A DNA stretch of 64,000 bases. Source: Shewanella sp. MTB7 (GTDB lineage: Bacteria; Pseudomonadota; Gammaproteobacteria; Enterobacterales; Shewanellaceae). Each line of letters starts with the position of its first letter. Position 1 is the first letter of the stretch. Where the stretch lies: assembly GCF_027571385.1 (NCBI RefSeq), contig NZ_CP085636.1, forward strand, positions 1,178,001-1,242,000. Reading direction: 5' to 3'. The notes beneath the pieces were generated by a model. It was not told where the DNA came from. It ran no database searches and saw nothing but the letters and a program-made list of their open reading frames with translations. Positions 1-64,000 of the stretch are shown here, piece after piece. The translations under genes were made by a program, and so were the position numbers.

Positions 1-951
1 TCCGATGTGGTGGATGTGTTACTGCATAGTACATTAGATGTTGGTGAGGTTTCAGCGATTGCCGAGCGGATCATTATCGAACTTAGGTTCCCGAGAGTAT
101 TGTTGGCTTTTATTGCTGGAGCGGGTCTGTCTATTGCCGGCAGCGTGTTGCAAACCGTCACCCGAAATCCTTTGGCTGATCCTTATCTGTTTGGGATCTC
201 ATCTGGGGCTTCGTTTGGCGCCGTGATGGTACTGACCTTGTTTGGTGGCTCAGGGCTTCTCTCTGGTTTAAGCCTGTTTGCAGGTACTGAGCAGTTTGAA
301 ACACTTGAGTGGTTGAGTCTGCCACTGGGCGCCTTTATTGGGGCTGGGTTATCAGTCCTTATGGTGTTGAGCTTATGCGGTCGAACCATGAGCAGTCAGA
401 TTGAGCGCATGCTGCTATCTGGCGTGGCTATCTCATTCATGTTTGGCGCATTAACCAGTTTGATGCTCTATTTTTCGAGTCCACAAGCCGCCGCTTCTGT
501 GCTGTTTTGGAGTCTAGGCAGTTTTGCTAAAGCCAGTTGGCAAGGCTTGATTTTACCTGCCATCGTGGTCAGTGGTGCAACTGTCATCATACTGTTATTT
601 AAGCGTCAGATAATGGCCATGCGAGCCGGAGATGAAACGGCGCATACCTTAGGGGTAAATGTTGGGCGTCTGCGTTTGCAGATGTTACTGCTTTGCTCGT
701 TAATCACCGCCATCTTGGTGGCTAACTGTGGCGGGATAGGCTTCGTTGGTTTAATGATCCCCCATATCGTCAGGATGTTGTTTCCGGGGTCTTTTTCGTT
801 ACTGACCACGGCGCTATTTGGTGGATTATTTATGGTCTGGATCGATGTGCTGGCTCGCAGTCTTTTGAGTCATCAGGAGTTGCCGGTTGGGATAATTACA
901 GCCGTTATAGGTAGCATCTTTTTCTTAGCCATTTTAGGACGAAAAAAATAG
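1..951 (+). CDS. btuC: FecCD/BtuC-family ABC transporter permease, 5' end outside the window
   Basis: Inner-membrane permease of an iron-siderophore/haem/cobalamin ABC importer. The frame is open to the left edge, so the true start lies upstream and the GTG at 7 need not be it. The visible 316 residues are almost wholly hydrophobic and carry the family motif NPLADPYLFGISSGASFG near the N-terminus and the conserved GFVGLMIPHIVR stretch before the last membrane segments. Family members are about 330 residues, so little is missing. The cobalamin role is inferred from the adjacent cobT-cobS-cobU-cobQ genes and the BtuF-like protein at 7026. The partner ATPase is not in the window and presumably lies upstream. 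A siderophore permease cannot be excluded from sequence alone. Confidence 0.85.
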   Translation, partial: SDVVDVLLHSTLDVGEVSAIAERIIIELRFPRVLLAFIAGAGLSIAGSVLQTVTRNPLADPYLFGISSGASFGAVMVLTLFGGSGLLSGLSLFAGTEQFETLEWLSLPLGAFIGAGLSVLMVLSLCGRTMSSQIERMLLSGVAISFMFGALTSLMLYFSSPQAAASVLFWSLGSFAKASWQGLILPAIVVSGATVIILLFKRQIMAMRAGDETAHTLGVNVGRLRLQMLLLCSLITAILVANCGGIGFVGLMIPHIVRMLFPGSFSLLTTALFGGLFMVWIDVLARSLLSHQELPVGIITAVIGSIFFLAILGRKK

Positions 952-1097
952 AACTCTGGCAATAATTTGTCACGATTTTTAAGGTAAATATAGGGGAGAA
1001 GGCTTGCGACCTCAGCACTTTCATGCTTTCTTGGTTCAGTCTATGGCTACAACTTATGACTTACTGGTTGTAAGCTAGGTACAAATGAAATTAACAG

Positions 1098-1365
1098 TAT
1101 ACCCAAGCTACCTCAAGATGCTCGTTTCAGAGACCCCGTAGGATAGCTGAACAAGGCAGTGATTGAGAATAATGGTCATTCCCTTGTCGATATCACTAAC
1201 GCAGTGCAGGGATTCTACGGGAACTCCCGAAGGGCATGGCGAGAAGCAACATTTTTCTGTGTTATGAAATATTGAATTAGAATAACTAGTCCTACTATTT
1301 TCATGCCTTGAACTCTGTCACTTCTCGACATGCTGAGTCCTGCATCTTGAAGTGGTTTGGGTATA
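1098..1365. mobile_element. MITE-like element with 24-bp terminal inverted repeats
   Basis: The left end 1098-1121 (TATACCCAAGCTACCTCAAG...) and the reverse complement of the right end 1342-1365 (TATACCCAAACCACTTCAAG...) match at 21 of 24 positions. The 268-bp body holds a further inverted repeat (CCCGTAG near 1136, CTACGGG near 1213) and no coding frame of its own. Ends, size and lack of a transposase fit a miniature inverted-repeat element. It fills most of the gap between the permease and cobT and ends 32 bp before the cobT start, so it may separate cobT from an upstream promoter or supply one. No clear target duplication was seen. Confidence 0.7.
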
Positions 1366-1397
1366 GAACTAAAACCATTCAATTTAAGGTATTAACT

Positions 1398-2438
1398 ATG
1401 TTCGCTGTTGGGTTTGATATTGCGCAAGTCAGTCGTGAGTTTGACGATGAGATCCAGAATAAAATAGATAATAAAACTAAACCGTTGGGCGCACTTGGTG
1501 AACTTGAAAATTTAGCTAAACAGATAGCTCGTGTATTAGGAAAAGATAAGCCTCAAATAGTAAACCCTAAGTTGCTGATTTTTGCTGCTGATCATGGTAT
1601 TGCTGCTTTTGGGGTATCAATAGCACCGAGTGAAGTCACCGCTCAGATGGTGATGAACTTTATTAATGGCGGCGCTGCCATCAATGTGTTTTGTCGTCAG
1701 GTAGGCTTTGAACTTGAAGTGATTGATTGTGGGATTTTGCAGCCACTCGAAGGCGTCGAGGGTATTATCAAGCAGCGATTAGGTGCAGGTACTGCGGCTA
1801 TTCATCTGCAAGCTGCAATGAGCTTAGAAGAGGTGAAGCAAGGTTTTGAGATGGTTAGAGCGCGTGTTGAACATCACCATCAGCAAGGTTGTAACCTGAT
1901 TGCATTGGGAGAGATGGGCATAGGCAATACCTCCTCAGCTGCTGCCATCATGGCCACCATCATGGAGATGGAGAGTATCGATTGTGTCGGACGGGGTACG
2001 GGAGTCGACACGGAGACGTTACAGCGTAAACAGATGTTGGTGGAACAAGCGCTGCGTCGTCATGAGCCTGAATTGACCGACCCTTATAACATTTTGGCTT
2101 GCCTTGGTGGCTTTGAAATTGTGCAGATGACGGGGGCCATGTTAGCCGCCGCTGAAAGAAAGATGTTAGTGGTCATCGACGGCTTTATTGCGACAGCTGC
2201 AGCCCTTGTTGCGGTTAAGATAAATCCCAATGTGCGCGACTATATGATTTTTGGCCATCAATCCGATGAACGTGGGCACTGTCTGATGATGGAGCACCTG
2301 CATGCTCGTCCACTGCTAAAGCTCGATATGAGACTCGGTGAAGGTACTGGAGCTGCACTCTCGCTGCCGCTGATCCAAGCCGCCGCGGCATTTTATAATG
2401 AGATGGCCAGCTTTAATGATGCGGGAATAGAGATTTAA
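1398..2438 (+). CDS. cobT: nicotinate-nucleotide--dimethylbenzimidazole phosphoribosyltransferase
   Basis: Makes alpha-ribazole 5'-phosphate from dimethylbenzimidazole and nicotinate mononucleotide, the first step of cobalamin lower-loop assembly in the cytoplasm. The ATG at 1398 is chosen because AAGGT lies just upstream and the product is then 346 residues, the usual CobT length. A longer frame from a TTG at 1308 would run out of the neighbouring MITE-like element. Family landmarks include [15 protein letters not shown], the glycine-rich [27 protein letters not shown] and the C-terminal LGEGTGAAL, whose Glu (about residue 315) corresponds to the catalytic base of Salmonella CobT. It is followed after a 365-bp repeat-rich gap by cobS. 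Confidence 0.96.
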
Positions 2439-2803
2439 CAGCCGCAACAAGCTAAGACGAACGGCCTGCGGCCTAGCGAACGTGACAGCGTCACTACAGA
2501 ACGCTTCGCTTACGGTCAAAGCCAAGACGGTTCAAACTAAGACAGTAAAAGCTGAGCTGGAACAGCCTATTTGTTCTTCTGTAGGTTGGGCTTTAGCCCA
2601 TCAACCTAGGTTTTACATAAAGGATTTGTCGGCATAAATACCGACCTACAGGGAAAGACGATACAGGCTAGGACGAAAGAGTTGAAAAAGATTGGAAGGC
2701 TAAAGCTTTTTCGACAGGTTGAAGAGCGTTCGTCTTTACTTTATCCGGCTTTTATCGGCTCTCCCCGTCTTAGCCTTATTCGATTTTTTTTAAGGATTTT
2801 TAC
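2439..2803. repeat. repeat-rich intergenic gap between cobT and cobS with REP-like hairpins
   Basis: No coding frame is supported here. 2580-2650 is a composite palindrome: TGTAGGT at 2580 and ACCTACA at 2644 are complementary outer arms, with inner hairpins GGGCTTTAGCCC (2588-2599) and GTCGGC...GCCGAC-like arms (about 2628-2645). 2460-2520 contains short hairpins such as GGCCTGCGGCC and GTGACAGCGTCAC. These resemble bacterial interspersed repeats. No B12-box-like riboswitch core was recognised. Confidence 0.6.
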
Positions 2804-3577
2804 ATGCAGCTTTGGCAAAAGCAGCTCAATCTGTTTTTAATCGCAATGGGGTTCTTTACTCGTATCCCCATGCCGACTTGGGTCAAGGTTGACGCAGATA
2901 ACCTCAACCAAGCGAATCGTTATTTTGGTTTGATTGGACTCTTAGTTGGGGGGATAAGTGCACTGGTTTTTTGGACTTGTCATCAGTTTCTGCCGGCCTC
3001 GGTCAGTATTATTTTTGCCATGATCACCAGCATTCTAGTGACAGGAGGCTTTCATGAAGATGGCCTAGCCGATACGGCTGATGGGTTAGGTGGTGGCTGG
3101 AGCGTAGCCGATAAACTTAAGATCATGAAAGATTCAACCATTGGCACCTATGGGGCGTTAGCCCTAGTGACATCTCTACTGCTTAAGTTTGTCTTACTGA
3201 GTGAGTTGGCGCTTTATAATCCTGACATGGTCGTGATAGCGCTCATCGTCGGTCATTGTCTTAGTCGAGTGCTCGCAGCGAGTATTATCTTCTCGCAAAC
3301 CTATGTTCGCGATGATGACACCAGCAAGAGTAAACCTTTGGCTCAGAATCAAACGTTGAATGAGTTGTTGATCTCGCTGGTAACCGGTGTCGCAGTGCTT
3401 TGGTTTAGTGGTTTGAGTACAGCGCTTCCTATTGCTGTGGGACTTGTGCTGCTACGTTGGTTGATTATCCATTTCTTCCACCGTCAGATTGGCGGGTATA
3501 CAGGGGATACACTGGGGGCTTCCCAGCAGGTCTCAGAGTTAAGCTGTTATCTTATTTTATTAGGTTGTTTACTTTGA
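2804..3577 (+). CDS. cobS: adenosylcobinamide-GDP ribazoletransferase (cobalamin synthase)
   Basis: Integral inner-membrane enzyme that joins adenosylcobinamide-GDP and alpha-ribazole (phosphate), the last step of the nucleotide-loop pathway. The 257-residue product starts at an ATG preceded by TAAGGA and has the usual CobS length. The signature GGFHEDGLADTADGLGGG (about residues 81-98), whose acidic residues bind Mg2+, is intact, followed by MKDSTIGTYGA. Several hydrophobic helices follow. Its TGA stop overlaps the TTG start of cobU (TTGA), so the two are probably translationally coupled. Confidence 0.95.
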   Translation: MQLWQKQLNLFLIAMGFFTRIPMPTWVKVDADNLNQANRYFGLIGLLVGGISALVFWTCHQFLPASVSIIFAMITSILVTGGFHEDGLADTADGLGGGWSVADKLKIMKDSTIGTYGALALVTSLLLKFVLLSELALYNPDMVVIALIVGHCLSRVLAASIIFSQTYVRDDDTSKSKPLAQNQTLNELLISLVTGVAVLWFSGLSTALPIAVGLVLLRWLIIHFFHRQIGGYTGDTLGASQQVSELSCYLILLGCLL

Positions 3578-4116
3578 TCCATTTGATATTAGGGGGGGCG
3601 AGAAGCGGTAAGACCCGTTTTGCGACCCAAGCTGCCCTCGAGCTGTCAGCTCAAGGTTATGAATGTGTTTATCTGGCGACAGCCCAAGCACTTGATGATG
3701 AGATGGGTGACAGGATCGCTAGGCATCAAGTTGATAGAGCGCAAGACTCCATCCAATGGCTGACCTTTGAGACCCCGTTTACCTTAGTCGATACACTCAG
3801 AGATATTGCCAGAGATGATAGGGTGATAGTGATCGATTGTTTAACACTGTGGTTGACCAATCATCTGCTACTTGAACCCCAAAGTGAGGCTGATGAGCGT
3901 TGGAAAGCCGCGAAACATAGCTTATTGCAAGCACTGCCGACCTTGCCTGGGGAGATCTATCTAGTGAGTAACGAGGTGGGCTGTGGCATCGTGCCTCTGG
4001 GTGAGCTGAGCCGTCGTTTTGTCGATGAGGCGGGTTGGCTTCATCAGGATATCGCTGGTGTTGCCGATGCTGTTGTCTTGGTTACGGCGGGGATCCCCAT
4101 GAGGATTAAAGGCTAA
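3574..4116 (+). CDS. cobU: adenosylcobinamide kinase / adenosylcobinamide-phosphate guanylyltransferase
   Basis: Bifunctional cytoplasmic enzyme that phosphorylates adenosylcobinamide and then transfers GMP to give the CobS substrate. The TTG at 3574 overlaps the cobS stop and has AGGT about eight bases upstream. It gives [14 protein letters not shown] at the N-terminus and a 180-residue protein, matching the family, whereas the longer open frame extends into cobS without homology. The P-loop GGARSGKT is at residues 7-14, the IARHQ segment carries the likely guanylylated His, and [11 protein letters not shown] and [11 protein letters not shown] are typical CobU motifs. Confidence 0.94.
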
Positions 4117-4121
4117 GAAGA

Positions 4122-5723
4122 GTGCAAAACGAGACAAGAATGAAACAGAACAATCAGTCTAACCTAAAGGGACAAGTTAACAAGCCTGCTCAAGTGCTTA
4201 TGGTGCAAGGCACCACATCCGATGCAGGTAAGAGCACCTTAGTGGCGGGCCTATGTCGGCTGTTTGCTCGTCGTGGCGTCAAGGTTGCTCCCTTTAAACC
4301 GCAGAATATGGCGCTCAACTCCGCCGTGACCGCAGACGGTGGTGAGATTGGTCGGGCGCAAGCGCTGCAGGCGGTTGCTTGTGGCTTGCCTCTACACACA
4401 GATTTTAACCCTATCTTGCTTAAACCCAGTTCAGATACTGGCGCGCAAGTGATTGTGCAGGGTAAAGCATTAGATCAAATGGAAGCTAAGACCTTTTTTG
4501 GTCTGTATGGCGAGCGGGTTAAAGATAAACAGGGCTATAGAGTCAAGGCTATGTCGGCGGTGCTCGACTCCTTTAACCGTTTATCGGCTCAATATGAAAC
4601 CCTCTTTGTGGAAGGCGCGGGCAGCCCAGCAGAGATAAATCTACGTGAAGGTGATATTGCCAATATGGGTTTTGCTGAAACGGTGGATTGTCCTGTGATT
4701 ATCATAGCTGATATCGATAAAGGCGGCGTTTTTGCCCATCTAGTCGGCACGTTAGCTTTGCTTTCTGAATCTGAGCAAGCGAGAGTGAAAGGTTTTGTGA
4801 TCAACCGCTTTCGTGGTGATATCGCATTGTTGCAATCGGGCTTAGATTGGCTTGAAGCCTACACAAATAAGCCAGTGCTTGGGGTGTTACCCTACCTGCA
4901 CGATCTGCATCTTGATGCCGAAGACGCCTTGATCGCTTCTCCTATTAAGGCGCAAGCCAGCAAGCTTAACGTGTTGGTGTTGGTTTTTCCACGCATCAGT
5001 AACCATACGGATTTCGATCCGTTGCGATTACATCCTCAGATAGAGTTTAACTATGTCTCGATGCAGACCTTATCGCAATCGAACAACGCTGAGCTTCCAC
5101 AAGCGGATCTTATTATCCTCCCCGGCAGTAAAAACGTACGTGCTGATTTGGCATTTATGCGAGAGCAAGGCTGGGATATTGGCTTAGCTAGGCATCTTAG
5201 ATATGGTGGTAAGGTGGTAGGGGTTTGTGGCGGTTTTCAGATGTTGGGTTTACTTATCGACGATCCCTACGGCGTAGAAGGTCAAGCGGGTGATAGCGAG
5301 GGGTTAGGCTATTTGCCATTAATGACTGAATTTAAGCCTGACAAGGTATTAAGACAGGTTAGTGGTCAACTCTCTCTACTCGGTGAGCTAGCAGAGGTCA
5401 AAGGGTATGAGATTCATTGTGGGGAGTCACGCATCCTAAATGCGCAGTTAAATAGTCAAAATCAACCCATGAGACTGATGGCTGAAGATGAAGCGTTCAG
5501 CGACGGCATGCTCTCAGATGATGGTCAGATATTTGGTACTTATCTGCACGGGTTATTTGACGCTCCTCAGGCTTGCACGCTTATCCTCAAATGGGCAGGA
5601 TTGAACCATGCTGAAGTGGTGGATATCGATGCCATCCGAGAGGAGCAACTAAACCGATTTGCCGATCAATTAGCGCAAGATTTAGATATAGAGAAGATTG
5701 AAGAAATTTTAAGAGGATCTTAG
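4122..5723 (+). CDS. cobQ: cobyric acid synthase (adenosylcobyrate synthase, glutamine-hydrolysing)
   Basis: ATP-dependent amidotransferase that amidates the corrin side chains to adenosylcobyric acid. The N-terminal dethiobiotin-synthetase-like domain has the P-loop [17 protein letters not shown] and [10 protein letters not shown]. The C-terminal class-I glutamine amidotransferase-like domain has [11 protein letters not shown], the nucleophile motif [10 protein letters not shown] and the His in GTYLHGLFD. The start is uncertain: GTG at 4122 (533 residues) or the in-frame ATG at 4140 (527 residues). AAGAAG at 4115-4120 is very close to the first and distant from the second. The gene begins 5 bp after cobU. 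Corrin-ring genes are not visible, so whether this serves de novo synthesis or salvage is unknown. Confidence 0.94.
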
Positions 5724-5724
5724 T

Positions 5725-5870
5725 CTCGAGTCTCGAGTTACGGGCTGCGAGTTACGGGTTGCGAATTGTAAATAGAACTGAAGATTTTCTATTGTGGCCG
5801 TCATCCTGGGTTTATCTCAGGATCCAGCTTTGACTCGCTACTTTCTTCGCTTTGATTTAACTCGACACTA
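5725..5870. repeat. dispersed CGAGTTACGAG-type repeat, copy 1
   Basis: Directly after the cobQ stop, repeated units of CTCGAGTT, ACGGGCTGCGAGTTACGGG and, on the far side, CTCGCTACTTTCTTCGCT and AACTCGACA form a diverged inverted repeat. The same two-arm pattern recurs at 7875-7972, 8406-8486 and 53984-54085, each just downstream of a stop codon. No coding function is apparent. Confidence 0.55.
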
Positions 5871-5892
5871 TTAATTAATTTACGGAAATACC

Positions 5893-6543
5893 ATGGCTGA
5901 TAATAATGACAACTTGGGTGCTAAGGATAAAGCAGAGATGACACTGGAAGCGCGCAAGGCTGAGCGTCATAAAGAGAGGCAGCAGAGAGTCAAAGAGACG
6001 GTCGATGCAAAAATTGCTGCCGCCCAAGAGGAGAAAGGAATTCTGCTGGTGTTGACTGGTAATGGCAAAGGCAAGTCAACCTCAGGTTTCGGCACCATAG
6101 CCCGCGCCGTTGGTCATGGTCAAAAGACTGCAGTAGTGCAATTTATTAAAGGGAATTGGGATTGTGGTGAGCGTACCTTGCTTGAGGGCGCAGGCGTAGA
6201 TTTTCATGTGATGGGCACAGGTTTTACTTGGGAAACCCAAGACAGAGACAAAGATACTCAAGCTGCGGAAAGTGCCTGGCAAGTGGCTGAAACTTTACTC
6301 AAAGATGAGAGCATAGATTGTGTCATGCTCGACGAATTGACCTACATGGTGAGTTACCACTACCTAGATGTTGAACGAGTCATAGCAGCACTTAAGAATA
6401 GGCCGAAAATGCAGCATGTCATAGTGACGGGAAGAGCGTGTCACAGGGCAATTATAGATCTCGCGGATACGGTGAGTGAAGTGCAGTCGATCAAGCATGC
6501 CTTCGATGCAGGCATAAAAGCCCAACCCGGCTTCGACTACTGA
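5893..6543 (+). CDS. btuR: corrinoid adenosyltransferase (CobA/CobO/BtuR family)
   Basis: Transfers the adenosyl group of ATP to cob(I)alamin or corrinoid precursors. The P-loop TGNGKGKST lies at about residues 55-63, followed by GFGTIARAVGHG, VQFIKGNWDCGE, MLDELTYMVSY and VIVTGRACH, all characteristic of the CobO/BtuR type. At 216 residues it is slightly longer than Salmonella CobA because of a charged N-terminal helix (about residues 10-48) rich in Lys, Glu and Arg. ATG start at 5893; the upstream ACGGAAAT gives a modest ribosome site. It is separated from cobQ by a repeat, so it may or may not be cotranscribed with it. Confidence 0.95.
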   Translation: MADNNDNLGAKDKAEMTLEARKAERHKERQQRVKETVDAKIAAAQEEKGILLVLTGNGKGKSTSGFGTIARAVGHGQKTAVVQFIKGNWDCGERTLLEGAGVDFHVMGTGFTWETQDRDKDTQAAESAWQVAETLLKDESIDCVMLDELTYMVSYHYLDVERVIAALKNRPKMQHVIVTGRACHRAIIDLADTVSEVQSIKHAFDAGIKAQPGFDY

Positions 6544-7025
6544 AAAATGGCTATTGCAGAAGCGAATGACTGCGTTGCGTCCTCGCTCACAACTCGCCTA
6601 CCTAAAGGTATGTCGTCGTTGTTCGCTGCGGGGCGCCTTGGACTTCGCTTCTTCATGACGCCATTTGCTTTCTTCGTGCTCACCACCGTGGCGGTATTGT
6701 CTGACCGGCTTGCTGTGATAAAGAGTTCACCCCATCACATGAGCCTTCAGCGGCTTTTGGGTGAAAAGTGCATATGCTCATGGGCTGGCTCTTTATTTAA
6801 GGCTTGGGTCGACGGCTTAGCCCTCATCCCGATCAGCTTGAAATTACATTTTTTCTCGCTCATGACAGTGGCGTTATTGTCTGCAGAACCTAGAACCTAG
6901 AACCTGCTGCTTTTGGGCTTTTGATTGTATAGCAGGACGAAGTCCGCTCTAGCCGCGAAGCGTCCTAGCAGTGAGCTTGCGAACACTCTAGTAGAACAAG
7001 ATAGTTAAAATAAGAAGGGTTATTG
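6544..7025. repeat. repeat-derived intergenic region between btuR and btuF
   Basis: About 480 bp without a convincing gene. A 117-codon open frame (6547-6900) has no recognisable domain and is made of repeated material. GTGGCGGTATTGTCTG near 6688 and GTGGCGTTATTGTCTG near 6869 are an imperfect direct duplication with similar flanks. AGAACCTAGAACCTAGAACC lies at 6885-6904, and hairpin-like GGACGAAGTCCGCT follows at about 6943. AACCTAG units recur elsewhere in the window (15721-15736, 39870s, 56050s). Confidence 0.5.
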
Positions 7026-7859
7026 ATGCAACATAGTGTGAAAGGGCTGCTGGCCATTATTTGTTCTCTATCAGTCTGTGTGACGATGACGGCGGTTGCT
7101 GCGCCAGCAAAACGGGTTATTGCCTTATCGCCTCATGCGGTGGAGATGCTATATGCCATCGGGGCGGGTGAGACAATTTTGGCGACCACAGATCATGCTG
7201 ATTTTCCTGCTGCGGCGTTGGATATTCCCCGAATTGGTGGTTATCACGGCGTTCAAATAGAACGCATCATTGAGCTCAATCCCGACCTTGTATTGGTGTG
7301 GGGCAGCGGCAATAAAGCGGAAGATATAGAAAGGATCAAAGAGTTAGGTTTTAAGGTGTTTAACAGCGATCCGAAGAGCTTAGAGGCGGTAGCGTCTGAG
7401 CTAAGGGTATTGGGTGAGCTAACGGGCCATGAAGATAAGGCCAACAAGATTGCCGATAGATACCTTGCTGATCTGACTGAACTGCGTAAGCGTAATCTAG
7501 CTAAACCTGAAGTGAAGGTGTTCTATCAGCTTTGGTCTACGCCCTTGATGACAGTCTCTAAGAATAGTTGGATCCAACAGATCATCCAAGTCTGTCATGG
7601 GGATAATGTCTATTTCGACGCTGCCAGTGATTATCCCCAAGTGAGTTTGGAAGCAGTGCTTTTGAAGATGCCGGAGGTGATATTGCAGAGTCAAGATAAG
7701 GGTAATGTGTTAGGCATTGATTGGAGTGAGTGGCAGGAGATCCCCGCGGTAAAGAACCAACATATCTATCAGTTAGATGCCGATCTTTTACATAGAGCTG
7801 CGCCTAGGGCACTATTAGGGGTTAATGCGCTTTGCGAAGCACTGGATAAGGCTAGGTAA
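7026..7859 (+). CDS. btuF: periplasmic cobalamin-type ABC transporter substrate-binding protein
   Basis: Predicted periplasmic binding protein of the BtuF/FecB class that delivers cobalamin to BtuCD. The ATG at 7026 is preferred over the TTG at 7023 because AGAAGG lies at optimal spacing. It gives 277 residues with a signal peptide (about residues 1-25, cleaved near AVAAPA). After it come RVIALSPHAVEMLYAIGAG and IERIIELNPDLVLVWGSG, the two half-domains of the helical-backbone fold, and a C-terminal LLHRAAPRALLGVNALCEAL. Context with the BtuC-type permease at 1-951 and the cob genes supports cobalamin as the ligand. No TonB receptor BtuB is present in the window. Confidence 0.88.
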   Translation: MQHSVKGLLAIICSLSVCVTMTAVAAPAKRVIALSPHAVEMLYAIGAGETILATTDHADFPAAALDIPRIGGYHGVQIERIIELNPDLVLVWGSGNKAEDIERIKELGFKVFNSDPKSLEAVASELRVLGELTGHEDKANKIADRYLADLTELRKRNLAKPEVKVFYQLWSTPLMTVSKNSWIQQIIQVCHGDNVYFDAASDYPQVSLEAVLLKMPEVILQSQDKGNVLGIDWSEWQEIPAVKNQHIYQLDADLLHRAAPRALLGVNALCEALDKAR

Positions 7860-7874
7860 GCGTTAGCTGAGGAG

Positions 7875-7972
7875 CTAAGGGTTTCGAGTTACGAGCTAAA
7901 AGATAAGAGCTGGGATACAACTTTGACTCGCCACTCGCTACTTTCTTCGCTGTGTCTTTAGCTCGAAACTTG
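7875..7972. repeat. dispersed CGAGTTACGAG-type repeat, copy 2
   Basis: Begins about 15 bp after the btuF stop. Contains TTCGAGTTACGAGCT and, about 50 bp later, CTCGCTACTTTCTTCGCTG followed by TTTAGCTCGAAACTTG. It shares both arms with copies 1, 3 and 4. Confidence 0.55.
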
Positions 7973-8022
7973 CTATGTTCTTTAACTTGCAACTGTTTTT
8001 AACTAAAAGGATCTTTTACCCT

Positions 8023-8406
8023 ATGACCACGTTACTTATTTGTTTGTTTATCGCCATGTTACTGCCCTATCTTGCCAAAGGCCCAGTTGCGGTAGCAATG
8101 GCTAAAGCTGGTGGATACGATAATGCGCATCCTAGAGAGCAACAAGCAAAGTTAACGGGCTTCGGTGCCCGGGCTGTTGCTGGTCATCAAAATGCGTTTG
8201 AATCACTTATTCTTTTTGGACTCGCGGTAGTGACTGTGATTGCAACCGACAGTGTTAACGACACCGCTGTGACCTTTGCGATAGTGCATGTTATTGCTCG
8301 TATCGCTTATCAAGTTCTATATCTTATCGATAAAGGAACGCTACGCTCCCTGAGCTGGTTTGTGGCTATCATCTCCTCTTTTGTCATCTTCTGTCAGGCG
8401 TTTTAG
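8023..8406 (+). CDS. MAPEG-family inner-membrane protein
   Basis: 127-residue membrane protein resembling the bacterial MAPEG (membrane-associated eicosanoid/glutathione metabolism) family. The ATG at 8023 is chosen over an upstream in-frame ATG at 7975, which lies in repeat-derived sequence; AAAAGG is 12 bases upstream. Four hydrophobic helices are visible. The segment ARAVAGHQNAFESLILFG (about residues 45-62) matches the family pattern of Arg-x-x-x-x-His-x-Asn-x-x-Glu that contacts glutathione in eukaryotic members. The true activity of such small bacterial members is generally unknown. It is monocistronic in appearance and flanked by two copies of the same repeat. Confidence 0.8.
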   Translation: MTTLLICLFIAMLLPYLAKGPVAVAMAKAGGYDNAHPREQQAKLTGFGARAVAGHQNAFESLILFGLAVVTVIATDSVNDTAVTFAIVHVIARIAYQVLYLIDKGTLRSLSWFVAIISSFVIFCQAF

Positions 8407-8486
8407 GCTCGAGTTACGAGTTATAAGCGCCGAGTTTCGAGCTCGCTACTTTCTTTGCTCTGTCTTGAGCTCGCAACTCGTCGCTT
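8406..8486. repeat. dispersed CGAGTTACGAG-type repeat, copy 3
   Basis: Starts at the MAPEG stop codon. GCTCGAGTTACGAGTTA and TCGAGCTCGCTACTTTCTTT, TTGAGCTCGCAACTCG repeat the arms of the other copies. The first and last parts can pair (CGAGTTACGAG with CTCGCAACTCG, one mismatch), so a transcript could form a long hairpin. Confidence 0.55.
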
Positions 8487-8601
8487 CTATTTCCGTTAGA
8501 TTTTCCTAAAAAAGTTATTCTCATTGAATTAGCTTTAGCCTACATATTCGACATCCATTGGAGTGTGTATGAAGACGTTACTTAATACCATGGCTTTCAG
8601 G

Positions 8602-8949
8602 TTAACTATTTGCCGCACAAACGGCATCTAATTTACAGGTGATGGCCCAGACATTGTTATAACCCAATCTAACCAGTTGCTCAGCGGCCAAACAGGCTCT
8701 GACGCCCGATGCACAATGGGTGAAGATTGCCTGTTCTGCATCGGGATACTGTGTCATCATCTTCATCTCTACTATTCCCCGTGGAATGAGCAAGGCTCCC
8801 TTAACGGCTTGCTGGGCAGATTCTGCAGGCTCACGCACATCGATCAATACTCCCTGCATCTCAGTGCACTTTACCGCGGCATCTTTAGCATTGATGCAAT
8901 TGATTGAGCCTCGTGTTTCGGCGACTAGCTCTGCGATTGTTTTTAGCAT
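8602..8949 (-). CDS. single-domain rhodanese-like sulfurtransferase
   Basis: 115-residue single rhodanese domain, probably a cytoplasmic sulfurtransferase or persulfide carrier. LIDVREPAE (about residues 35-43) and the active-site loop with Cys79 in THCASGVRA are intact. The start ATG follows AAAGGGA. It is the last gene of a minus-strand group (adaptor, RND pump, DUF2892, rhodanese). Rhodanese plus DUF2892 together reproduce the two halves of YgaP-like proteins, suggesting they once worked as a pair at the membrane. Here the DUF2892 partner is broken (8994-9324). Confidence 0.88.
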   Translation of the reverse strand: MLKTIAELVAETRGSINCINAKDAAVKCTEMQGVLIDVREPAESAQQAVKGALLIPRGIVEMKMMTQYPDAEQAIFTHCASGVRACLAAEQLVRLGYNNVWAITCKLDAVCAANS

Positions 8950-8993
8950 CTGGTCATTCCCTTTAAGTTAAGCTATTGAATTTATATTTGAAT

Positions 8994-9324
8994 TTAAAGT
9001 GCTTTAGCGACAGCACATTGAGCTTCTGTTTTTATGCCCAACTTTTTCATCAAGATAGCAATTGGGCAGAAGCCAGTAAAGGCACTCTGAAACAGATTGG
9101 CACCCACAAAAGCGGTGAACCAGATAAAGTGGGGGCTGATCAAGGTCGTCAGCGCCAGTGAAATCACTTCAGTGTTGCATTGATTTAAAAGGGAGTAACC
9201 ATTTCGGCATCAACGTGTCTTGAATTGAAAAGTCTGAGAGGCTCTGAATTGAACTCTTATTGAATAGGAATGGTATAACCATCATGCCAGCGAAGGCCAT
9301 AATCGAACGTTCAATTGTCATCAT
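8994..9324 (-). pseudogene. DUF2892 (YgaP-like) small membrane protein, disrupted by an insertion
   Basis: Read on the minus strand, an ATG at 9324 preceded by AAAGGAAAA opens MMTIERSIMAFAGMMVI, a typical DUF2892 beginning. The frame then enters about 110 bp of unrelated sequence (roughly 9161-9275) and stops. In another frame the second half of the family follows: LALTTLISPHFIWFTAFVG, then FTGFCPIAILMKKLGIK, ending at 8994. The two halves differ in frame by one base. Removing the inserted stretch would give the usual protein of about 65-70 residues. The exact edges of the insertion and its origin are not clear. Confidence 0.75.
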
Positions 9325-9349
9325 TTTTCCTTTAGAGAGACATAAGTAA

Positions 9350-12300
9350 TTAACTGTGCTTGTTTTTCATCACGGCATAGTACAAAACAGGGATCACCAC
9401 TAAGGTGAGCAGTGTCGAGATTAAGATGCCGAAGATTAAGCTGATGGCTAGGCCGTTAAAGATAGGATCATCGATAATAAATAGCGCGCCAATCATGGCG
9501 GCGAGTGCCGTCAATATAATGGGTTTTGCCCGCACGGCGCCCGAGTGGATCACCGCTTGTTCAAAAGGTACACCGGCGGCGGTCTCTTTATTGATGAAGT
9601 CCACCAAGAGTATTGAGTTTCGCACTATGATCCCGGCAAGGGCAATCATGCCAATCATCGAGGGTGCGGTGAAGTTAGCTCCGAGTAGGGCATGACCCGG
9701 CATAATACCGATAACCGTCAGTGGAATCGGTGCCATGATGATCAGCGGCACAGTGTAAGATCTAAATTGTCCAACCACCAAGAGATAGATGGCTATCATT
9801 CCGATGGCGTAGGCGATGCCCATATCTCTAAAGGTTTCATAGGTGATCTTCCATTCCCCATCCCACAGAACAGCCACGGTATCGAGTCCGTTTGGTTGAT
9901 TGATATAATGCTGCTCGAAGCCGAGTCCCCCCGCTTTATCTATATTGGCTGCCATATCAAACATGCCGTACAACGGACTGTCGATTTCCCCTGTCATATC
10001 TGCAACCACCATGATCATTGGGATCATATTTTTGTGGATGATAGGGGCATCGATAACCCCCTTATTGATCGTGACCAGCTCAGAAATTGGTACGCGACTG
10101 CCATCCTTAGCGGTGAGCTTTAGGTTGAGTACCTGATCGAGATCGACCTTGGCTGATTCTTTCAGCTGCAAGCGGATCGGGATCGGATTTTTTTGGTTTT
10201 TATCATGCAGGTAGCTTAGGTCTTTACCACCTACCGAAGTGGCAATAAGATCGACAATATTTTGATAGGGTACGCCCAACAGGCTCGCTCGACTTCTGTC
10301 TATGATCACCTGCCATTTCTGTTGTGCGGCAGGGAGGAAAATATCGACATCGACGACACCATGAGTCTGCTTGAACAAGGTTTGTAGCTCATTGGCTGCG
10401 CGCTCACGAATCGCTTCGTTGGGGCCATAAACCTCAGCAACAATGGGCGACCAGACCGGTGGCCCTGGTGGTACTTCAACAATCTTAATATTGGCGTTGT
10501 AACGCTTACCTATCTCTTGCAGTGGCCCGCGAACCGATTGAGCGATGGTATTGCTGTCGCGTTCACGATCGCCTTTATCCCGTAGATTGACTTGAATATC
10601 GCCAAGCTCCTGGCTTTCCCTAAGGAAGTAGTGCCTGACTAAGCCGTTGAAGTTCATCGGCGCATTGGTGCCAGCATAGAGTTGGTAGTTTTCAACTTCA
10701 TCGACAGTGGCAAGATAGCGGCCAAGATCTTGCAATACTCTCTGTGTCTGCTCAACTGGGGTACCTTCTGGCATGTCGACCATCACCTGAAACTCAGATT
10801 TATTATCCAGAGGCAACATTTTGAGAATAACCAGCTGACCGATTGGCAGTGCAACGGCGATGCCGATTAACACAAAGATACCAGCTGCGAGTCCGACTCT
10901 GGCTTTTCTGGCTTGTTCTCCGAGCACAAATGGGCCGATGAGGTGGGTAAATAACCTGAACATCACGCCTTTTTTCTCTATGGTGTTTTCAGGATCGAGT
11001 TCAGTATCTGCTTTATCTAGGTTTGAGGCCGTCGGTTTGTGTTTGAGCAACTTACGGCTAAGCCATGGGGTGATGGTGAAGGCGATAGCCAAGGATATCA
11101 ACATGCCCATGCTGGCATTGATTGGAATTGGCGCCATGTAGGGACCCATGAGTCCAGACACAAAAGCCATGGGTAGCAGGGCGGCGATAACGGTAAAAGT
11201 CGCCAGAATGGTAGGGCTTCCCACTTCATCAACGGCGGCAGGGATAAGCTCAGTCAGGCTCTTTTCCCCCATGGCCATATGTCGATGAATGTTCTCTACC
11301 ACCACGATGGCGTCATCGACCAAAATACCGATAGAGAAGATAAGTGCAAACAGTGATATTCGGTTTAGGGTGAAACCCCACGCCCATGAGGCAAATAGGG
11401 TGATGGCCAAGGTGATAATGATGGCGGCACCAACGACCATCGCTTCTCTCGCTCCCATTGTTAGCAGGACTAAAATCACCACAGCAACAGTCGCAAACAT
11501 GAGTTTAAAGATGAGGGTATTGGCTTTGTCACCAGCGGTTTCACCATAATTTCTTGATATGCTGACCTCCACATTGTCGGGGATAAGGAGGTTTTTAACC
11601 CTGTCGACTCGGGTTAAGATCTGCTCTGCCACTGCCACCGCATTTTCGCCAGCTTGTTTACCTATCGCCAAGGTGACCGCAGGGTACATTCCCTGTTTGT
11701 CGCCATGCCAGGCGCTTTTTACCGGAATATCGGCTTTGAGTGATAGCTCGGCGATATCATTGAGATAAACCGGAACACTCTGGCCATCGCTGTCACTGTA
11801 AACAGAGAGTACTAGCTGCTTAACGTCATCTATATTCTGTAGAAATTGACCCGCCTGAACCTTTATCTCCTGATTGCCTTGAATCAATGAGCTGGGTATT
11901 GAGATCTGGTTATTTGCTGACAAAGATTGGCTGATCGCATCGAAACTTAAGCCGTAATAGTTCATTTTAACGGGGTCTATACGAACATTCAGTACCAGCT
12001 CATGAGCGCCAACAGCGTAGATTTCACGGGTGCCGGGAATGCGCTTGAGCTCAGTCTCTAAACCATGGGCGACATGGGTCAGATCCTCTGCCGATACATG
12101 GGGATCTTTAGACCACAAAGTCAGGCTGACAATCGGCACATCATCTATGACTCTTGGCTTGATAAGGGGCTCGCCAACACCTGAACCCGTAGGAAGCCTG
12201 TCCATATTGGAATAGATCTGGTTGTAGAGTTTCACGATGGCTTCGCTGCGTGGAATACCCACTTCGAATATGGCGATAATCAGCGCGCCATCGGGTTGAG

Positions 12301-12610
12301 AGAAGGAGTATAAGGTATCAATTCCTTTAATCTCAGAGATGATCTGCTCTGCAGGCAAGGTGACTAGGCTTTCAACCTCGGCAGGACTAGCGCCAGGAAA
12401 AGGAATGAAGACATCGGCAAAGGTTACATCGATCTGCGGCTCCTCCTCTTTTGGGGTGACTAGCACAGCAAATAGACCGAGTAACAGTCCGAGAATCGCT
12501 AGCAAAGGGGTGATAGCACTGAGCTGAAATGCAGCGGCTATCTTGCCAGAGATGCCTAGCTTGCTCCTATTCGAAGCATCGCCAGATTTAGATGGTTCTT
12601 GACTGCTCAT
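9350..12610 (-). CDS. RND-family efflux transporter, inner-membrane pump subunit
   Basis: 1086-residue proton-driven AcrB/MexB-type pump. Twelve hydrophobic segments in two halves, each half with a large periplasmic loop. A first helix lies at about residues 30-51. The proton-relay Asp pair of TM4 is in GILVDDAIVVVEN (about residue 435). The second half contains AIGMIAIYLLVVGQF and MIGMIALAGIIVRNSILLVD. The start ATG follows AAAGGA, 11 bp after the adaptor gene. No outer-membrane channel gene accompanies the pair, so a TolC-type protein encoded elsewhere is presumably used. The association with rhodanese and DUF2892 suggests a role with sulfur or redox compounds, but the substrate cannot be read from sequence. 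Confidence 0.93.
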   Translation of the reverse strand: MSSQEPSKSGDASNRSKLGISGKIAAAFQLSAITPLLAILGLLLGLFAVLVTPKEEEPQIDVTFADVFIPFPGASPAEVESLVTLPAEQIISEIKGIDTLYSFSQPDGALIIAIFEVGIPRSEAIVKLYNQIYSNMDRLPTGSGVGEPLIKPRVIDDVPIVSLTLWSKDPHVSAEDLTHVAHGLETELKRIPGTREIYAVGAHELVLNVRIDPVKMNYYGLSFDAISQSLSANNQISIPSSLIQGNQEIKVQAGQFLQNIDDVKQLVLSVYSDSDGQSVPVYLNDIAELSLKADIPVKSAWHGDKQGMYPAVTLAIGKQAGENAVAVAEQILTRVDRVKNLLIPDNVEVSISRNYGETAGDKANTLIFKLMFATVAVVILVLLTMGAREAMVVGAAIIITLAITLFASWAWGFTLNRISLFALIFSIGILVDDAIVVVENIHRHMAMGEKSLTELIPAAVDEVGSPTILATFTVIAALLPMAFVSGLMGPYMAPIPINASMGMLISLAIAFTITPWLSRKLLKHKPTASNLDKADTELDPENTIEKKGVMFRLFTHLIGPFVLGEQARKARVGLAAGIFVLIGIAVALPIGQLVILKMLPLDNKSEFQVMVDMPEGTPVEQTQRVLQDLGRYLATVDEVENYQLYAGTNAPMNFNGLVRHYFLRESQELGDIQVNLRDKGDRERDSNTIAQSVRGPLQEIGKRYNANIKIVEVPPGPPVWSPIVAEVYGPNEAIRERAANELQTLFKQTHGVVDVDIFLPAAQQKWQVIIDRSRASLLGVPYQNIVDLIATSVGGKDLSYLHDKNQKNPIPIRLQLKESAKVDLDQVLNLKLTAKDGSRVPISELVTINKGVIDAPIIHKNMIPMIMVVADMTGEIDSPLYGMFDMAANIDKAGGLGFEQHYINQPNGLDTVAVLWDGEWKITYETFRDMGIAYAIGMIAIYLLVVGQFRSYTVPLIIMAPIPLTVIGIMPGHALLGANFTAPSMIGMIALAGIIVRNSILLVDFINKETAAGVPFEQAVIHSGAVRAKPIILTALAAMIGALFIIDDPIFNGLAISLIFGILISTLLTLVVIPVLYYAVMKNKHS

Positions 12611-12621
12611 ACTTTATTCCT

Positions 12622-13707
12622 TTACCTACTTGGCTGACTGACAACTTGCTTATCGAGAAGCACTTGGTATGCGTCAAGCGCCACAATGTCGCCTTCATCT
12701 AGGCCGGACAATATCTCGACAGTGTCATGTTCAGTTCTGCCGATCCGCACTTGATTAAGCACGAAGCGATCACCGAGTTGTCGATACACCGCTGTGAGTT
12801 CGCCGCGTTCAATCAGGGTTGACTTAGGCAGGGTGATATTGCGGGTAACACCAGCACTGAATTTGGCCTTAGCCCACATACCCGGCATAAGGTTTGCTTC
12901 ATCTTCGGGCAGCAAAATCCGCACTTTATAGCTGTGACTTTGGGGATCGGCGAAAGAGAAGATAGTTAACTTATCCGATTGAAAGCGGCGTCCATCGTTG
13001 AGGGATATTTCAAATTTAGGTTGTTGTTTCAAGGCGTCAATGTAACGTTGAGGCACTTGAGTTACGGCGCGCATCTGGTCTAACGAAAAGCCTGATAGCA
13101 GCGCTTGGCCTGGGCTGACGGTTTCGCCCTCTTCAACATATCTGTGGGTGACAATCCCTGAAAATGGTGCTGCAACTGAGGTGTAGGTGAGTGATTCGTT
13201 GGCGCGGATAAGGTTTGCGTTAGCCGCGGATACTGCTTGCTCAGCTGACTTTGCCTGAGCTGTGGCTTCATCCATATTCCCCTGAGATATTGCCCCTTGT
13301 GGGAATAAGGCTGAATAACGTTGTCTGGTGAGTTGAGCTTGAGTGTTATGGGCTACTGATCTGGCAAGTTCAGCCTCGGCAGCGGCCAGTGTCGCCCCTT
13401 GTTCCTTACTGGTGATCTCCAGCAGAGGTGCTCCCTGAGGCACGATATCATTGACATCATAGTTAAGTGATAACACGCGCCCTGAAGTTTGTGCTGATAC
13501 CGTAGCTGCCTTAACGGCTTCGAGTTTGGCATCGAGTTCAATCCAACGAATGTGATCACTTAACGACACCTTAATCGTTTCTGTCTTTGTATCTGCAGCA
13601 TGTAAAGAGAAACTCGTTAGCAGCATTAAGCTGATGAATGCTAAATAGCAATGGCGACGATAACAACTCGTTGAGCTAGTCATGGTGAAATCCAATAAAT
13701 AATCCAT
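12622..13707 (-). CDS. RND efflux periplasmic adaptor (membrane fusion protein)
   Basis: Periplasmic adaptor that links the adjacent RND pump to an outer-membrane channel. An N-terminal signal segment (CYLAFISLMLLTSFSLHAAD) is followed by the biotinyl-lipoyl half AATVSAQTSGRVLSLNYDVN, a helical hairpin rich in Ala, Gln and Glu (about residues 110-175), the second lipoyl half TSVAAPFSGIVTHRYVEEGE and beta-barrel domains ending in VEILSGLDEGDIVALD. The start is ambiguous: ATG at 13707 (361 residues) or ATG at 13683 (353 residues), which removes an unusual leader before the signal peptide; neither has a strong ribosome site. First gene of the minus-strand pump operon. Confidence 0.9.
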   Translation of the reverse strand: MDYLLDFTMTSSTSCYRRHCYLAFISLMLLTSFSLHAADTKTETIKVSLSDHIRWIELDAKLEAVKAATVSAQTSGRVLSLNYDVNDIVPQGAPLLEITSKEQGATLAAAEAELARSVAHNTQAQLTRQRYSALFPQGAISQGNMDEATAQAKSAEQAVSAANANLIRANESLTYTSVAAPFSGIVTHRYVEEGETVSPGQALLSGFSLDQMRAVTQVPQRYIDALKQQPKFEISLNDGRRFQSDKLTIFSFADPQSHSYKVRILLPEDEANLMPGMWAKAKFSAGVTRNITLPKSTLIERGELTAVYRQLGDRFVLNQVRIGRTEHDTVEILSGLDEGDIVALDAYQVLLDKQVVSQPSR

Positions 13708-13880
13708 AAGGAAATTCTAATGGACTTAGTGCCAACTTGTAAAGCATTCATTAGAAAAATACGATGAACTGTATGAAATAGTCATTTTAGTCGTGTTTTA
13801 TGCTCCTGCTAGTGATGTTTTATGTTTCATCTTCAACATGTTCTCTTTAAGAGTGAGCGGCTGTCTTATTGAGGAATAGA

Positions 13881-13955
13881 GCGGACACTTTTTGTTATTT
13901 CAGTCATTAACCGGACACTTTACCTGTGTGTCCGCGGACACTTTTATCTGTCCGC
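13881..13955 (+). promoter_or_regulatory. candidate upstream activator sites (GCGGACA repeats) for the sigma-54 promoter
   Basis: Four related motifs occur in 75 bp: GCGGACACTT at 13881, CCGGACACTT at 13911, the perfect 14-bp palindrome GTGTCCGCGGACAC at 13928-13941, and TGTCCGC (reverse orientation) at 13949. They lie 50-125 bp upstream of the GG/GT promoter at 14004. This is where enhancer sites of NtrC-type activators usually sit. The natural candidate binder is the regulator encoded at 19222-20670 in the same operon. Binding is an inference. Confidence 0.65.
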
Positions 13956-14003
13956 TATTATCGGGTTTCAATTAAGGTATTGAATTTTAGCAGTTTAATT
14001 TTA

Positions 14004-14019
14004 TGGCATGCAACTTGTA
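14004..14019 (+). promoter_or_regulatory. sigma-54 (-24/-12) promoter
   Basis: TGGCATGCAACTTGTA fits the sigma-54 consensus TGGCACG-N4-TTGCA: GG at 14005-14006 and GT (for GC) at 14017-14018 with the required ten-base spacing. Transcription would begin near 14030, upstream of the adaptor start at 14089. This excludes the earlier in-frame ATG at 14008, which lies inside the promoter. Confidence 0.72.
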
Positions 14020-14088
14020 ATACTCACTGTAATTAGATGTGCTGGACACTTATCGGCGCTCATAAAGATGATAGCTAGGAACAGAATT

Positions 14089-15351
14089 ATGATTATGGAT
14101 ACGAGCGGACAGGACACTGTGGTGCAGCCAAGTATGGGCAAGAAGTTTAAGTGGCCTTTGGTAGCTGGTGCTGCTGTGCTGCTCATCTCGGGTTTGGTTT
14201 GGTCAAGTGTCGGTGGCAGTCAAGTGAGTGAGTCTATCAAACGTAGTGAATTGAGATTTGCTACTTTAGCGCAAGGTACCCTCACTCGAGATATCGCCAC
14301 CATAGGTAAAATTGTCGCGGCCAATGCGCCAATCCTTTATAGCACCGACCAAGGCACTGTGACGTTACTGGCAAAGCCTGGCGACCGAGTTGAACTGGGT
14401 GATGTGGTGGCCACCATCGAAAGTCACAAACTCACTAACAGCCTTAAGCAGCAAGAAGCCTTGTTAGAGGGGATGCAAAGTTCACTGGAACGTGCCCGTC
14501 TCGATGCCCGCCGCGAACAACTAAAAGCGCAACAAACACTGGATATGGCCAAGGTTGATCTGGCTGCTGCCGACAGAGAGAGTCGCCGTGGTGATGAGCT
14601 AATTCAAAATAAACTGATCTCAAAAATTGATTTCGAGAAGGGTAAGGATGATCTGTATAAAGCTAAATTATTGTCCGCCCATGCATTGCAAGAAGCTGAC
14701 TTGATGCGCGATACCTTAACGTTTGAGGTCAAGAACAAAGTCTCTGAGGTTAATCGTCAGAAGCTGGTGGTCAGTGAGCTTGAGCGTCAGGTGGCAGCGT
14801 TAAACATTAAAGCGCCAGTGGGCGGCATTATCGGTAACTGGTTAACAGAGCAAAAAGCCCGTATCGGCCAGAGCCAACCTATATTAACCGTGGTCGATTT
14901 AAGCGCCTTTGAAGCTGAACTCGCTGTGCCAGAGTCTTATGCCGATGAGTTGGGACTGGGCATGGATGTTGAGTTGAGCTTCGGTTCTTTGACCCTGATA
15001 GGGCAACTGTCATCAATTTCACCTGAGGTGAGAAACCGCGAAGTGACTGCTCGTGTCAGATTTGATCAAGACCAAGGTTTACACCTTAGGCAGAACCAGC
15101 GTCTATCGGCACGGGTATTATTGGAAAACAGATCTAACGTCTTGATGGTTAAACGTGGTGCATTTGTTTCCACCGGTGGTGGTCAAGAGGTGTATGCCAT
15201 GAATGGTGACATTGCCGAGCAGACGAACATTCAATTAGGTGCCCGCAGCATGAGCCATATCGAAGTGCTCCAAGGAGGTAAGGTTGGTGATGTGTGGGTG
15301 ATATCAAGTATTCAGGACTTCAACAAAGCGCAGCAAGTACTGGTTCGCTAA
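14089..15351 (+). CDS. HlyD/MacA-like periplasmic adaptor of an ABC export system
   Basis: 420-residue membrane fusion protein. The ATG at 14089 is chosen because AGGA sits eight bases upstream and it lies downstream of the sigma-54 promoter. A short cytoplasmic N-terminus with KKFKWPLVAGAAVLLISGLVW as a single membrane anchor is followed by a lipoyl half (TVTLLAKPGDRVELGDVVATI), a long coiled-coil hairpin (about residues 120-240), the second lipoyl half (NIKAPVGGIIGNW) and a beta-barrel region. Genes for an ATPase and two FtsX-type permeases follow, so it probably bridges those permeases to an outer-membrane channel as in MacAB-TolC. The exported substrate is unknown. Confidence 0.85.
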   Translation: MIMDTSGQDTVVQPSMGKKFKWPLVAGAAVLLISGLVWSSVGGSQVSESIKRSELRFATLAQGTLTRDIATIGKIVAANAPILYSTDQGTVTLLAKPGDRVELGDVVATIESHKLTNSLKQQEALLEGMQSSLERARLDARREQLKAQQTLDMAKVDLAAADRESRRGDELIQNKLISKIDFEKGKDDLYKAKLLSAHALQEADLMRDTLTFEVKNKVSEVNRQKLVVSELERQVAALNIKAPVGGIIGNWLTEQKARIGQSQPILTVVDLSAFEAELAVPESYADELGLGMDVELSFGSLTLIGQLSSISPEVRNREVTARVRFDQDQGLHLRQNQRLSARVLLENRSNVLMVKRGAFVSTGGGQEVYAMNGDIAEQTNIQLGARSMSHIEVLQGGKVGDVWVISSIQDFNKAQQVLVR

Positions 15352-15361
15352 GGAGAACATG

Positions 15362-15676
15362 ATGAATAGAGTAGAGCAAAATATGAGTGAGGAAATTAGT
15401 GGCCAGAAAGTCTTTAACGCAATGAAAGCCCTTAGCCTACAAAAGGCCATCACGGTTACAGCCCTTTTGCTATTGATCATAGCGGTGCAGGTGTCGACTC
15501 AAAGTGCCGCTGACTGGTTTGTATTTGGTTTAAATGTATTAGAAGTCACGGCTCCGTTCCATGTGTCTGTCAACGAAACATCTAATGTCAGTGCGGGCTT
15601 TGTTAGCGGTTTACATCACTTAAGCGAAATGGTTTGGACATCGGCGACAGCACTAATTGAGTTCATCTTTCGCTAA
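15362..15676 (+). CDS. small single-pass membrane protein of unknown function in the export operon
   Basis: About 104 residues and not recognised. It starts 10 bp after the adaptor stop. AAGGAG at 15350-15355 is best placed for the ATG at 15362, though one at 15359 and a third at 15383 are possible. A polar N-terminus of about 30 residues precedes one clear hydrophobic helix (AITVTALLLLIIAVQV). A mostly uncharged C-terminal part follows (ADWFVFGLNVLEVTAPFHV and a Ser/Thr-rich stretch), probably periplasmic. Its place between adaptor and ATPase suggests an accessory subunit of the exporter or an immunity or sensing component; this is inference only. Confidence 0.65.
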   Translation: MNRVEQNMSEEISGQKVFNAMKALSLQKAITVTALLLLIIAVQVSTQSAADWFVFGLNVLEVTAPFHVSVNETSNVSAGFVSGLHHLSEMVWTSATALIEFIFR

Positions 15677-15720
15677 ACCTGTGGTTGCCTAACCAAAATT
15701 TAAGATTGCAGGTAATGAAT

Positions 15721-15736
15721 TAGAACCTAGAACCTA
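15721..15736. repeat. short AACCTAG repeat
   Basis: TAGAACCTAGAACCTAG lies in the 103-bp gap between the small membrane protein and the ATPase gene. The same unit occurs three times at 6885-6904, with related CCTAGG-rich strings at 39870 and 56050. It breaks the otherwise tight spacing of the operon. Confidence 0.4.
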
Positions 15737-15779
15737 GCTTCTGGAAATGAATTAAACGATACAAACAGGGAATAATAAA

Positions 15780-16550
15780 ATGTTATCGATGAAGAATATC
15801 AGCAAAGTATTTAAAACCGATCTAGTCGAGACCCATGCGCTGCGTGATTTTAATTTAGAGGTTAATGAAGGTGAATTTGTGGCGGTAACAGGGCCTTCAG
15901 GCTCAGGCAAAACTACCTTCCTCAATATCGCAGGCTTGTTAGAAGGCTTTACTCATGGTGATTACTTTCTCGATGGAGTGAATATCTCTAACTTGAGCGA
16001 TAACAAAAGCGCGACCATTCGAAATGAAAAGATAGGATTTATCTTTCAGGGGTTTAACTTAATTCCCGATCTTAATTTGGCCGAGAATGTTGAAGTGCCA
16101 CTGCGTTACCGTGGCTTTAATGCGGCGGAGCGTAAACGTCGTGTGCAACATGCTTTAGAGCAGGTAGGGCTGGCTGCACGAATGAAGCATCTGCCATCAC
16201 AACTTTCTGGTGGTCAGCAGCAGAGAGTGGCGATTGCTCGTGCTTTGGCTGGTGAGCCAAGATTTCTACTGGCCGATGAGCCAACCGGTAATTTAGACAG
16301 CATGATGGCGCGTCAGGTGATGGAGCTGCTTGAAGAGATCAACAGGGCGGGAACCACCATTATTATGGTGACTCATGATGCGGAGCTGGCCCGTCGCGCT
16401 CAACGTAATATTCAGATTGTCGATGGCCAAGTATGTGATTTCACCATGTATCAAGACGGCGCTAAAGCGGACAAACCGCACTTAGTTGCCGATGACGATA
16501 ACAATCGTGAAGCGTCATCACAGATTGAAACTGAACAAGCGGCAAGCTAA
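15780..16550 (+). CDS. ABC transporter ATPase, MacB/LolD type
   Basis: 256-residue nucleotide-binding subunit of the exporter. Walker A GPSGSGKT (residues 38-45), Q-loop GFIFQGFNLIPDL, signature LSGGQQQRVAIARALAG, Walker B RFLLADEPTGNLDS and H-loop IMVTHDAEL are all intact. This arrangement is typical of the type-VII (mechanotransmission) ABC ATPases that pair with FtsX-fold permeases. A C-terminal tail of about 30 polar residues follows the domain. ATG start preceded by AGGGAAT; the permease gene begins 12 bp after the stop. Confidence 0.94.
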   Translation: MLSMKNISKVFKTDLVETHALRDFNLEVNEGEFVAVTGPSGSGKTTFLNIAGLLEGFTHGDYFLDGVNISNLSDNKSATIRNEKIGFIFQGFNLIPDLNLAENVEVPLRYRGFNAAERKRRVQHALEQVGLAARMKHLPSQLSGGQQQRVAIARALAGEPRFLLADEPTGNLDSMMARQVMELLEEINRAGTTIIMVTHDAELARRAQRNIQIVDGQVCDFTMYQDGAKADKPHLVADDDNNREASSQIETEQAAS

Positions 16551-16561
16551 GGGGATAATCT

Positions 16562-17863
16562 ATGTTTTTCTATTATCTAGATCTGGCTTGGCGCAGCATC
16601 AAAAAAACGCCATTTTTGTCACTCTTGATGGTGTTAGCTATCTCAATCGGCATAGGTATTACCATTACTACCTTGAATGTGTATCAGCTAATGTCAGAAA
16701 ACCCAGCGGGTGATCGCTCCGATAAACTCATGGCAGTGCAGCTTTGGAGCCAAGGTAAAGATGCGTGGAAAGAGTTTAATGCTCAAGTGACTTACCAAGA
16801 TGCTTATAATCTGCGTAAAAGTGATGTTCCAGTGCGTCAAACTGCGATGTTTGTTACTGGGCTAGCACTGCAGACCGAGGACCCTGACTTTGTGCCTTTG
16901 TTAGAGTCTGTTCGAGTGACCGATAGTGACTTCTTCGATATGTTTTCGGTGCCATTTCTTTATGGTAAAGCCTGGGATAAGGGCGTCGATACTGAAGCCG
17001 CGTATCAAGTGGTGATCAATGAAGCGCTGAATAAGCAGTTATTCTCGGGCGAAGACAGTATAGGGAAAACGCTTTATTTGGATAGCAAACCCTATCAAAT
17101 TGTCGGTGTCACTAAGATCTGGAATCCAAGCCCTATCTACTATGATTTGACCACCGGAGGATTTAAGGATTCTACGCAACTTTTTGTGCCCTTTTCGCTA
17201 GCGCCTTTAGAGGAGTATCAGAGCTGGGGTAATAATCAAAGCTGGAAAAGAGAGTCGATGAATAACTACAGCCAACGCTTAAGTTCAGAGATGCATTGGG
17301 TACAGTTTTGGGCTGAAGTTAAAGATGATAAACAGCGTGATGAATATGCTCAATGGTTACAACGCTATGTGGAGCAACAACAGCTTTTAGGGCGCTTTGA
17401 GAGCCCCGAAGCCGCAGCGCAGCTTTCAAATGTAGAGCAGTGGCTGGCGCTCAATGAAGTGGTGCCTGAAGACAATAAGATCTTGGTTGGTCTCAGTGTG
17501 CTTTTTCTTGTCGTTTGTTTGGTTAACATGTTAGGACTGCTACTGGCTAAGTTCCTTAAGCGCGCACCTGAAGTGGGCGTACGCCGCGCAATTGGTGCCA
17601 GCCGTTCTCAGATATTTTCGCAACATATGGTTGAGGTAGGCTTGATTGGTTTCGGTGGTGGTTTACTGGGACTGTTATGGGCTTGGGGATCACTGTCTAT
17701 GTTGTCTGCTCACTTTGATTTGGAAGACTCACTAACCCAACTGGATCTGATGATGTGGGTATTAGCACCGAGTATCGCTATTTTAGCGGCGTTAATTGCA
17801 GGGGTGTATCCAGCGTGGCGGATATGTTCTACCAATCCTAGCGTTCATCTGAAGAGTCAGTAG
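16562..17863 (+). CDS. FtsX/MacB-type ABC permease, first of two
   Basis: 433 residues. An N-terminal membrane helix (FLSLLMVLAISIGIGITI, about residues 19-36) is followed by a large periplasmic MacB-like core domain (about 45-310), then three helices with the FtsX motif KRAPEVGVRRAIGASRSQIF and a C-terminal PAWRICSTNP. This is the topology of type-VII ABC exporters, which move substrates already in the periplasm rather than across the inner membrane. The ATG follows AAGGGGAT. It probably heterodimerises with the permease at 17876. Confidence 0.9.
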   Translation: MFFYYLDLAWRSIKKTPFLSLLMVLAISIGIGITITTLNVYQLMSENPAGDRSDKLMAVQLWSQGKDAWKEFNAQVTYQDAYNLRKSDVPVRQTAMFVTGLALQTEDPDFVPLLESVRVTDSDFFDMFSVPFLYGKAWDKGVDTEAAYQVVINEALNKQLFSGEDSIGKTLYLDSKPYQIVGVTKIWNPSPIYYDLTTGGFKDSTQLFVPFSLAPLEEYQSWGNNQSWKRESMNNYSQRLSSEMHWVQFWAEVKDDKQRDEYAQWLQRYVEQQQLLGRFESPEAAAQLSNVEQWLALNEVVPEDNKILVGLSVLFLVVCLVNMLGLLLAKFLKRAPEVGVRRAIGASRSQIFSQHMVEVGLIGFGGGLLGLLWAWGSLSMLSAHFDLEDSLTQLDLMMWVLAPSIAILAALIAGVYPAWRICSTNPSVHLKSQ

Positions 17864-17875
17864 AAGGAGTTCATT

Positions 17876-19087
17876 ATGTTACAGATTAAACCTATTTTGA
17901 GTACGTTAATGCGTAATAAGAGTGGTCCGATCCTGCTGCTTATTCAGATCATTCTCTCGGTCGCGATAGTGGCCAATGCCAGTTTCATCATCAGTGAACG
18001 TATCGCCTTGATGGACCGAGATTCTGGCACAGCCGAAGAGCAGGTATTTGATTTTCGTCTTTACAGCTTCGATACCAATATCGATCTAGAGTCTCAAATT
18101 CAGCGCGATATCCGAGCCGTTCGCGACCTGCCAGGTGTTATTGATGCTTCAACAACCAGTATGGTGCCCTTGAGTGGCGGTGGTTGGTCATCGGGTTATA
18201 CGGTAGGCAGCAGCAAGGAAACCGCCAAAGATACTGAGAATGCTGCCATCTACTATGGCGACGAACATATGCTCAATAGCCTAGGAGTGGAGCTGATAGA
18301 GGGGCGCAACTTTTATGAAGAGGAGATCCTGACTGGCAGTCCAGACTTGGCGACCCATGGCATCGTATCAAAAGCGTTTGCTAAAGCGAGTTGGGGCGAT
18401 GAGCCTGCGATTGGACAGATCATGTATGCCGGGGATTTTGGTGACATGCCAATCAAGATCATCGGTGTGGTTGATAAGCTACAAGGTGCGTGGGTTAACA
18501 GTTCATATCTCGATAACAGTGTCATCTTAAACATAAGACTGGTTAATGTGTTTACTAAGGTATTGGTGCGCGCTGAGGTCGGTACCTTAGCTCAACTAAA
18601 GGAGGCTATTCCAGCGGCGCTGCATAAAGATAACCGTAATCGAGTTATTGAAGGTTTTACGCTGATCAGTGAACATAGGAAGCGTGTTTATCGTAACCAC
18701 GAATTGATGGCAACGGTACTGTCGATGATGGTGGTTTTACTCTTACTTATCACTTCATTAGGTTTGGCTGGTATGGTGATGTTCAATATCGAACGTCGGA
18801 CTAAACAAATAGGTACTCGCCGTGCATTGGGCGCTAAAAAACGTGACATTATCAGCTTCTTCTTAGTTGAGAACTATATCATTTGTCTGGCGGGCGGTGT
18901 GATTGGTGGTCTAGTGGCAATCCAATTAGGTCAACAGTTGATGACGGTTTATAGCCTACCTAAACTTGAGCTTATCTATCCGATAGCGACGATTATTGGC
19001 TTGTTATTACTCACAACTGTTGCCGTGATCTTACCTGCCCGTAAAGCGGCAAAGATCTCTCCGGCTATCGCAACAAGAAGTGTTTAA
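17876..19087 (+). CDS. FtsX/MacB-type ABC permease, second of two
   Basis: 403 residues, same topology as the preceding permease: N-terminal helix (ILLLIQIILSVAIVANASFI), periplasmic domain (about residues 45-275), then three helices with RRTKQIGTRRALGAKKRDII and a C-terminal PARKAAKISPAIA. It starts 12 bp after the first permease with GAAGGAGTT upstream. Two non-identical permeases sharing one ATPase suggest a heterodimeric complex. About 135 bp separate it from the regulator gene. Confidence 0.9.
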   Translation: MLQIKPILSTLMRNKSGPILLLIQIILSVAIVANASFIISERIALMDRDSGTAEEQVFDFRLYSFDTNIDLESQIQRDIRAVRDLPGVIDASTTSMVPLSGGGWSSGYTVGSSKETAKDTENAAIYYGDEHMLNSLGVELIEGRNFYEEEILTGSPDLATHGIVSKAFAKASWGDEPAIGQIMYAGDFGDMPIKIIGVVDKLQGAWVNSSYLDNSVILNIRLVNVFTKVLVRAEVGTLAQLKEAIPAALHKDNRNRVIEGFTLISEHRKRVYRNHELMATVLSMMVVLLLLITSLGLAGMVMFNIERRTKQIGTRRALGAKKRDIISFFLVENYIICLAGGVIGGLVAIQLGQQLMTVYSLPKLELIYPIATIIGLLLLTTVAVILPARKAAKISPAIATRSV

Positions 19088-19221
19088 TCATAAGGAACAG
19101 ACCTAAATGTAACATGTTGGGTTATAAGCCTAAGCGGATTAATCTTTAATTCTCTTAGGTTTTCAGTTAGTTTTAACACTATTTCCGCACACTTTTTACA
19201 GTATAAGAATAATAAATAAGT

Positions 19222-20670
19222 ATGGATACAATCCTCATTGTCGACGATAACCAAGCTGTGTGTAACGCATTGGCGCTGATGTTAGAGCTTAACGGCTTTA
19301 ATACGCTCACGTGTCTATCCCCTGAAGTTGCGTTGGAGCTAATCTCACTACATGAGGTATCTCTGGTGGTGCAGGATATGAATTTTACTCAAGACACGAC
19401 ATCGGGCGAGGAGGGCAAGACCCTGTTTTATGCACTCAGAGAGATTCAACCTCTGTTGCCGATTGTACTGTTAACCGCGTGGACCCAGCTTGAGATAGCC
19501 GTTGAGTTAGTCAAAGAGGGCGCGGCAGATTACATGGGTAAGCCATGGGATGATACTAAGTTAATCACCAGCATTAACAATTTGATCTCCATCTACACGT
19601 TATCGAAAGCCAATACCCAACTAGCAAGAGTGGATAATGATCGCATGTCGGTCATCAAAGGGGCGGATTTGTGTGGCATCGTCTTTGGTAGTGGTGCTAT
19701 GCAGCGCTGTGTGGACTTGGCTTTGCAGATCGCCCGTTCCGATGTGTCCGTGTTGATAACCGGCCCCAACGGCGCCGGCAAAGATAAACTGGCGGACATT
19801 ATCCATGCTAACTCCTCACTCAAGAATAAACCTTTTATTAAGGTGAATGTGGGCGCATTGCCTATGGATTTGTTGGAAGCTGAGCTGTTTGGCGCCGAAG
19901 CGGGGGCGTTTACCGGGGCAAATAAAACCCGTATAGGTCGATTTGAGGCGGCCGATGGCGGCTCCCTGTTTTTGGATGAGATAGGTAATCTCCCTTTGTC
20001 TGGCCAAGTAAAGCTGTTGCGTGTACTGCAAACCGGTGAGTTTGAACGACTGGGCAGCCACCAAACCCGCAAGGTCAATGTTCGGGTATTAAGTGCCACC
20101 AATGCCGACCTTGCCGAAGCTATCCGGGAGGGGCGTTTTAGGGAAGATCTCTTCTATCGCCTTAATGTTATCGAGCTTGAGCTGGTACCGCTTAATCAAA
20201 GACAAGATGATATCTTTCCTTTGATAGATCTCTTTATCGGCAAAGACTTTACCCTTAACAAGCAAGCTCAGCAGGCTTTGATGGCTCATGGTTGGCCGGG
20301 TAATGTCAGGGAGTTAGAAAATGCCTGTAAACGTGCGGTTATCTTAGCCACAACAAGTGTATTAACCCCTGCAGATTTTGGGTTGAGTTTAGCCATCTCT
20401 GTTGATTTACCTCAAGTTGCTGGTGGTAGAACCCGCAGTGTGGATGAACAAGTCGCTTGCGCTCAACCCTATGTTGATCAGCCTAAACCTGTTGATGCAA
20501 GCCATACCGATAGACAACACCTTGCATCAAACAGGGTTGAGTTAGATAAAGGGAATATAGAAGCGGCGATAGCAGAACATGGTGGTGTGATTGCCAGAGT
20601 GGCCAAGTCTTTAGGCTTAAGTCGGCAAGCCCTGTATCGCCGTATGGAAAAATTTGGTATCGATAAATGA
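19222..20670 (+). CDS. NtrC-family sigma-54-dependent response regulator
   Basis: 482 residues in three domains. The receiver (about 1-120) has acidic residues Asp8-Asp9, phospho-acceptor Asp52 in VVQDMNF, and the switch residues in LLTAW and GKPW. The AAA+ domain (about 150-385) has Walker A TGPNGAGKD, the sigma-54 contact GAFTGA loop at about residue 230, GGSLFLDEIGNL and the second-region arginines in RLNVIELELVPLNQR. A Fis-type helix-turn-helix is at the C-terminus (ARVAKSLGLSRQALYRRM). A poorly conserved linker (about 395-440) precedes it. It probably activates the promoter at 14004; a CCGCACACTTTTT string at 19185 resembles those upstream sites. Cognate kinase is the overlapping next gene. 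Confidence 0.95.
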   Translation: MDTILIVDDNQAVCNALALMLELNGFNTLTCLSPEVALELISLHEVSLVVQDMNFTQDTTSGEEGKTLFYALREIQPLLPIVLLTAWTQLEIAVELVKEGAADYMGKPWDDTKLITSINNLISIYTLSKANTQLARVDNDRMSVIKGADLCGIVFGSGAMQRCVDLALQIARSDVSVLITGPNGAGKDKLADIIHANSSLKNKPFIKVNVGALPMDLLEAELFGAEAGAFTGANKTRIGRFEAADGGSLFLDEIGNLPLSGQVKLLRVLQTGEFERLGSHQTRKVNVRVLSATNADLAEAIREGRFREDLFYRLNVIELELVPLNQRQDDIFPLIDLFIGKDFTLNKQAQQALMAHGWPGNVRELENACKRAVILATTSVLTPADFGLSLAISVDLPQVAGGRTRSVDEQVACAQPYVDQPKPVDASHTDRQHLASNRVELDKGNIEAAIAEHGGVIARVAKSLGLSRQALYRRMEKFGIDK

Positions 20671-22091
20671 TGACGCCGTTTATGAGGTTCTTTATTACTT
20701 TAGCATCCCACTTTTCCCTACGCGCTAAGCTGATCATGGGCGCCGTTTTAGCCTCTCAAATTGGCACCGGATTGTCTCTGTTATTCGTGATGGAGCTTAT
20801 TCAGCCACAAACCTTTATTGCCACATCGACGTTTGTTTTTGTCATAATTTTTATGCTTGCAGCTCTCTGTGCTGCCGTTATCACACACTTTATCACCCGC
20901 ACTCTTGCGAATAGTCTCAATGCACTTGAGGTGGGTTTGCTTAACTTTAAAGACCACGATTTTAGTGTCACGATCCCTGTCTGTGGCGATCGCCAGTTAC
21001 GGTCGCTAACGACGCTGTTTAATGAATCCGCCGAAACCTTAAGGCGGGAGCGTCAGTATATCTATCAACGCGAGTTGCTGCTCGATAAGGTCATACAAAG
21101 CTCGTCTAATGTGATGTTGTTGCTCGATGATAAACAGAGAGTCATTTACGCTAACGATGCCGCCCGACATCTGTTTAATCAAGGCCATCATATTGAGGGT
21201 TTTGCACTGCCAGACTTAATAAAGCAAGTCAGTGCTGAACTGTCTGCTGCCCTTAATAAACCTAAAGATGGCCTGTTTACTCTCTCTGTGGAGGGACAAG
21301 ATGAGGATGATACTTGGCACCTGTCTCGTGGCCAATTTATGTTAAATGGTCAGTATCATCATCTGTTACTGCTTAAACAGATGACCCATGAACTTAACCG
21401 TCAAGAGGTCGCGGTGTGGAAAAAAGTGATACGTATTATTAGCCATGAGCTGAATAACTCAGTGGCCCCCATCGCCTCTATGGTGAACTCTGGGCGCATG
21501 CTTACTCAAGATTTAAATGATCCTAAGCTTAAGATGATCTTTGATACTATTGAAGATAGAAGCCGTCATTTAAGTCTGTTTATCTCCAACTACGCTCGCT
21601 TTGCTAAACTGCCTCAACCTAAAAAAGACCAAGTAAACTGGCGTAAACTTGTGGACCAACTCGGTCAGCATTATCAGTTTACGCTTGTTGGAGAACTGCC
21701 CGATGAAGATGGAGAATTTGATCTGATCCAGATGGAGCAAGTGCTATTGAACTTGCTTAAAAATGCTCATGAGTCGGGTTCTGAATCTAATGGGGTGACA
21801 TTAACCATCGAGCCCTCGAGTTTATTCGATGGGAGAAACACAGGTAAGGTTAGATCGTTAGATAACGAAGGAAAAGTGTACCAAGGCACCGTTATCGAAG
21901 TGAAAGATAGAGGGGCTGGTATGTCGGTCGATGTGCTTAAGCAAGCTTTACTGCCTTTTTACTCCACCAAGCAATCTGGCACAGGCCTTGGCTTACCCCT
22001 ATGTAGAGAGATTATCGAGGCCCACGATGGCAGAATTAGTCTACATAATCGCGATAGCGGCGGGCTGTGTGTCAGGGTCTTTTTACCTTAA
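20667..22091 (+). CDS. membrane sensor histidine kinase (NtrY/NtrB-like)
   Basis: 474 residues. Two N-terminal membrane helices (about 22-44 and 50-75) enclose almost no periplasmic loop. A HAMP-like segment, a PAS-like domain (about 145-245, VMLLLDDKQRVIYANDAARH), a phospho-acceptor His in IISHELNNSVAPI (about residue 260) and an HATPase domain follow, the last with LLNLLKNAHES, VKDRGAGM and GTGLGLPLCREI. The ATG overlaps the regulator stop (ATGA), implying translational coupling. The near-absence of a periplasmic sensor domain suggests it detects a membrane or intramembrane signal, as is common for cell-envelope stress or antimicrobial-peptide sensors. Confidence 0.94.
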   Translation: MMTPFMRFFITLASHFSLRAKLIMGAVLASQIGTGLSLLFVMELIQPQTFIATSTFVFVIIFMLAALCAAVITHFITRTLANSLNALEVGLLNFKDHDFSVTIPVCGDRQLRSLTTLFNESAETLRRERQYIYQRELLLDKVIQSSSNVMLLLDDKQRVIYANDAARHLFNQGHHIEGFALPDLIKQVSAELSAALNKPKDGLFTLSVEGQDEDDTWHLSRGQFMLNGQYHHLLLLKQMTHELNRQEVAVWKKVIRIISHELNNSVAPIASMVNSGRMLTQDLNDPKLKMIFDTIEDRSRHLSLFISNYARFAKLPQPKKDQVNWRKLVDQLGQHYQFTLVGELPDEDGEFDLIQMEQVLLNLLKNAHESGSESNGVTLTIEPSSLFDGRNTGKVRSLDNEGKVYQGTVIEVKDRGAGMSVDVLKQALLPFYSTKQSGTGLGLPLCREIIEAHDGRISLHNRDSGGLCVRVFLP

Positions 22092-22134
22092 TGTTTATGG
22101 GTAGATAATTTTTTAGAATAAAGGGTATTAAACG

Positions 22135-22623
22135 ATGAAATATTTTGCCTATGGCTCAAATATGTCGATTGCCAGATTGAGACAGCGAACCCCCAGTGCC
22201 AAACGCATTGGTACTTTCATGCTCACAGGGCATGAGCTTAGGTTTCATCAACTTAGCAAAGATGGTTCAGGCAAATGCGATGCATATCAAACTGATAATC
22301 CACAATCCCAAGTATTTGGTGCCCTTTTCGACATAGATGAAAAGGAGAAGCCTGCCCTAGATCTCGCCGAGAGTCTGGGAGTAGGTTATGGTGAGAAAGT
22401 CGTTAAGATCGTGAGTGCGTCAGGTGAAGTGCATGAAGCGATAACCTACTACGGCCTCAATACAGCACCATCACTCAAGCCTTTCTCATGGTATCTCAAT
22501 CACGTCGTTATTGGCGCACATGAGAGCCAAGTGCCAGCGCCATACCTTAAGCTTATTGAGGCAACTGAGAGCATCGAAGATGAAGATACTCTTCGGGACA
22601 AACTCGAGCGGGCAATGTATTAA
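22135..22623 (+). CDS. gamma-glutamylcyclotransferase-like (AIG2/GGCT fold) protein
   Basis: 162 residues. The N-terminal FAYGSNMS is the substrate-binding loop of the GGCT fold and the acidic catalytic residue is likely the Glu of LDLAESLGVGYGE (about residue 82). Enzymes of this fold release 5-oxoproline from gamma-glutamyl peptides or amines. Whether this protein shares that activity is not shown. It begins 43 bp after the kinase gene and is probably a separate unit. Confidence 0.82.
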   Translation: MKYFAYGSNMSIARLRQRTPSAKRIGTFMLTGHELRFHQLSKDGSGKCDAYQTDNPQSQVFGALFDIDEKEKPALDLAESLGVGYGEKVVKIVSASGEVHEAITYYGLNTAPSLKPFSWYLNHVVIGAHESQVPAPYLKLIEATESIEDEDTLRDKLERAMY

Positions 22624-22673
22624 GCAGGGCGGTCTTGTCATCGAAATTGTATGAGATGGAGTGATATTAAATT

Positions 22674-23081
22674 ATGTATGTTGGTAAATGTCTTTGTGGT
22701 GAGATATCCATAAGAATAAAAGGATCCATAAGCGATATTATTCATTGTCATTGTTCTTTGTGTCGAAAAAATAGTGGAACGGCATATGCGACAAACGGTT
22801 TCATTAATAGTGCAGACTTTGAGATTCTAACTGGTGCTAAAAACTTAACTTCTTTTTCGTTTAAACCTGGTCGTAATAGACATTTTTGTAGTGAATGTGG
22901 TTCACCCGTTTTTAGCTCAAATGAGGAAGACCCAAACAGGCTTAGAATACGTTTAGGGATATTGGACTCAGATATAACAGAGAGACCTATATCTCATAAT
23001 TTTGTTACATCTAAAGCTAACTGGGAAGAGCTAGATGCTAACTTACCCAAGTATGAAAATTTTGAGCCTAACCGAAAATAA
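22674..23081 (+). CDS. GFA / CENP-V-family zinc protein (glutathione-dependent formaldehyde-activating-like)
   Basis: 135 residues with the family's zinc ligands: CLCGEI at the N-terminus, HCHCSLCRK at about residues 24-32 and CSECGSP at about 78-84. Gfa-type enzymes bind glutathione adducts, but most small members are uncharacterised. It ends three bases before the start of a longer frame of the next gene, so the two may be cotranscribed. Confidence 0.85.
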   Translation: MYVGKCLCGEISIRIKGSISDIIHCHCSLCRKNSGTAYATNGFINSADFEILTGAKNLTSFSFKPGRNRHFCSECGSPVFSSNEEDPNRLRIRLGILDSDITERPISHNFVTSKANWEELDANLPKYENFEPNRK

Positions 23082-23129
23082 TTTATGTCATGCTTTAAAG
23101 TTAATCCTTCTTTTGATAGAGAGATTGAG

Positions 23130-23561
23130 ATGAGTAAACCTATCCAACAAAACATCGGAAGTGTCGCTTTAGTTGTTGAAAATTATGATGATGAAATTGA
23201 GTTTTACACTAATAAATTACAATTTGAGCTTATCGAAGACTTAGACTTAGACTTAGACTTAGACTTAGATTTAGGTGAAGGTAAACGTTGGGTTTTAATC
23301 GCTCCGCCAAATTCTACCGGGACTGATCTACTGTTGGCCCAAGCGAGTAACGAAGAGCAGAAACTCTCTATAGGTAATCAAGCCGGTGGCCGTGTTTTTC
23401 TTTTCTTGCACACTAACGATTTTTGGCGCGATTACGAAAACATGAAAAGTAAAGGCGTTGAGTTCACTGAAGAGCCTAGCACTGAAGGGTATGGCATGGT
23501 TGTCGTTTTTAAAGACTTGTATGGCACTAAATGGGATCTGCTGCAGTTAACGAGATCATAA
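23130..23561 (+). CDS. VOC-superfamily (glyoxalase-like) protein with an Asp-Leu microsatellite
   Basis: About 143 residues from the ATG at 23130 (AGAGAG upstream); a longer frame from 23085 adds 15 residues without family similarity. NIGSVALVVENYDDEIEFYTNKL opens the first beta-alpha-beta-beta-beta module and VVFKDLYGTKWDLLQL closes the second, typical of the vicinal-oxygen-chelate fold. Residues about 44-55 are six Asp-Leu pairs encoded by five GACTTA hexamers plus one GATTTA (23238-23273), placed just before GEGKRWVLIAPP. The number of units is probably variable by strand slippage without loss of frame. Confidence 0.85.
   Translation: MSKPIQQNIGSVALVVENYDDEIEFYTNKLQFELIEDLDLDLDLDLDLGEGKRWVLIAPPNSTGTDLLLAQASNEEQKLSIGNQAGGRVFLFLHTNDFWRDYENMKSKGVEFTEEPSTEGYGMVVVFKDLYGTKWDLLQLTRS
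23238..23273 (+). repeat. in-frame hexanucleotide microsatellite (GACTTA)5 GATTTA
   Basis: Six consecutive hexamers encode (Asp-Leu)6 in the loop between the first and second strands of the VOC domain. A six-base unit changes length in whole codons, so gain or loss would lengthen or shorten a surface loop and leave the frame intact. Confidence 0.95.
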
Positions 23562-24047
23562 TATGAACATGAGGGCATTTTCGCATTTAAAGAAGTGCTG
23601 CAAGAGAACAAAGCGAATCAGTCTTAAAAGCTTTTTAATACTTGTGGTGCAGCAAGTGAATAGAGCCTTGTTAGCTGTAGAACTAGTGACTGCTTATCTT
23701 GAGTAAATCCAAATCGAAGAGGTAAACATCCAAGTGTGAATGCGGCTGTGGCCTTCCAAAACAGGGATGTTTTGGTAGAGGCTATAGGGACTACTTGTGC
23801 CGTGTCACAGCAGTATTTACATATTCGGCGAGCCGCAGGCTATAGATAAAAATGAAGTCATGGCTACGAACAATCGATCATATGAGATAAACGTTAGATA
23901 AGAATACTTAAAACTTGTTATTCGACAAGTCAGCAACTTTGGTTAGGAAAGAGCCTTAAATCCCCTAGATACTAAACATTCAGTAGGGGATATGGTAAAC
24001 AGGTGTATCCCATTTAGATTATTAAATGAAAGCGGACAAGGAAGTAT
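23562..24047. other. 486-bp gap without a supported gene
   Basis: Only short frames occur, such as a 46-codon one at 23569-23706 without recognisable features. In another frame 23566-23626 reads like the tail of a lost gene (EGIFAFKEVLQENKANQS). A hairpin CCAAAAC...GTTTTGG is at about 23757-23775. The last 80 bp must hold the promoter of the AraC-type gene at 24048. Confidence 0.45.
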
Positions 24048-25182
24048 ATGAAAACCAATGCTCAACTAGACAACTACATCAGGGTGATGGACTGCGTTTG
24101 TGATTATATCTATGCAAATTTAGATAAATAACTCACAGTCGAGCATTTGAGCCAGTTTGCGGGATTTTCTAAATTTCACTTCCATCGTCAGTTTTCAGAT
24201 TATCTTGGTATTGGTATCGCTAAATACATTCAGCTTTTGCGATTAAAAAGAGCCTCTTACCGGCTCTGTTTTGATCATGATGCTAAGATTATCGATATTG
24301 CGTTAGACGCTAAATTTGATTATCCAGAGTCTTTCGCTCGGGCATTAATACCAATCGGTATAAGACAGTGATCTACTCAGAGTTTTTTTGGCAAACTAAT
24401 TCAAGGCGAATGAATGACAGAATGGTTATTTCCTTGTGAGTTAATTCAACGCAGAAGTAGGCAGCCAAAAACACTCCTTACAGGCGAGTTTTAGCGCATC
24501 CGATGCGGTGTTAACGAGCTTAAACGTAGAACAACTATGTTCCTCACTCGTTGCCTTGCCTCAGAAGCGCTAAACTCTCGCTGAGCGATCACATCTTTAT
24601 ACCGATTGGTATAAGAAAGCGTTCGATCAATCTCCTACTGAATTTCGTCGCCAACCAAAATGGTTGGAATGGAATGAGAAATATCAATTTGGAGTGAATA
24701 AAATGGGTAAAGAACAAACCGTCGAGCTGGTGAATTTTGCAGAAACAAAAATAGCGGCTTTTGAGCACAGAGGGCCACCGGAATTAGCCAATGAGTCTGC
24801 GGCTAAGTTTATCGCTTGGCGTAAACAAACTGGGTTATCACCAGTGACTAAGAGTCAGACTTTTGGGGTGATCTATGAAGATCCTAAATCGGTATCAGGT
24901 GATGATTTCAGGTTTGATATTTGTGGTTCAGTGTTCGATGAAGTGCCAGAAAATACTCATGGCGTGATCAATCGAACTATCCCCCAAGGGCGCTGTGCTG
25001 TGATCCGTCATCATGGCTCCCACGATGATCTCGATGCCAAAGTGCACTATCTCTACGGTCAGTGGCTGCCACAAAGTGAGGAGTTACTAAGAGATTCCCC
25101 CTGTTTTTTCCATTATCAAAACTTCTTCCCAGAAGTGGCTGAGCATGAACTTATCACTGATATCTATCTGCCTCTGATTTGA
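24048..25182 (+). pseudogene. AraC-family regulator with C-terminal GyrI-like domain, broken by a stop codon and a MITE
   Basis: ATG at 24048 (AAGGAAG upstream) starts MKTNAQLDNYIRVMDCVCDY, the usual beginning of AraC/GyrI regulators. Codon 28 is TAA (24129-24131), where homologues have a sense codon before LTVEHLSQFAGFSKFHFHRQ. The second helix-turn-helix is interrupted at ESFARAL by the 265-bp element at 24348-24612. Excising it exactly restores frame and protein: ...SFARAL then KKAFDQSPTEFRRQPKW. The GyrI-like effector domain (about 24700-25182) is intact and could be made alone from the ATG at 24703. Two independent lesions indicate loss of the DNA-binding function. Confidence 0.9.
24348..24612. 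mobile_element. 265-bp MITE with perfect 16-bp terminal inverted repeats
   Basis: The left end ATACCAATCGGTATAA (24348) and the reverse complement of the right end are identical over 16 bases, and each end is itself nearly palindromic. A second inner similarity is GTGATC near the left and GATCAC near the right. There is no transposase. The insertion lies in the AraC-type pseudogene, and the frame-exact fit of the flanks fixes the boundaries well, although no clear target-site duplication is left. A related solo ATACCGATAGGTAT occurs at 56024-56037. Confidence 0.85.
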
Positions 25183-25217
25183 GGTGTAATGGTCGATACC
25201 ATTAACTTTACCTAATG

Positions 25218-25670
25218 CTACAAAGTCAGTGAACTTTCACTGTTGAGTGTCTGCAATATATTTTGCAGGGACTCCATTTGCTGTGTTGATAATGGCTCGA
25301 ACATTTGCTCATAACATTGGTTTACATCACTTTCCAACTTGGCATGTAGTGCTTTACCTTTGCTACTGCTGATGATGAGTATTTTTCTTCTGTCTTTTGG
25401 GTGGGGTCGACGATACACCAAACTGTCATTAACAAGTTTATCAACCACTTTAGTCAGGGTTGAATCGTTAGTGTGGGTGAGCTGCGACAGATCTTTCATG
25501 CTCAGACCTTCGTTAGCTTCAATAAGGTTGGTGAGTATTCGCCACTGCACGTTACCAAGCGATTTTTTTCTTTGTTGTAAAGCCAACTCCAGTTTTTTAT
25601 CTAGAAGACGTTCATTTTGAACTAAAAGTTTCGCTAGTTCTGACTTTAAATTATTTGCAGTAGGACTCAT
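25218..25670 (-). CDS. MarR-family transcriptional regulator
   Basis: 150 residues with a winged helix at about residues 40-105. NVQWRILTNLIEANEGLSMK and LSQLTHTNDSTLTKVVDKLV form the helix-turn-helix, and RRPHPKDRRKILI is the basic wing. Helices at both ends would form the dimer interface. ATG start after AAGGG. It is divergent from the AmiC-like gene. Its promoter region holds two palindromes, one of which recurs between the amidase and ligase genes, so it is the likely local repressor of this cluster, with an aromatic or amide-derived ligand by family analogy. Confidence 0.9.
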   Translation of the reverse strand: MSPTANNLKSELAKLLVQNERLLDKKLELALQQRKKSLGNVQWRILTNLIEANEGLSMKDLSQLTHTNDSTLTKVVDKLVNDSLVYRRPHPKDRRKILIISSSKGKALHAKLESDVNQCYEQMFEPLSTQQMESLQNILQTLNSESSLTL

Positions 25671-25710
25671 CTATTGACCCTTACACTCTGAGGTTAACTT
25701 CATAATAAGA

Positions 25711-25752
25711 TATTCTACATCTGGAATAAATTATAAAGGATTATAATTTATT
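25711..25752. promoter_or_regulatory. overlapping palindromes in the marR/AmiC-like divergent promoter (candidate operators)
   Basis: 25711-25728 reads TATTCTACATCTGGAATA (TATTC and GAATA complementary). 25725-25752 is a perfect inverted repeat with 12-base arms AATAAATTATAA and TTATAATTTATT around AGGA. The first motif matches 14 of 18 positions of the one at 30999-31016. Their placement next to the marR start suggests autoregulation. Confidence 0.62.
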
Positions 25753-25862
25753 GAACAATAGTAAATAATCCCATAGAGTATGTAAAATGAACAGTTTTGG
25801 TATGGGTGAGCAGCACTATTTACTGGGCAATTGATATTCTCTTTTAGCTATGGCGGTATACT

Positions 25863-26936
25863 TTGAATGAAAAAGTGAGTGATAGAACCGTCAAGATTGG
25901 TGTGTTGTTGCCATTTAGTGGGCCAATCGGTCTTTGGGGCAACTCGTGTGAAGCTTGCTCTATACTGGCCGCAGCGGAACTCAATAGCTATCGAGGTATA
26001 CTCGATTGTAAAGTTGAGCTTGAGTTTATTGATGCCAGTGTAGCGCCTAGTGCAGTAGCCAAAGAGATCTCTGCCAAGGTTAATTCCGGTCAATTATCTG
26101 CATTGGTCGGAACCCACACCAGTGATATACGTAAAGAGGTTGCTCATGCCATTAAAGGTCGAGTCCCCTACATTTACACCCCTATGTATGAAGGCGGTGA
26201 TCAATGCACGGGTATGTTTCTTACCGGACTGACCACTGAGCAAAGTGTGTTGCCTACGTTAGAGTGGCTGTGCACTAATGTAAAATCTCAACGTTGGTTT
26301 TTTGTAGGCAGTGACTATATTTGGCCTGCAAAAACTCACGCTTCAGCTATCGACTTTCTTCATTCTAGACATCGAAAAGTCGTTGCTAATGAGCTTCTAC
26401 CACTCAATTGTAAAGATTTTTCCAGCACGCTTGATCATATTGAACAGCAAAAGCCAGATGTTGTTTTTATTAATTTGCTTGGTGAAGGTTCGATTGATTT
26501 TAATCGACAATTTGCCCAACGGGGGTTAGATAGCCAAATTATCCGATATTGTGGTGCGATTGAAGAAAACATGCTTTATGGGATTGGTAATGAAAATAGT
26601 CACAATCTCTTTTCTTCAATGGGGTATTTCGAAGGCTTAGATACCAATGAAGCCAAAAATTTTAATAAGCTTTACTATAATAATTTTGGCGAGCTGGCAC
26701 CTGGACTGAATCAGATAAGCGTCTCAAGTTATGAAGGTATTATGTTACTTGCCGATCTAGCACAGAGAAGCCAATCCTTATTGACTAACGATATTGAAAA
26801 AACGTCTATGTCAGCGGTTAATTTTCATAGTCCCAGAGGTGAAATAACCTTGTTAAATAAAAATGTACAGGCAGATGTGTTTATTGTTCAAGCAAAAGAC
26901 AATGGCTTTATTCCTCTGCATCGTGTCGGTTATTAG
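25863..26936 (+). CDS. AmiC-like periplasmic-binding-protein-fold protein without a signal peptide
   Basis: 357 residues from a TTG start at 25863 (GGCGG six bases upstream; the frame is closed just before). VKIGVLLPFSGPIGLWGNSC opens a type-I periplasmic-binding fold close to AmiC/urea-and-amide binding proteins: LVGTHTSDIRKEV, VPYIYTPMYEGG, WFFVGSDYIWP and PDVVFINLLGEG follow. There is no leader peptide or lipobox, so it is predicted to be cytoplasmic like Pseudomonas AmiC, the amide-sensing negative regulator of amidase. No AmiR-type antiterminator is nearby. Its place beside a MarR regulator and an amidase-TonB receptor pair suggests ligand sensing rather than transport. Confidence 0.8.
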   Translation: MNEKVSDRTVKIGVLLPFSGPIGLWGNSCEACSILAAAELNSYRGILDCKVELEFIDASVAPSAVAKEISAKVNSGQLSALVGTHTSDIRKEVAHAIKGRVPYIYTPMYEGGDQCTGMFLTGLTTEQSVLPTLEWLCTNVKSQRWFFVGSDYIWPAKTHASAIDFLHSRHRKVVANELLPLNCKDFSSTLDHIEQQKPDVVFINLLGEGSIDFNRQFAQRGLDSQIIRYCGAIEENMLYGIGNENSHNLFSSMGYFEGLDTNEAKNFNKLYYNNFGELAPGLNQISVSSYEGIMLLADLAQRSQSLLTNDIEKTSMSAVNFHSPRGEITLLNKNVQADVFIVQAKDNGFIPLHRVGY

Positions 26937-26990
26937 CCACGCTTCTGTTCTTTCTCTTTAGCTATGCTTTTCCAATTGAAATAACTGAAA

Positions 26991-27021
26991 AAATACCGTT
27001 AATTACTGCTTAACGGTATTT
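26991..27021. terminator. bidirectional intrinsic-type terminator hairpin
   Basis: Perfect 12-bp arms AAATACCGTTAA (26991-27002) and TTAACGGTATTT (27010-27021) with a 7-base loop. It lies between the convergent AmiC-like and TonB-receptor genes, with A-rich sequence on one side and T-rich on the other. Confidence 0.8.
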
Positions 27022-27045
27022 AATATTGCTTGGTATAACGAGTTT

Positions 27046-29334
27046 TTAAAATTGCATTTCAAATGTTGCACCATAAGTAGAGGGAGCGCCGTAACCACGA
27101 AGTAACCAACCAAATGCTGGAAGATCATTGAGGTAAGTAACGTATTGAGTATCTGTTATATTTTTCCCCCATAACGATATACGCCAATCATTTTCGGTCG
27201 ATTCAAGCGTAATGCGTGCATTGACGATCCAATAATCATCAATTAAATTACTTGGTTGATTATTTACTTCGAGATACTGCTCATCTCTCCAACTCCAATC
27301 ACTGGCAAAAATCAGATCATAACCATCGTTTAGCTCCCATACATACCGTGCTTGTCCGTTGTAAGTGTATTTGGGGTTAAAAGCTGGGCGGTTTCCTTGT
27401 AGTTGAACTTCACCAACTCCTGTTTGTAATGTGAGCTCGCTTTTCAATTCAGCATCGACCCAACCCACACCAGAGCTTAGTTTTAAACCATCAATTGGCA
27501 CCCATTGCAGATCGAGTTCAGCTCCGATAGTCGCAATTTCAGCGGCGTTAATCGTAATGGGGACCGGGGAGTTAGGTGCATCAACATCAATGTGGCCATT
27601 TTGAAAATCATAGCGGAAAACAGCACCGTTGAATTGTAAGCTTCTATTGGCTAAGGTTGTTTTAAATCCAATTTCATAAGCGGTTATCTCTTCGGGCTCT
27701 AAACTGGTCAGTTCATCTTGAGTCGCTGCAAACGCAACACTGTAGCCCCCACTTCTGAATCCTGTAGAGATAGAACCGTAATAAAGTACATCTTCTTGAG
27801 GTGTCCACTCTAATCCGGCTTTAAAGGTGACGTTTTCATCAGTTCGTAGGCCACCATCGCTAAGGTCTGCTGCGGTAGAGGCAATACCTGTGATGATGAC
27901 AGGTTGCTCTTCACCCTTGATTGATTGCAGTCCTTCTCCTTTATAAGTTCCGCCTGTCAGATTGGTTTGTTCCCAACTGTAGCGAACACCACTAATTAAT
28001 CTTAAGTCCTCTGTTAATTTATTCTCTATGTGTGCAAAAAGGGCTAGGGCATCCACTTTTTGATTGTATTTTGAGTAATTATTGAGCCCGTTAAAAGGTA
28101 AGTATGCTGTTAAATAATCAGCGTTATCAAAGTCGTCATGTTCATAGAATAATCCGACAATGTAGTTCCAGTCGTTATGATCAAAGTCTGATGACAACCT
28201 GAATTCTTGAGTAAACTGCTTAAATTCGGTAAACCAATAAACTTCAACAGAGGTCACTGGACTGCCATCAGAATCCTCGTGTTGATCTTGACTGAATTGC
28301 TCGTAAGCCGTTATGGATGAAAAAATTGAATCATCAAGCTGATGCTCTACTCTAACTAGCCCCCCTAGACTTTCATTATCGACAGTGAAACTAAGGTTAT
28401 TTTGAGTGATATAAGGGTCATCTTCTCCTGGGTAGTATTGGCTGACATCTTGGCCTGGATTGAATATAAGATCTAACCCACGTAAGCAATTAGCATTGTC
28501 ACCTTGCACTGTTCCATTGAGGTATTCTGGGCAAAACCCACTGCCATCGGGTAGGGTATTTCCGACCCCTTCATAGGGATGAAGTTCAGATTTGTCCTTA
28601 CCGTAGTGCATTGACAGTAACGCTGATGTCCCTTCATCGTTTTCCCACAAAAGTTGGCCGCGAATGGCTTTCTCTTTTACTGCACCTTCATCGTCTTGGC
28701 GAGTCGTATTGTAGTAATAGCCCTCTCCTTGCTCTGTCATATACATGGAGAGTCTTCCGGAGAGGTTTTCAGACAAGGGTCCGGAGATAAAGTTTTCTGT
28801 GGTGAAGGTATCATAGTTATCATATCCAACACTGACTCCGGCCTCAAAATAGGATGTCGGTTTATTGGTGAAAAAGTTAACGGCGCCTCCTGTGGTGTTA
28901 CGGCCAAAAAGATCCCCTTGTGGGCCTTTAAGTACTTCCACATGTTCAATATCAAATAGCGTCATTCCAGTCATAAACCCCTTGCTCATGTAAACTTCAT
29001 CTACATGAACGGCAACGGGAGCGTCAAGATTAGAGGTGAACTCATTTAAGCCTAATCCTCGAATATTGAAAAAGTTATTGCCTAGACCATAATTGACCTG
29101 AACATTTGATACATTGGCTGCAACGTTAACCACGTCGGTTACCCCTAACTCTTTTAGCTGATCTTCACCAAATGCAGCCATGGTGATACCGACTTTTTGT
29201 AAAGGCTGAACTCTTTTTTGAGCTCTGACTTCAATGACTTCAATTTCCGCGTCATTACTTAAGACAGGAAATATTGCGAAAGACATTGAGATTATTAGGG
29301 TTATATTTATTAATCGATTCATAATATTCATCAT
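27046..29334 (-). CDS. TonB-dependent outer-membrane receptor of the amide cluster
   Basis: 762 residues. A signal peptide (about 1-26) is followed by the TonB-box-like EIEVIEVRAQKR, a plug domain with FFNIRGLGLNEFTSNLDAPV and VEVLKGPQGDLFGRNTTGGAV, a beta-barrel and a terminal aromatic residue (FEMQF). Two ATGs at 29334 and 29331 and a third at 29322 lie just after AAAAGGA; the exact start is uncertain. It is 66 bp downstream of the amidase on the same strand, so the two probably form an operon. The substrate is unknown; uptake of the amide hydrolysed by the neighbouring enzyme is the simplest inference. Confidence 0.92.
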   Translation of the reverse strand: MMNIMNRLINITLIISMSFAIFPVLSNDAEIEVIEVRAQKRVQPLQKVGITMAAFGEDQLKELGVTDVVNVAANVSNVQVNYGLGNNFFNIRGLGLNEFTSNLDAPVAVHVDEVYMSKGFMTGMTLFDIEHVEVLKGPQGDLFGRNTTGGAVNFFTNKPTSYFEAGVSVGYDNYDTFTTENFISGPLSENLSGRLSMYMTEQGEGYYYNTTRQDDEGAVKEKAIRGQLLWENDEGTSALLSMHYGKDKSELHPYEGVGNTLPDGSGFCPEYLNGTVQGDNANCLRGLDLIFNPGQDVSQYYPGEDDPYITQNNLSFTVDNESLGGLVRVEHQLDDSIFSSITAYEQFSQDQHEDSDGSPVTSVEVYWFTEFKQFTQEFRLSSDFDHNDWNYIVGLFYEHDDFDNADYLTAYLPFNGLNNYSKYNQKVDALALFAHIENKLTEDLRLISGVRYSWEQTNLTGGTYKGEGLQSIKGEEQPVIITGIASTAADLSDGGLRTDENVTFKAGLEWTPQEDVLYYGSISTGFRSGGYSVAFAATQDELTSLEPEEITAYEIGFKTTLANRSLQFNGAVFRYDFQNGHIDVDAPNSPVPITINAAEIATIGAELDLQWVPIDGLKLSSGVGWVDAELKSELTLQTGVGEVQLQGNRPAFNPKYTYNGQARYVWELNDGYDLIFASDWSWRDEQYLEVNNQPSNLIDDYWIVNARITLESTENDWRISLWGKNITDTQYVTYLNDLPAFGWLLRGYGAPSTYGATFEMQF

Positions 29335-29400
29335 TCCTTTTAATTGTTTATTGTTAGAATAACTAGCGAGTAAAAATTGAACTTTTAGGCTGTAGATAGA

Positions 29401-30915
29401 TTAAACGGCTTTCCAATCAGTGCTTTGTTCATAAGCTTGTGCAGCTCGATACAAGGTAGCTTCGTCAAAATGGTTGCCGACCAACATCATCCCAACGGGT
29501 AAACCATTTCGCATTCCGCAAGGGATAGATAAAGCTGGGTGGCCGGTGGTATCAAATGGACAGGTGTTACCGATCATTTCAAAGGCACGCTGCACATGCA
29601 GAGACTCATCATCGTCAGTGGTAGGAATAAGCGTTGCTTGCATCGGGGTGGTTGGCATCACTAAAATGTCAAAATGCGACAGCAGCTTGTTATATTCATC
29701 GGTTAAGCGACGGCTGAGATTCTGTGCTTTTGCATAAAAATGGCCGTTATATTTCTCGAGCATATATTGGCCAGTTAACAGACAAGACTTTAGATTATTT
29801 GGCAGCTCATTAGCATGCATGCGCCAACTTGAGTGACGGTCAATTAAACTGGTGCTGTACAACCCTTTCCAGCCTAGCCCCATGCCATTGCGGAGCATCA
29901 TCTGATCGGTTAAGCCTTCTAATGCTATTGCCAGCCAAATGGATTGGCCTATGTTGTGCCAAGGCGTCGATACTTCTTCGACACTCGCGCCAAGTTTAGA
30001 AAATACATTAACGGCATCGAGTACAGCTTTATCTACCTGTTCTTCTGATTCAGGGCGGTTAAACCCATCGGTTAATATGCCTATTTTCAAATCATTAATA
30101 TTGGAGTTCAAACCAACAAGGTAGTTATCAACTTCCTGTCTATATTGCCGAGGATCTAGCCCGTCAGGGCCAGCTATGGCTTGTAACAGTTTGGCGTTGT
30201 TTTTCACATTATTGGTAATTGGCCCAGCATTATCGATAGTATTTTCAATGGGCATAATGCCACTGTAGGGCACGAGTCCCCAAGTTGGTTTCATGCCAAC
30301 GCAACCAGACCAAGAGGCGGGAATTCTAATTGAGCCGCCTTGATCACAGCCAATTGCCATATCAACTTCCCCTGAACCGACTAAGGCGCCACAACCTGAG
30401 GATGAACCGCCACTGGAATAAAGCGGGTTGTAGGGATTTTTGACTGGGTGCTTACTGTTGGTATGGCTGCCACCCGATAAGCAGAAGTATTCACAGTGGG
30501 CTTTACCCACAATTTCCCCGCCAGCGTTGAGGATTCTACTCACTACCGTCGCGTCATACTCAGGAACATATCCCTGTAATGTTGACGCACCGTTCATCAT
30601 CGGTACCCCAGCAAGGAAAATATTATCTTTTAAAACAAGCTTACACCCTGCTAATGAACCAGATTTAGCCCCTTTGATCGAAGTCTTTCGATGCCATGCA
30701 TTAAGTTCATTTTGTTCTGGTTCTGGCGCATAACCACTGGTACGTGGGTAGGTAACCTCAGGAACATAATCAGCAAGCGAATCAATCAGTTCATAAGCTG
30801 TCAGGTTGGGTTGTAATAAGGATAAATGTAATTCCAAATCGGAGTCTGATAAGTCCATATAGAGACTTTTAGCGATCAAATTTAATTCATTTAAAGTAGG
30901 GCCTGTAATTGCCAT
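29401..30915 (-). CDS. amidase-signature-family hydrolase
   Basis: 504 residues. The Ser-cisSer-Lys triad is visible: Lys96 in LVLKDNIF, the cis-Ser in SSGGSSSGCGALVGSG (about residue 172) and the nucleophile Ser195 in DQGGSIRIPAS. VGMKPTWGLVPYSG and the C-terminal TTGHPALSIPCGMRNGLPVGM are also typical. Such enzymes hydrolyse carboxylic amides to acid and amine; there is no signal peptide, so it is cytoplasmic. ATG after AAGGATAA. It is divergent from an acyl-CoA ligase that could activate the released acid and is followed by a TonB receptor. Confidence 0.93.
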   Translation of the reverse strand: MAITGPTLNELNLIAKSLYMDLSDSDLELHLSLLQPNLTAYELIDSLADYVPEVTYPRTSGYAPEPEQNELNAWHRKTSIKGAKSGSLAGCKLVLKDNIFLAGVPMMNGASTLQGYVPEYDATVVSRILNAGGEIVGKAHCEYFCLSGGSHTNSKHPVKNPYNPLYSSGGSSSGCGALVGSGEVDMAIGCDQGGSIRIPASWSGCVGMKPTWGLVPYSGIMPIENTIDNAGPITNNVKNNAKLLQAIAGPDGLDPRQYRQEVDNYLVGLNSNINDLKIGILTDGFNRPESEEQVDKAVLDAVNVFSKLGASVEEVSTPWHNIGQSIWLAIALEGLTDQMMLRNGMGLGWKGLYSTSLIDRHSSWRMHANELPNNLKSCLLTGQYMLEKYNGHFYAKAQNLSRRLTDEYNKLLSHFDILVMPTTPMQATLIPTTDDDESLHVQRAFEMIGNTCPFDTTGHPALSIPCGMRNGLPVGMMLVGNHFDEATLYRAAQAYEQSTDWKAV

Positions 30916-30998
30916 CGTTATTATCCTTGGGCTAGTTTCAAAGTACTAACGTATAGCTATGGAGTTGATCGTGTCAAGTGGGATATTATTGTTTGATA

Positions 30999-31056
30999 TA
31001 TTCTACTTTGAGAATAAAATGTTGCATTTTGCCTGTAATGTTTATAAGTTATAAAC
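30999..31056. promoter_or_regulatory. two palindromes in the amidase/ligase divergent promoter (candidate MarR operators)
   Basis: 30999-31016 reads TATTCTACTTTGAGAATA (arms TATTCT and AGAATA), 14 of 18 identical to the motif before marR at 25711. 31040-31056 is a perfect 8-1-8 palindrome GTTTATAAGTTATAAAC, sharing the TTATAA core with the second marR palindrome. Two palindromes of the same kinds in both divergent regions are hard to explain by chance and suggest one regulator for both. Confidence 0.65.
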
Positions 31057-31082
31057 TTGTTAGATAGCCGAAGGGGATAGCA

Positions 31083-32759
31083 ATGAAGCAAGGTTTAGCC
31101 AAACAAAGTTACGCTGAGGGAGAGAGTCATGTCGGCTTTATTGATAGTACGATTGGACAGGCTTTTGATCGCATAGCTTTACAACACCCTAAGAGGCAAG
31201 CCCTTGTTGTTAAACATCAAAATATCTCTTGGTGTTACCAAACATACCATCAAAAAGTGACACAATTTGCCGCTGGACTAATACAGCTTAATGTCAAACC
31301 CGGAGATAGGGTGGCTATCTGGGCGCCTAACTGTGTTCAATGGTGTATCGCTCAATTTGCCACGGCCAAAATTGGTGCTCTATTGGTGTGTATTAATCCT
31401 GCATACCGGATGGCGGAGCTTTCCTATGCACTACAGAAAGTGGGCTGCAAGGTGTTGATTACTGCGACCAACTTTAAGTCAAATGATTATCTGGAAATGA
31501 TTGAAACCATAGTGCCTGAGCTTAAATTGTGCGCGCCAGGAGAGATCGTTGCTGAAAATTACCCACTGTTGAAAAGTGTCATTCAAATGGGCTGTAAAAG
31601 CCGACCGGGTATGTTTAGTTTTGATGAGGTTGGTGAGTACTACACTGATGCTTTAATTGAGAAAGTAGTCAGTCTCGGTCAGCGTCTGTCACCTGATGAT
31701 GCGATTAATATTCAATTTACAAGTGGTACCACAGGCGAACCCAAAGGGGCAACCTTGACCCACCGAAGTATCTTAAATAATGGCTTTCAAGTTGGGGAGA
31801 AAATGCACTTAACTGCGGAGGACAAGTTATGTATTCCAGTGCCTCTATATCACTGTTTTGGTATGGTTATGGGGAATTTAGCGTGTATTACTCATGGCTG
31901 TTGCGCTGTATTTCCCAGTGATTCATTTGACTCTGCTGCATGCTTAGAAGTGATCAATGATGAGCAATGTACGGCCCTTCATGGTGTGCCGACTATGTTT
32001 ATCGCCATGTTAAATGAGCCAAGGTTTAAAACATATAATCTGACGAGTTTGCGCACTGGTATCATGGCGGGAGCATTGTGCCCAATAGAAGTGATCAAGA
32101 AAGTGATCGATGACATGAACATGAAACATGTACTTATCGCTTATGGTCAAACAGAAACGAGCCCAGTGAGTCATATGACAGATATCAATGACGCTATTGA
32201 AAAACGCGTGTCGACGGTGGGAAGAGTTGGCCCTGGTTTAGAGGTAAAACTGATTAATCAATGCGGTGATATCGTTCCTATAGGGGAGCAGGGAGAGATA
32301 TGCATTCGCGGCTATGCTGTCATGAAAGGTTATTGGGAAGATGAACAAAATACCAAAGAAACCATTACCCAAGATGCTTGGTTACACTCTGGCGATTTGG
32401 GGGAAATGGACAGTGATCATTACTTAAGAATCACCGGGCGCATGAAAGATATGATTATTCGTGGTGGTGAGAATGTTTATCCAAGAGAAATTGAAAACTT
32501 TTTATACACACACCAGAGCATTTTAGATGTGCAGGTTTTTGGGATCAAAGATGCCAAGTATGGGGAAAGTGTTTGTGCATGGATTATATGTAAAAAAGAT
32601 AGATCATTGACTGAAAAGGAGGTGCAGGATTACTGTAAAAATAATATTAGTCATTTCAAAATTCCTGAACATATCTCCTTTGTCTCTAAATTTCCTATGA
32701 CGGTGACAGGAAAAATCCAAAAGTTTGTGATGAGAGACATGATGGAAAAAGGGCATTAG
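31083..32759 (+). CDS. AMP-forming acyl-CoA synthetase (FadD-like AMP-binding ligase)
   Basis: 558 residues of the ANL superfamily. The P-loop-like FTSGTTGEPKGATLTH (about residue 212), YGQTETSPVSH, the hinge region SGDLGEMDSDHYLRITGRMKD and the catalytic Lys near the end in MTVTGKIQKF are intact. It converts a carboxylic acid, ATP and CoA to acyl-CoA. The fatty- or aryl-acid preference cannot be read from sequence. The ATG follows AAGGGGAT. Divergent from the amidase across a 167-bp region with two palindromes; probably activates the acid released by that enzyme. Confidence 0.92.
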   Translation: MKQGLAKQSYAEGESHVGFIDSTIGQAFDRIALQHPKRQALVVKHQNISWCYQTYHQKVTQFAAGLIQLNVKPGDRVAIWAPNCVQWCIAQFATAKIGALLVCINPAYRMAELSYALQKVGCKVLITATNFKSNDYLEMIETIVPELKLCAPGEIVAENYPLLKSVIQMGCKSRPGMFSFDEVGEYYTDALIEKVVSLGQRLSPDDAINIQFTSGTTGEPKGATLTHRSILNNGFQVGEKMHLTAEDKLCIPVPLYHCFGMVMGNLACITHGCCAVFPSDSFDSAACLEVINDEQCTALHGVPTMFIAMLNEPRFKTYNLTSLRTGIMAGALCPIEVIKKVIDDMNMKHVLIAYGQTETSPVSHMTDINDAIEKRVSTVGRVGPGLEVKLINQCGDIVPIGEQGEICIRGYAVMKGYWEDEQNTKETITQDAWLHSGDLGEMDSDHYLRITGRMKDMIIRGGENVYPREIENFLYTHQSILDVQVFGIKDAKYGESVCAWIICKKDRSLTEKEVQDYCKNNISHFKIPEHISFVSKFPMTVTGKIQKFVMRDMMEKGH

Positions 32760-32883
32760 CGGACTTTTTATCTTATTAAATATCCTATTTATCGTTTACG
32801 TGCTCAATAAGTTTGATCGTGAAATCAAGTATTGATAGTGGCTGCTTGTATCGTATTTAAATCAATTAATCTTGCAAAGAAAA

Positions 32884-32919
32884 GGTCAGATTAGCGTTGG
32901 TATTGACGTTAATCTGACC
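32884..32919. terminator. hairpin between convergent ligase and lipoprotein genes
   Basis: GGTCAGATTA (32884-32893) pairs with TAATCTGACC (32910-32919). On the minus strand the hairpin is followed by TTTTC, so it would terminate the lipoprotein transcript. Confidence 0.65.
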
Positions 32920-32951
32920 CTGTTATTCGACATGAAACATACTACTTAGGA

Positions 32952-35900
32952 CTATTGGTCTCGAACCAATCGAACAGACGCAGAAGTATATGTTTTCGAA
33001 GTATTATTATAACTCTGTCCATTATAGAAAAAGAGATGCTCTGCCTTATTTGAATCATTAGGATTGGTGGTACTTGACCAATAACCTGATTGCAAAGGGG
33101 TATTAGGGAAGTAGGCACCATTGATCATTGGGATACCATAATTGGTGTCTACCAGGCTTTCTAGCTCCTCTATTGTTGGTAGTCGCCACCCAGTAGCTGA
33201 GCCACAAAAATCAGTGGTGTTTACGCTATCTTCAAAGCGTTGGGAATTACAGAAAGTGTTACTGTCATTTGCATCATAACCAAAGCAAAAATTACCTGAG
33301 GTGTTTGCGCCTGAGAAGCCACCATTGGTTGTCGGGTCGGGATCAAACCAAGCATAAGCATCATCGGCGTCATGTAAGCTCTCTTTTCTTATCCCATTAC
33401 TATTACGTTTCACTTCCCAGATAAGATTAGTCGCAACATCTTTAACGCACGACCACTGGTTACCCTCACTTTCACTGCCTGTGTCGCTCCATGGCAGAGT
33501 TTGGTTAGTAAGTGGGTTGCCGATATCATCGAGCTTGATAAACGGCGCCGTCGTTTCTTGGATCACGGGCATATTTGACAATAGTTCATGGGTTGCTTCT
33601 ATTGCCCCCACATTGATTGCGGGTCCAACACCGCCAACAGTACCTGTTCCACCAGAATTGTCGATCACATCTTGTGTAGTACAAGCGCCTAAATGACCAA
33701 TAAACTCCAATCTACCTTTAGTGCCACCACCGCTAGGGCCTGAGACATTTTGAACGCCAAATTCAAGGTTAAAGTCAACGCCATTACCGGTACCTGAAAA
33801 CGTGTTACTGCCACTTTCACTAGGGCCCCAAGATGCCATTGTCGATTGGCTGTACTGGGTACGCGAAACGATTCGGTTACCAGTTTGATTAGTTAGATTG
33901 TTTAAATCAATGTAACCCATATTGTCTGACTTAAACTCATCGATAATGACCTTGCCGCCGCCACATGAGCAAAAATCTTGCTTTAATTTGTGAGTGACGT
34001 TGGATGCACTACCGAAATCAAACCATGACAAGGCGCCATCCCAAACAATACCTTGGTATTGCGTACCGTCAAACACGTTATTTACCACTGGGTGGCTACC
34101 CGCACTGTTTACCCACGAATTAGCAAGACTGAGATCAACCGTGACATATTCATTACAGCTTTCAGGTAATACGTCAGTGTAAATCACCTCATGACATTGG
34201 TCGGTTACCGTGGGGTCATTAGGATCACAATCATCATCGTTCAATGCACCGTCACCGTCTAAGTCGATAGGTGTAGAGTCTGGATTGGCTGGATCGCTAC
34301 CCGTATCTTTCTCCTCTTCGTCACAATAACCATCGCCGTCGGTATCAACACAAGGTTGATCGCCGGTATTGATACATAACTGCAGCAGTGTAGTATCCAC
34401 TTCTGTGTTTTCAGATACGAGAACATCAAGCCCTGCACCACTGGTATTACTCGCGTTGAGCACCGTGATGAGGTTAGGTGTGCTTGGCAAACTCGGAATG
34501 TTAAATAAACCATCAATGATGTATGCCACTCCGCCATTTAACGTGCCGTTAGGCCATTGATTGACGAGCGCGCCCGGCGCAGTTGTAGTAAAACCTGTGA
34601 CCATGTTGCTCATTGCGGTGTTGGCTAAAAATACCTTATCGTTGCTTGCATTTGGACCACTGGCACGGGCATTGATCATGAACTGGGCTTTAGTGATACT
34701 GCTGCCATTGGGTAGGGCTAAGGTATCAATAAAGGTACTGTCCTTTTCACTAATTTGATCATAAGTGATTAGGTTACCCGCTAGCGATAACAGAGCTGCA
34801 CTGGGGCTGTTTTGATCCGAACCTGGCGTGAAATCATCGGGCTCACCACCAAGGATTTCGTAGTAAATGTCGCCTTGATCAGCATCACAGGTAAATTTCT
34901 CTTTTAGAACCGAAATCACCTCTTTAACTGGCAGACCTGTGGGTTTTTGCGGCGTTTTAATGCGACAAGCTGCAACGGCAACAAAATCGACATTGGTGGT
35001 CGGCATTATCACCAGATCCAGATTAGTTTGCCCAACTTGCAGTTTGTCGAGCAGAGACTGAGAACCAGATTGATTGTGTATATTTTGTAAATTTTTAAAA
35101 TACACATGGGGCGATACACTTTGCCAAGTGGTGCGAATGTCGCTAACAGTACCGCTGACATTGGCGCTTGAGCTTAGATTTGTAGCGTCGCCTATGGCAA
35201 ATATGTCGAAGTAATTTGGCGTATCAGCAAGGGTAAAACCTCGCTCTTTCAATCCCATGACCAATAGACCATTGGATAGATCACTTGGTAAGTTGGTTAA
35301 GGTATCTGTAAACACATTGGGGTTAGCTGGCGATATGCTGGCATCGAAATCATAAGGGTGAACTAAGTTATTCGGTACCGTGCCTAACCAAGTGGTTAAT
35401 GCAGCAGATGGAGCCGTACTCTCTATGTTAGTAGTGGCGAAATTATCCGCCATGCCGTACATAAAGATCTGTTTTTCCTCGTCATCTTTACATGTTAATT
35501 GCTCAAATGCGGCTTCATAAGCAAGAGGCTCTTTTTTACTGGCCCTGATGTTGTAAGCGATGTTAGTGGCTTCTTTGTTGCTAAGCCTAAACATTTCATC
35601 GGTTACTGGTGATTCAACTTGGAGTTTAGGGATTTCTGCAACACAAGCTCCCCCATCATAGGCAGTAATACAGGGCACTATGCTTGATAAATCGATGGGT
35701 GGGTATGGATCATCAGGGTTTCCTTCACAATATTCAGGTAGTCGGTCACAAATACTTTGAGAGTGAAGAGTGAGATCCACCAATGATTCAGCCATCGCTT
35801 TTATGTCAGCATCATAGGCTTGTTTTAACGATAATCCGTTGCCACCTAAGAGCTCAAGATTCGAGTTGAATGCTTGAAATATGGCTTCATTTTGCTGACC

Positions 35901-36413
35901 GTTGCCATCGAGTTTAAAGTTTTGTACTAAATAACTTTTGGCTTGCTTTAGATTGAGTGGGATAGCATGACCACAGCACCAATCGTCTCCTAGTTCTTGT
36001 GCATATTGAACCACACCTAAGGCTAATAGGTTGAATGGCGATGCTTGCTCTTCTCCCACGGGGAACGACATGAATCGTTTACCCTCGAAAGCGATGAAAC
36101 TTCCAATTCCTGTTGCTTCAGGTGGGGCTAGCTCAATTAATATTCGTGCGTCTGGCGCGAGCTTATCAATGTCGATCCCTTGGTAAACTTCGGTGATCGC
36201 GACGGGCGTAGCATCACAGATAAAATCTGCATCTTCGTCTATACAGGCTTTCACCTGAAATGAAGTGGGTATTCCTGTTAATTCTGTTTTGGGTTCAACC
36301 ACGGGAACGGGTTTCTCTTCTGGTTTTGGCGGGGTGGCTTTCTCTTCACCTCCACATGCCCCCAGCCCCGTTATCATGATAATTAAGATACTTAATCTGG
36401 TTAAAACGTTCAT
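32952..36413 (-). CDS. large DUF1566-domain surface lipoprotein with thrombospondin-type-3-like repeats
   Basis: 1153 residues from the ATG at 36413, chosen because GAGGAG lies six bases upstream and a lipoprotein signal with lipobox LGAC (Cys20) then begins the protein; an earlier in-frame start at 36461 lacks this. A Pro/Lys/Glu-rich linker follows. The middle has acidic calcium-binding repeats (DTDGDGYCDEEEKDTGSD and DLDGDGALNDDDCDPND, about residues 695-745). The C-terminus is a DUF1566/Fib-succ-like domain with GWRLPTIEELESLVDTN and GYWSSTTNP. Numerous Cys residues suggest disulphides. Probably exposed on the cell surface; role unknown. Confidence 0.85.
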   Translation of the reverse strand: MNVLTRLSILIIMITGLGACGGEEKATPPKPEEKPVPVVEPKTELTGIPTSFQVKACIDEDADFICDATPVAITEVYQGIDIDKLAPDARILIELAPPEATGIGSFIAFEGKRFMSFPVGEEQASPFNLLALGVVQYAQELGDDWCCGHAIPLNLKQAKSYLVQNFKLDGNGQQNEAIFQAFNSNLELLGGNGLSLKQAYDADIKAMAESLVDLTLHSQSICDRLPEYCEGNPDDPYPPIDLSSIVPCITAYDGGACVAEIPKLQVESPVTDEMFRLSNKEATNIAYNIRASKKEPLAYEAAFEQLTCKDDEEKQIFMYGMADNFATTNIESTAPSAALTTWLGTVPNNLVHPYDFDASISPANPNVFTDTLTNLPSDLSNGLLVMGLKERGFTLADTPNYFDIFAIGDATNLSSSANVSGTVSDIRTTWQSVSPHVYFKNLQNIHNQSGSQSLLDKLQVGQTNLDLVIMPTTNVDFVAVAACRIKTPQKPTGLPVKEVISVLKEKFTCDADQGDIYYEILGGEPDDFTPGSDQNSPSAALLSLAGNLITYDQISEKDSTFIDTLALPNGSSITKAQFMINARASGPNASNDKVFLANTAMSNMVTGFTTTAPGALVNQWPNGTLNGGVAYIIDGLFNIPSLPSTPNLITVLNASNTSGAGLDVLVSENTEVDTTLLQLCINTGDQPCVDTDGDGYCDEEEKDTGSDPANPDSTPIDLDGDGALNDDDCDPNDPTVTDQCHEVIYTDVLPESCNEYVTVDLSLANSWVNSAGSHPVVNNVFDGTQYQGIVWDGALSWFDFGSASNVTHKLKQDFCSCGGGKVIIDEFKSDNMGYIDLNNLTNQTGNRIVSRTQYSQSTMASWGPSESGSNTFSGTGNGVDFNLEFGVQNVSGPSGGGTKGRLEFIGHLGACTTQDVIDNSGGTGTVGGVGPAINVGAIEATHELLSNMPVIQETTAPFIKLDDIGNPLTNQTLPWSDTGSESEGNQWSCVKDVATNLIWEVKRNSNGIRKESLHDADDAYAWFDPDPTTNGGFSGANTSGNFCFGYDANDSNTFCNSQRFEDSVNTTDFCGSATGWRLPTIEELESLVDTNYGIPMINGAYFPNTPLQSGYWSSTTNPNDSNKAEHLFFYNGQSYNNTSKTYTSASVRLVRDQ

Positions 36414-36479
36414 CTTCAACTCCTCATAGAGCGCTAATTTGATATTTATCTCGTTAGTCACCTAACCTTGTTCTTCCTT

Positions 36480-37109
36480 GACTCTTTATATATTCGCCTC
36501 GATTTTTCCGGCAAAATTACAATATCAGCGATGGGAATTTACTCATTAAAATACAAGGGATAAAAGAGGGGATGTTTGAAATTTACCTAATTTTACCCAA
36601 GGGTCTTTCTGTTCTAAAACAATTAGTTACTATGAAATCACCTTGGCGTTTCTGAGAGTAAACGGATTCGTTCGATTTCCCCACTACGTTTATATCGGCC
36701 CATAGACGCTGTCTATAGCACAACCAAGCTTTAGTCTTGGTGTGGTAACCCCATGCTTGCTAATCTGAACCTAAGTTGAAGTGAGGAATACAAGAGGGGC
36801 AACATGGAACAGCAAATACCACGACCTAATGCAGATAAGGCTGAGTCACGACAAAGTTGGGTTGATGTAGAGGGATTTTTACAACCCACTGTGGAGTGGA
36901 TCAGTGAATATTTGGTCGATGAATCTTGTTACGTACTTGGTTATAACTAACCCAAATGGGTTGTGTAGTGATCAATGGTAATCGCTGATTTGATATTTCG
37001 CGCGATACTTCAGCCTGTTGTGGAAGCTCAGAGCCGCATCTACACCAGTTCATCTATCTCTTCGGTTTTGACTTGTCTGAGTAAGTCGCTAACACGAAAG
37101 CACGCCCCA
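36480..37109. other. gap upstream of the decayed sensory locus; no supported gene
   Basis: A 48-codon frame at 36804-36950 has AGAGGGG upstream but no recognised homology; the sequence after it has frequent stops in all frames. A hairpin CACAACCAAG...CTTGGTGTG lies at about 36720-36745. The region may contain the promoter and lost 5' part of the binding-protein remnant at 37110. Confidence 0.4.
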
Positions 37110-37368
37110 AAATGAGTACAGTGTTTAATTCCCAACCTTCCCAGCCATCTGGTCCCGTCTACATTTTCCCGTCAAACTTATTGAGCTGAATATGGATGCC
37201 TATTGGGCAAGGTTACTTTTTTCGGGACGAAGTGCGCCTCCCGAAGAGGTTAACTCCCCAGAGAAATTAGTGATGGGGATCAAAGGCACTATGCAGGGGA
37301 TCGGTTATATTTCCAGTCGAGATTTGACGAATTCTTTAAAAGTGGTTTATCGATTTGAAAAGTTTTAG
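37110..37368 (+). pseudogene. remnant of an orphan phosphate-type substrate-binding protein
   Basis: Two frames preserve pieces of one protein. QPSGPVYIFPSNLLS lies in one frame near 37140-37190, then LNMDAYWARLLFSGRSAPPE and GIGYISSRDLTNSLKVVYRF in another up to the TAG at 37366. The pattern (a Ser-Gly-x-x-Pro-Pro motif after an aromatic-rich helix, then a GxIGY motif) resembles small PstS-like binding proteins often encoded just before sensory GGDEF proteins. No start codon with a signal peptide remains. Its tail overlaps the start of the GGDEF gene. Confidence 0.6.
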
Positions 37369-38990
37369 TCGAAAGCTGTATTTTAAAGTTGCATTGGCAA
37401 TCGCCGTTGGGGCAGCAATTATTGCGGCTTTAAGTTCTATTGTGTTCTATTTTGGTGAGATAACTCGAATTCAACAACGCTCTATAGCAGAGATCAATCA
37501 ACTTTCAGTGACTGTTGAGAAGACGGCTTCTATTGCCATATACGTTCAGGATATCGAGTTAGCCAATGAGATTATTTCGGGTCTGACGATGAATGATCTT
37601 GTTTCTCAAGTGGAGTTGGTGAGCGAGTCCGGTTTTAAGTTAAATTCTGGGTTAACTATCGTTGATGGGGTTAGATAATGTCGAAAAGATTCAGCTCTTT
37701 CATCCTTTTAGTGAGAAGGAGTTAATTGGGGAGTTATGGCTGTTAGCCGATGAGGAATTTATTAATAGTAACGCCAAAAACTCAGCATTGAATCAAGCCT
37801 GGATGTTAGCCTTACTGACCGTTACTATCGCTTTACTTGTCTCCTTGATTGTACACCAAGTGTTGACCTCACCACTTAATGAAATAACCAAACAGTTTGA
37901 AGAAGTTGAATCAGGTAAAGAGATTGAAATTCAGGTACCTAGATTTCACCACCAAGATGAAATTGGCAGTCTTGCTAAAGGAATAAACCAACTTATCTCT
38001 CTTCTTAACAGTTCCATCGAATCAGAGCGGAAAATGAGGGAAAAAACTGAGGCTCTGGAGAAAGAGTTTAGGTTAATCTTTGAACAGACAAGCGCTGGGA
38101 TCTGTTTAATTGATAATGATAACCGCTTAGTAACGGCTAACTCTGCATTTCAGAATATTCTTTTAAAAACTCATTCAATACCCGATGCCATTGGGTTAAA
38201 GCTTACTGATTGGTTTCATAATAAAGATGAGGTGGATAAGTTTATTACTAGGATTAAGCAGAGTAATAAGCTCGATACCGTAGCTTTGGATCTTAAATTG
38301 AAAACCACCGTTGAGCAAGCTGATTGCTGGGTTCACTGCCTATTTTCTAAAGTGGTGGATACTGATACTGATAACTCCCTCATTATAGAGGTTTTGATGT
38401 ACGACGTAACAGAGAGAACTGAGCGGGAGGTTAATACACGTTTCGAAGCTGATCATGATGCTCTGACTCATTTGAAAAATAGACGTGCTGGAGAACGTTT
38501 ATTAGATTCTCTATTTGAACAAGCTCAAAAAAATAATGAGATAGTGGTTATTATGAACATAGATTTGGACAAGTTTAAAATTGTAAATGATGTTTATGGC
38601 CATGAAGCAGGAGACTCTGTGCTCATCGAAGTGGGTAGGCGTTTAATGTTGGTATTTAGAAATGATGATATCTGTATTCGCTGGGGAAGTGACGAGTTTG
38701 TTGTCGGCTGCTATTTTGATGCAAATAGATTAGAGGGTAGAGGAGAAACAGCAATTGCAGCTTTAGGTGAAAGATTAGTCGTTGCACTGAGTCAAGATCT
38801 CACATTATCGGATGAGGTGGTCATAGAGATGGGGGCCAGTGTTGGTATCTCTATCTTTCCACAACATGCTAATGATTTAGAAAGCCTGTTAAGTGTTTCA
38901 GATCTGGCTATGTATCAATCTAAACAAGCTGGGCGAAATCAGTTTAGTATCTTTCAGCCTGAGTTGTCTGCCAGTGATTTTAACTCGTAG
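37355..38990 (+). pseudogene. CHASE8-like/HAMP/PAS/GGDEF diguanylate-cyclase-type protein, frameshifted
   Basis: The first frame (TTG 37355 to 37678) encodes a membrane helix and a periplasmic domain with LSVTVEKTASIAIYVQDIEL, typical of CHASE8 sensors. It stops after IVDGVR. The second frame (entered near 37662) continues with NVEKIQLFHPF, a second membrane helix, HAMP, a PAS domain (about 38070-38420) and a GGDEF domain. A one-base indel near the GGGG run at 37668-37676 explains the break. The active-site loop is GSDEF rather than GGDEF, and no EAL domain follows. Either a true pseudogene or a programmed or sequencing frameshift; the decayed gene before it favours loss. Confidence 0.8.
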
Positions 38991-39223
38991 ATGAATATAG
39001 AGTCTGTAAATAATTGTGGATAACTACCTTTCTGTCAGTACCCTATGTGGGTCATTGGAATCTGTTACGTGAATCCATGCTCTCCAGTAAAACTATCAAA
39101 TAGCAAACCATCCAAATACCAATTCAGTTCAATGAAACCAATCCACCCACCAATCCCAAAGGATACTATTGGTTATCAGATCGGTTAGGCTTATTTGTTA
39201 TCTGACAAGATTCCTTATTACTT

Positions 39224-39814
39224 TTAAAAGCTAGATCCTGGTTGAGACAAAAACTCTAACTCATCAGCTGTTGAGGATCGTCCTAAGATCACATTTCTAT
39301 GAGGGTAACGACCAAAACGGTCGATAATCGCTTTATGCCTCTGCTCAAAGTTGAGGCTGACCAGTGCAGCTTCACGGCTGAAAAGGATTATAGCTACCTC
39401 GTGAATGCGTTTAGATTCACTGTGCATATAGGGCATAAATAAAAAGGGAACTTGCTTGGCTTTAAGTTCCAAATCGACGCCACTCGCGACGGCTTCTTGG
39501 GCTAAGGTGAGCGCCATCGGATCGGCTGTAAAGGCTTGAGGGGTGTCGCGGAATATGTTTCGAGAGAATTGATCCAGTACGATGATCTCGGCCAATCGTC
39601 CCAGAGGTGTGACGCGCCAGTGATACAACTCGCCCGCTTTAGCTTGTTTGAGTAATGATCCAAAACGGAGACGAAGTTGCTCATCAAAGTCATGGTCTTT
39701 AACCCAATGACATTTAGGCGCTATCTCTTCAAACCAAAAGTTTATAATGGTGTCTGGCGTCATATGACAGGTTTGCACTAATACTTTTTCCTCTACCTGT
39801 TCCTTGCTATTCAA
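39224..39814 (-). CDS. DUF924-family protein
   Basis: 196 residues. TIINFWFEEIAPKCHWVKD near the N-terminus and IIVLDQFSRNIFRDTPQAF, ADPMALTLAQEAV and FLFMPYMHSESKRI are hallmark DUF924 stretches; the fold is alpha-helical TPR-like and the role is unknown. The TTG start at 39814 has GAGGAGAG at good spacing. The ATG of MTPDTI (39763) matches the usual family N-terminus and is the alternative. Confidence 0.88.
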   Translation of the reverse strand: MNSKEQVEEKVLVQTCHMTPDTIINFWFEEIAPKCHWVKDHDFDEQLRLRFGSLLKQAKAGELYHWRVTPLGRLAEIIVLDQFSRNIFRDTPQAFTADPMALTLAQEAVASGVDLELKAKQVPFLFMPYMHSESKRIHEVAIILFSREAALVSLNFEQRHKAIIDRFGRYPHRNVILGRSSTADELEFLSQPGSSF

Positions 39815-39835
39815 GGTGACTCTCCTCTTCTTTGA

Positions 39836-39876
39836 AGCCTAGATTTTAGAGTTTCGATCCTAGGTCCTAGGTTTTA
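39836..39876. repeat. CCTAGG-rich short repeat
   Basis: AGCCTAGATTTTAGAG and ATCCTAGGTCCTAGGTTTT fall in the 67-bp gap between the DUF924 and PH-domain genes. Related strings occur at 6885, 15721 and 56050. Confidence 0.35.
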
Positions 39877-39881
39877 TGAAT

Positions 39882-41423
39882 CTATATCCAGTTATTGGGA
39901 TCATTGGCTGTGATAGCAAGGGCTCGTTCGGCGATAGCTCGAGCATCTTCAACTGGCATATAGGGGATGGTTTGGGTGCCACTGGCTAGGCCTAACTCAA
40001 GATTGGCAACGCCACGCTTGCGCTGACCTTTTGTTTGGGTGATCGTCACATGTTGCACTTTTATAAGGGAGATCAAGTGCCAAGATTGGCCTAATACGCC
40101 AGTGTGTATCCAACAAGTATTGCCGTTAAATATGTAACCCCACTGGCGATATCTTAAGTACAGGCCTGCGGTGAAAACAAAACCTATGACCCACATTAGT
40201 TCTGTCATTGGATTAAAGCCCATTCCAATGGTGTTCACAGCTGGGACAATAAGCGGGAGCAGGGCTCGACGCCAAAACCAACCAAAATGTATTGGATTAT
40301 AGTGGGTGGGCAGTTCTCTGCTTGCACTCCCAGCTTCACTTATCGCCGGCATTAGAGCCATAATTTCCTGTCGGCTCATGCTGGGAACCAACATATGCTT
40401 TTTTGCTTTCTGTTCAACTTCAGTCCCTTTAACTTGTTGAAAGTTGAGGGTCCAGAGTGTTAATAATCGACCTACAATCGGTTGTGAAAAACGAATGACC
40501 TGAACTCTGTACAGCGCTAGGGCATCATTTTGTTTGGCGATAATACCGCCAGTTCTGTGCAAAGTTGTGCCACTTAAACTTAGGCAGTATGGATAATATT
40601 TAAGTACCGCGGCGGCTATAGAAATTAAAGACAGCAGCAGGTAAAAACCGATAATAAGAGTGGTGATTAATAGGATTTGATAGAACAAGTTATCGTTTAC
40701 AGCTAGGTAATACCAATCCAGTGCGCTTTTGGCAACTTGAGTTTGGACTATATCACTCCAGTCAAATTGGCTTAAAATTGGGCCCGCGATAATGGAAAAC
40801 CAAAATAGATTATTTTGGTATAAACCAAAAAGAAGCAGATCCTTAAATCCTTTGCTGACTAAGATTTTCTCCTGGGGATGAACACTATCGTCAGTGGTTG
40901 GCAGTGAGCTAGCGTCTGCTGGTTTTGTCTCTGTTGAAGAGGCGCAGTGTTTAGACTGAATGCCGGCGAGCAGATGCTGCTTTATCGCCATCGCTCTTTG
41001 ATAGCTCACCGCCGCGAGTACGGCTTCATCTTCTTTCGAACCTGCCGTTTCGACCACTAAACTGTAGAGCCCCATAGGTCTGAAGTAGAGGGGCTGCTCA
41101 AGACGCACATTTTGTATCCTACTTAAGGGGATCTCATTGGCTTTCTTGAAAATTAATCCGTGTCGAACCCCGAGCTTGTCATCGAATAAACGATAACGAA
41201 ACATAGCCCATTGCACGATGGCATAGGTGATAATGGCAAGCATTACACAAACTGCTCCTATGATAAACCATGGGGAGTCAAAGCCCTTTTGCCAGCCGGT
41301 ATACACAAACGGGATAATGGCATAGCCGTTACTCAATACCTGTCGAATCGTATTGAAGATGTAACTGACGATCGACCAAGGGGAGAGGCCTGACCATGAG
41401 GCCTGTGAGTTAGTGCTTGTCAT
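39882..41423 (-). CDS. YdbT-like membrane protein with bacterial PH (bPH2) domains
   Basis: 513 residues from the ATG at 41423 (MTSTNSQASWSGLSPW), preferred over an in-frame start at 41492 well inside the preceding gene. It overlaps that gene's end by 14 bp. Pairs of membrane helices alternate with three bPH2 modules; ANEIPLSRIQNVRLEQPLYFR, KQNDALALYRVQVIRFSQP and HLISLIKVQHVTITQTKGQRK are the repeated core motifs. It acts in the inner membrane; the function of YdbS/YdbT pairs is poorly known, with a suggested link to envelope stress or secretion. Confidence 0.87.
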   Translation of the reverse strand: MTSTNSQASWSGLSPWSIVSYIFNTIRQVLSNGYAIIPFVYTGWQKGFDSPWFIIGAVCVMLAIITYAIVQWAMFRYRLFDDKLGVRHGLIFKKANEIPLSRIQNVRLEQPLYFRPMGLYSLVVETAGSKEDEAVLAAVSYQRAMAIKQHLLAGIQSKHCASSTETKPADASSLPTTDDSVHPQEKILVSKGFKDLLLFGLYQNNLFWFSIIAGPILSQFDWSDIVQTQVAKSALDWYYLAVNDNLFYQILLITTLIIGFYLLLSLISIAAAVLKYYPYCLSLSGTTLHRTGGIIAKQNDALALYRVQVIRFSQPIVGRLLTLWTLNFQQVKGTEVEQKAKKHMLVPSMSRQEIMALMPAISEAGSASRELPTHYNPIHFGWFWRRALLPLIVPAVNTIGMGFNPMTELMWVIGFVFTAGLYLRYRQWGYIFNGNTCWIHTGVLGQSWHLISLIKVQHVTITQTKGQRKRGVANLELGLASGTQTIPYMPVEDARAIAERALAITANDPNNWI

Positions 41424-42048
41424 TATCAGCGGTCTTTTCTGGTTGACTGTCAGTGTGAGTCTTAATGTGGTTGTCAGCTGATAAAGGCTCACTCTTTTGA
41501 GACGACTTGCCAGCCATACTAAGCAGATGCTGTCTTAATTTTTCAGCTGTTTTACTCTCTAAACCGGGTAGCTCAATCTCAGCACTGCCACTGCCAGCAC
41601 TAAAACATTTCAGGGTTTTAAGGCCAAACTTTCGTTCCAGCGGACCTTGAGAAAGACTGATGTGCTGTAAGCGTGTATAGGGGAGTGAGATACGCTTGAA
41701 CCAGATGATCCCTTTTTGCATTAAAAGTTCATGCTCACACACACCATAGGCAATGGATCTTGCGTAGCTGACTCTGATCCAGATGATAAAAGTGGCGATA
41801 AAAAACAGACCCGGAATAATAATGGCCATGATAAGCAGCGGGAGCTCAGCACCGATGAACAAAAAACTCGACATCGCAGTGATAAAGAAGAGGGCTACAG
41901 CGGCAGTTTCGATTAATACTTGGGTGTAATAGCGGCTCTCAATCGGGGTCAATGGTATTTGATCAAAGCCTTGCCAATCACTCTCAGTGAGTGGCTTATG
42001 TTCAATTTCAGGTTGCGCTGCTGCAGAGTTTACTGGTTCAGACATCAT
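41410..42048 (-). CDS. YdbS-like membrane protein with one bPH2 domain
   Basis: 212 residues. Two adjacent membrane helices (about 46-92) precede a bPH2 domain with WFKRISLPYTRLQHISLSQGP and KFGLKTLKCFSAGSGSAEIE, the usual YdbS layout. A charged C-terminal tail of about 35 residues follows. Two ATGs (42048, 42045) are possible after GATGGAAA. First gene of a two-gene operon with the YdbT-like partner. Confidence 0.87.
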   Translation of the reverse strand: MMSEPVNSAAAQPEIEHKPLTESDWQGFDQIPLTPIESRYYTQVLIETAAVALFFITAMSSFLFIGAELPLLIMAIIIPGLFFIATFIIWIRVSYARSIAYGVCEHELLMQKGIIWFKRISLPYTRLQHISLSQGPLERKFGLKTLKCFSAGSGSAEIELPGLESKTAEKLRQHLLSMAGKSSQKSEPLSADNHIKTHTDSQPEKTADNDKH

Positions 42049-42147
42049 CAGTTTCCATCTTTTATTATATGAACGACTATATCAGTAACCTGTACTCTAG
42101 CTCTAGAGGGAGAAATATTTCCCTACAATTAAGTAAAAAATTGGAGT

Positions 42148-44838
42148 TTACTTGAGGTTAGCCAGTGTGAGAACCGCTTGTTGTCGGTTGATGACTCCCA
42201 GTTTCTGAAACAGGTTTTTCAGGTGAAATTTCACCGTATTCTCTGAAATTCCCATAGAGAGACTGATCTGTTTGTTGGTGAACCCTTGAGAAAGTAAAGG
42301 GCAGATCTGCTGCTCCCGTGATGAGAGATCCCAAGGGTTTTTCTGAGTACTATGGGACTTTTTGAGTTCCGATATCAACCAAATGAGTAAGGTTTTGCTC
42401 ATTTGGTTGATGTCACTCTCATCAATATTCAGATTGAGCTTAAGCAATAACGCCTCTATTTGGTGAGGTAGTTCAAAGAAGACCTGTTTACAGCCAATTT
42501 CGGCAGCTAAGTGGAGCATTTCAGTCACTAAGCAGAGGGCTTTTTTTTCATGGCCAGTAGCATTGTGGACTAAACATTGGATCCCGAGGGCTTTGACCTG
42601 ATCTATTTTTTGTTTGTTTTGTTGGGCAATCCCATTGAGTTTTTGGCTGTAGGTGAGCGCTTGATGACTCATGTTGCGTGATAAATAGTGCTTGGCGATG
42701 ACATAATAATATTCACTGATAACAAACCACATAGGTTGAGGATCTTGCCAATAAGGCTCGCGAATGATTTGGCTGTTCAATTGGTTAAACGTATCGAGGT
42801 GACAAAATTTATCGGTGACTTTTAAACGCAGCACATCCAGTAGTTTTTCCAGTCTAACCAGGTGTCTCGACTGAGCCACTTGATAACCTCTTTGCAGGTA
42901 ACGTTGGCATTCATCGTGATCATCGTGGACGAGTGCAAGATTGATGGCCAGTCTAAAGCTCACCGCATAAATGTCATGCCAGCAATCTTTACTTTCGAGT
43001 ACCTTAATGCCACTTGCGAGCAACTCTTGGGCTTTATCTATCTGGTAAACTTGGTAATGGATATCGGCTTTAAGGCAACTTGCCATGGATTGTAATCCGC
43101 TATCTAAACCAAGGTGTTCTGTGGCCATTTGGCTCGCTTGTGTAAATAAACTCAGTGCTTCATTCAGTTGTCCCCGATAAGCCAAACTTTGCCCTTGATG
43201 GAAAATATTATAGTTAATGCCCACCCAGCAATTAGCCAGTTGCATCTGTTGATGGCTGGCTAACGCGGCTGACTCAGCATCATCAAACATCCCCAACTGG
43301 TTATGAATAAGCCCGAGGCCGGCTAGCACAATGCCTCGGCCCAAATGATCATTATCCTTAAGGGACTTAAGTAAACCCGTTAATGATTCAATGAGTTCAC
43401 TGTTGGTGCCTCGGTCTAGATACAGGTCAATTAGCATTTTAATAATGGTAAAGTCGCGAGATTGACTTGAGCTGGGCGTGTTGTGTAATTGGTATTCGTT
43501 GAACAGGGTAAAAGCGAGCTCATAGGCGGTGGAGGCTTGATTGACTTCACCCAGCTTTAAGTATAAATAACACTGTATTAGCCCTAAAGTAGGAGAGTTT
43601 GTTATCTGCTCACGGTTAAATTGGCTTAAGAGTGATTCTACATAGCCAATACCATGGGTTAAGATCAGCTCCCAGCCTCCAGATGACGCTATCTGTGAGA
43701 TAGCTAATTCAATGTGATTTGCACGAATATACTGGTTAACGGCTTCTTCAAAGTAGTCATTGTTGGCATAGTATTTGGCCGCTTTACACCTTAAGTCTCG
43801 ACAGGTTTGCTCTCCCACCTCCTGCAGTAGCCGTTTTTTCAGGAAGTCTGCAAACAGGTGATGATAGCGGAAAAAACCTTGCTGGCTATCAATGGGGATA
43901 ACCAAAGAGCTAAAGGGGATGATCTGTGACATTAACTGGGCTGAATTTTCTATCTCGCACACATCATTGGCGATTAACGGATCAAATCTGTCTAAGAGTG
44001 AGGTGTGTAGCAAGAAGCGCTGAACCTCGGGTGTTTGTTTGTGGTAGATCTGCTCAGACATATAGAGATCGAGAATATCGATGGACTGATTGAGCAGACG
44101 GGTAAGCGCGATCTCAGGGTGTTGCTGATGAAAGATGGCGATCAACTGCATCGCGACGACCCAGCCCTCTGTTTTTTGATGAAATGCGGTGATTTCACTT
44201 TGGCTGAACTGCTCTTGATAGAGCTGAATCGCTTCGTCAATACTGAGTTTAAAATGCTCTGGTTGCAGCATTAACATCTGCCCACTGGCGAGTAGATTGC
44301 CTATCTCTAATCTCGGTTGTATTCTGCTGGCAATAATCAGTTGTAGCTGCGGCGGACCATACTGCAAAATTTGATTGAAAAAATGTAAAATTACCTTGTC
44401 TGAGAGAAAATGAAAGTCATCAATAAACAGATAAACAGGCTGATTAATCCCATGTAATATAGCCATAATATCGATAAAAAAGGATTCATAATCTGTGTTG
44501 GCCGAGATACTGCTTGCCCGATTAATTAATTGTTTATCGGCGATATCATGATGAACCAATGCATGGCAAAAGAGATTAAAAAAACGGTTGGGCTCATTAT
44601 CTGAAGGGTCAATCGCAATCCAGATAACTTGGGTATTATCTTGCTTTGTTAGTATCTCAAAATATTGTGAGAGCAGGGTGGATTTACCATAACCAGCAGG
44701 ACTTACAGCGGTGATCAAAGCCTTGACACTTGCTTGAGTAAATTGTTCAAGCAAAGCGGTTCTCAACGACAGTTTTATCTGTTGCTGAGGCGGTTTAAAC
44801 TTCTGTATTAGAAAGCTAGGTGTTGGTCTTTTTGGCAA
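42148..44838 (-). CDS. MalT-like LuxR-family transcriptional activator
   Basis: 896 residues of the large ATP-binding LuxR (LAL/MalT, STAND) type. Walker A SPAGYGKST (about 46-54), Walker B LFIDDFHFLS (about 130), a winged and helical mid-section, a long TPR-like sensor region (about 380-830) and a C-terminal LuxR helix-turn-helix (LSSREQQICPLLSQGFTNKQ, then NTVKFHLKNLFQKLGV). These proteins are ligand- and ATP-dependent activators. The start is a TTG at 44838 with AAGGG close and AAGGA about 12 bases upstream. Divergent from the TonB receptor-hyu operon, which it probably controls. Confidence 0.9.
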   Translation of the reverse strand: MPKRPTPSFLIQKFKPPQQQIKLSLRTALLEQFTQASVKALITAVSPAGYGKSTLLSQYFEILTKQDNTQVIWIAIDPSDNEPNRFFNLFCHALVHHDIADKQLINRASSISANTDYESFFIDIMAILHGINQPVYLFIDDFHFLSDKVILHFFNQILQYGPPQLQLIIASRIQPRLEIGNLLASGQMLMLQPEHFKLSIDEAIQLYQEQFSQSEITAFHQKTEGWVVAMQLIAIFHQQHPEIALTRLLNQSIDILDLYMSEQIYHKQTPEVQRFLLHTSLLDRFDPLIANDVCEIENSAQLMSQIIPFSSLVIPIDSQQGFFRYHHLFADFLKKRLLQEVGEQTCRDLRCKAAKYYANNDYFEEAVNQYIRANHIELAISQIASSGGWELILTHGIGYVESLLSQFNREQITNSPTLGLIQCYLYLKLGEVNQASTAYELAFTLFNEYQLHNTPSSSQSRDFTIIKMLIDLYLDRGTNSELIESLTGLLKSLKDNDHLGRGIVLAGLGLIHNQLGMFDDAESAALASHQQMQLANCWVGINYNIFHQGQSLAYRGQLNEALSLFTQASQMATEHLGLDSGLQSMASCLKADIHYQVYQIDKAQELLASGIKVLESKDCWHDIYAVSFRLAINLALVHDDHDECQRYLQRGYQVAQSRHLVRLEKLLDVLRLKVTDKFCHLDTFNQLNSQIIREPYWQDPQPMWFVISEYYYVIAKHYLSRNMSHQALTYSQKLNGIAQQNKQKIDQVKALGIQCLVHNATGHEKKALCLVTEMLHLAAEIGCKQVFFELPHQIEALLLKLNLNIDESDINQMSKTLLIWLISELKKSHSTQKNPWDLSSREQQICPLLSQGFTNKQISLSMGISENTVKFHLKNLFQKLGVINRQQAVLTLANLK

Positions 44839-44914
44839 ACCCTTGTTCCTTTTTCTTGTTATTATTTGACCTATTAAATACTAAAAACCCTTCGAAACAC
44901 ACTTACCCACTCGC

Positions 44915-44934
44915 AACTACCCGATAGGGTAGTT
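44915..44934. promoter_or_regulatory. palindrome between the LuxR-type regulator and the TonB receptor
   Basis: AACTACCC (44915-44922) and GGGTAGTT (44927-44934) are perfect arms around GATA. On the plus strand TTT follows, so a short terminator is an alternative reading, but its place about 110 bp before the receptor start suits an activator site. A similar GGCTACCC occurs near 44955. Confidence 0.45.
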
Positions 44935-45046
44935 TTTATCAGAATCTCTGACCGGCTACCCTTTCTCTTTATTGAACAAACCTTAGCGGATTGCAACACT
45001 TTAGTCACATTTGAACGTAAGCGAAGCAGATCGATAAGGGGGAGAG

Positions 45047-47290
45047 ATGACCATATATTCAAGAGTCCTGACCGTAACATCACTATTAACAGCGTCATTA
45101 GTGAGCACGGTGTTAGTGAGTTTTTCACTGCAAGCCGCTGAGGGTGAGTCCCAAGGCTTACCTTTAAAAAACGAGGCGTTACAAGATAGTTCTTCGCAAG
45201 ATAATGTCATGGAGGTGATTGAGGTTACCTCTAGGCAACGTAAAGAAAATATACAAGAAGTCCCCATGGCAATTACTGTCTTTGGTGAGCAAGATATTGA
45301 AGATTTAGGCATTGAACGCGCAGCCGATTTTATCTCGCTTACGCCAAACATGACCATGGTTGAGGCGCAGAACGCAGGGACTAGCTTTATCACTATCAGG
45401 GGATTAACCCAAGTTAGAAATGGTGAGTCACCTGTTGCGATTTCGGTTGATGGGGTACTGCAGATTAGCCCTAATCAATTTAACCAAGACCTTTACGATA
45501 TTGCGCAGATAGAGATCCTAAAAGGGCCGCAAGGAGCGCTTTATGGGCGTAACGCGATTGGTGGAGCGATCAATATCACCACCAAGGCCCCCACGGATGA
45601 GTTAACGGGATACGCCGAGTTAGATATTGGTAACGGCGGATTAAAAGCCTTGTCTGGTGCGGTAAGTGGGCTAATGACGGACACGATAAATTACCGTATT
45701 ACCGCCTCATATAAAGACTTTGATGGCTTGATTGATAATGTTTATTTGAACAGGAAAGTCGATTTTCAACGTGATAAAAACATAAGAGGTCGCTTTATAT
45801 GGGAGCCCAGTGATGATTTCTCTGCTGATTTACGTATCGCGCGAGGAGAAACAGAAGGTGGCGCAGTTAACTACATTTATCAGCCGCTGCATGGCATTAA
45901 TGATGCGAACGATACCAGCTCAGAGATAGAAGCCAATAATATCGGCGAGAATGATCGCCAAATCACCTCTGCATCGCTAAAGCTAGATTGGAATATCTCA
46001 GATGTAACGTCGGGTTTAATCCTCGCAGCTGATGAACTAACGGAATATTTATCAGGCGATCAGTTTCCCTATAGCCGCAATACCTCAGCCACATCACCTT
46101 TTGGTCCCAATGTATTCGACGGGGTGCAAACTCAATATTTAGATACCAGTTCCCAGAGCGCAGAACTGAGATTTACCTCCGATGATGATAAAGATTTTCG
46201 TTGGATAGCAGGTCTTTATTATCTACAGACCGAGCGTTTTATCTCATCATTTAATGGCTTAGATCTTGGCAAGGGTATTCCACGAGTCGAGAGAACACCA
46301 CCGATTAATGATGACATTAGCCCTGCAACGGTTTTCTTAGCAGATAACAACAATAATCAAGCCTATGCGCTATTTGCTCAGTTTAATTATGATGTAACGG
46401 ACACCCAAGAGTTGAGTGTGTCTGGGCGTTATGATTCAGATACTCGAGAGCAAACCAATCGTGCTCCAGTGAGCTTTGATCCTAACTCAGGCGAAGTGCG
46501 CGAAAAAACCTTCAGCAAGTTTCAGCCTAAGGTGTCCTATGTGTACACCGGGTTACCCAATATAAATCTCTATGCCAATTTTTCTGAAGGCTTTCGAAGC
46601 GGCGGTTTTAACCAAAGTGGTGTGGGCGCACTTGCGGCAACCGCGGGGTTAGAGGGGGTGAGTGATCTCTATAAAGCGGAAGAGTCGAGTAACTTTGAGG
46701 TGGGAATAAAAGGTCTCTACCCAGATATATCAACGCGTTTTAACGCCTCACTTTTCAATACCAGTATCGATAACCAACATTACTTTGTGTTTGTCGGTTC
46801 TCTGGGCGCACAAGTGTTGACCAATATTGATGAGGTTTCATTGATTGGTGGTGAGTTTGATTTCAAAACCTCAGTGCATGACAACATCGATCTGTTTGGT
46901 TCATTTGGCATGACAAAGAGTGAGATTAAAGCCTACAGCTTAAACCCTAGTGATGTGGGTAATAAGGCGCCTTATGTGCCTGAATATACCATCAACTTAG
47001 GCACTCAGATTCACGCAGAGCTATTCAGTGGCTGGCTTTCAACCCTGACACTAGATTGGGAGCAAAGAGGCAAGCAATATTGGGATCCCTCTAATAGCAG
47101 TCCCCGTGATGCCATTAACTTGGTTAATGCAAGATTAGGCTTTAACCGTGATGAAGGTGATTGGAGCGTTAACCTTTGGGCTAAAAACTTAGGTAATGAA
47201 GAGTATTTGGCTGAGTGGGTGCTAGGTGGGTTTGCTCATCCAGCTCAAGAGCGTACATTTGGTATCGAGCTGCGTTGGAACATGGAGTAA
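45047..47290 (+). CDS. TonB-dependent outer-membrane receptor of the hydantoinase cluster
   Basis: 747 residues. A signal peptide (about 1-27), TonB-box-like VMEVIEVTSRQRKE, a plug with TFITIRGLTQ-like SFITIRGLTQVRNGESPVAI and IEILKGPQGALYGRNAIGGA, and a 22-strand-type barrel. The C-terminus FGIELRWNME lacks the usual final Phe. The ATG follows AAGGGGGAGAG. First gene of an operon with the GAF protein and hyuA-hyuB-racemase, implying uptake of the compound they process; the compound is not identified. Confidence 0.92.
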   Translation: MTIYSRVLTVTSLLTASLVSTVLVSFSLQAAEGESQGLPLKNEALQDSSSQDNVMEVIEVTSRQRKENIQEVPMAITVFGEQDIEDLGIERAADFISLTPNMTMVEAQNAGTSFITIRGLTQVRNGESPVAISVDGVLQISPNQFNQDLYDIAQIEILKGPQGALYGRNAIGGAINITTKAPTDELTGYAELDIGNGGLKALSGAVSGLMTDTINYRITASYKDFDGLIDNVYLNRKVDFQRDKNIRGRFIWEPSDDFSADLRIARGETEGGAVNYIYQPLHGINDANDTSSEIEANNIGENDRQITSASLKLDWNISDVTSGLILAADELTEYLSGDQFPYSRNTSATSPFGPNVFDGVQTQYLDTSSQSAELRFTSDDDKDFRWIAGLYYLQTERFISSFNGLDLGKGIPRVERTPPINDDISPATVFLADNNNNQAYALFAQFNYDVTDTQELSVSGRYDSDTREQTNRAPVSFDPNSGEVREKTFSKFQPKVSYVYTGLPNINLYANFSEGFRSGGFNQSGVGALAATAGLEGVSDLYKAEESSNFEVGIKGLYPDISTRFNASLFNTSIDNQHYFVFVGSLGAQVLTNIDEVSLIGGEFDFKTSVHDNIDLFGSFGMTKSEIKAYSLNPSDVGNKAPYVPEYTINLGTQIHAELFSGWLSTLTLDWEQRGKQYWDPSNSSPRDAINLVNARLGFNRDEGDWSVNLWAKNLGNEEYLAEWVLGGFAHPAQERTFGIELRWNME

Positions 47291-47292
47291 AC

Positions 47293-47787
47293 ATGATGGA
47301 TTTTTCACCCTGTGAACTGGTTCACTCTGTTAAAGATAAATCAGCCTGTGACCTGTTTAGCACGCTCTATAGTGAGCTGGCTAAAAACTACTCCATCAGG
47401 TTGTTTACCTTAACCTTGATCGATCATCAAGGTCAGTTAGCCAAACGAATATATAGCTCAGCACCGGCTCAATATCCTATCGGTGGCTATAAGCAGATTG
47501 AAGACAATAGCTGGAGTGCACAGGTGCTTGGAGACGGGGAGCCCTTTATTGGCAATACCGAGAAAGCGCTGGCAGAAGTCTTTTTTGATCATCAGCTTAT
47601 CGCATCAATGGGCTTAGGGGCTGTGATTAACTGGCCAGTCATTGTTGAGGGGAAAGTCATCGGCACGGTGAATGTTCTCTCCAGTGAAAATGCATACCTT
47701 GATTGCGACTTTACCCAGTTTGAGGCGTTGTATAGCTGGTTCGTTATCGCTTTTTTATTGCCAGTTTTAGAGGAGGGCTCTTCATGA
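47293..47787 (+). CDS. GAF-domain protein of the hydantoinase operon
   Basis: About 164 residues. The start is the ATG at 47293 or 47296, just after the receptor stop with GGAG upstream; the longer frame from 47215 overlaps the receptor gene without homology. LFTLTLIDHQGQLAKRIYSS, ALAEVFFDHQLIASMGLGAV and INWPVIVEGKVIGTVNVLS match the small-molecule-binding GAF fold. There is no attached output domain, so it could be a ligand-binding accessory or an enzyme subunit. The stop overlaps the ATG of hyuA. Confidence 0.8.
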   Translation: MMDFSPCELVHSVKDKSACDLFSTLYSELAKNYSIRLFTLTLIDHQGQLAKRIYSSAPAQYPIGGYKQIEDNSWSAQVLGDGEPFIGNTEKALAEVFFDHQLIASMGLGAVINWPVIVEGKVIGTVNVLSSENAYLDCDFTQFEALYSWFVIAFLLPVLEEGSS

Positions 47788-49889
47788 AAGAAGCGGCTAT
47801 GAAAGATAAAGTCTTTGTTACCACTGATGTGGGGGGAACCTTTACGGATCTGGTGTATTTAAGTGAAGATCCTAAAACCGGGAGACAACAGTTAAAAACC
47901 GCCAAGGTCGATACTACTCCGCCTAACTTTGAGCAGGGGGTATTGAATGTTATGGAAAAAGCCAACGTCGATGTTAACCAAATTGACGTGATGGCCCATG
48001 GTACAACCGTTGTGATTAATGCCTTAACAGAAAGAAAAGGCGCAAAAACGGCGCTGATAACAACCCAAGGATTTAGGGATGTATTGGAGATTGGTCGAGG
48101 AAACAGACCTGATTTCTTTAATCTTAATTATCAAAAGCCAGCCGCTTACGTGCCTCGTCACTTGAGATTTGAAGTTAAAGAGCGCATCAACTATCAGGGT
48201 GAGGTGACTCAAGCTTTAGGCTTACTTTCTTTAGCGAGCATCATTAAGGAGTTGGAGGATAATCATGTTGAAGCGGTGGCAATCTGTTTACTAAATGCTT
48301 ATAAAAATCCACAACATGAAATAGCCCTGTCGAATGCGCTCACGGCATTAACGGATAAGTTTGATGTTATCTGTTCCCATCAAATATCCCGTGAGTGGCG
48401 GGAATATGAACGTACAAGCACTACTGTGTTGTCAGCGTACGTGCAACCCATAGCATCACGATATTTAAGCCGGTTACATCACGGACTACTTGAAAAAGAC
48501 TTCGTTGGGCAGCTCTATGTGATGCAGTCAAATTGTGGTGTTGATACCTTAAAATCTGCCCAACAGATCCCGATCACTATGGTGGAATCTGGCCCCGCCA
48601 GCGGTATTTGGGGGGCAGCAGAGCTGGGTAAAATCATCAATGAGCCCAATCTTATCGCCTTAGATATCGGTGGTACGACGGCAAAGTGTGCCTTGATCAA
48701 TAATGGTGAAGTTAAGATCACTTCAGATTATTACATCGAGAGAAGTCATGTTTCAGCTGGGTATCCGATCATGGTGCCAGTGGTTGATTTGGTCGAGATC
48801 GGTAATGGTGGTGGATCGATTGCTTGGGTCGATGATTTTAATAAACTCCATGTAGGCCCCAAAAGTGCAGGGGCTTCCCCTGGACCTGTTGCCTATGGCA
48901 AAGGGGGCAAAGCCGCCACAACCACAGACGCCAACCTTGCTTTGGGTCGTATTAACCCTGAGTTCTTCTGTGGTGGCGAGTTAAAAGCTGACATGGCGAG
49001 TGTGCAAACCTCACTCGAGGAGATCGCTAAACCATTAGGGATCTCCAGCCAAGATGTGGCGCGGGGCATCGTGCGCATTGCCAATAACAATATGGTCAAC
49101 GCCCTTAAGTTGGTATCGGTGAATCGAGGCCATGATCCACGGGATTTCACCATGGTGGCCTTTGGTGGTGGTGGGGCGATGCATGCGGCGGCACTCGCGG
49201 CTGAATTGGGTATTAAAAAGTTGATCATACCTGCAACTGCGGCGGTGTTTTCTGCTTGGGGGATGATGATGTCTGACATACGTCGAGACAGATTATTAAC
49301 CTACTTAAGTGCTTGGAATCACCAAACGTTACCTTTTATCAATGAACAGATGGCGCAGCTGTACCAAGAGTTAGAGAGTGAGTTTATCAGTGAAGAGCTC
49401 ACTTCAGATAAAACCACATTTCAATTTTTTGGCCGGTTTAGGTATGAGAACCAAGAGCACTCCATTGAGGTTCCTCTGCCTCGGATACTTGATGACAGCT
49501 CAATTGATCAAGTAAGAGAGTCTTTCCAGCAGCTTTATCAGCAGGAATACACCTACAACTTAGAAAATGAGATTGAACTTGTCGGCTTACACCTAGTGGG
49601 TAAGGCTGATGTGGGCAAGGTGAAGCTCGCCAAGCAGCAGCAAAGTGGTCGCTTAATTGCTGAAACCATTAAAGGTGAGCGTGAAGTGGATTACGCCGAA
49701 GATGGTGTGCATACCTCTGTCATCTACGACGGTGATCTGTTGGAGCCAATGATGGCTTTTTCAGGCCCTGCGATTATCGAGCAGACAGGTACCACCATTG
49801 TTATTCACCCGAATCAAACCGTGTTTCTCGATGAATACAGCAATGTCATCGTTGAGCTGTTGAAAAATAAGGGAGGCGAGCATGCATAA
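47784..49889 (+). CDS. hyuA: hydantoinase/oxoprolinase-family protein, subunit A
   Basis: 701 residues of the HyuA/N-methylhydantoinase A/acetone-carboxylase beta family. The actin-like ATPase fold shows VTTDVGGTFTDLVYL at the N-terminus, AHGTTVVINALTERKG, and LIALDIGGTTAKCALI at about residue 290. It acts with subunit B to open cyclic amides or carboxylate ketones at the cost of ATP. The ATG at 47784 overlaps the GAF stop and has GAGGAGG upstream; it ends by overlapping hyuB by 8 bp. Substrate class (hydantoin, 5-oxoproline or related) is inferred from the racemase neighbour. Confidence 0.92.
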   Translation: MKEAAMKDKVFVTTDVGGTFTDLVYLSEDPKTGRQQLKTAKVDTTPPNFEQGVLNVMEKANVDVNQIDVMAHGTTVVINALTERKGAKTALITTQGFRDVLEIGRGNRPDFFNLNYQKPAAYVPRHLRFEVKERINYQGEVTQALGLLSLASIIKELEDNHVEAVAICLLNAYKNPQHEIALSNALTALTDKFDVICSHQISREWREYERTSTTVLSAYVQPIASRYLSRLHHGLLEKDFVGQLYVMQSNCGVDTLKSAQQIPITMVESGPASGIWGAAELGKIINEPNLIALDIGGTTAKCALINNGEVKITSDYYIERSHVSAGYPIMVPVVDLVEIGNGGGSIAWVDDFNKLHVGPKSAGASPGPVAYGKGGKAATTTDANLALGRINPEFFCGGELKADMASVQTSLEEIAKPLGISSQDVARGIVRIANNNMVNALKLVSVNRGHDPRDFTMVAFGGGGAMHAAALAAELGIKKLIIPATAAVFSAWGMMMSDIRRDRLLTYLSAWNHQTLPFINEQMAQLYQELESEFISEELTSDKTTFQFFGRFRYENQEHSIEVPLPRILDDSSIDQVRESFQQLYQQEYTYNLENEIELVGLHLVGKADVGKVKLAKQQQSGRLIAETIKGEREVDYAEDGVHTSVIYDGDLLEPMMAFSGPAIIEQTGTTIVIHPNQTVFLDEYSNVIVELLKNKGGEHA

Positions 49890-51558
49890 TAATGACCCCA
49901 TCACACTTGAAATTATTCAAAATTCATTACGCTCCATTAGTGATGAGATGTTTTACACCATAGCTAAAACGGCCATGAGCCCGATTATTTATGAAGTGCT
50001 CGATATGGCAACTGCTATTACTGATCCTAAAGGAGAGTTGGCCAGTGCCGGTGCGGGTATCCCCGCCTTCGTGGGTGCTTTGGATAAATCTGTTAAAGCG
50101 ATCATTGCTAAATTTGAGCTAGAGCAGATTAACGATGGTGACATCTTTATCACCAATGACCCCTATTATGGTGGTGTGACTCACCTTAATGATGTGGTGC
50201 TGATAAAGCCTGTCTTTATGGCGCAGGAGATCATTGCTTGGGCGGTGAATATTGCCCATTGGAATGATGTTTCAGGTAAATCACCTGGGTCGATGTCGGT
50301 GGATGCGACTGAGATTTACCAAGAGGGGATCCGCATTCCGGCGGTGAAGCTGTTCGTGAATGATGAACCAATACAGTCAGTCATTGACATGTTAACGGTT
50401 AACTCTAGGATGCCTGATTTTCTCAAAGGTGATCTTTGGGCACAGATATCAGCACTTAGACTAGGTAGTAAACGCATTATTAGCTTGATTAATAAATACG
50501 GTAAATCGACCTATATTCAAGCCGTTGATAGCTATCTTGAATTAGGACAAGCGATGGCTGAGAAGGCCATCAAGGCGCTACCCGATGGCAAGTATGAGAT
50601 CAATGAAGCCCAAGATGATGGTAGCCACCTATTTGTGTCTATTGAGGTTGCAGATACAAGCTTGATCATTGATTTAACTCAGGCACCAGAACAGAGTGCT
50701 TTGCCGATAAACCTCTCAAAAGATGGCACTATGCTGGCTTGCCAAATGGCATTGATGGGCTTAATCGGTGACAGACAATTGGCCAATGGTGGTTGCTTTA
50801 GGGTACTGGACGTTAAAACCCGAGTGGGTTCAATTTATGATGTTAGCGAGCCTGGGCCTTGTGGGATCTATTTTGAAACCATGATCCGTCTTAATGATCT
50901 TATCTGGCGTTGTTTGGCTGAAAAAATCACCGACAGCTTGCCGAGCGGTAACTTCTCCTCCATTTGTGCCACCATCATGGGCGGCAAGCACCCTGATACA
51001 GGCAAACATTATTCTATTATCGAACCGGAAATCGGTGGTTGGGGGGCGGGAGATGGTTTTGATGGTGCTAATGCCATGTTCTGCGCCATGCATGGCGATA
51101 CCTTTAACTGTCCAGCAGAGATCGCAGAGACTCGTTACGGCGTGACTGTCGGTCAAGTTGCGCTTAACGATGAAGATGCGGGTGCAGGCGAGTACCGTGG
51201 CGGCAAAGGGGTGGTGATTGATTACGTTATTCGCTCCGATAATAGCTTTTTAACCTGCGCTTATACTCGCAATAAGATTGCGCCTTGGGGATTAAATAAA
51301 GGCCAAGATGGCAGTGTTAATCGTGTCGAAGTGATTAGAACTAATGGCACGGTGGAGGAGTATGCCATGGCGTCAGAAGTGACGCTTGACAGTGATGACA
51401 TAGTACGAATCATTACCGCAAATGGTGCTGGTTTTGGCGATCCTAAGCAGCGAAAAACAGCCGCCTTAATGGATGATATTCGTAACGGTTATGTGAGCCT
51501 TGAGTATGCCAAAGAGCATTATGGATTTAGCGCGAGCCGTGGAGGAAGTCATGAATAG
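49882..51558 (+). CDS. hyuB: hydantoinase/oxoprolinase-family protein, subunit B
   Basis: 558 residues of the HyuB family. ITNDPYYGGVTHLNDVVLI, AHWNDVSGKSPGSM, NPIGGWGAGDGFDGANAMF-like EIGGWGAGDGFDGANAMFC and GAGEYRGGKGVVIDYVI are diagnostic. It forms the catalytic complex with HyuA. GAGGCGAGC upstream of the ATG at 49882 lies inside hyuA, so translation is coupled. It overlaps the racemase start by 8 bp (ATGAATAG). Confidence 0.92.
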   Translation: MHNNDPITLEIIQNSLRSISDEMFYTIAKTAMSPIIYEVLDMATAITDPKGELASAGAGIPAFVGALDKSVKAIIAKFELEQINDGDIFITNDPYYGGVTHLNDVVLIKPVFMAQEIIAWAVNIAHWNDVSGKSPGSMSVDATEIYQEGIRIPAVKLFVNDEPIQSVIDMLTVNSRMPDFLKGDLWAQISALRLGSKRIISLINKYGKSTYIQAVDSYLELGQAMAEKAIKALPDGKYEINEAQDDGSHLFVSIEVADTSLIIDLTQAPEQSALPINLSKDGTMLACQMALMGLIGDRQLANGGCFRVLDVKTRVGSIYDVSEPGPCGIYFETMIRLNDLIWRCLAEKITDSLPSGNFSSICATIMGGKHPDTGKHYSIIEPEIGGWGAGDGFDGANAMFCAMHGDTFNCPAEIAETRYGVTVGQVALNDEDAGAGEYRGGKGVVIDYVIRSDNSFLTCAYTRNKIAPWGLNKGQDGSVNRVEVIRTNGTVEEYAMASEVTLDSDDIVRIITANGAGFGDPKQRKTAALMDDIRNGYVSLEYAKEHYGFSASRGGSHE

Positions 51559-52354
51559 TCAGAATAGTAAAATACGTATTCGCTGGGTGAATCCCATCGC
51601 GCAGCCCCATTATGATGAACCTATGGGGATGGCATTGAAGCAGGTTGCTGAAGTGGGAACCGAGGTGGAGGTTATCTCGCTGCAATCTGAAGCCAAGATG
51701 GATAATCTTGAATACCGGTTCTATGAATCTTTGGTGATAGGGGATGTGGTGAAAGTGGCGATGGAGGGGGATAGCCATGGTGTTGATGCCATGGTGATTG
51801 GCTGTTTCTATGATCTAGGCTTGGAAGATTGCCGTGAGATCTGCCAAAACACCATAGTGGTAGCGCCGTGTCAGGCGAGTATGCAAATCGCCGCTAATAT
51901 TGCCAATAAATTTTCAGTGATTGTGGGACAAGTAAAGTGGATTGAACAGATGACAGAGCGGGCACACCGTTATGGCTTTGGTGGTTATTTAGCCTCAATG
52001 CGCTCAATCGATATGAGTGCTAACTCCCTGCAATGTGATACCGAAGTGACCACTAAACGCATTATCGAAGCGGGCAGGTTGGCGATAGAGGAAGATCATG
52101 CCGAGGCGTTGATCTTAGGTTGCACCTGTAATTTTGGTTTGTATGAAAAGGTGCAACAAATACTCGGTGTGCCTGTGATTGATCCACTTATTGCCGCTTT
52201 TAAACAAGCGGAGATGTTGGCATCAATGAAGCGAGACTTTAACTTGGCCCCCAGTAATAAATGGAGTTGCGAGCCTCCTTGTGAGAGTGAAATGCTTAAA
52301 TTTGGTTTACACAACCTATCGGATCCAATCGGTAATCGTTTTTTGATAAGTTAG
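51551..52354 (+). CDS. Asp/Glu/hydantoin racemase family protein
   Basis: 267 residues. The ATG at 51551 directly follows GGAGGAAGTC and overlaps the hyuB stop; an upstream frame lies within hyuB. IRIRWVNPIAQPHYDEPMG opens the fold. The two catalytic Cys are likely those in VIGCFYDLGLED (about residue 80) and ILGCTCNFGLY (about residue 197), in the usual near-symmetric positions. Such enzymes interconvert D- and L-forms of 5-substituted hydantoins or amino acids. Its linkage to hyuAB is the best evidence for a hydantoin-like substrate. Confidence 0.9.
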   Translation: MNSQNSKIRIRWVNPIAQPHYDEPMGMALKQVAEVGTEVEVISLQSEAKMDNLEYRFYESLVIGDVVKVAMEGDSHGVDAMVIGCFYDLGLEDCREICQNTIVVAPCQASMQIAANIANKFSVIVGQVKWIEQMTERAHRYGFGGYLASMRSIDMSANSLQCDTEVTTKRIIEAGRLAIEEDHAEALILGCTCNFGLYEKVQQILGVPVIDPLIAAFKQAEMLASMKRDFNLAPSNKWSCEPPCESEMLKFGLHNLSDPIGNRFLIS

Positions 52355-52384
52355 TTGGTTAACAGCAGGGAAGTGTTAACTATT

Positions 52385-52432
52385 TATCCTTGAGTTGCGC
52401 TTGTGAATTTACTAACTCACGCTCCAAGGATA
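52385..52432 (+). terminator. long hairpin after the hydantoinase operon
   Basis: TATCCTTG (52385-52392) pairs with CAAGGATA (52425-52432), and inner GCG...GTGA pairs with TCACGC, giving an extended imperfect stem 30 bp after the racemase stop. TGATTTTCTTGG follows. Confidence 0.6.
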
Positions 52433-52529
52433 TGATTTTCTTGGGGCCTTTTTAGCTAGAGATGGCCTTTGGGATTGTATCTCTGTTAGCATGGCAGAAC
52501 CAAAATAATGAATAACAATTAGGTATGCA

Positions 52530-52823
52530 TTGGATATTGACGTCTCTAAACAGAAGAAGGCTTTTTTACGTAAGCTCTATCTCGCCCATCATATTGACAG
52601 TGAACAGCACAATTTACTCTCTTTAAATAAATTAACGGGCATGCCCAGACGTACGTTGCAAGATGCCATCGCCGTATTGGGTGATATTGGCATTGAATGC
52701 AAATTTATTCAGGATGGTGAGCGTAACAACTCTGGCTATTATCGAATTGAGACTTGGGGGCCCATCAGTAGTGCTTGGGTCGGTAGCCATTTAAATGCGA
52801 TCACTGAGATCTTAGCTTCTTAA
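52530..52823 (+). CDS. small winged-helix DNA-binding protein (HTH_43-like)
   Basis: 97 residues from a TTG start at 52530 with AGG six bases upstream; no ATG is available in frame. KKAFLRKLYLAHHIDSEQHN and LNKLTGMPRRTLQDAIAVLG form a helix-turn-helix, and IGIECKFIQDGERNNSGYYR a wing. It resembles a small proteobacterial winged-helix family of unknown target. It stands alone between two hairpins. Confidence 0.75.
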   Translation: MDIDVSKQKKAFLRKLYLAHHIDSEQHNLLSLNKLTGMPRRTLQDAIAVLGDIGIECKFIQDGERNNSGYYRIETWGPISSAWVGSHLNAITEILAS

Positions 52824-52830
52824 ACCTGAG

Positions 52831-52856
52831 CGCTTACTGTTGCCAAGCAGTAAGCG
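52831..52856. terminator. hairpin after the winged-helix gene
   Basis: CGCTTACTG (52831-52839) and CAGTAAGCG (52848-52856) are perfect arms. The rest of the 301-bp gap up to 53124 shows no gene; it must carry the channel promoter. Confidence 0.55.
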
Positions 52857-53124
52857 TTAGCTTGGAGTCGTGAAGTTCTCCTTATATTCTCGCCATTTTG
52901 AACTTGTTTCAGATTTCAACCTTGCCTTATTTTTTCTGCTTGACCTTGCTATTTCAACTCGTTTATTAAGATAGACTTAAGTAATATCTGCTAGATTCGC
53001 GCGGCTGTGGTATTGGTTGACAAAATGCTCTCTTTTCTTAACAGGCCTTGAATTTTTACTTCAGCGTCCTTATATTTCCAAGTCGTTTGGATATAAAAAT
53101 CTTTATACATTCTAGGAGAATGAC

Positions 53125-53985
53125 GTGCTGGCAAATGTTTCTGGCCTTCAGAGCAAGCTTAAGCTCATTGATAACAGCAAAGCCTTTCAGGGTTTTGTGA
53201 TTTTTGTGATTATTGTTTCTGCTCTTTCAATAGGTGCCCATACTTATCATCTTCCCTATTGGTTAGAGAAAACGCTGGTAGTGATGGATGTGGCTATTAC
53301 GGTGTTTTTTGCTGCGGAAATTGTGATCCGTTTTCTGGCCAGTGACGGACCGAAGAAATTTTTTAGTAACGGTTGGAATGTCTTCGACACGCTTATCGTT
53401 ATCGGTAGCCTTATTCCGGCAGGTGGTTCGGGGATCTTGATTGCTCGACTGTTACGTATTTTTAGAGTGTTACGTCTGGTGTCTATGATCCCAGAGCTGC
53501 GAATGCTAGTGAATGCCCTGCTTAAAGCGATCCCGCGCATGGGCTATATTGCACTGCTTATGTTTGTGATCTTCTACATTTATGGCGCGATAGGCAGCAT
53601 GTTATTTGCTCATATTAATGACTTCCTCTGGGGCGATGTGTCAGTGGCCATGCTAACCCTGTTTAGGGTGGCGACATTTGAATCATGGACTTCGGTGATG
53701 TATGAAACGATGGCGGTTTATCCGCTTAGCTGGATCTTTTACCTAAGCTTTATCTTCCTGACAGCATTTGTTTTTTTGAATATGATGGTGGGTGCAGTGC
53801 TTGATGTTATGACTCAGGAAACTCAAGCTATGCGCCAAGAAGAGGCGGATGAACTGGCTTTAGCTTCAGTATTGGATGGCAGCAGTGTTGAAGCTGACAA
53901 ACCTGCCAGTGTCGCCGATGTGGCCGAGCTTAAGTCTCAGATAGCTGAATTGAAAGAGATGTTAGTGCAGCAGGGTAAACTCTAG
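53125..53985 (+). CDS. one-domain voltage-gated cation channel (bacterial Nav/ion-transport type)
   Basis: 286 residues with six membrane segments. The S4 voltage sensor carries Arg at about 108, 111, 114 and 117 (IARLLRIFRVLRLV). The pore loop LFRVATFESWTSVM (about 179-192) has FESW where NaChBac-type channels have LESW, keeping the key Glu. S6 is FLTAFVFLNMMVGAVLDVM, and a C-terminal coiled coil (DVAELKSQIAELKEML) would assemble the tetramer. GTG start at 53125 with AGGAGA upstream; an overlapping out-of-frame ATG at 53120 is not used. Probably conducts Na+ or Ca2+ across the inner membrane. Confidence 0.9.
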   Translation: MLANVSGLQSKLKLIDNSKAFQGFVIFVIIVSALSIGAHTYHLPYWLEKTLVVMDVAITVFFAAEIVIRFLASDGPKKFFSNGWNVFDTLIVIGSLIPAGGSGILIARLLRIFRVLRLVSMIPELRMLVNALLKAIPRMGYIALLMFVIFYIYGAIGSMLFAHINDFLWGDVSVAMLTLFRVATFESWTSVMYETMAVYPLSWIFYLSFIFLTAFVFLNMMVGAVLDVMTQETQAMRQEEADELALASVLDGSSVEADKPASVADVAELKSQIAELKEMLVQQGKL

Positions 53986-54085
53986 TATCGAGTTTTGAGC
54001 TATGAGTCACGAGCGACAAGAGACGAGCATCTTTGCTTTGTTTCTAGCTCGCGACTCGACACTTTCTTGGCTGTATCTTTAACTT
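53984..54085. repeat. dispersed CGAGTTACGAG-type repeat, copy 4
   Basis: Begins at the channel stop: TATCGAGTTTTGAGC, GAGTCACGAGCGAC, then CTCGCGACTCGACACTTTC TTGGCTGTATCTTTAACTTG. Same two-arm pattern and position after a stop codon as copies at 5725, 7875 and 8406, although it is the most diverged. Confidence 0.5.
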
Positions 54086-54100
54086 GTTACTTATCCCTGT

Positions 54101-54433
54101 TTAACCTACAAGATAGAAAGCGACAAACCCAATCCAGCTGATGACAAGTAAACCCCAAGGTAACAGTTGAACTTTTGGTTTGTCTTCAACTTCAGTTACC
54201 TCAGTATCTGATGTTGCACTCGCCCGTATTTTGCTTTTGATATCTTGCTTACGAGCCTTGTCTCGGTCACGGGCTTTACTCTTGTTTTGTTTCTTATACT
54301 CGGCGATCCCTTTTTCAATACCTGCGGCAATGAGCTTAGTTTGCTCCTTGTTTTGTCCCGGTTTTTGAGTGGCTTTAGCCACTTTCATCGCTTCATTTTT
54401 GGTTTCGTCGGAGATATTCTTCGCCGTTGCCAT
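54101..54433 (-). CDS. DUF2956-family protein
   Basis: 110 residues. AMKVAKATQKPGQNKEQTKL and IEKGIAEYKKQNK are the conserved N-terminal core. A Lys/Arg-rich charged helix follows, and one C-terminal membrane segment (LLPWGLLVISWIGFVAFYL). This matches DUF2956, a small gammaproteobacterial family of unknown function. It is monocistronic, convergent with the channel gene. Confidence 0.87.
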   Translation of the reverse strand: MATAKNISDETKNEAMKVAKATQKPGQNKEQTKLIAAGIEKGIAEYKKQNKSKARDRDKARKQDIKSKIRASATSDTEVTEVEDKPKVQLLPWGLLVISWIGFVAFYLVG

Positions 54434-54497
54434 TACTTATCCGTTTCTCTTCTGTTAATTGCAGCGACTATAGCATGAGTTAATACTTATCCCGAGT

Positions 54498-55904
54498 TCA
54501 GCTTACTTGGCACCTAGCTGCAACAAAAGGGTTCTCAGTTAAATAAGCAAACAGACCTGCTTGTAGGTTTACATTCCAGAATCGACCCGCCAAGGTTTGT
54601 GTCATGGTGTGATGATTGAGTTTAACAAGCCCATTGCGCTGCCAGGCGTTAAACAGAGGCATTAGATGCTCGACCCGTTCAATTTCAAACTGAGTAAACT
54701 CAAGCTCTCCCTTGTCGAGTCCTGCTTTAAGTTGAGCATCCAGAGATGCCGATAGATTTGGCGACATCACCATAGCTGGGACTTGAAAGGGAATAGAAGC
54801 TTGGTTGAGATCTGAGCCTGCCTCAAAGCTGTGCGACTGGTGCCATTTCGAGAGATCTCTGGCGTTCATGATGCCATGGCCATGCATATTCCCTCCGGCG
54901 CCAGCACCAAATGGGAGGATCTCTATGCCGCTCTTGGCGAGTGAGTTATAGAGGCTACGTTCTCGAGCATCACGGCGCCAGTGACAACTTGAAAGACGTT
55001 GCCAGTCTGATGACTCTAATCGGCCTGCACCTGATGCATACATGTCGGCCCTAGTTTGACTGTCGGCAGCGGGGGCGAGTGTTTGCTGTTTATCGTTATT
55101 CACATCGGTCTGCTTTTCTTTCTCTGCCTGTTTACTCAGCCTTGTGCCTTGCAAGCCAATTAACTGATAAAGATCCACGCCATGGACACCCGACGTCATT
55201 ACATCTTCTATATCCTGCTGCCAAGTCTTTCTGGTTTGTCCCGGCAAACCAAAAATAAGATCGGCCACAATCGTGGCGCTTGGATGGCTACTGAGTTGCT
55301 GTAATCGTTCGAGCAATACCTGCCTGTTATCGAATCGACCAGCCGCTTGTCTGACTTGTGTGTTAAAGCTTTGTACCCCAAAGGAGAAACGGTTAAATCC
55401 TGTCGCTAATGCCGCTTCGAACTTGGCATCACTGAAGCCATTGATACGTCCCTCGAGGGTAATTTCAGCCGTCTTGGATAGCGGAAACGCGTGAATTGCA
55501 TCGCCGATGATTGCTATTTCATTGGCTTGCATATCCGTTGGAGTGCCACCGCCCACATAGACCACATCGAAGTTACCGCTTTGAGCGAACTCTGTTTGTG
55601 AGGCAATATAGAGTTGCTGTGAAAGTTGATCTACATAGCGACTTATCCTTGCCGGATTTGAGCCATTTTCGAAGAAGTTACAAAAACTGCAGCGTTTTCT
55701 ACAGAAAGGGATATGTATATACAAGGCTCTTTGTATCGCCGAGGTGGGAGTATTCCACCAATGGTGCCATTGCTGATTATTCAGTTCTATGGGATGACTC
55801 CCCCCTCGACCAGCATGGGCAGCGCCTTTAACGGCAAAGGCAAACTTGAGGGGATCTGGACTGGCTATGCCGGTCATTATTGGTGTAAGTCGAATATTGT
55901 TCAC
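54498..55904 (-). CDS. hutW: haem-utilisation radical SAM protein HutW
   Basis: 468 residues of the HemN-like radical SAM group associated with haem uptake. The cluster-binding Cys68, Cys72 and Cys75 are in FCRKRCSFC, followed by VVYVGGGTPTDM and FGVQSFNTQVRQ. It probably opens or demethylates haem in an SAM-dependent anaerobic reaction by analogy with ChuW. A polar insert of about 30 residues (EKEKQTDVNNDKQQTLAPAA) lies near residue 265. ATG at 55904, with a Fur-box-like sequence 38 bp upstream and a separate promoter from hmuTUV, which ends 190 bp away on the same strand. Confidence 0.92.
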   Translation of the reverse strand: MNNIRLTPIMTGIASPDPLKFAFAVKGAAHAGRGGSHPIELNNQQWHHWWNTPTSAIQRALYIHIPFCRKRCSFCNFFENGSNPARISRYVDQLSQQLYIASQTEFAQSGNFDVVYVGGGTPTDMQANEIAIIGDAIHAFPLSKTAEITLEGRINGFSDAKFEAALATGFNRFSFGVQSFNTQVRQAAGRFDNRQVLLERLQQLSSHPSATIVADLIFGLPGQTRKTWQQDIEDVMTSGVHGVDLYQLIGLQGTRLSKQAEKEKQTDVNNDKQQTLAPAADSQTRADMYASGAGRLESSDWQRLSSCHWRRDARERSLYNSLAKSGIEILPFGAGAGGNMHGHGIMNARDLSKWHQSHSFEAGSDLNQASIPFQVPAMVMSPNLSASLDAQLKAGLDKGELEFTQFEIERVEHLMPLFNAWQRNGLVKLNHHTMTQTLAGRFWNVNLQAGLFAYLTENPFVAARCQVS

Positions 55905-55941
55905 GGCAATTACCTACCAAAACGAATGAAAAAATAGTTTT

Positions 55942-55960
55942 GAGAATGATAATCAATACC
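55942..55960 (-). promoter_or_regulatory. Fur-box-like site before hutW
   Basis: GAGAATGATAATCAATACC matches the GATAATGATAATCATTATC consensus at most core positions (AATGATAATCA). It sits just upstream of the minus-strand hutW start. Confidence 0.72.
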
Positions 55961-56023
55961 GGTTGGTTTTTTGTTGTTGTCGATCAAAAAAATCGGTTGT
56001 GGAATGTAAAGATTGCCCGACTC

Positions 56024-56080
56024 ATACCGATAGGTATCATTGCTGTTGGGTGAGAGAGCCTAGACCCTAGGTTCTAGGCG
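56024..56080. repeat. solo MITE-end-like palindrome and CCTAGG repeat
   Basis: ATACCGATAGGTAT at 56024-56037 is near-identical to the ends of the 24348 MITE, with no partner end nearby. GCCTAGACCCTAGGTTCTAGG follows at about 56053. They occupy the gap between hmuV and hutW. Confidence 0.4.
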
Positions 56081-56094
56081 AGATTCTAGCTCGT

Positions 56095-56865
56095 TTAAAA
56101 TAGCAGTGGAACATGGCTATCTGGAGAGATAACTACCAGTGGATCATATTGCCAAACCTGACGAATGGTCTCGGGGGAGAGTGCCACTCCAGGAACTCCC
56201 TGACTGACGATTTGACCGTGCTCAAGTATGACTAGTTCATCGGCGTAACGTGAGGCTTGGTTCAGATCATGAAGTACAACCACGACGGCATAGTCTTGCT
56301 GGTGGGCTAAGCTTCTCGCCAGAGATAATACTCGGTGTTGTTGGGCTAGATCTAAAGCTGAGGTCGGCTCATCTAAGAGTAATACCGGAGGCTGAGTCGC
56401 TTGTTGGAGCTGTGTTAGCACCCGAGCCAGTTGTACTCGTTGCTTCTCACCGCCAGAAAGCGTTGGATAGCTTCGGTGTTTTAGCGCGCTTAGGGCCAAT
56501 AGATCCAGTTGTTCATCAATAAGGGCCATACCTTGCTTGCTACTTAAGGTGAGGGGATAGAGTCCCATCGCGACGACTTCATGAACTTCAAAAGGAAAAG
56601 TGAGACTGGCATGTTGTGGTAGCACGGCGAGGTTTCTCGCCAGTGACAATCTATCCCAATCTTGAATGGGACGGTTAGCGAGAGCGATTTGGCCAGCATC
56701 GAGTTGGTTGTCCTGACATATGCACTTGAGTAAAGTAGATTTACCTGCACCATTGGGGCCCAGCAGTGCGGTGACTTTACCGGGTTTGATCTGCAGATTT
56801 ATATTGGTCAGCACTGGCTTGTGGTTAATTCTGACTGAAACATGTTTGATGTCTATCATGGTCAT
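56095..56865 (-). CDS. hmuV: haem ABC transporter ATPase
   Basis: 256-residue ATPase of the HmuV/HemV type. Walker [10 protein letters not shown] (about 36-44), signature [15 protein letters not shown], Walker [18 protein letters not shown] and [16 protein letters not shown] are intact. It powers haem import with HmuU, whose stop is 6 bp upstream. ATG at 56865 or 56859. The final gene of the minus-strand run from tonB. Confidence 0.93.
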
Positions 56866-56871
56866 ATACGC

Positions 56872-57888
56872 CTAAATTAGCCTGTTTTTTTGCTTTAACA
56901 GCATAAAGATAAAGAAGGGAGCCCCGAGCATGGCGGTGACTAGGCCCACGGGAAGTTCAGCCGGAGCAACCAAGGAGCGGGCACCTATATCAGCTAATGC
57001 CAAAGTAATAGCCCCTAATACGGCACTGATAGGCAATAACCTTTTATGATCTGGGCCGATAACCATGCGCACTAAGTGAGGGATAACCAGTCCGATAAAA
57101 CCGATAATGCCAGTGGCGGCAACTGAGATCCCAACTCCAATAGCGCATAGCACTATCAACTTAAGTTTAAGTTTATCGACCTCAATCCCTAAATGACGAG
57201 CCTCAGCTTCACCTAATAACATGGCATTTAAGGCTGTCGATGAACGGGAGAATTGCCAGCTTATTAAGACCAGAGCGAGCAAACTTAAACTGACATATTG
57301 CCATTGCGCTCCAGCAATGGATCCCATCTGCCACAGCGTTAGATCCCTCAATGCCATATCGTCAGCAAGGTAGGTTAGTAGGCCTATTCCAGCGCCAGCT
57401 AAGGCGGCAATCGCTACGCCGGAAAGCAGCAGGAGTACCACTGAAGTGCCAGAGGGACTACTCGCTAGACGGTAAACGACTAAGGTGGTGATAAGCCCAG
57501 CCAGAAACGCACTAAACGCCACGGTATATTCGCCACTGCCAGGCAAGAGTACGATGCAGATAGCCGCGCCAAGTGCGGCACCTGAGGATACGCCAATGAT
57601 CCCTGGATCGGCCAAAGGATTACGAAATAACCCCTGCATGACTGCACCACATTGAGCTAGAATAGCGCCAACCGTCATAGCCAGTATGGTTCTGGGCAAA
57701 CGGACATTATTGATCACTAGCTGTTCGTGGGGAGCGACGGTGGCGAAATCTACATGCGTCGCCCAGTTAAGCACGGCATTAAAGCTGGCCAAGGGAGTGA
57801 TCTGCAGCGGTCCTGTGATAATAGATAACAGGCCAGTGATCACTAATAAGCTCAAGACACCAGGCCAGAGCCAAGGCTGATTTTCCAT
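56872..57888 (-). CDS. hmuU: haem ABC transporter permease
   Basis: 338-residue FecCD/BtuC-type permease with about ten helices. RNPLADPGIIGVSSGAALGA and GIIGFIGLVIPHLVRM are the family motifs. It forms the inner-membrane haem channel with HmuV and receives ligand from HmuT. It lies 36 bp after hmuT, so the genes are cotranscribed. It is clearly distinct from the cobalamin-type paralogue at 1-951. Confidence 0.93.
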   Translation of the reverse strand: MENQPWLWPGVLSLLVITGLLSIITGPLQITPLASFNAVLNWATHVDFATVAPHEQLVINNVRLPRTILAMTVGAILAQCGAVMQGLFRNPLADPGIIGVSSGAALGAAICIVLLPGSGEYTVAFSAFLAGLITTLVVYRLASSPSGTSVVLLLLSGVAIAALAGAGIGLLTYLADDMALRDLTLWQMGSIAGAQWQYVSLSLLALVLISWQFSRSSTALNAMLLGEAEARHLGIEVDKLKLKLIVLCAIGVGISVAATGIIGFIGLVIPHLVRMVIGPDHKRLLPISAVLGAITLALADIGARSLVAPAELPVGLVTAMLGAPFFIFMLLKQKNRLI

Positions 57889-57924
57889 AGTGAGTTTCTT
57901 TCTCTTTAGTTCATTCAGTTTTGA

Positions 57925-58845
57925 TTAATAGCGTTTTTGTATCTCAATCAGATCCGTTGCTAGTTTGTCTGCGGCGTCAATCGAACTCAATCCCAGTCCA
58001 CCTAGCAGCGCTTGCGCGGGTATAGTTTGGATCATCTTATGTTCACCTGCGGGGGTATGAAGTAGCAAGGGCATCTGTTTAAGGACTTTATTGGCACCGT
58101 TAGCCTGCTCCTCTTCAGAGCGACTAGAGATTAAGATAAGGTCCGGCTGCAGTGACAAAATCCCTTCTTGGGAGAGACTCTTATAGCCCTCAAAGTCAGC
58201 GATATTTTTGCCCCCTGCTAACTTGATGATAATATCTGCCGCCGTGCCTTCACCCCCTACACGTACAGGTCTGCCATCTTGCAGTAACATAAATAGAATG
58301 GAGGGAAGTTTGCCTGAATTAGCTAAGTCTGCTCTTTTTTGTTTAATTGAATCAAAGGATTGAGCTACGCGAAATTTAAGTGATTCAGCCTGAGTTTTTT
58401 TATCCAGCAGTTTTCCCAGAGTATCAATATTACTCAATAGCTGCTCTGCGGTTTCAGCTCCGGTAAGTTTGACCACCTTGATATCAGCGCCTCTTAATAC
58501 CTCTAGGGTGGTTTCTGGTCCCATGGCATCAGTGCCCAACACCAAGTCAGGATCCAGCGCTAAAATCCCCTCAGCCGATAACATTCTGTGGTAGCCCAAC
58601 TTCTCTACACTCGCTAGCTCTTCAGGAATCAAGCTAGTGGAGTCTACCGCGACCAAATCAACTCCAGCATCGAGAGCAAGCACCAGTTCAGTCATGCCTG
58701 CCCCTGCACTGATAAGCCGATTAGTCTCGATATGTTGTGCTTCATGGGCCGATGCACTGGCCGTTAGTCCAGCCCAAAGTAAAGTACTTGTTAGAATACT
58801 CGGTGGCATAAGGGTGCTAAATTTCGAATTTTTCAGTACGGACAT
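57925..58845 (-). CDS. hmuT: periplasmic haem-binding protein
   Basis: 306 residues from the ATG at 58845; an upstream TTG frame at 58857 is rejected because its first codons are the GGAGAG ribosome site. A signal peptide (about 1-33, ending ASAHEA) precedes RLISAGAGMTELVLALDAGV and ILALDPDLVLGTDAMGPE, and a second half with LSLQPDLILISSRSEEE. This is the helical-backbone binding fold. It delivers haem to HmuUV. Confidence 0.92.
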   Translation of the reverse strand: MSVLKNSKFSTLMPPSILTSTLLWAGLTASASAHEAQHIETNRLISAGAGMTELVLALDAGVDLVAVDSTSLIPEELASVEKLGYHRMLSAEGILALDPDLVLGTDAMGPETTLEVLRGADIKVVKLTGAETAEQLLSNIDTLGKLLDKKTQAESLKFRVAQSFDSIKQKRADLANSGKLPSILFMLLQDGRPVRVGGEGTAADIIIKLAGGKNIADFEGYKSLSQEGILSLQPDLILISSRSEEEQANGANKVLKQMPLLLHTPAGEHKMIQTIPAQALLGGLGLSSIDAADKLATDLIEIQKRY

Positions 58846-58892
58846 TTTTCTCTCCAAATGGATAAAAGTGCTGATGGTGATTTAGTTCGGGA

Positions 58893-59306
58893 CTAATGTT
58901 CCATCAAAATTTGAGTGTTAGTTATCGCTTGCCTCTGCAGCAGTGCCAGCAGTGTCATTAAAGGTTGCACTGGGGCCGTTTTGTCTGCAGCAATAATTAC
59001 TTTAGCCTCGCTTTGTGACTGGTACTGTTTGATAAACGCGGATTCGAATTCAGCAAAATTATCAAACATCACACCATCGAGTGCCCAATGGGGCTTAGAG
59101 GCAAGCACATTAACTGTGATGTTTTCAACTTGGCTTATGGGAGTCAGTTGTGACGTCGATTCAGTCGGTACTTCCACTGGCAAGCTAAGCAGTTGAGTGT
59201 TGGCGGTGAGCAACAGGAACACTAAGATAATAAAGATAATGTCGATAAGAGCAGTTAAATCTAAGCCTAAAACCGGGCTACTCTCTGCATCATTGAGGCC
59301 TATCAT
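58893..59306 (-). CDS. exbD: ExbD-type biopolymer transport protein
   Basis: 137 residues. One N-terminal membrane helix with the functional Asp (DLTALIDIIFIILVFLLLTA, Asp about residue 22) and a periplasmic domain ending in ITNTQILMEH. Forms the proton-driven motor with ExbB. Its ATG overlaps the exbB stop by 4 bp. Confidence 0.92.
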   Translation of the reverse strand: MIGLNDAESSPVLGLDLTALIDIIFIILVFLLLTANTQLLSLPVEVPTESTSQLTPISQVENITVNVLASKPHWALDGVMFDNFAEFESAFIKQYQSQSEAKVIIAADKTAPVQPLMTLLALLQRQAITNTQILMEH

Positions 59307-60037
59307 AGGGCTAAGCTCTCAGCGCTGTTCTTGCTGTTCTTATCGATACTTTTTAGTGCCATTTTTTGTTGGTTACTGTCTGAGTCTTGGCCGATATTCA
59401 TGGCTTGATCGCATCCATCTAGCCAGAGGTTTAACTGGTTTAACGCGTGGGCAATATTGCTACAGCGTTGGTCGGCCCACAGGCTAAATAGGTGAGCTAA
59501 GGTGATGGCGGGCACTGCAATGATTAACCCTGCCGCCGTGGTGTTCATGGCTAAACCAAGACCAGAAGCCAGTTGAGAGGGGGTCACTGGACCTTGTGAT
59601 ACGCCAAGTTGGTTAAACATTTCAATGAGTCCGAGTACTGTGCCGAGCAGTCCGAGTAGAGGGGTAATGAGCCCCATAACCTGCAATACTTTGAGACCAG
59701 ATCGCAGCTTCTCTTTCTGTTTTATCAGCCAAAGGTTAATGATCTCTTCACGCATGTGGCGGTTCTGTTCTCTATGGGTGAGCAACAGATAGCTACCTTT
59801 TGCCAGCATGCTATTACCAGTACTCACCTTAACAAGTAAGCGTTGGCATTGTTCAGGTGTTGCAGTGGCTGCATCTTGTCTTAATTTTGTTAACCAGCTA
59901 TCACGCTTAGGGAGTTCAAACAGGATTAAGGCGAGTCGCTCTAGTGTGATCATCAAGGTAATGAAGGCACAGATTAATAGCGGCCAAGTCAGGTAGCCTA
60001 ATTGTTCATTCAATGTTTGATATAGCGGGTGAGACAT
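59303..60037 (-). CDS. exbB: ExbB-type biopolymer transport protein (MotA/TolQ/ExbB family)
   Basis: 244 residues with three membrane segments. The conserved TPLLGLLGTVLGLIEMFN and SGLGLAMNTTAAGLIIAVPA identify the proton-channel family. It is 38 bp after tonB and overlaps exbD. Together they energise the haem receptor at 61107, and possibly the other receptors in the window. Confidence 0.92.
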   Translation of the reverse strand: MSHPLYQTLNEQLGYLTWPLLICAFITLMITLERLALILFELPKRDSWLTKLRQDAATATPEQCQRLLVKVSTGNSMLAKGSYLLLTHREQNRHMREEIINLWLIKQKEKLRSGLKVLQVMGLITPLLGLLGTVLGLIEMFNQLGVSQGPVTPSQLASGLGLAMNTTAAGLIIAVPAITLAHLFSLWADQRCSNIAHALNQLNLWLDGCDQAMNIGQDSDSNQQKMALKSIDKNSKNSAESLAL

Positions 60038-60075
60038 GGAGTAGTCCTAGGTGATGTAGCTGATATTTATGCAAA

Positions 60076-60807
60076 TTAGTTAAGTGCAAACTTAACCGGC
60101 ACTCTCACCGTGTAGGCGTAAGCTGTTTGTGGTGAAGGGGCTGAGAATTGCCACTTCTCGACGGCATTTAAGGCCGCTTTATCGAGCAAGGAGAAACCTG
60201 AACTATCAATTAAGGTGAGGGAGAGTTGCTCACCAATCTGATTGAACATCACCTCGACAGTCACCGTGCCTTCAAATCCCCGTTTTCTGGCTAATTTGGG
60301 GTATATAGGCTGGGATGGTGGCGATGAAAAAGTGGGACGATTAAGCATAATATTAGTTTGCGCAACGCCTTGCTTAGTCTGAATTTCACGCTGTTGTTGC
60401 TGGTCAGTCGTTGGTTGAAGTGCAATTTTGGCCTCAGGCACTTTGTTGATAACAGTTTTGTCCGTCACCCGTTGAACATCAGGTATAGATCGTGGATCTG
60501 GGCTGGCTTGAATTGTTGCTTGAAGTTGAGTCTTGGTCATTAATAAGGGGGGCGTTTTAGGCTCAGCTGTTGGCAACTTATCTTTCGCTTTCGTCAGCGG
60601 TCTATCTACAGGTTTGTTCTCTACCGGCAATGCTGCTGGAGTGACCGATTGGGCTGTTGGTGTCGAGATCGTCAGGTTAATACTTTGAACCGAGCCCATT
60701 GCCATACCAGCAGTGCGCAGTTCTGACGGCTTACTTTGAGATGCAATAACACCGCCTTGAATTAAGGCTGTTAAACAAGCAAAGGTTAAATATCGTTTAG
60801 GTGTCAT
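60076..60807 (-). CDS. tonB: TonB energy-transducing protein
   Basis: 243 residues. One N-terminal membrane anchor (about 6-23), then a Pro/Lys/Thr-rich periplasmic linker (about 45-165) and a C-terminal TonB domain: PIYPKLARKRGFEGTVTVEV and LLDKAALNAVEKWQFSAP. First gene of the minus-strand tonB-exbB-exbD-hmuTUV series, divergent from the haem receptor. Confidence 0.92.
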   Translation of the reverse strand: MTPKRYLTFACLTALIQGGVIASQSKPSELRTAGMAMGSVQSINLTISTPTAQSVTPAALPVENKPVDRPLTKAKDKLPTAEPKTPPLLMTKTQLQATIQASPDPRSIPDVQRVTDKTVINKVPEAKIALQPTTDQQQQREIQTKQGVAQTNIMLNRPTFSSPPSQPIYPKLARKRGFEGTVTVEVMFNQIGEQLSLTLIDSSGFSLLDKAALNAVEKWQFSAPSPQTAYAYTVRVPVKFALN

Positions 60808-61003
60808 GTTCGGTTAACTTCTTAATGTTACAACTGAACCAAAGTAAGTAGCACTGTTTCATCGTGCTGGATTTTATTTAAAGCATTGTTATTAAATTAA
60901 TATTTCACGAATAGCAAACAAGGTTAACGCCAAGATACAAATTGCTTCTTCCAGCAGTTTCATCTATCGCCTACTTAAGATATACGAATCGTAATAAGAT
61001 CGC

Positions 61004-61022
61004 AAATGATAATCATTTTCAT
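61004..61022 (+). promoter_or_regulatory. Fur-box-like site in the tonB/haem-receptor divergent promoter
   Basis: AAATGATAATCATTTTCAT contains the 15-base palindromic core TGATAATCATTTTCA close to the Fur consensus. It lies about 100 bp before the receptor start and could serve both directions. A perfect 7-bp hairpin GTCTCAG/CTGAGAC (61038-61059) lies in the receptor leader. Confidence 0.8.
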
Positions 61023-61106
61023 TTGATCTGTTTTTAAGTCTCAGGTAAAGTGCTGAGACTAGACCTACCAATCCGCACTTAAAAAATGAACTCGAGGATG
61101 AACATC

Positions 61107-63143
61107 ATGACCAAGAAGCCTGTAATGGTTGCACTAGCCATGGCTTTTAGCTCAACAGCCTATGCCCAACAAGTAGAGCAAGTTACTGAATTTGATGAGG
61201 TGCTGGTAACGGCAACCCGAATAAGCGAAAAGGCATCAGATACCGGCCGCAGTGTGGTCGTTGTCGATGAAGAGGAGTTACAAGAAGCGCAGTCGACATC
61301 GGTGGCGGATATATTGAGAAATGAGGCCAATGTGAATGTGGGTAATGGCCCTCGTGCTTCTTCACAAGGGGTTGAAATTCGTGGTTTAGGTGGCCAGCGA
61401 GTATTGCAGACCATAGATGGTGCTAGGCAGAATACCAATTCGGGCCATAGGGGGACTTACTTTATGGATCCTGAACTGTTGAGTTCTGTTGAGGTGGTGC
61501 GCGGCCCTGCGAGTAGCTTATGGGGCAGTGGTGCGATTGGTGGCGTGGTGGCGCAAAATACCAAGTCGGCCAAAGAGATGCTTGATGAAGGTGACACCTT
61601 TGGTGGCTATCTTAAGCAAGGTTTTGAAAGTAATGGTGACAATGTTAAGACCAGCGGCGCTGTTTATGGGGTTGCAGATACATTTGATTGGTTGATTAAC
61701 GGCAGTTATAACGACAGCAATAATATCAAAAGTGGCAATGATCAAACATTGGCTAACAGTGGCTCACAAAGAAGCAGTGGCTTGATGAAGTTTGGCTGGG
61801 AGCCAAGTGATGACCAACGACTACAATTTTCTGGACGCTTCTCTGATACCGATGAATTGGTACCGAGTAATCCGGCGGCTGAGGTTGGTAACTCAGTACC
61901 GCTTATTCGGCGTAAGAGTAAAGATAGGAATTTCACATTAGAGTATGACTTAAGTCCTAGCACCAATCCCTATCTGGATCTTAACAGCACATTATATTGG
62001 AATCATACCGATTATGACGAAGACAGGGTAACGAAAAATCAGCTTGATAGCACCGAATATGAGACGGTTGGTTTTAGCATTAATAACAGCTCTATCTTTG
62101 GTGGGACAACCCTCACTTATGGTGTCGATGGCTATCAAGATAAGATAAAAACAGTGCGGGATGACTTTGGTCAAACGGGACAAAGACCGAGTGATATCGA
62201 TGGTAAAGCGACGGTGTGGGGAGCCTTTGCTCAGGCAAGAGTAAGCATTACAGAATCGCTTTATGTAGAGCCAGCCCTAAGGTATGACACCTTTGAAAAT
62301 GAAAGTATTAATCTGTCTAAATCTGCTGATGACAGTGCATTTTCACCCTCTTTAGGCCTAGTTTGGAATACCCGTTCTTGGTTAACTCTGAGTGCGCGTT
62401 ACGATGGTGCTTTCCGTGCTCCGAGTGTCGAAGAGATGTATTCAACAGGCACTCATTTCTGCATTCCGCCTATTCCTGGTTTTTTGCCAGGTGGATTATG
62501 TAACACGTTCGAGATCAATCCGAACTTAAAGGCTGAAAAAGCGAAGAACAAAGAGCTAAAAGCAGATATGCGCTTCACCGAATTAGCCGGTGATGATGAA
62601 CTGGCTATCACGCTTAATATCTTTAGAAATGACGTGGACGATTTTATCGAGCAGTCAGTGTCTAACCCGCTTATGGGGATCCCTGGCCTTGAACAAACGA
62701 CCTCTTGGGATAACGTTGATGATGCCCGTTTGACGGGATTTGAGTTTACGACACGTTATCGCTTTCAGCAGACTCGTTTGATACTCAATTACGGTCAAAC
62801 AGAGGGCAAAGATAAAGAGTCTAATGAGTATTTAAGTAACATTCCAGCGCACAAGCTTGGGGTGGATCTTTCCCAAGGCATGATGGAAGGTGACATGAAG
62901 TTGGGCACTCGAGTGACATACGTGGCTCAGCAAGATCAACTGCCAGAAGGCAACCTTAATGACTATGACTCTTATACTTTATGGGATGTGTATGTAGCGT
63001 GGGAACCGGCCATGGGCAGCTTTGAAGGATTACGGGTGGATTTTTCCATCGAGAATATCGGCGATGACGAGTACCGTCAGGCGTGGGATACCTTATATGG
63101 GCAGGGACGTAACATGAAATTGTCTGCTCGTTACCGTTTCTAA
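61107..63143 (+). CDS. hutA: TonB-dependent haem/haemoglobin receptor
   Basis: About 678 residues from the ATG at 61107, which has GAGGA eight bases upstream and begins MTKKPVMVALAMAFSSTAYA, a clean signal peptide; the ATG at 61086 is the longer option. TonB box-like DEVLVTATRI, plug motifs GVEIRGLGGQRVLQTIDGAR and VEVVRGPASSLWGSGAIGG. The haem-receptor barrel motifs FRAPSVEEMY and NPNLKAEKAKN flank THFC, whose His may be a haem ligand. The last residue is Phe. It takes haem from the surface to the periplasm. Confidence 0.93.
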   Translation: MTKKPVMVALAMAFSSTAYAQQVEQVTEFDEVLVTATRISEKASDTGRSVVVVDEEELQEAQSTSVADILRNEANVNVGNGPRASSQGVEIRGLGGQRVLQTIDGARQNTNSGHRGTYFMDPELLSSVEVVRGPASSLWGSGAIGGVVAQNTKSAKEMLDEGDTFGGYLKQGFESNGDNVKTSGAVYGVADTFDWLINGSYNDSNNIKSGNDQTLANSGSQRSSGLMKFGWEPSDDQRLQFSGRFSDTDELVPSNPAAEVGNSVPLIRRKSKDRNFTLEYDLSPSTNPYLDLNSTLYWNHTDYDEDRVTKNQLDSTEYETVGFSINNSSIFGGTTLTYGVDGYQDKIKTVRDDFGQTGQRPSDIDGKATVWGAFAQARVSITESLYVEPALRYDTFENESINLSKSADDSAFSPSLGLVWNTRSWLTLSARYDGAFRAPSVEEMYSTGTHFCIPPIPGFLPGGLCNTFEINPNLKAEKAKNKELKADMRFTELAGDDELAITLNIFRNDVDDFIEQSVSNPLMGIPGLEQTTSWDNVDDARLTGFEFTTRYRFQQTRLILNYGQTEGKDKESNEYLSNIPAHKLGVDLSQGMMEGDMKLGTRVTYVAQQDQLPEGNLNDYDSYTLWDVYVAWEPAMGSFEGLRVDFSIENIGDDEYRQAWDTLYGQGRNMKLSARYRF

Positions 63144-63175
63144 TGTTTTTAGCTTCAAGAATGAGGAATGAATTG

Positions 63176-63682
63176 ATGCAGTCCAGTAATGAAGTGATAT
63201 GTCAGTATCTTGATGATAACCCTAATGCAATGCCGAGTCAGGCAGCAGCTGAGCTTGGTGTTTCTGAGTTAGCAGTGGTATTAGCTCTGCCTGAAGAGCA
63301 GATGAGTCAATTTCCATTAACAAACAAAGATGAGTTGTTGTCGTGTTTGCCGCATTGGGGGCCCATGACCACCATCGTTGTAGTGTCCGGCAGTATTTTC
63401 GAATTTAAAGGTGAATTCCCCCAAGGGAAATATGCCTATGGATACTACAACCTAATCACAGAAGGTGACGGCTTACATGGTCATCTACAACTCGACAGTT
63501 TAACTGCAATTGTCTTGGTGAGTCGACCATTTCGAGGTAAGGAGAGTCATTCAATCAACTTCTTTGGCAGTGAAGGCGAGATGATATTCAAAGTGTATCT
63601 GGGGCGTGATAGCAAACGAGTGCTACTCCCAGATCAAGTGACTCGTTTCAAAGCATTAAAAGAACGTTCCCTAGCAGCATAG
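63176..63682 (+). CDS. hutX: cytosolic haem-utilisation carrier HutX
   Basis: 168 residues from the ATG at 63176, which has AGGA eight bases upstream and gives the usual family length; a longer frame begins at 63143, overlapping the receptor stop (TAATG). VSELAVVLALPEEQM and LLSCLPHWGPMTTIVVVSGS and FEFKGEFPQGKYAYGYYNL are characteristic of HutX. By family it passes haem from the transporter to HutZ in the cytoplasm. Confidence 0.92.
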   Translation: MQSSNEVICQYLDDNPNAMPSQAAAELGVSELAVVLALPEEQMSQFPLTNKDELLSCLPHWGPMTTIVVVSGSIFEFKGEFPQGKYAYGYYNLITEGDGLHGHLQLDSLTAIVLVSRPFRGKESHSINFFGSEGEMIFKVYLGRDSKRVLLPDQVTRFKALKERSLAA

Positions 63683-63744
63683 GGTGCCATCTTGGTTGGA
63701 TGTTTTGTGGCAATTTTTGCAGGATGGAAGTAAGAGAGAAGATT

Positions 63745-64000
63745 ATGTCAGACAAACAGATAGAGAGTCAGAAAGGCGAAAGCGCAGAAGCGAGTACAGA
63801 GGCATTGCAAGATAAAGCTCACCGACTCAGAGAAAAGTTACTCCCTGAAATTGAGCGTTTTAAAACAGAGCGCTCAACCTTGCAACTGGCCACTCAAGAT
63901 GCCGCAGGAGTGCCGAACGCCAGCTATGCGCCATTCGCTTTGGCCGATGATGGCTTCTATATTTTAGTCAGCGAACTTGCTCGTCATGGCACCAACTTAA
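63745..64000 (+). CDS. hutZ: haem-degrading protein HutZ, cut by the right edge
   Basis: ATG at 63745 after AGAGAGAAG. The visible 85 residues have a charged N-terminal helix, then LATQDAAGVPNASYAPFALA and GFYILVSELARHGTNL, the start of the split-barrel flavin-fold of HutZ/HugZ. HutZ oxidatively opens haem to release iron. The remaining half lies beyond the window. It follows hutX by 62 bp. Confidence 0.9.
   Translation, partial: MSDKQIESQKGESAEASTEALQDKAHRLREKLLPEIERFKTERSTLQLATQDAAGVPNASYAPFALADDGFYILVSELARHGTNL

Follow-up and report, generated by a model that had tools for sequence, protein, structure and literature searches.

The locus described here raises the question of whether a MacB-type exporter of Shewanella is governed by a sigma-54 circuit of its own, and what such a circuit would serve. 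The window analysed is a stretch of 64,000 nucleotides from Shewanella sp. MTB7 (NZ_CP085636.1), and all coordinates are window positions on the + strand. The initial annotation described a type VII (MacB-fold) exporter as a self-contained module that brings along an NtrC-type regulator and a kinase; re-examination upheld this description, and the coordinates and gene list given with it proved correct (Table 1). As a whole, the evidence makes it probable that the locus encodes a dedicated, autoregulated tripartite exporter module driven by the regulator F and the kinase G via sigma-54, of which the parts, the gene order, the promoter and the sites are established by sequence and conservation.

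Table 1. Coordinates of genes and regulatory features of the exporter locus in the window.
Feature	Position	Strand	Remarks
Five CGGACA half-sites, proposed enhancer (UAS) of F	13882(+), 13912(+), 13929(-), 13935(+), 13949(-)		span 13882..13954
Perfect palindrome GTGTCCGCGGACAC	13928-13941		from two CGGACA half-sites
-24/-12 sigma-54 promoter element TGGCATGCAACTTGTA, GG-N10-GT	14004..14019	+	predicted transcript start ~14030
A, periplasmic adaptor (MacA/HlyD type), 420 aa, N-terminal anchor	14089..15351	+	conserved cytosolic MI.DTS.QD start
B, small single-TM protein, 105 aa	15359..15676	+	no known family
C, ABC ATPase (MacB/LolD/FtsE type)	15780..16550	+	
D, permease 1 (MacB_PCD + FtsX)	16562..17863	+	N-terminal half of ADOP model
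E, permease 2 (MacB_PCD + FtsX)	17876..19087	+	C-terminal half of ADOP model
Hairpin then T-rich tail, proposed partial terminator/attenuator	19129..19159	+	separates E from F
F, NtrC-type response regulator	19222..20670	+	receiver, AAA+ with GAFTGA, Fis-type HTH
G, sensor histidine kinase	20667..22091	+	two TM segments, PAS, HisKA, HATPase

Permeases D and E scored above the Pfam cut-offs and, with the MacB-type ATPase, identify a type VII ABC exporter; D also matched solved MacB chains by sequence (best 5gko, E 9.5e-12). The best start of adaptor A is 14089 (MIMDTSGQD...) and not the longest-ORF start at 14008, the same beginning being found in 74/76 relatives, and this start leaves a leader of ~59 nt counted from the predicted transcript start. 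The RLS motif, which lies at the adaptor hairpin tip and is linked to TolC docking, occupies residues 167-178 of A, but only 59/76 relatives have it in their adaptors. Five comparisons of the small protein B gave dN/dS values of 0.13-0.22, except for one that was saturated. B had 11 database matches, the first of which is the window's own protein while both organism-named ones are from Shewanella. A likeness of the small ORFs to AcrZ, noticed by eye, was checked with three Pseudoalteromonas small ORFs and one Shewanella B protein and rejected, as no Pfam match appeared even at E 10, although the filters drop weak matches. A search of the whole window against Rfam at gathering thresholds gave no matches.

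F matched Pfam PF00072, PF00158 and PF02954, all above cut-off, and carries the GAFTGA sigma-54 contact loop; among relatives (n=80) this loop reads GAFTGA in 67 and GAYTG in the remaining 13, and the receiver aspartate motif is present in 80/80. The reading frame of G shares 4 bases with that of F. The HisKA match of G (21.1 bits) lies under the Pfam cut-off of 26.9, and the H-box was found in 79/81 kinases, the two misses being contig-truncated. The kinase had been called nearly loopless, which is accurate here, where about 13 residues separate its two TM segments, and for most relatives (72/81 kinases have two predicted TM segments with no more than 26 residues between them), but fails in one Shewanella clade (7/81 kinases), in which an insert of ~120-135 residues lies between them.

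The promoter predicted in the initial annotation was correctly placed, although it is GG-N10-GT and not GG-N10-GC; a T at that -12 place occurs in 39/92 compared upstream regions. TGGCATGCAACTTGTA agrees with the sigma-54 consensus at 9/11 positions. Matches of at least 8/11 were found in 91/92 upstream regions and of at least 9 in 66/92, three of the picks being misplaced, against a shuffle background of 17% and 2.6%, respectively; when the scan was restricted to 210 bp upstream, 90/92 regions still held a match of at least 8/11, and L100 and L138 matched poorly (7/11). Since the bare -24/-12 pattern occurs 15 times in the whole genome versus 6 times for the reversed control, it was not taken as proof, and conservation makes the case.

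Upstream of this element, the palindrome was confirmed, and the four GCGGACA-type sites first counted became five CGGACA half-sites. CGGACA is not enriched across the whole window (19 observed vs 18.8 expected); what is unusual is its clustering, with 5 of the 19 copies inside 73 bases, together with its conservation. At least two CGGACA sites lie upstream of the promoter in 90/92 regions (88/92 in a first pass; 0.8% of shuffles), and the same-strand spacings (n=180) mostly measure 18-24 bp (148), with a further 20 at 30-33 bp. The comparison of 92 upstream regions, which the initial annotation had proposed as a check, thus found motif and promoter conserved before orthologous operons, recurring together in Shewanella, Pseudoalteromonas, Thalassotalea and more distant Gammaproteobacteria. 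The exceptions include L137, with a single CGGACA site, and the Simiduia locus L095, which keeps the genes but lacks a convincing promoter and has no CGGACA site within 400 bp upstream. This cross-locus conservation supports the predicted sigma-54 promoter with clustered activator sites and makes sigma-54 control of the operon very likely.

The operator appears specific to this locus. The strict 16-mer TGTCCGCGGACACTTT was found in 60/142 family genomes, once per genome and always upstream of F (all 60 copies at 4963-5822 bp), with 0 for the reversed control and 0/24 among family genomes without F; by sequence and conservation, the strict operator is found at this locus only. The pair CGGACA-N11-20-CGGACA is likewise present only here in the MTB7 genome, and since its reversed control occurs 7 times, the weight falls on its absence elsewhere and not on its presence here. 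The shorter 12-mer TGTCCGCGGACA (95/142 genomes) is less clean: it occurs in two places in one genome without F (G029), has a second place in ten genomes with F, and in G004, G013, G018 and G025 its sole place lies away from the F locus. These off-locus places leave room for further targets of F, and chance may account for them, given that reversed TGTCCGCGGACA is present in 30/142 genomes.

The order A-C-D-E-F-G is kept in 76/80 fetched loci, the remaining four being short contigs (5.4-9.9 kb) that end inside the module. Control of a MacB/FtsX exporter in this way was called uncommon in the initial annotation, a claim that found no support: F is present in 122/146 family genomes (absent from 24/146), the module is also found outside the family, and a second group of exporters linked to an enhancer-binding protein (EBP) exists. 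The claim is also at odds with a 2025 computational study, which, in the text available of it, describes an enrichment of predicted sigma-54 control among FtsX/MacB permeases (COG0577; PMC12316311). Within the MTB7 genome, the 8 MacB_PCD places and 19 sigma-54-activator places come close together at this locus only. No dedicated substrate gene was found in the flanks of 76 loci, compared as far as three genes on the upstream side and four on the downstream side; the best-kept flanking family occurs in 25/76 at varied positions. A divergent RND pump (9350-13707) was considered as a part and rejected as a module component, because it accompanies only three of the 80 modules (L033, L051, L112). 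A search of titles and abstracts in the open-licence literature found no paper describing this operon, and in the available part of PMC3162934 the words 'ABC', 'exporter', 'MacB' and 'permease' each occur 0 times.

In the proposed mechanism, A, an ATPase dimer of C and a D/E permease heterodimer would assemble into a mechanotransmission pump of the MacB type (type VII). Its cargo would probably be an amphiphile, either periplasmic or embedded in the inner membrane, that is moved outward via a TolC-like channel. G, a kinase with hardly any periplasmic portion, would read a membrane- or exporter-borne signal and phosphorylate F. F would then bind the CGGACA repeats, which are spaced by roughly two or three turns of the helix and whose palindrome lies ~70 bp upstream of the -24 element, and would hydrolyse ATP to open sigma-54 polymerase at 14004-14019. 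Promoter opening would strongly raise the exporter, and it would also raise F-G through transcripts that read past the hairpin, which may keep regulator levels lower.

The hairpin bears on the single operon assumed in the initial annotation: the gene content stands, and the element before F may make it two partly uncoupled units. Its score here (14.05) narrowly passes 13.75, the 95th percentile for shuffled gaps, a level exceeded in the E-F gaps of 49/79 relatives; only scores set real gaps apart (mean 14.7 vs 7.7 in shuffles), as a loose scan for presence found hairpins in 65/79 gaps versus 71% of shuffles. It is possible, with the balance somewhat against it, that a separate promoter in the E-F gap drives F-G, leaving A-E alone as the sigma-54 unit. 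The hairpin with its T-rich tail ahead of F is consistent with this, as are the E-F gaps (54-384 bp in 78/79 loci and 934 bp in one; nearly 6 kb in L120) and the basal regulator supply presumably required ahead of activation. However, the gap holds a single sigma-70-like candidate (19173-19202, 9/12), such sites are no more frequent in the region than chance predicts (14 found vs 14.8 expected), and the sigma-70 and terminator scans were both at chance level.

What the dedicated module serves can be read in other ways. The exporter may handle an endogenous lipid, lipoprotein or peptide whose accumulation G senses, and not act as a drug-defence pump, a reading we regard as tentative and rather doubtful: the wide presence of F in the family and the lack of a widely conserved neighbour fit as a substrate or biosynthetic gene point to it, and LolD and FtsE models also give the ATPase high scores, although under their curated cut-offs, while the absence of F from 24/146 family genomes indicates that the module is dispensable. 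Plausible but less likely is sensing of the Bce kind, in which G would be unable to sense alone and would respond to the conformation or flux of the D/E/C exporter, so that exporter and kinase would be one sensory complex with a sigma-54 output. The short inter-TM loop of most kinases and the strict co-location of the kinase with a MacB-superfamily exporter fit such sensing, as does the requirement of BceS for BceB and active BceA in its bacitracin response, as stated in the accessible text of PMC5985334. This reading rests on resemblance, and the large insert of one kinase clade argues against it. Moreover, G has a PAS domain, which to our knowledge is absent from BceS. Quite improbable, and the most far-reaching, is a Gram-negative sigma-54-coupled counterpart of Bce, in which a split duplicated-permease pump, B and the near-loopless kinase would form one sensor-transporter complex driving its own sigma-54 promoter via a locus-specific operator array, with the insert of one clade as a second input.

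Under the preferred reading, the dedicated module offers a concrete sigma-54 circuit that apparently has one target and sits at a pump conserved in Shewanella and related bacteria. Its promoter type, which depends tightly on an activator, suits asking whether the circuit is driven by the transporter or by a membrane signal. The general report of sigma-54 control at FtsX/MacB exporters in the available text of PMC12316311, computational so far, gains support from the module, which adds candidate operators mapped by conservation and a named regulator pair, and with these a laboratory strain of Shewanella could readily be used to search for substrate and signal.

Compared with known systems, the module shares with MacAB-TolC macrolide/peptide efflux an adaptor, a MacB_PCD/FtsX permease and a MacB-type ATPase, but its ATPase is separate from two different permeases and it has an extra small TM protein. 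In Salmonella and E. coli, PhoPQ controls MacAB, according to the accessible text of PMC5985334, in contrast to the own sigma-54 regulator and kinase here. MacB proper (NCBIfam NF007826) was not recovered, the ATPase and permease genes being separate and scoring 218, 51 and 54 against a cut-off of 966, and with the LolD equivalog of LolCDE the score was 225 against a cut-off of 307.75. The closest NCBIfam match of the ATPase is the DarD model of the darobactin exporter DarBCD, of which DarC also fits the adaptor and DarB fits permease 2, all under the equivalog cut-offs (DarD 268 of 375, DarC 78 of 450, DarB 44 of 700), and DarB is modelled as one long permease of 777 positions. In the model of the duplicated ADOP permeases (TIGR03434), the first half aligns with D and the second with E, the halves being split over two genes here (157 and 175 vs the cut-off of 622). 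BceAB-BceRS of Bacillota likewise places a MacB-superfamily exporter beside a kinase that has hardly any extracellular portion, whereas here a two-permease pump with an adaptor adjoins a PAS-containing kinase and an NtrC-type regulator; we know of no sigma-54 in Bce systems. The second EBP-linked group, from Shewanella and other Gammaproteobacteria (e.g. L124, L133), differs in its fused permease (829 and 809 aa), a regulator 35-39% identical, no match to B and no CGGACA repeats in three upstream regions (L123-L125), but it too brings a MacB/FtsX permease, with adaptor and ATPase, together with an NtrC-type regulator and a kinase.

The export locus is a real, well-conserved regulatory module, whose seven genes (A–G) lie on a 6.37 Mb, single-contig genome. 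Among the matches listed, the closest named orthologues are from Shewanella, with the NtrC-type regulator F of S. hanedai 89% identical. A genome-collection scan for F gave 537 relatives; in the loci of the best 80 of these, with named sources including Shewanella, Paraferrimonas, Simiduia, Pseudoalteromonas, Thalassotalea and Bowmanella, the order A-C-D-E-F-G was identical in 76, and the other four (L035, L097, L102, L109) are 5.4–9.9 kb contigs ending inside the module. Among 146 Shewanellaceae genomes, an even sample from a larger group, an F orthologue (E ≤1e-117) occurred in 122 and was absent from 24, the copy in G103 being split by a stop. Nine genomes of a class-wide sample of 369, besides the window's own, matched F at 1e-85 or better. 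Around these nine matches, and at 21 positions within the family, further stretches were fetched. A and C–G were all retained in L115–L119 and L121 outside the family and in L135–L144 inside it; L120 showed D–G with slightly under 6 kb between E and F, its stretch stopping short of A and C, and L122 and L123 belong to a second group of exporters with a weaker F relative.

Features of the export module in the window
Feature	Position	Strand	Basis or remark
-24/-12 element TGGCATGCAACTTGTA	14004-14019	+	GG-N10-GT pattern
Adaptor A	14089-15351	+	ORF and profile matches
Small TM protein B	15359-15676	+	ORF
ATPase C	15780-16550	+	profile matches
Permease D	16562-17863	+	profile matches
Permease E	17876-19087	+	profile matches
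Hairpin with T-rich tail	19129-19159	+	between E and regulator gene F
NtrC-type regulator F	19222-20670	+	profile matches
Kinase G	20667-22091	+	profile matches

An RND pump (adaptor and permease, 9350-13707) diverges from the module and shares the intergenic region 13708-14088 with it; such a pump adjoins the module in only 3 of the 80 loci (L033, L051, L112). On the other side, 23085-23561 encodes a small protein with an LDLDLDLDLD run resembling a short in-frame repeat expansion.

CGGACA is at chance frequency across the window (19 vs 18.8 expected), and five of the 19 form an array upstream of A (13882-13954), two of them making a perfect palindrome. The promoter placed at 14004-14019 by the initial annotation stood, but its pattern is GG-N10-GT rather than GG-N10-GC. 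Upstream regions were compared for 92 loci (the window's own, 75 from the set of 80 and 16 later ones), with GG at -24 required and G at -12 left free; G at -12 was nevertheless present in all 92. Scores of at least 8/11 were reached in 91 regions vs 17% of shuffles, and of at least 9/11 in 66 vs 2.6%. In L095, L100 and L138 the unrestricted search chose elements too far upstream; when the search was restricted to 210 bp, 90 of the 92 scored at least 8, the best plausibly placed score being 7 in L100 and L138, and L095 reaching 8 at a doubtful position. At least two CGGACA sites preceded the promoter in 90/92 regions (88/92 in the first pass) vs 0.8% of shuffles, with none in L095 and one in L137. 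Sigma-54 control, as proposed in the initial annotation, is very likely right, since promoter and array are conserved before orthologous operons. Same-strand spacings of 18–24 bp (148/180) and 30–33 bp (20/180) are near two or three helix turns, which fits the expectation for a putative activator array on a single DNA face.

An additional CGGACA or TGTCCG site follows the -24 element in 44 of the 92 leader regions, most often about 26 bp beyond the expected transcript start, and could have a role in negative feedback; the window's copy, at 14106-14111, falls within the adaptor gene.

The strict 16-mer operator word TGTCCGCGGACACTTT was found in 60 of 142 family genomes, at a single place each (on both strands, overlapping, in G005), always 4963–5822 bp upstream of F; none of the 24 genomes lacking F contained it, and its reversed control had no match in the 142. 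The shorter 12-mer occurred in 95 of the 142; of the 24 lacking F, G029 alone had it, at two places. Ten genomes with F carried a second place, and the 12-mer's sole place in G004, G013, G018 and G025 was away from the F locus. Because the reversed 12-mer matched in 30/142 genomes, chance may account for most of the stray places. In the window's genome, the paired-CGGACA pattern was confined to this locus, and its reversed control gave seven matches. From this distribution F appears to regulate its own operon in a locus-specific manner, and it may have further targets. Sequence and conservation show the parts, gene order, promoter and operator array, and the strict operator was seen at this locus only.

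Permeases D and E align to positions 7–401 and 412–801 of the ADOP duplicated-permease model, which makes a split ADOP heterodimer the best reading of the pair. Searches against solved chains matched D to MacB structures and A, weakly, to one MacA (4dk0, E 0.002). The longest ORF of A begins at 14008, within the promoter element; the start at 14089 agrees with relatives, 74 of 76 having MI.DTS.QD or a near-identical N-terminus. This cytosolic peptide (14089-14115) is near-invariant, which is unexpected for such a tail on a periplasmic adaptor; it is perhaps a contact for the ATPase or the small protein.

Among 63 Shewanella/Paraferrimonas loci, 59 have a TM-bearing ORF of 57–131 aa between A and C. 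In L074, L077 and L089 the ORF at this place is 77 aa long and slightly under the detection threshold, and L083 has no small ORF there. No such A–C ORF was found in 13 more distant loci, eight of which have a TM ORF of 29–57 aa between promoter and A, a weak sign as some Shewanella leaders also have such ORFs. Pre-adaptor ORFs of this size (29–57 aa) with a single TM segment were seen in Pseudoalteromonas and Bowmanella (L098, L104–L108, L110, L111), and the three tested had no Pfam family. B is under purifying selection, weaker than that on A (dN/dS 0.13–0.22 in four comparisons, a fifth being saturated, vs 0.03–0.05 in five).

F comprises receiver, AAA+ and Fis-HTH domains, with GAFTGA in the window and 67 of 80 relatives and GAYTG in the remaining 13. 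In G, about 13 residues separate the two predicted TM segments, and PAS, HisKA (below cut-off) and HATPase follow. The nearly loopless kinase of the initial annotation describes the window and most relatives (segments within 26 residues in 72 of 81 kinases, G counted). Of the nine exceptions, L033 and L054 probably fell under the hydropathy threshold. The other seven, from the ANA-3/xiamenensis clade (L060, L061, L063, L066, L067, L079, L080), have kinases of 551–564 aa, exceeding the usual length by about 100 residues; in L060, L067 and L080, the three that were read, an insert of roughly 120–135 residues lies between the segments.

Hairpin matches occurred in 65 of 79 E–F gaps, no more telling than the 71% of shuffles; the mean score was 14.7 vs 7.7 in shuffles, and 49 of the 79 exceeded the shuffles' 95th percentile (13.75), which the window's 14.05 barely passes. 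Stem sequences vary among species, the hairpin itself often being retained. It is possibly a partial terminator holding regulator levels under exporter levels.

The window's genome has 8 MacB_PCD and 19 sigma-54-activator places, together at this locus only. Across genomes the pairing is not rare, and the module occurs widely within the family. Of the 13 fetched stretches that hold a weaker F relative, ten (L122–L129, L132, L133; 35–39% identical) have at least one exporter ATPase or permease nearby, and L130, L131 and L134 have neither nearby. By Pfam, L124 reads adaptor, ATPase, fused 829 aa permease, regulator and kinase, and an 809 aa permease was likewise confirmed in L133. By eye, L124 and L125 carry a -24/-12-like element with different upstream repeats of the GTCCCA...TCGA type, suggesting that each regulator has its own operator. 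PMC12316311 reports, on the basis of promoter predictions, that sigma-54 control is enriched among COG0577 permeases of gamma-Proteobacteria, Opitutia and Bacteroidia, and presents this as the first evidence tying sigma-54 to this family. The view that such control is uncommon finds no support, given this enrichment, the second group and F in 122 of 146 family genomes.

In the proposed mechanism, G would pass a phosphoryl signal to F by phosphorelay, and F would autoactivate the operon with sigma-54 dependence in the cell; the exporter may partner with TolC and move an amphiphile outward. In Bce modules, as described in PMC5985334, a kinase without a sensing domain adjoins a MacB-superfamily pump, a likeness to this locus that is one of resemblance only.
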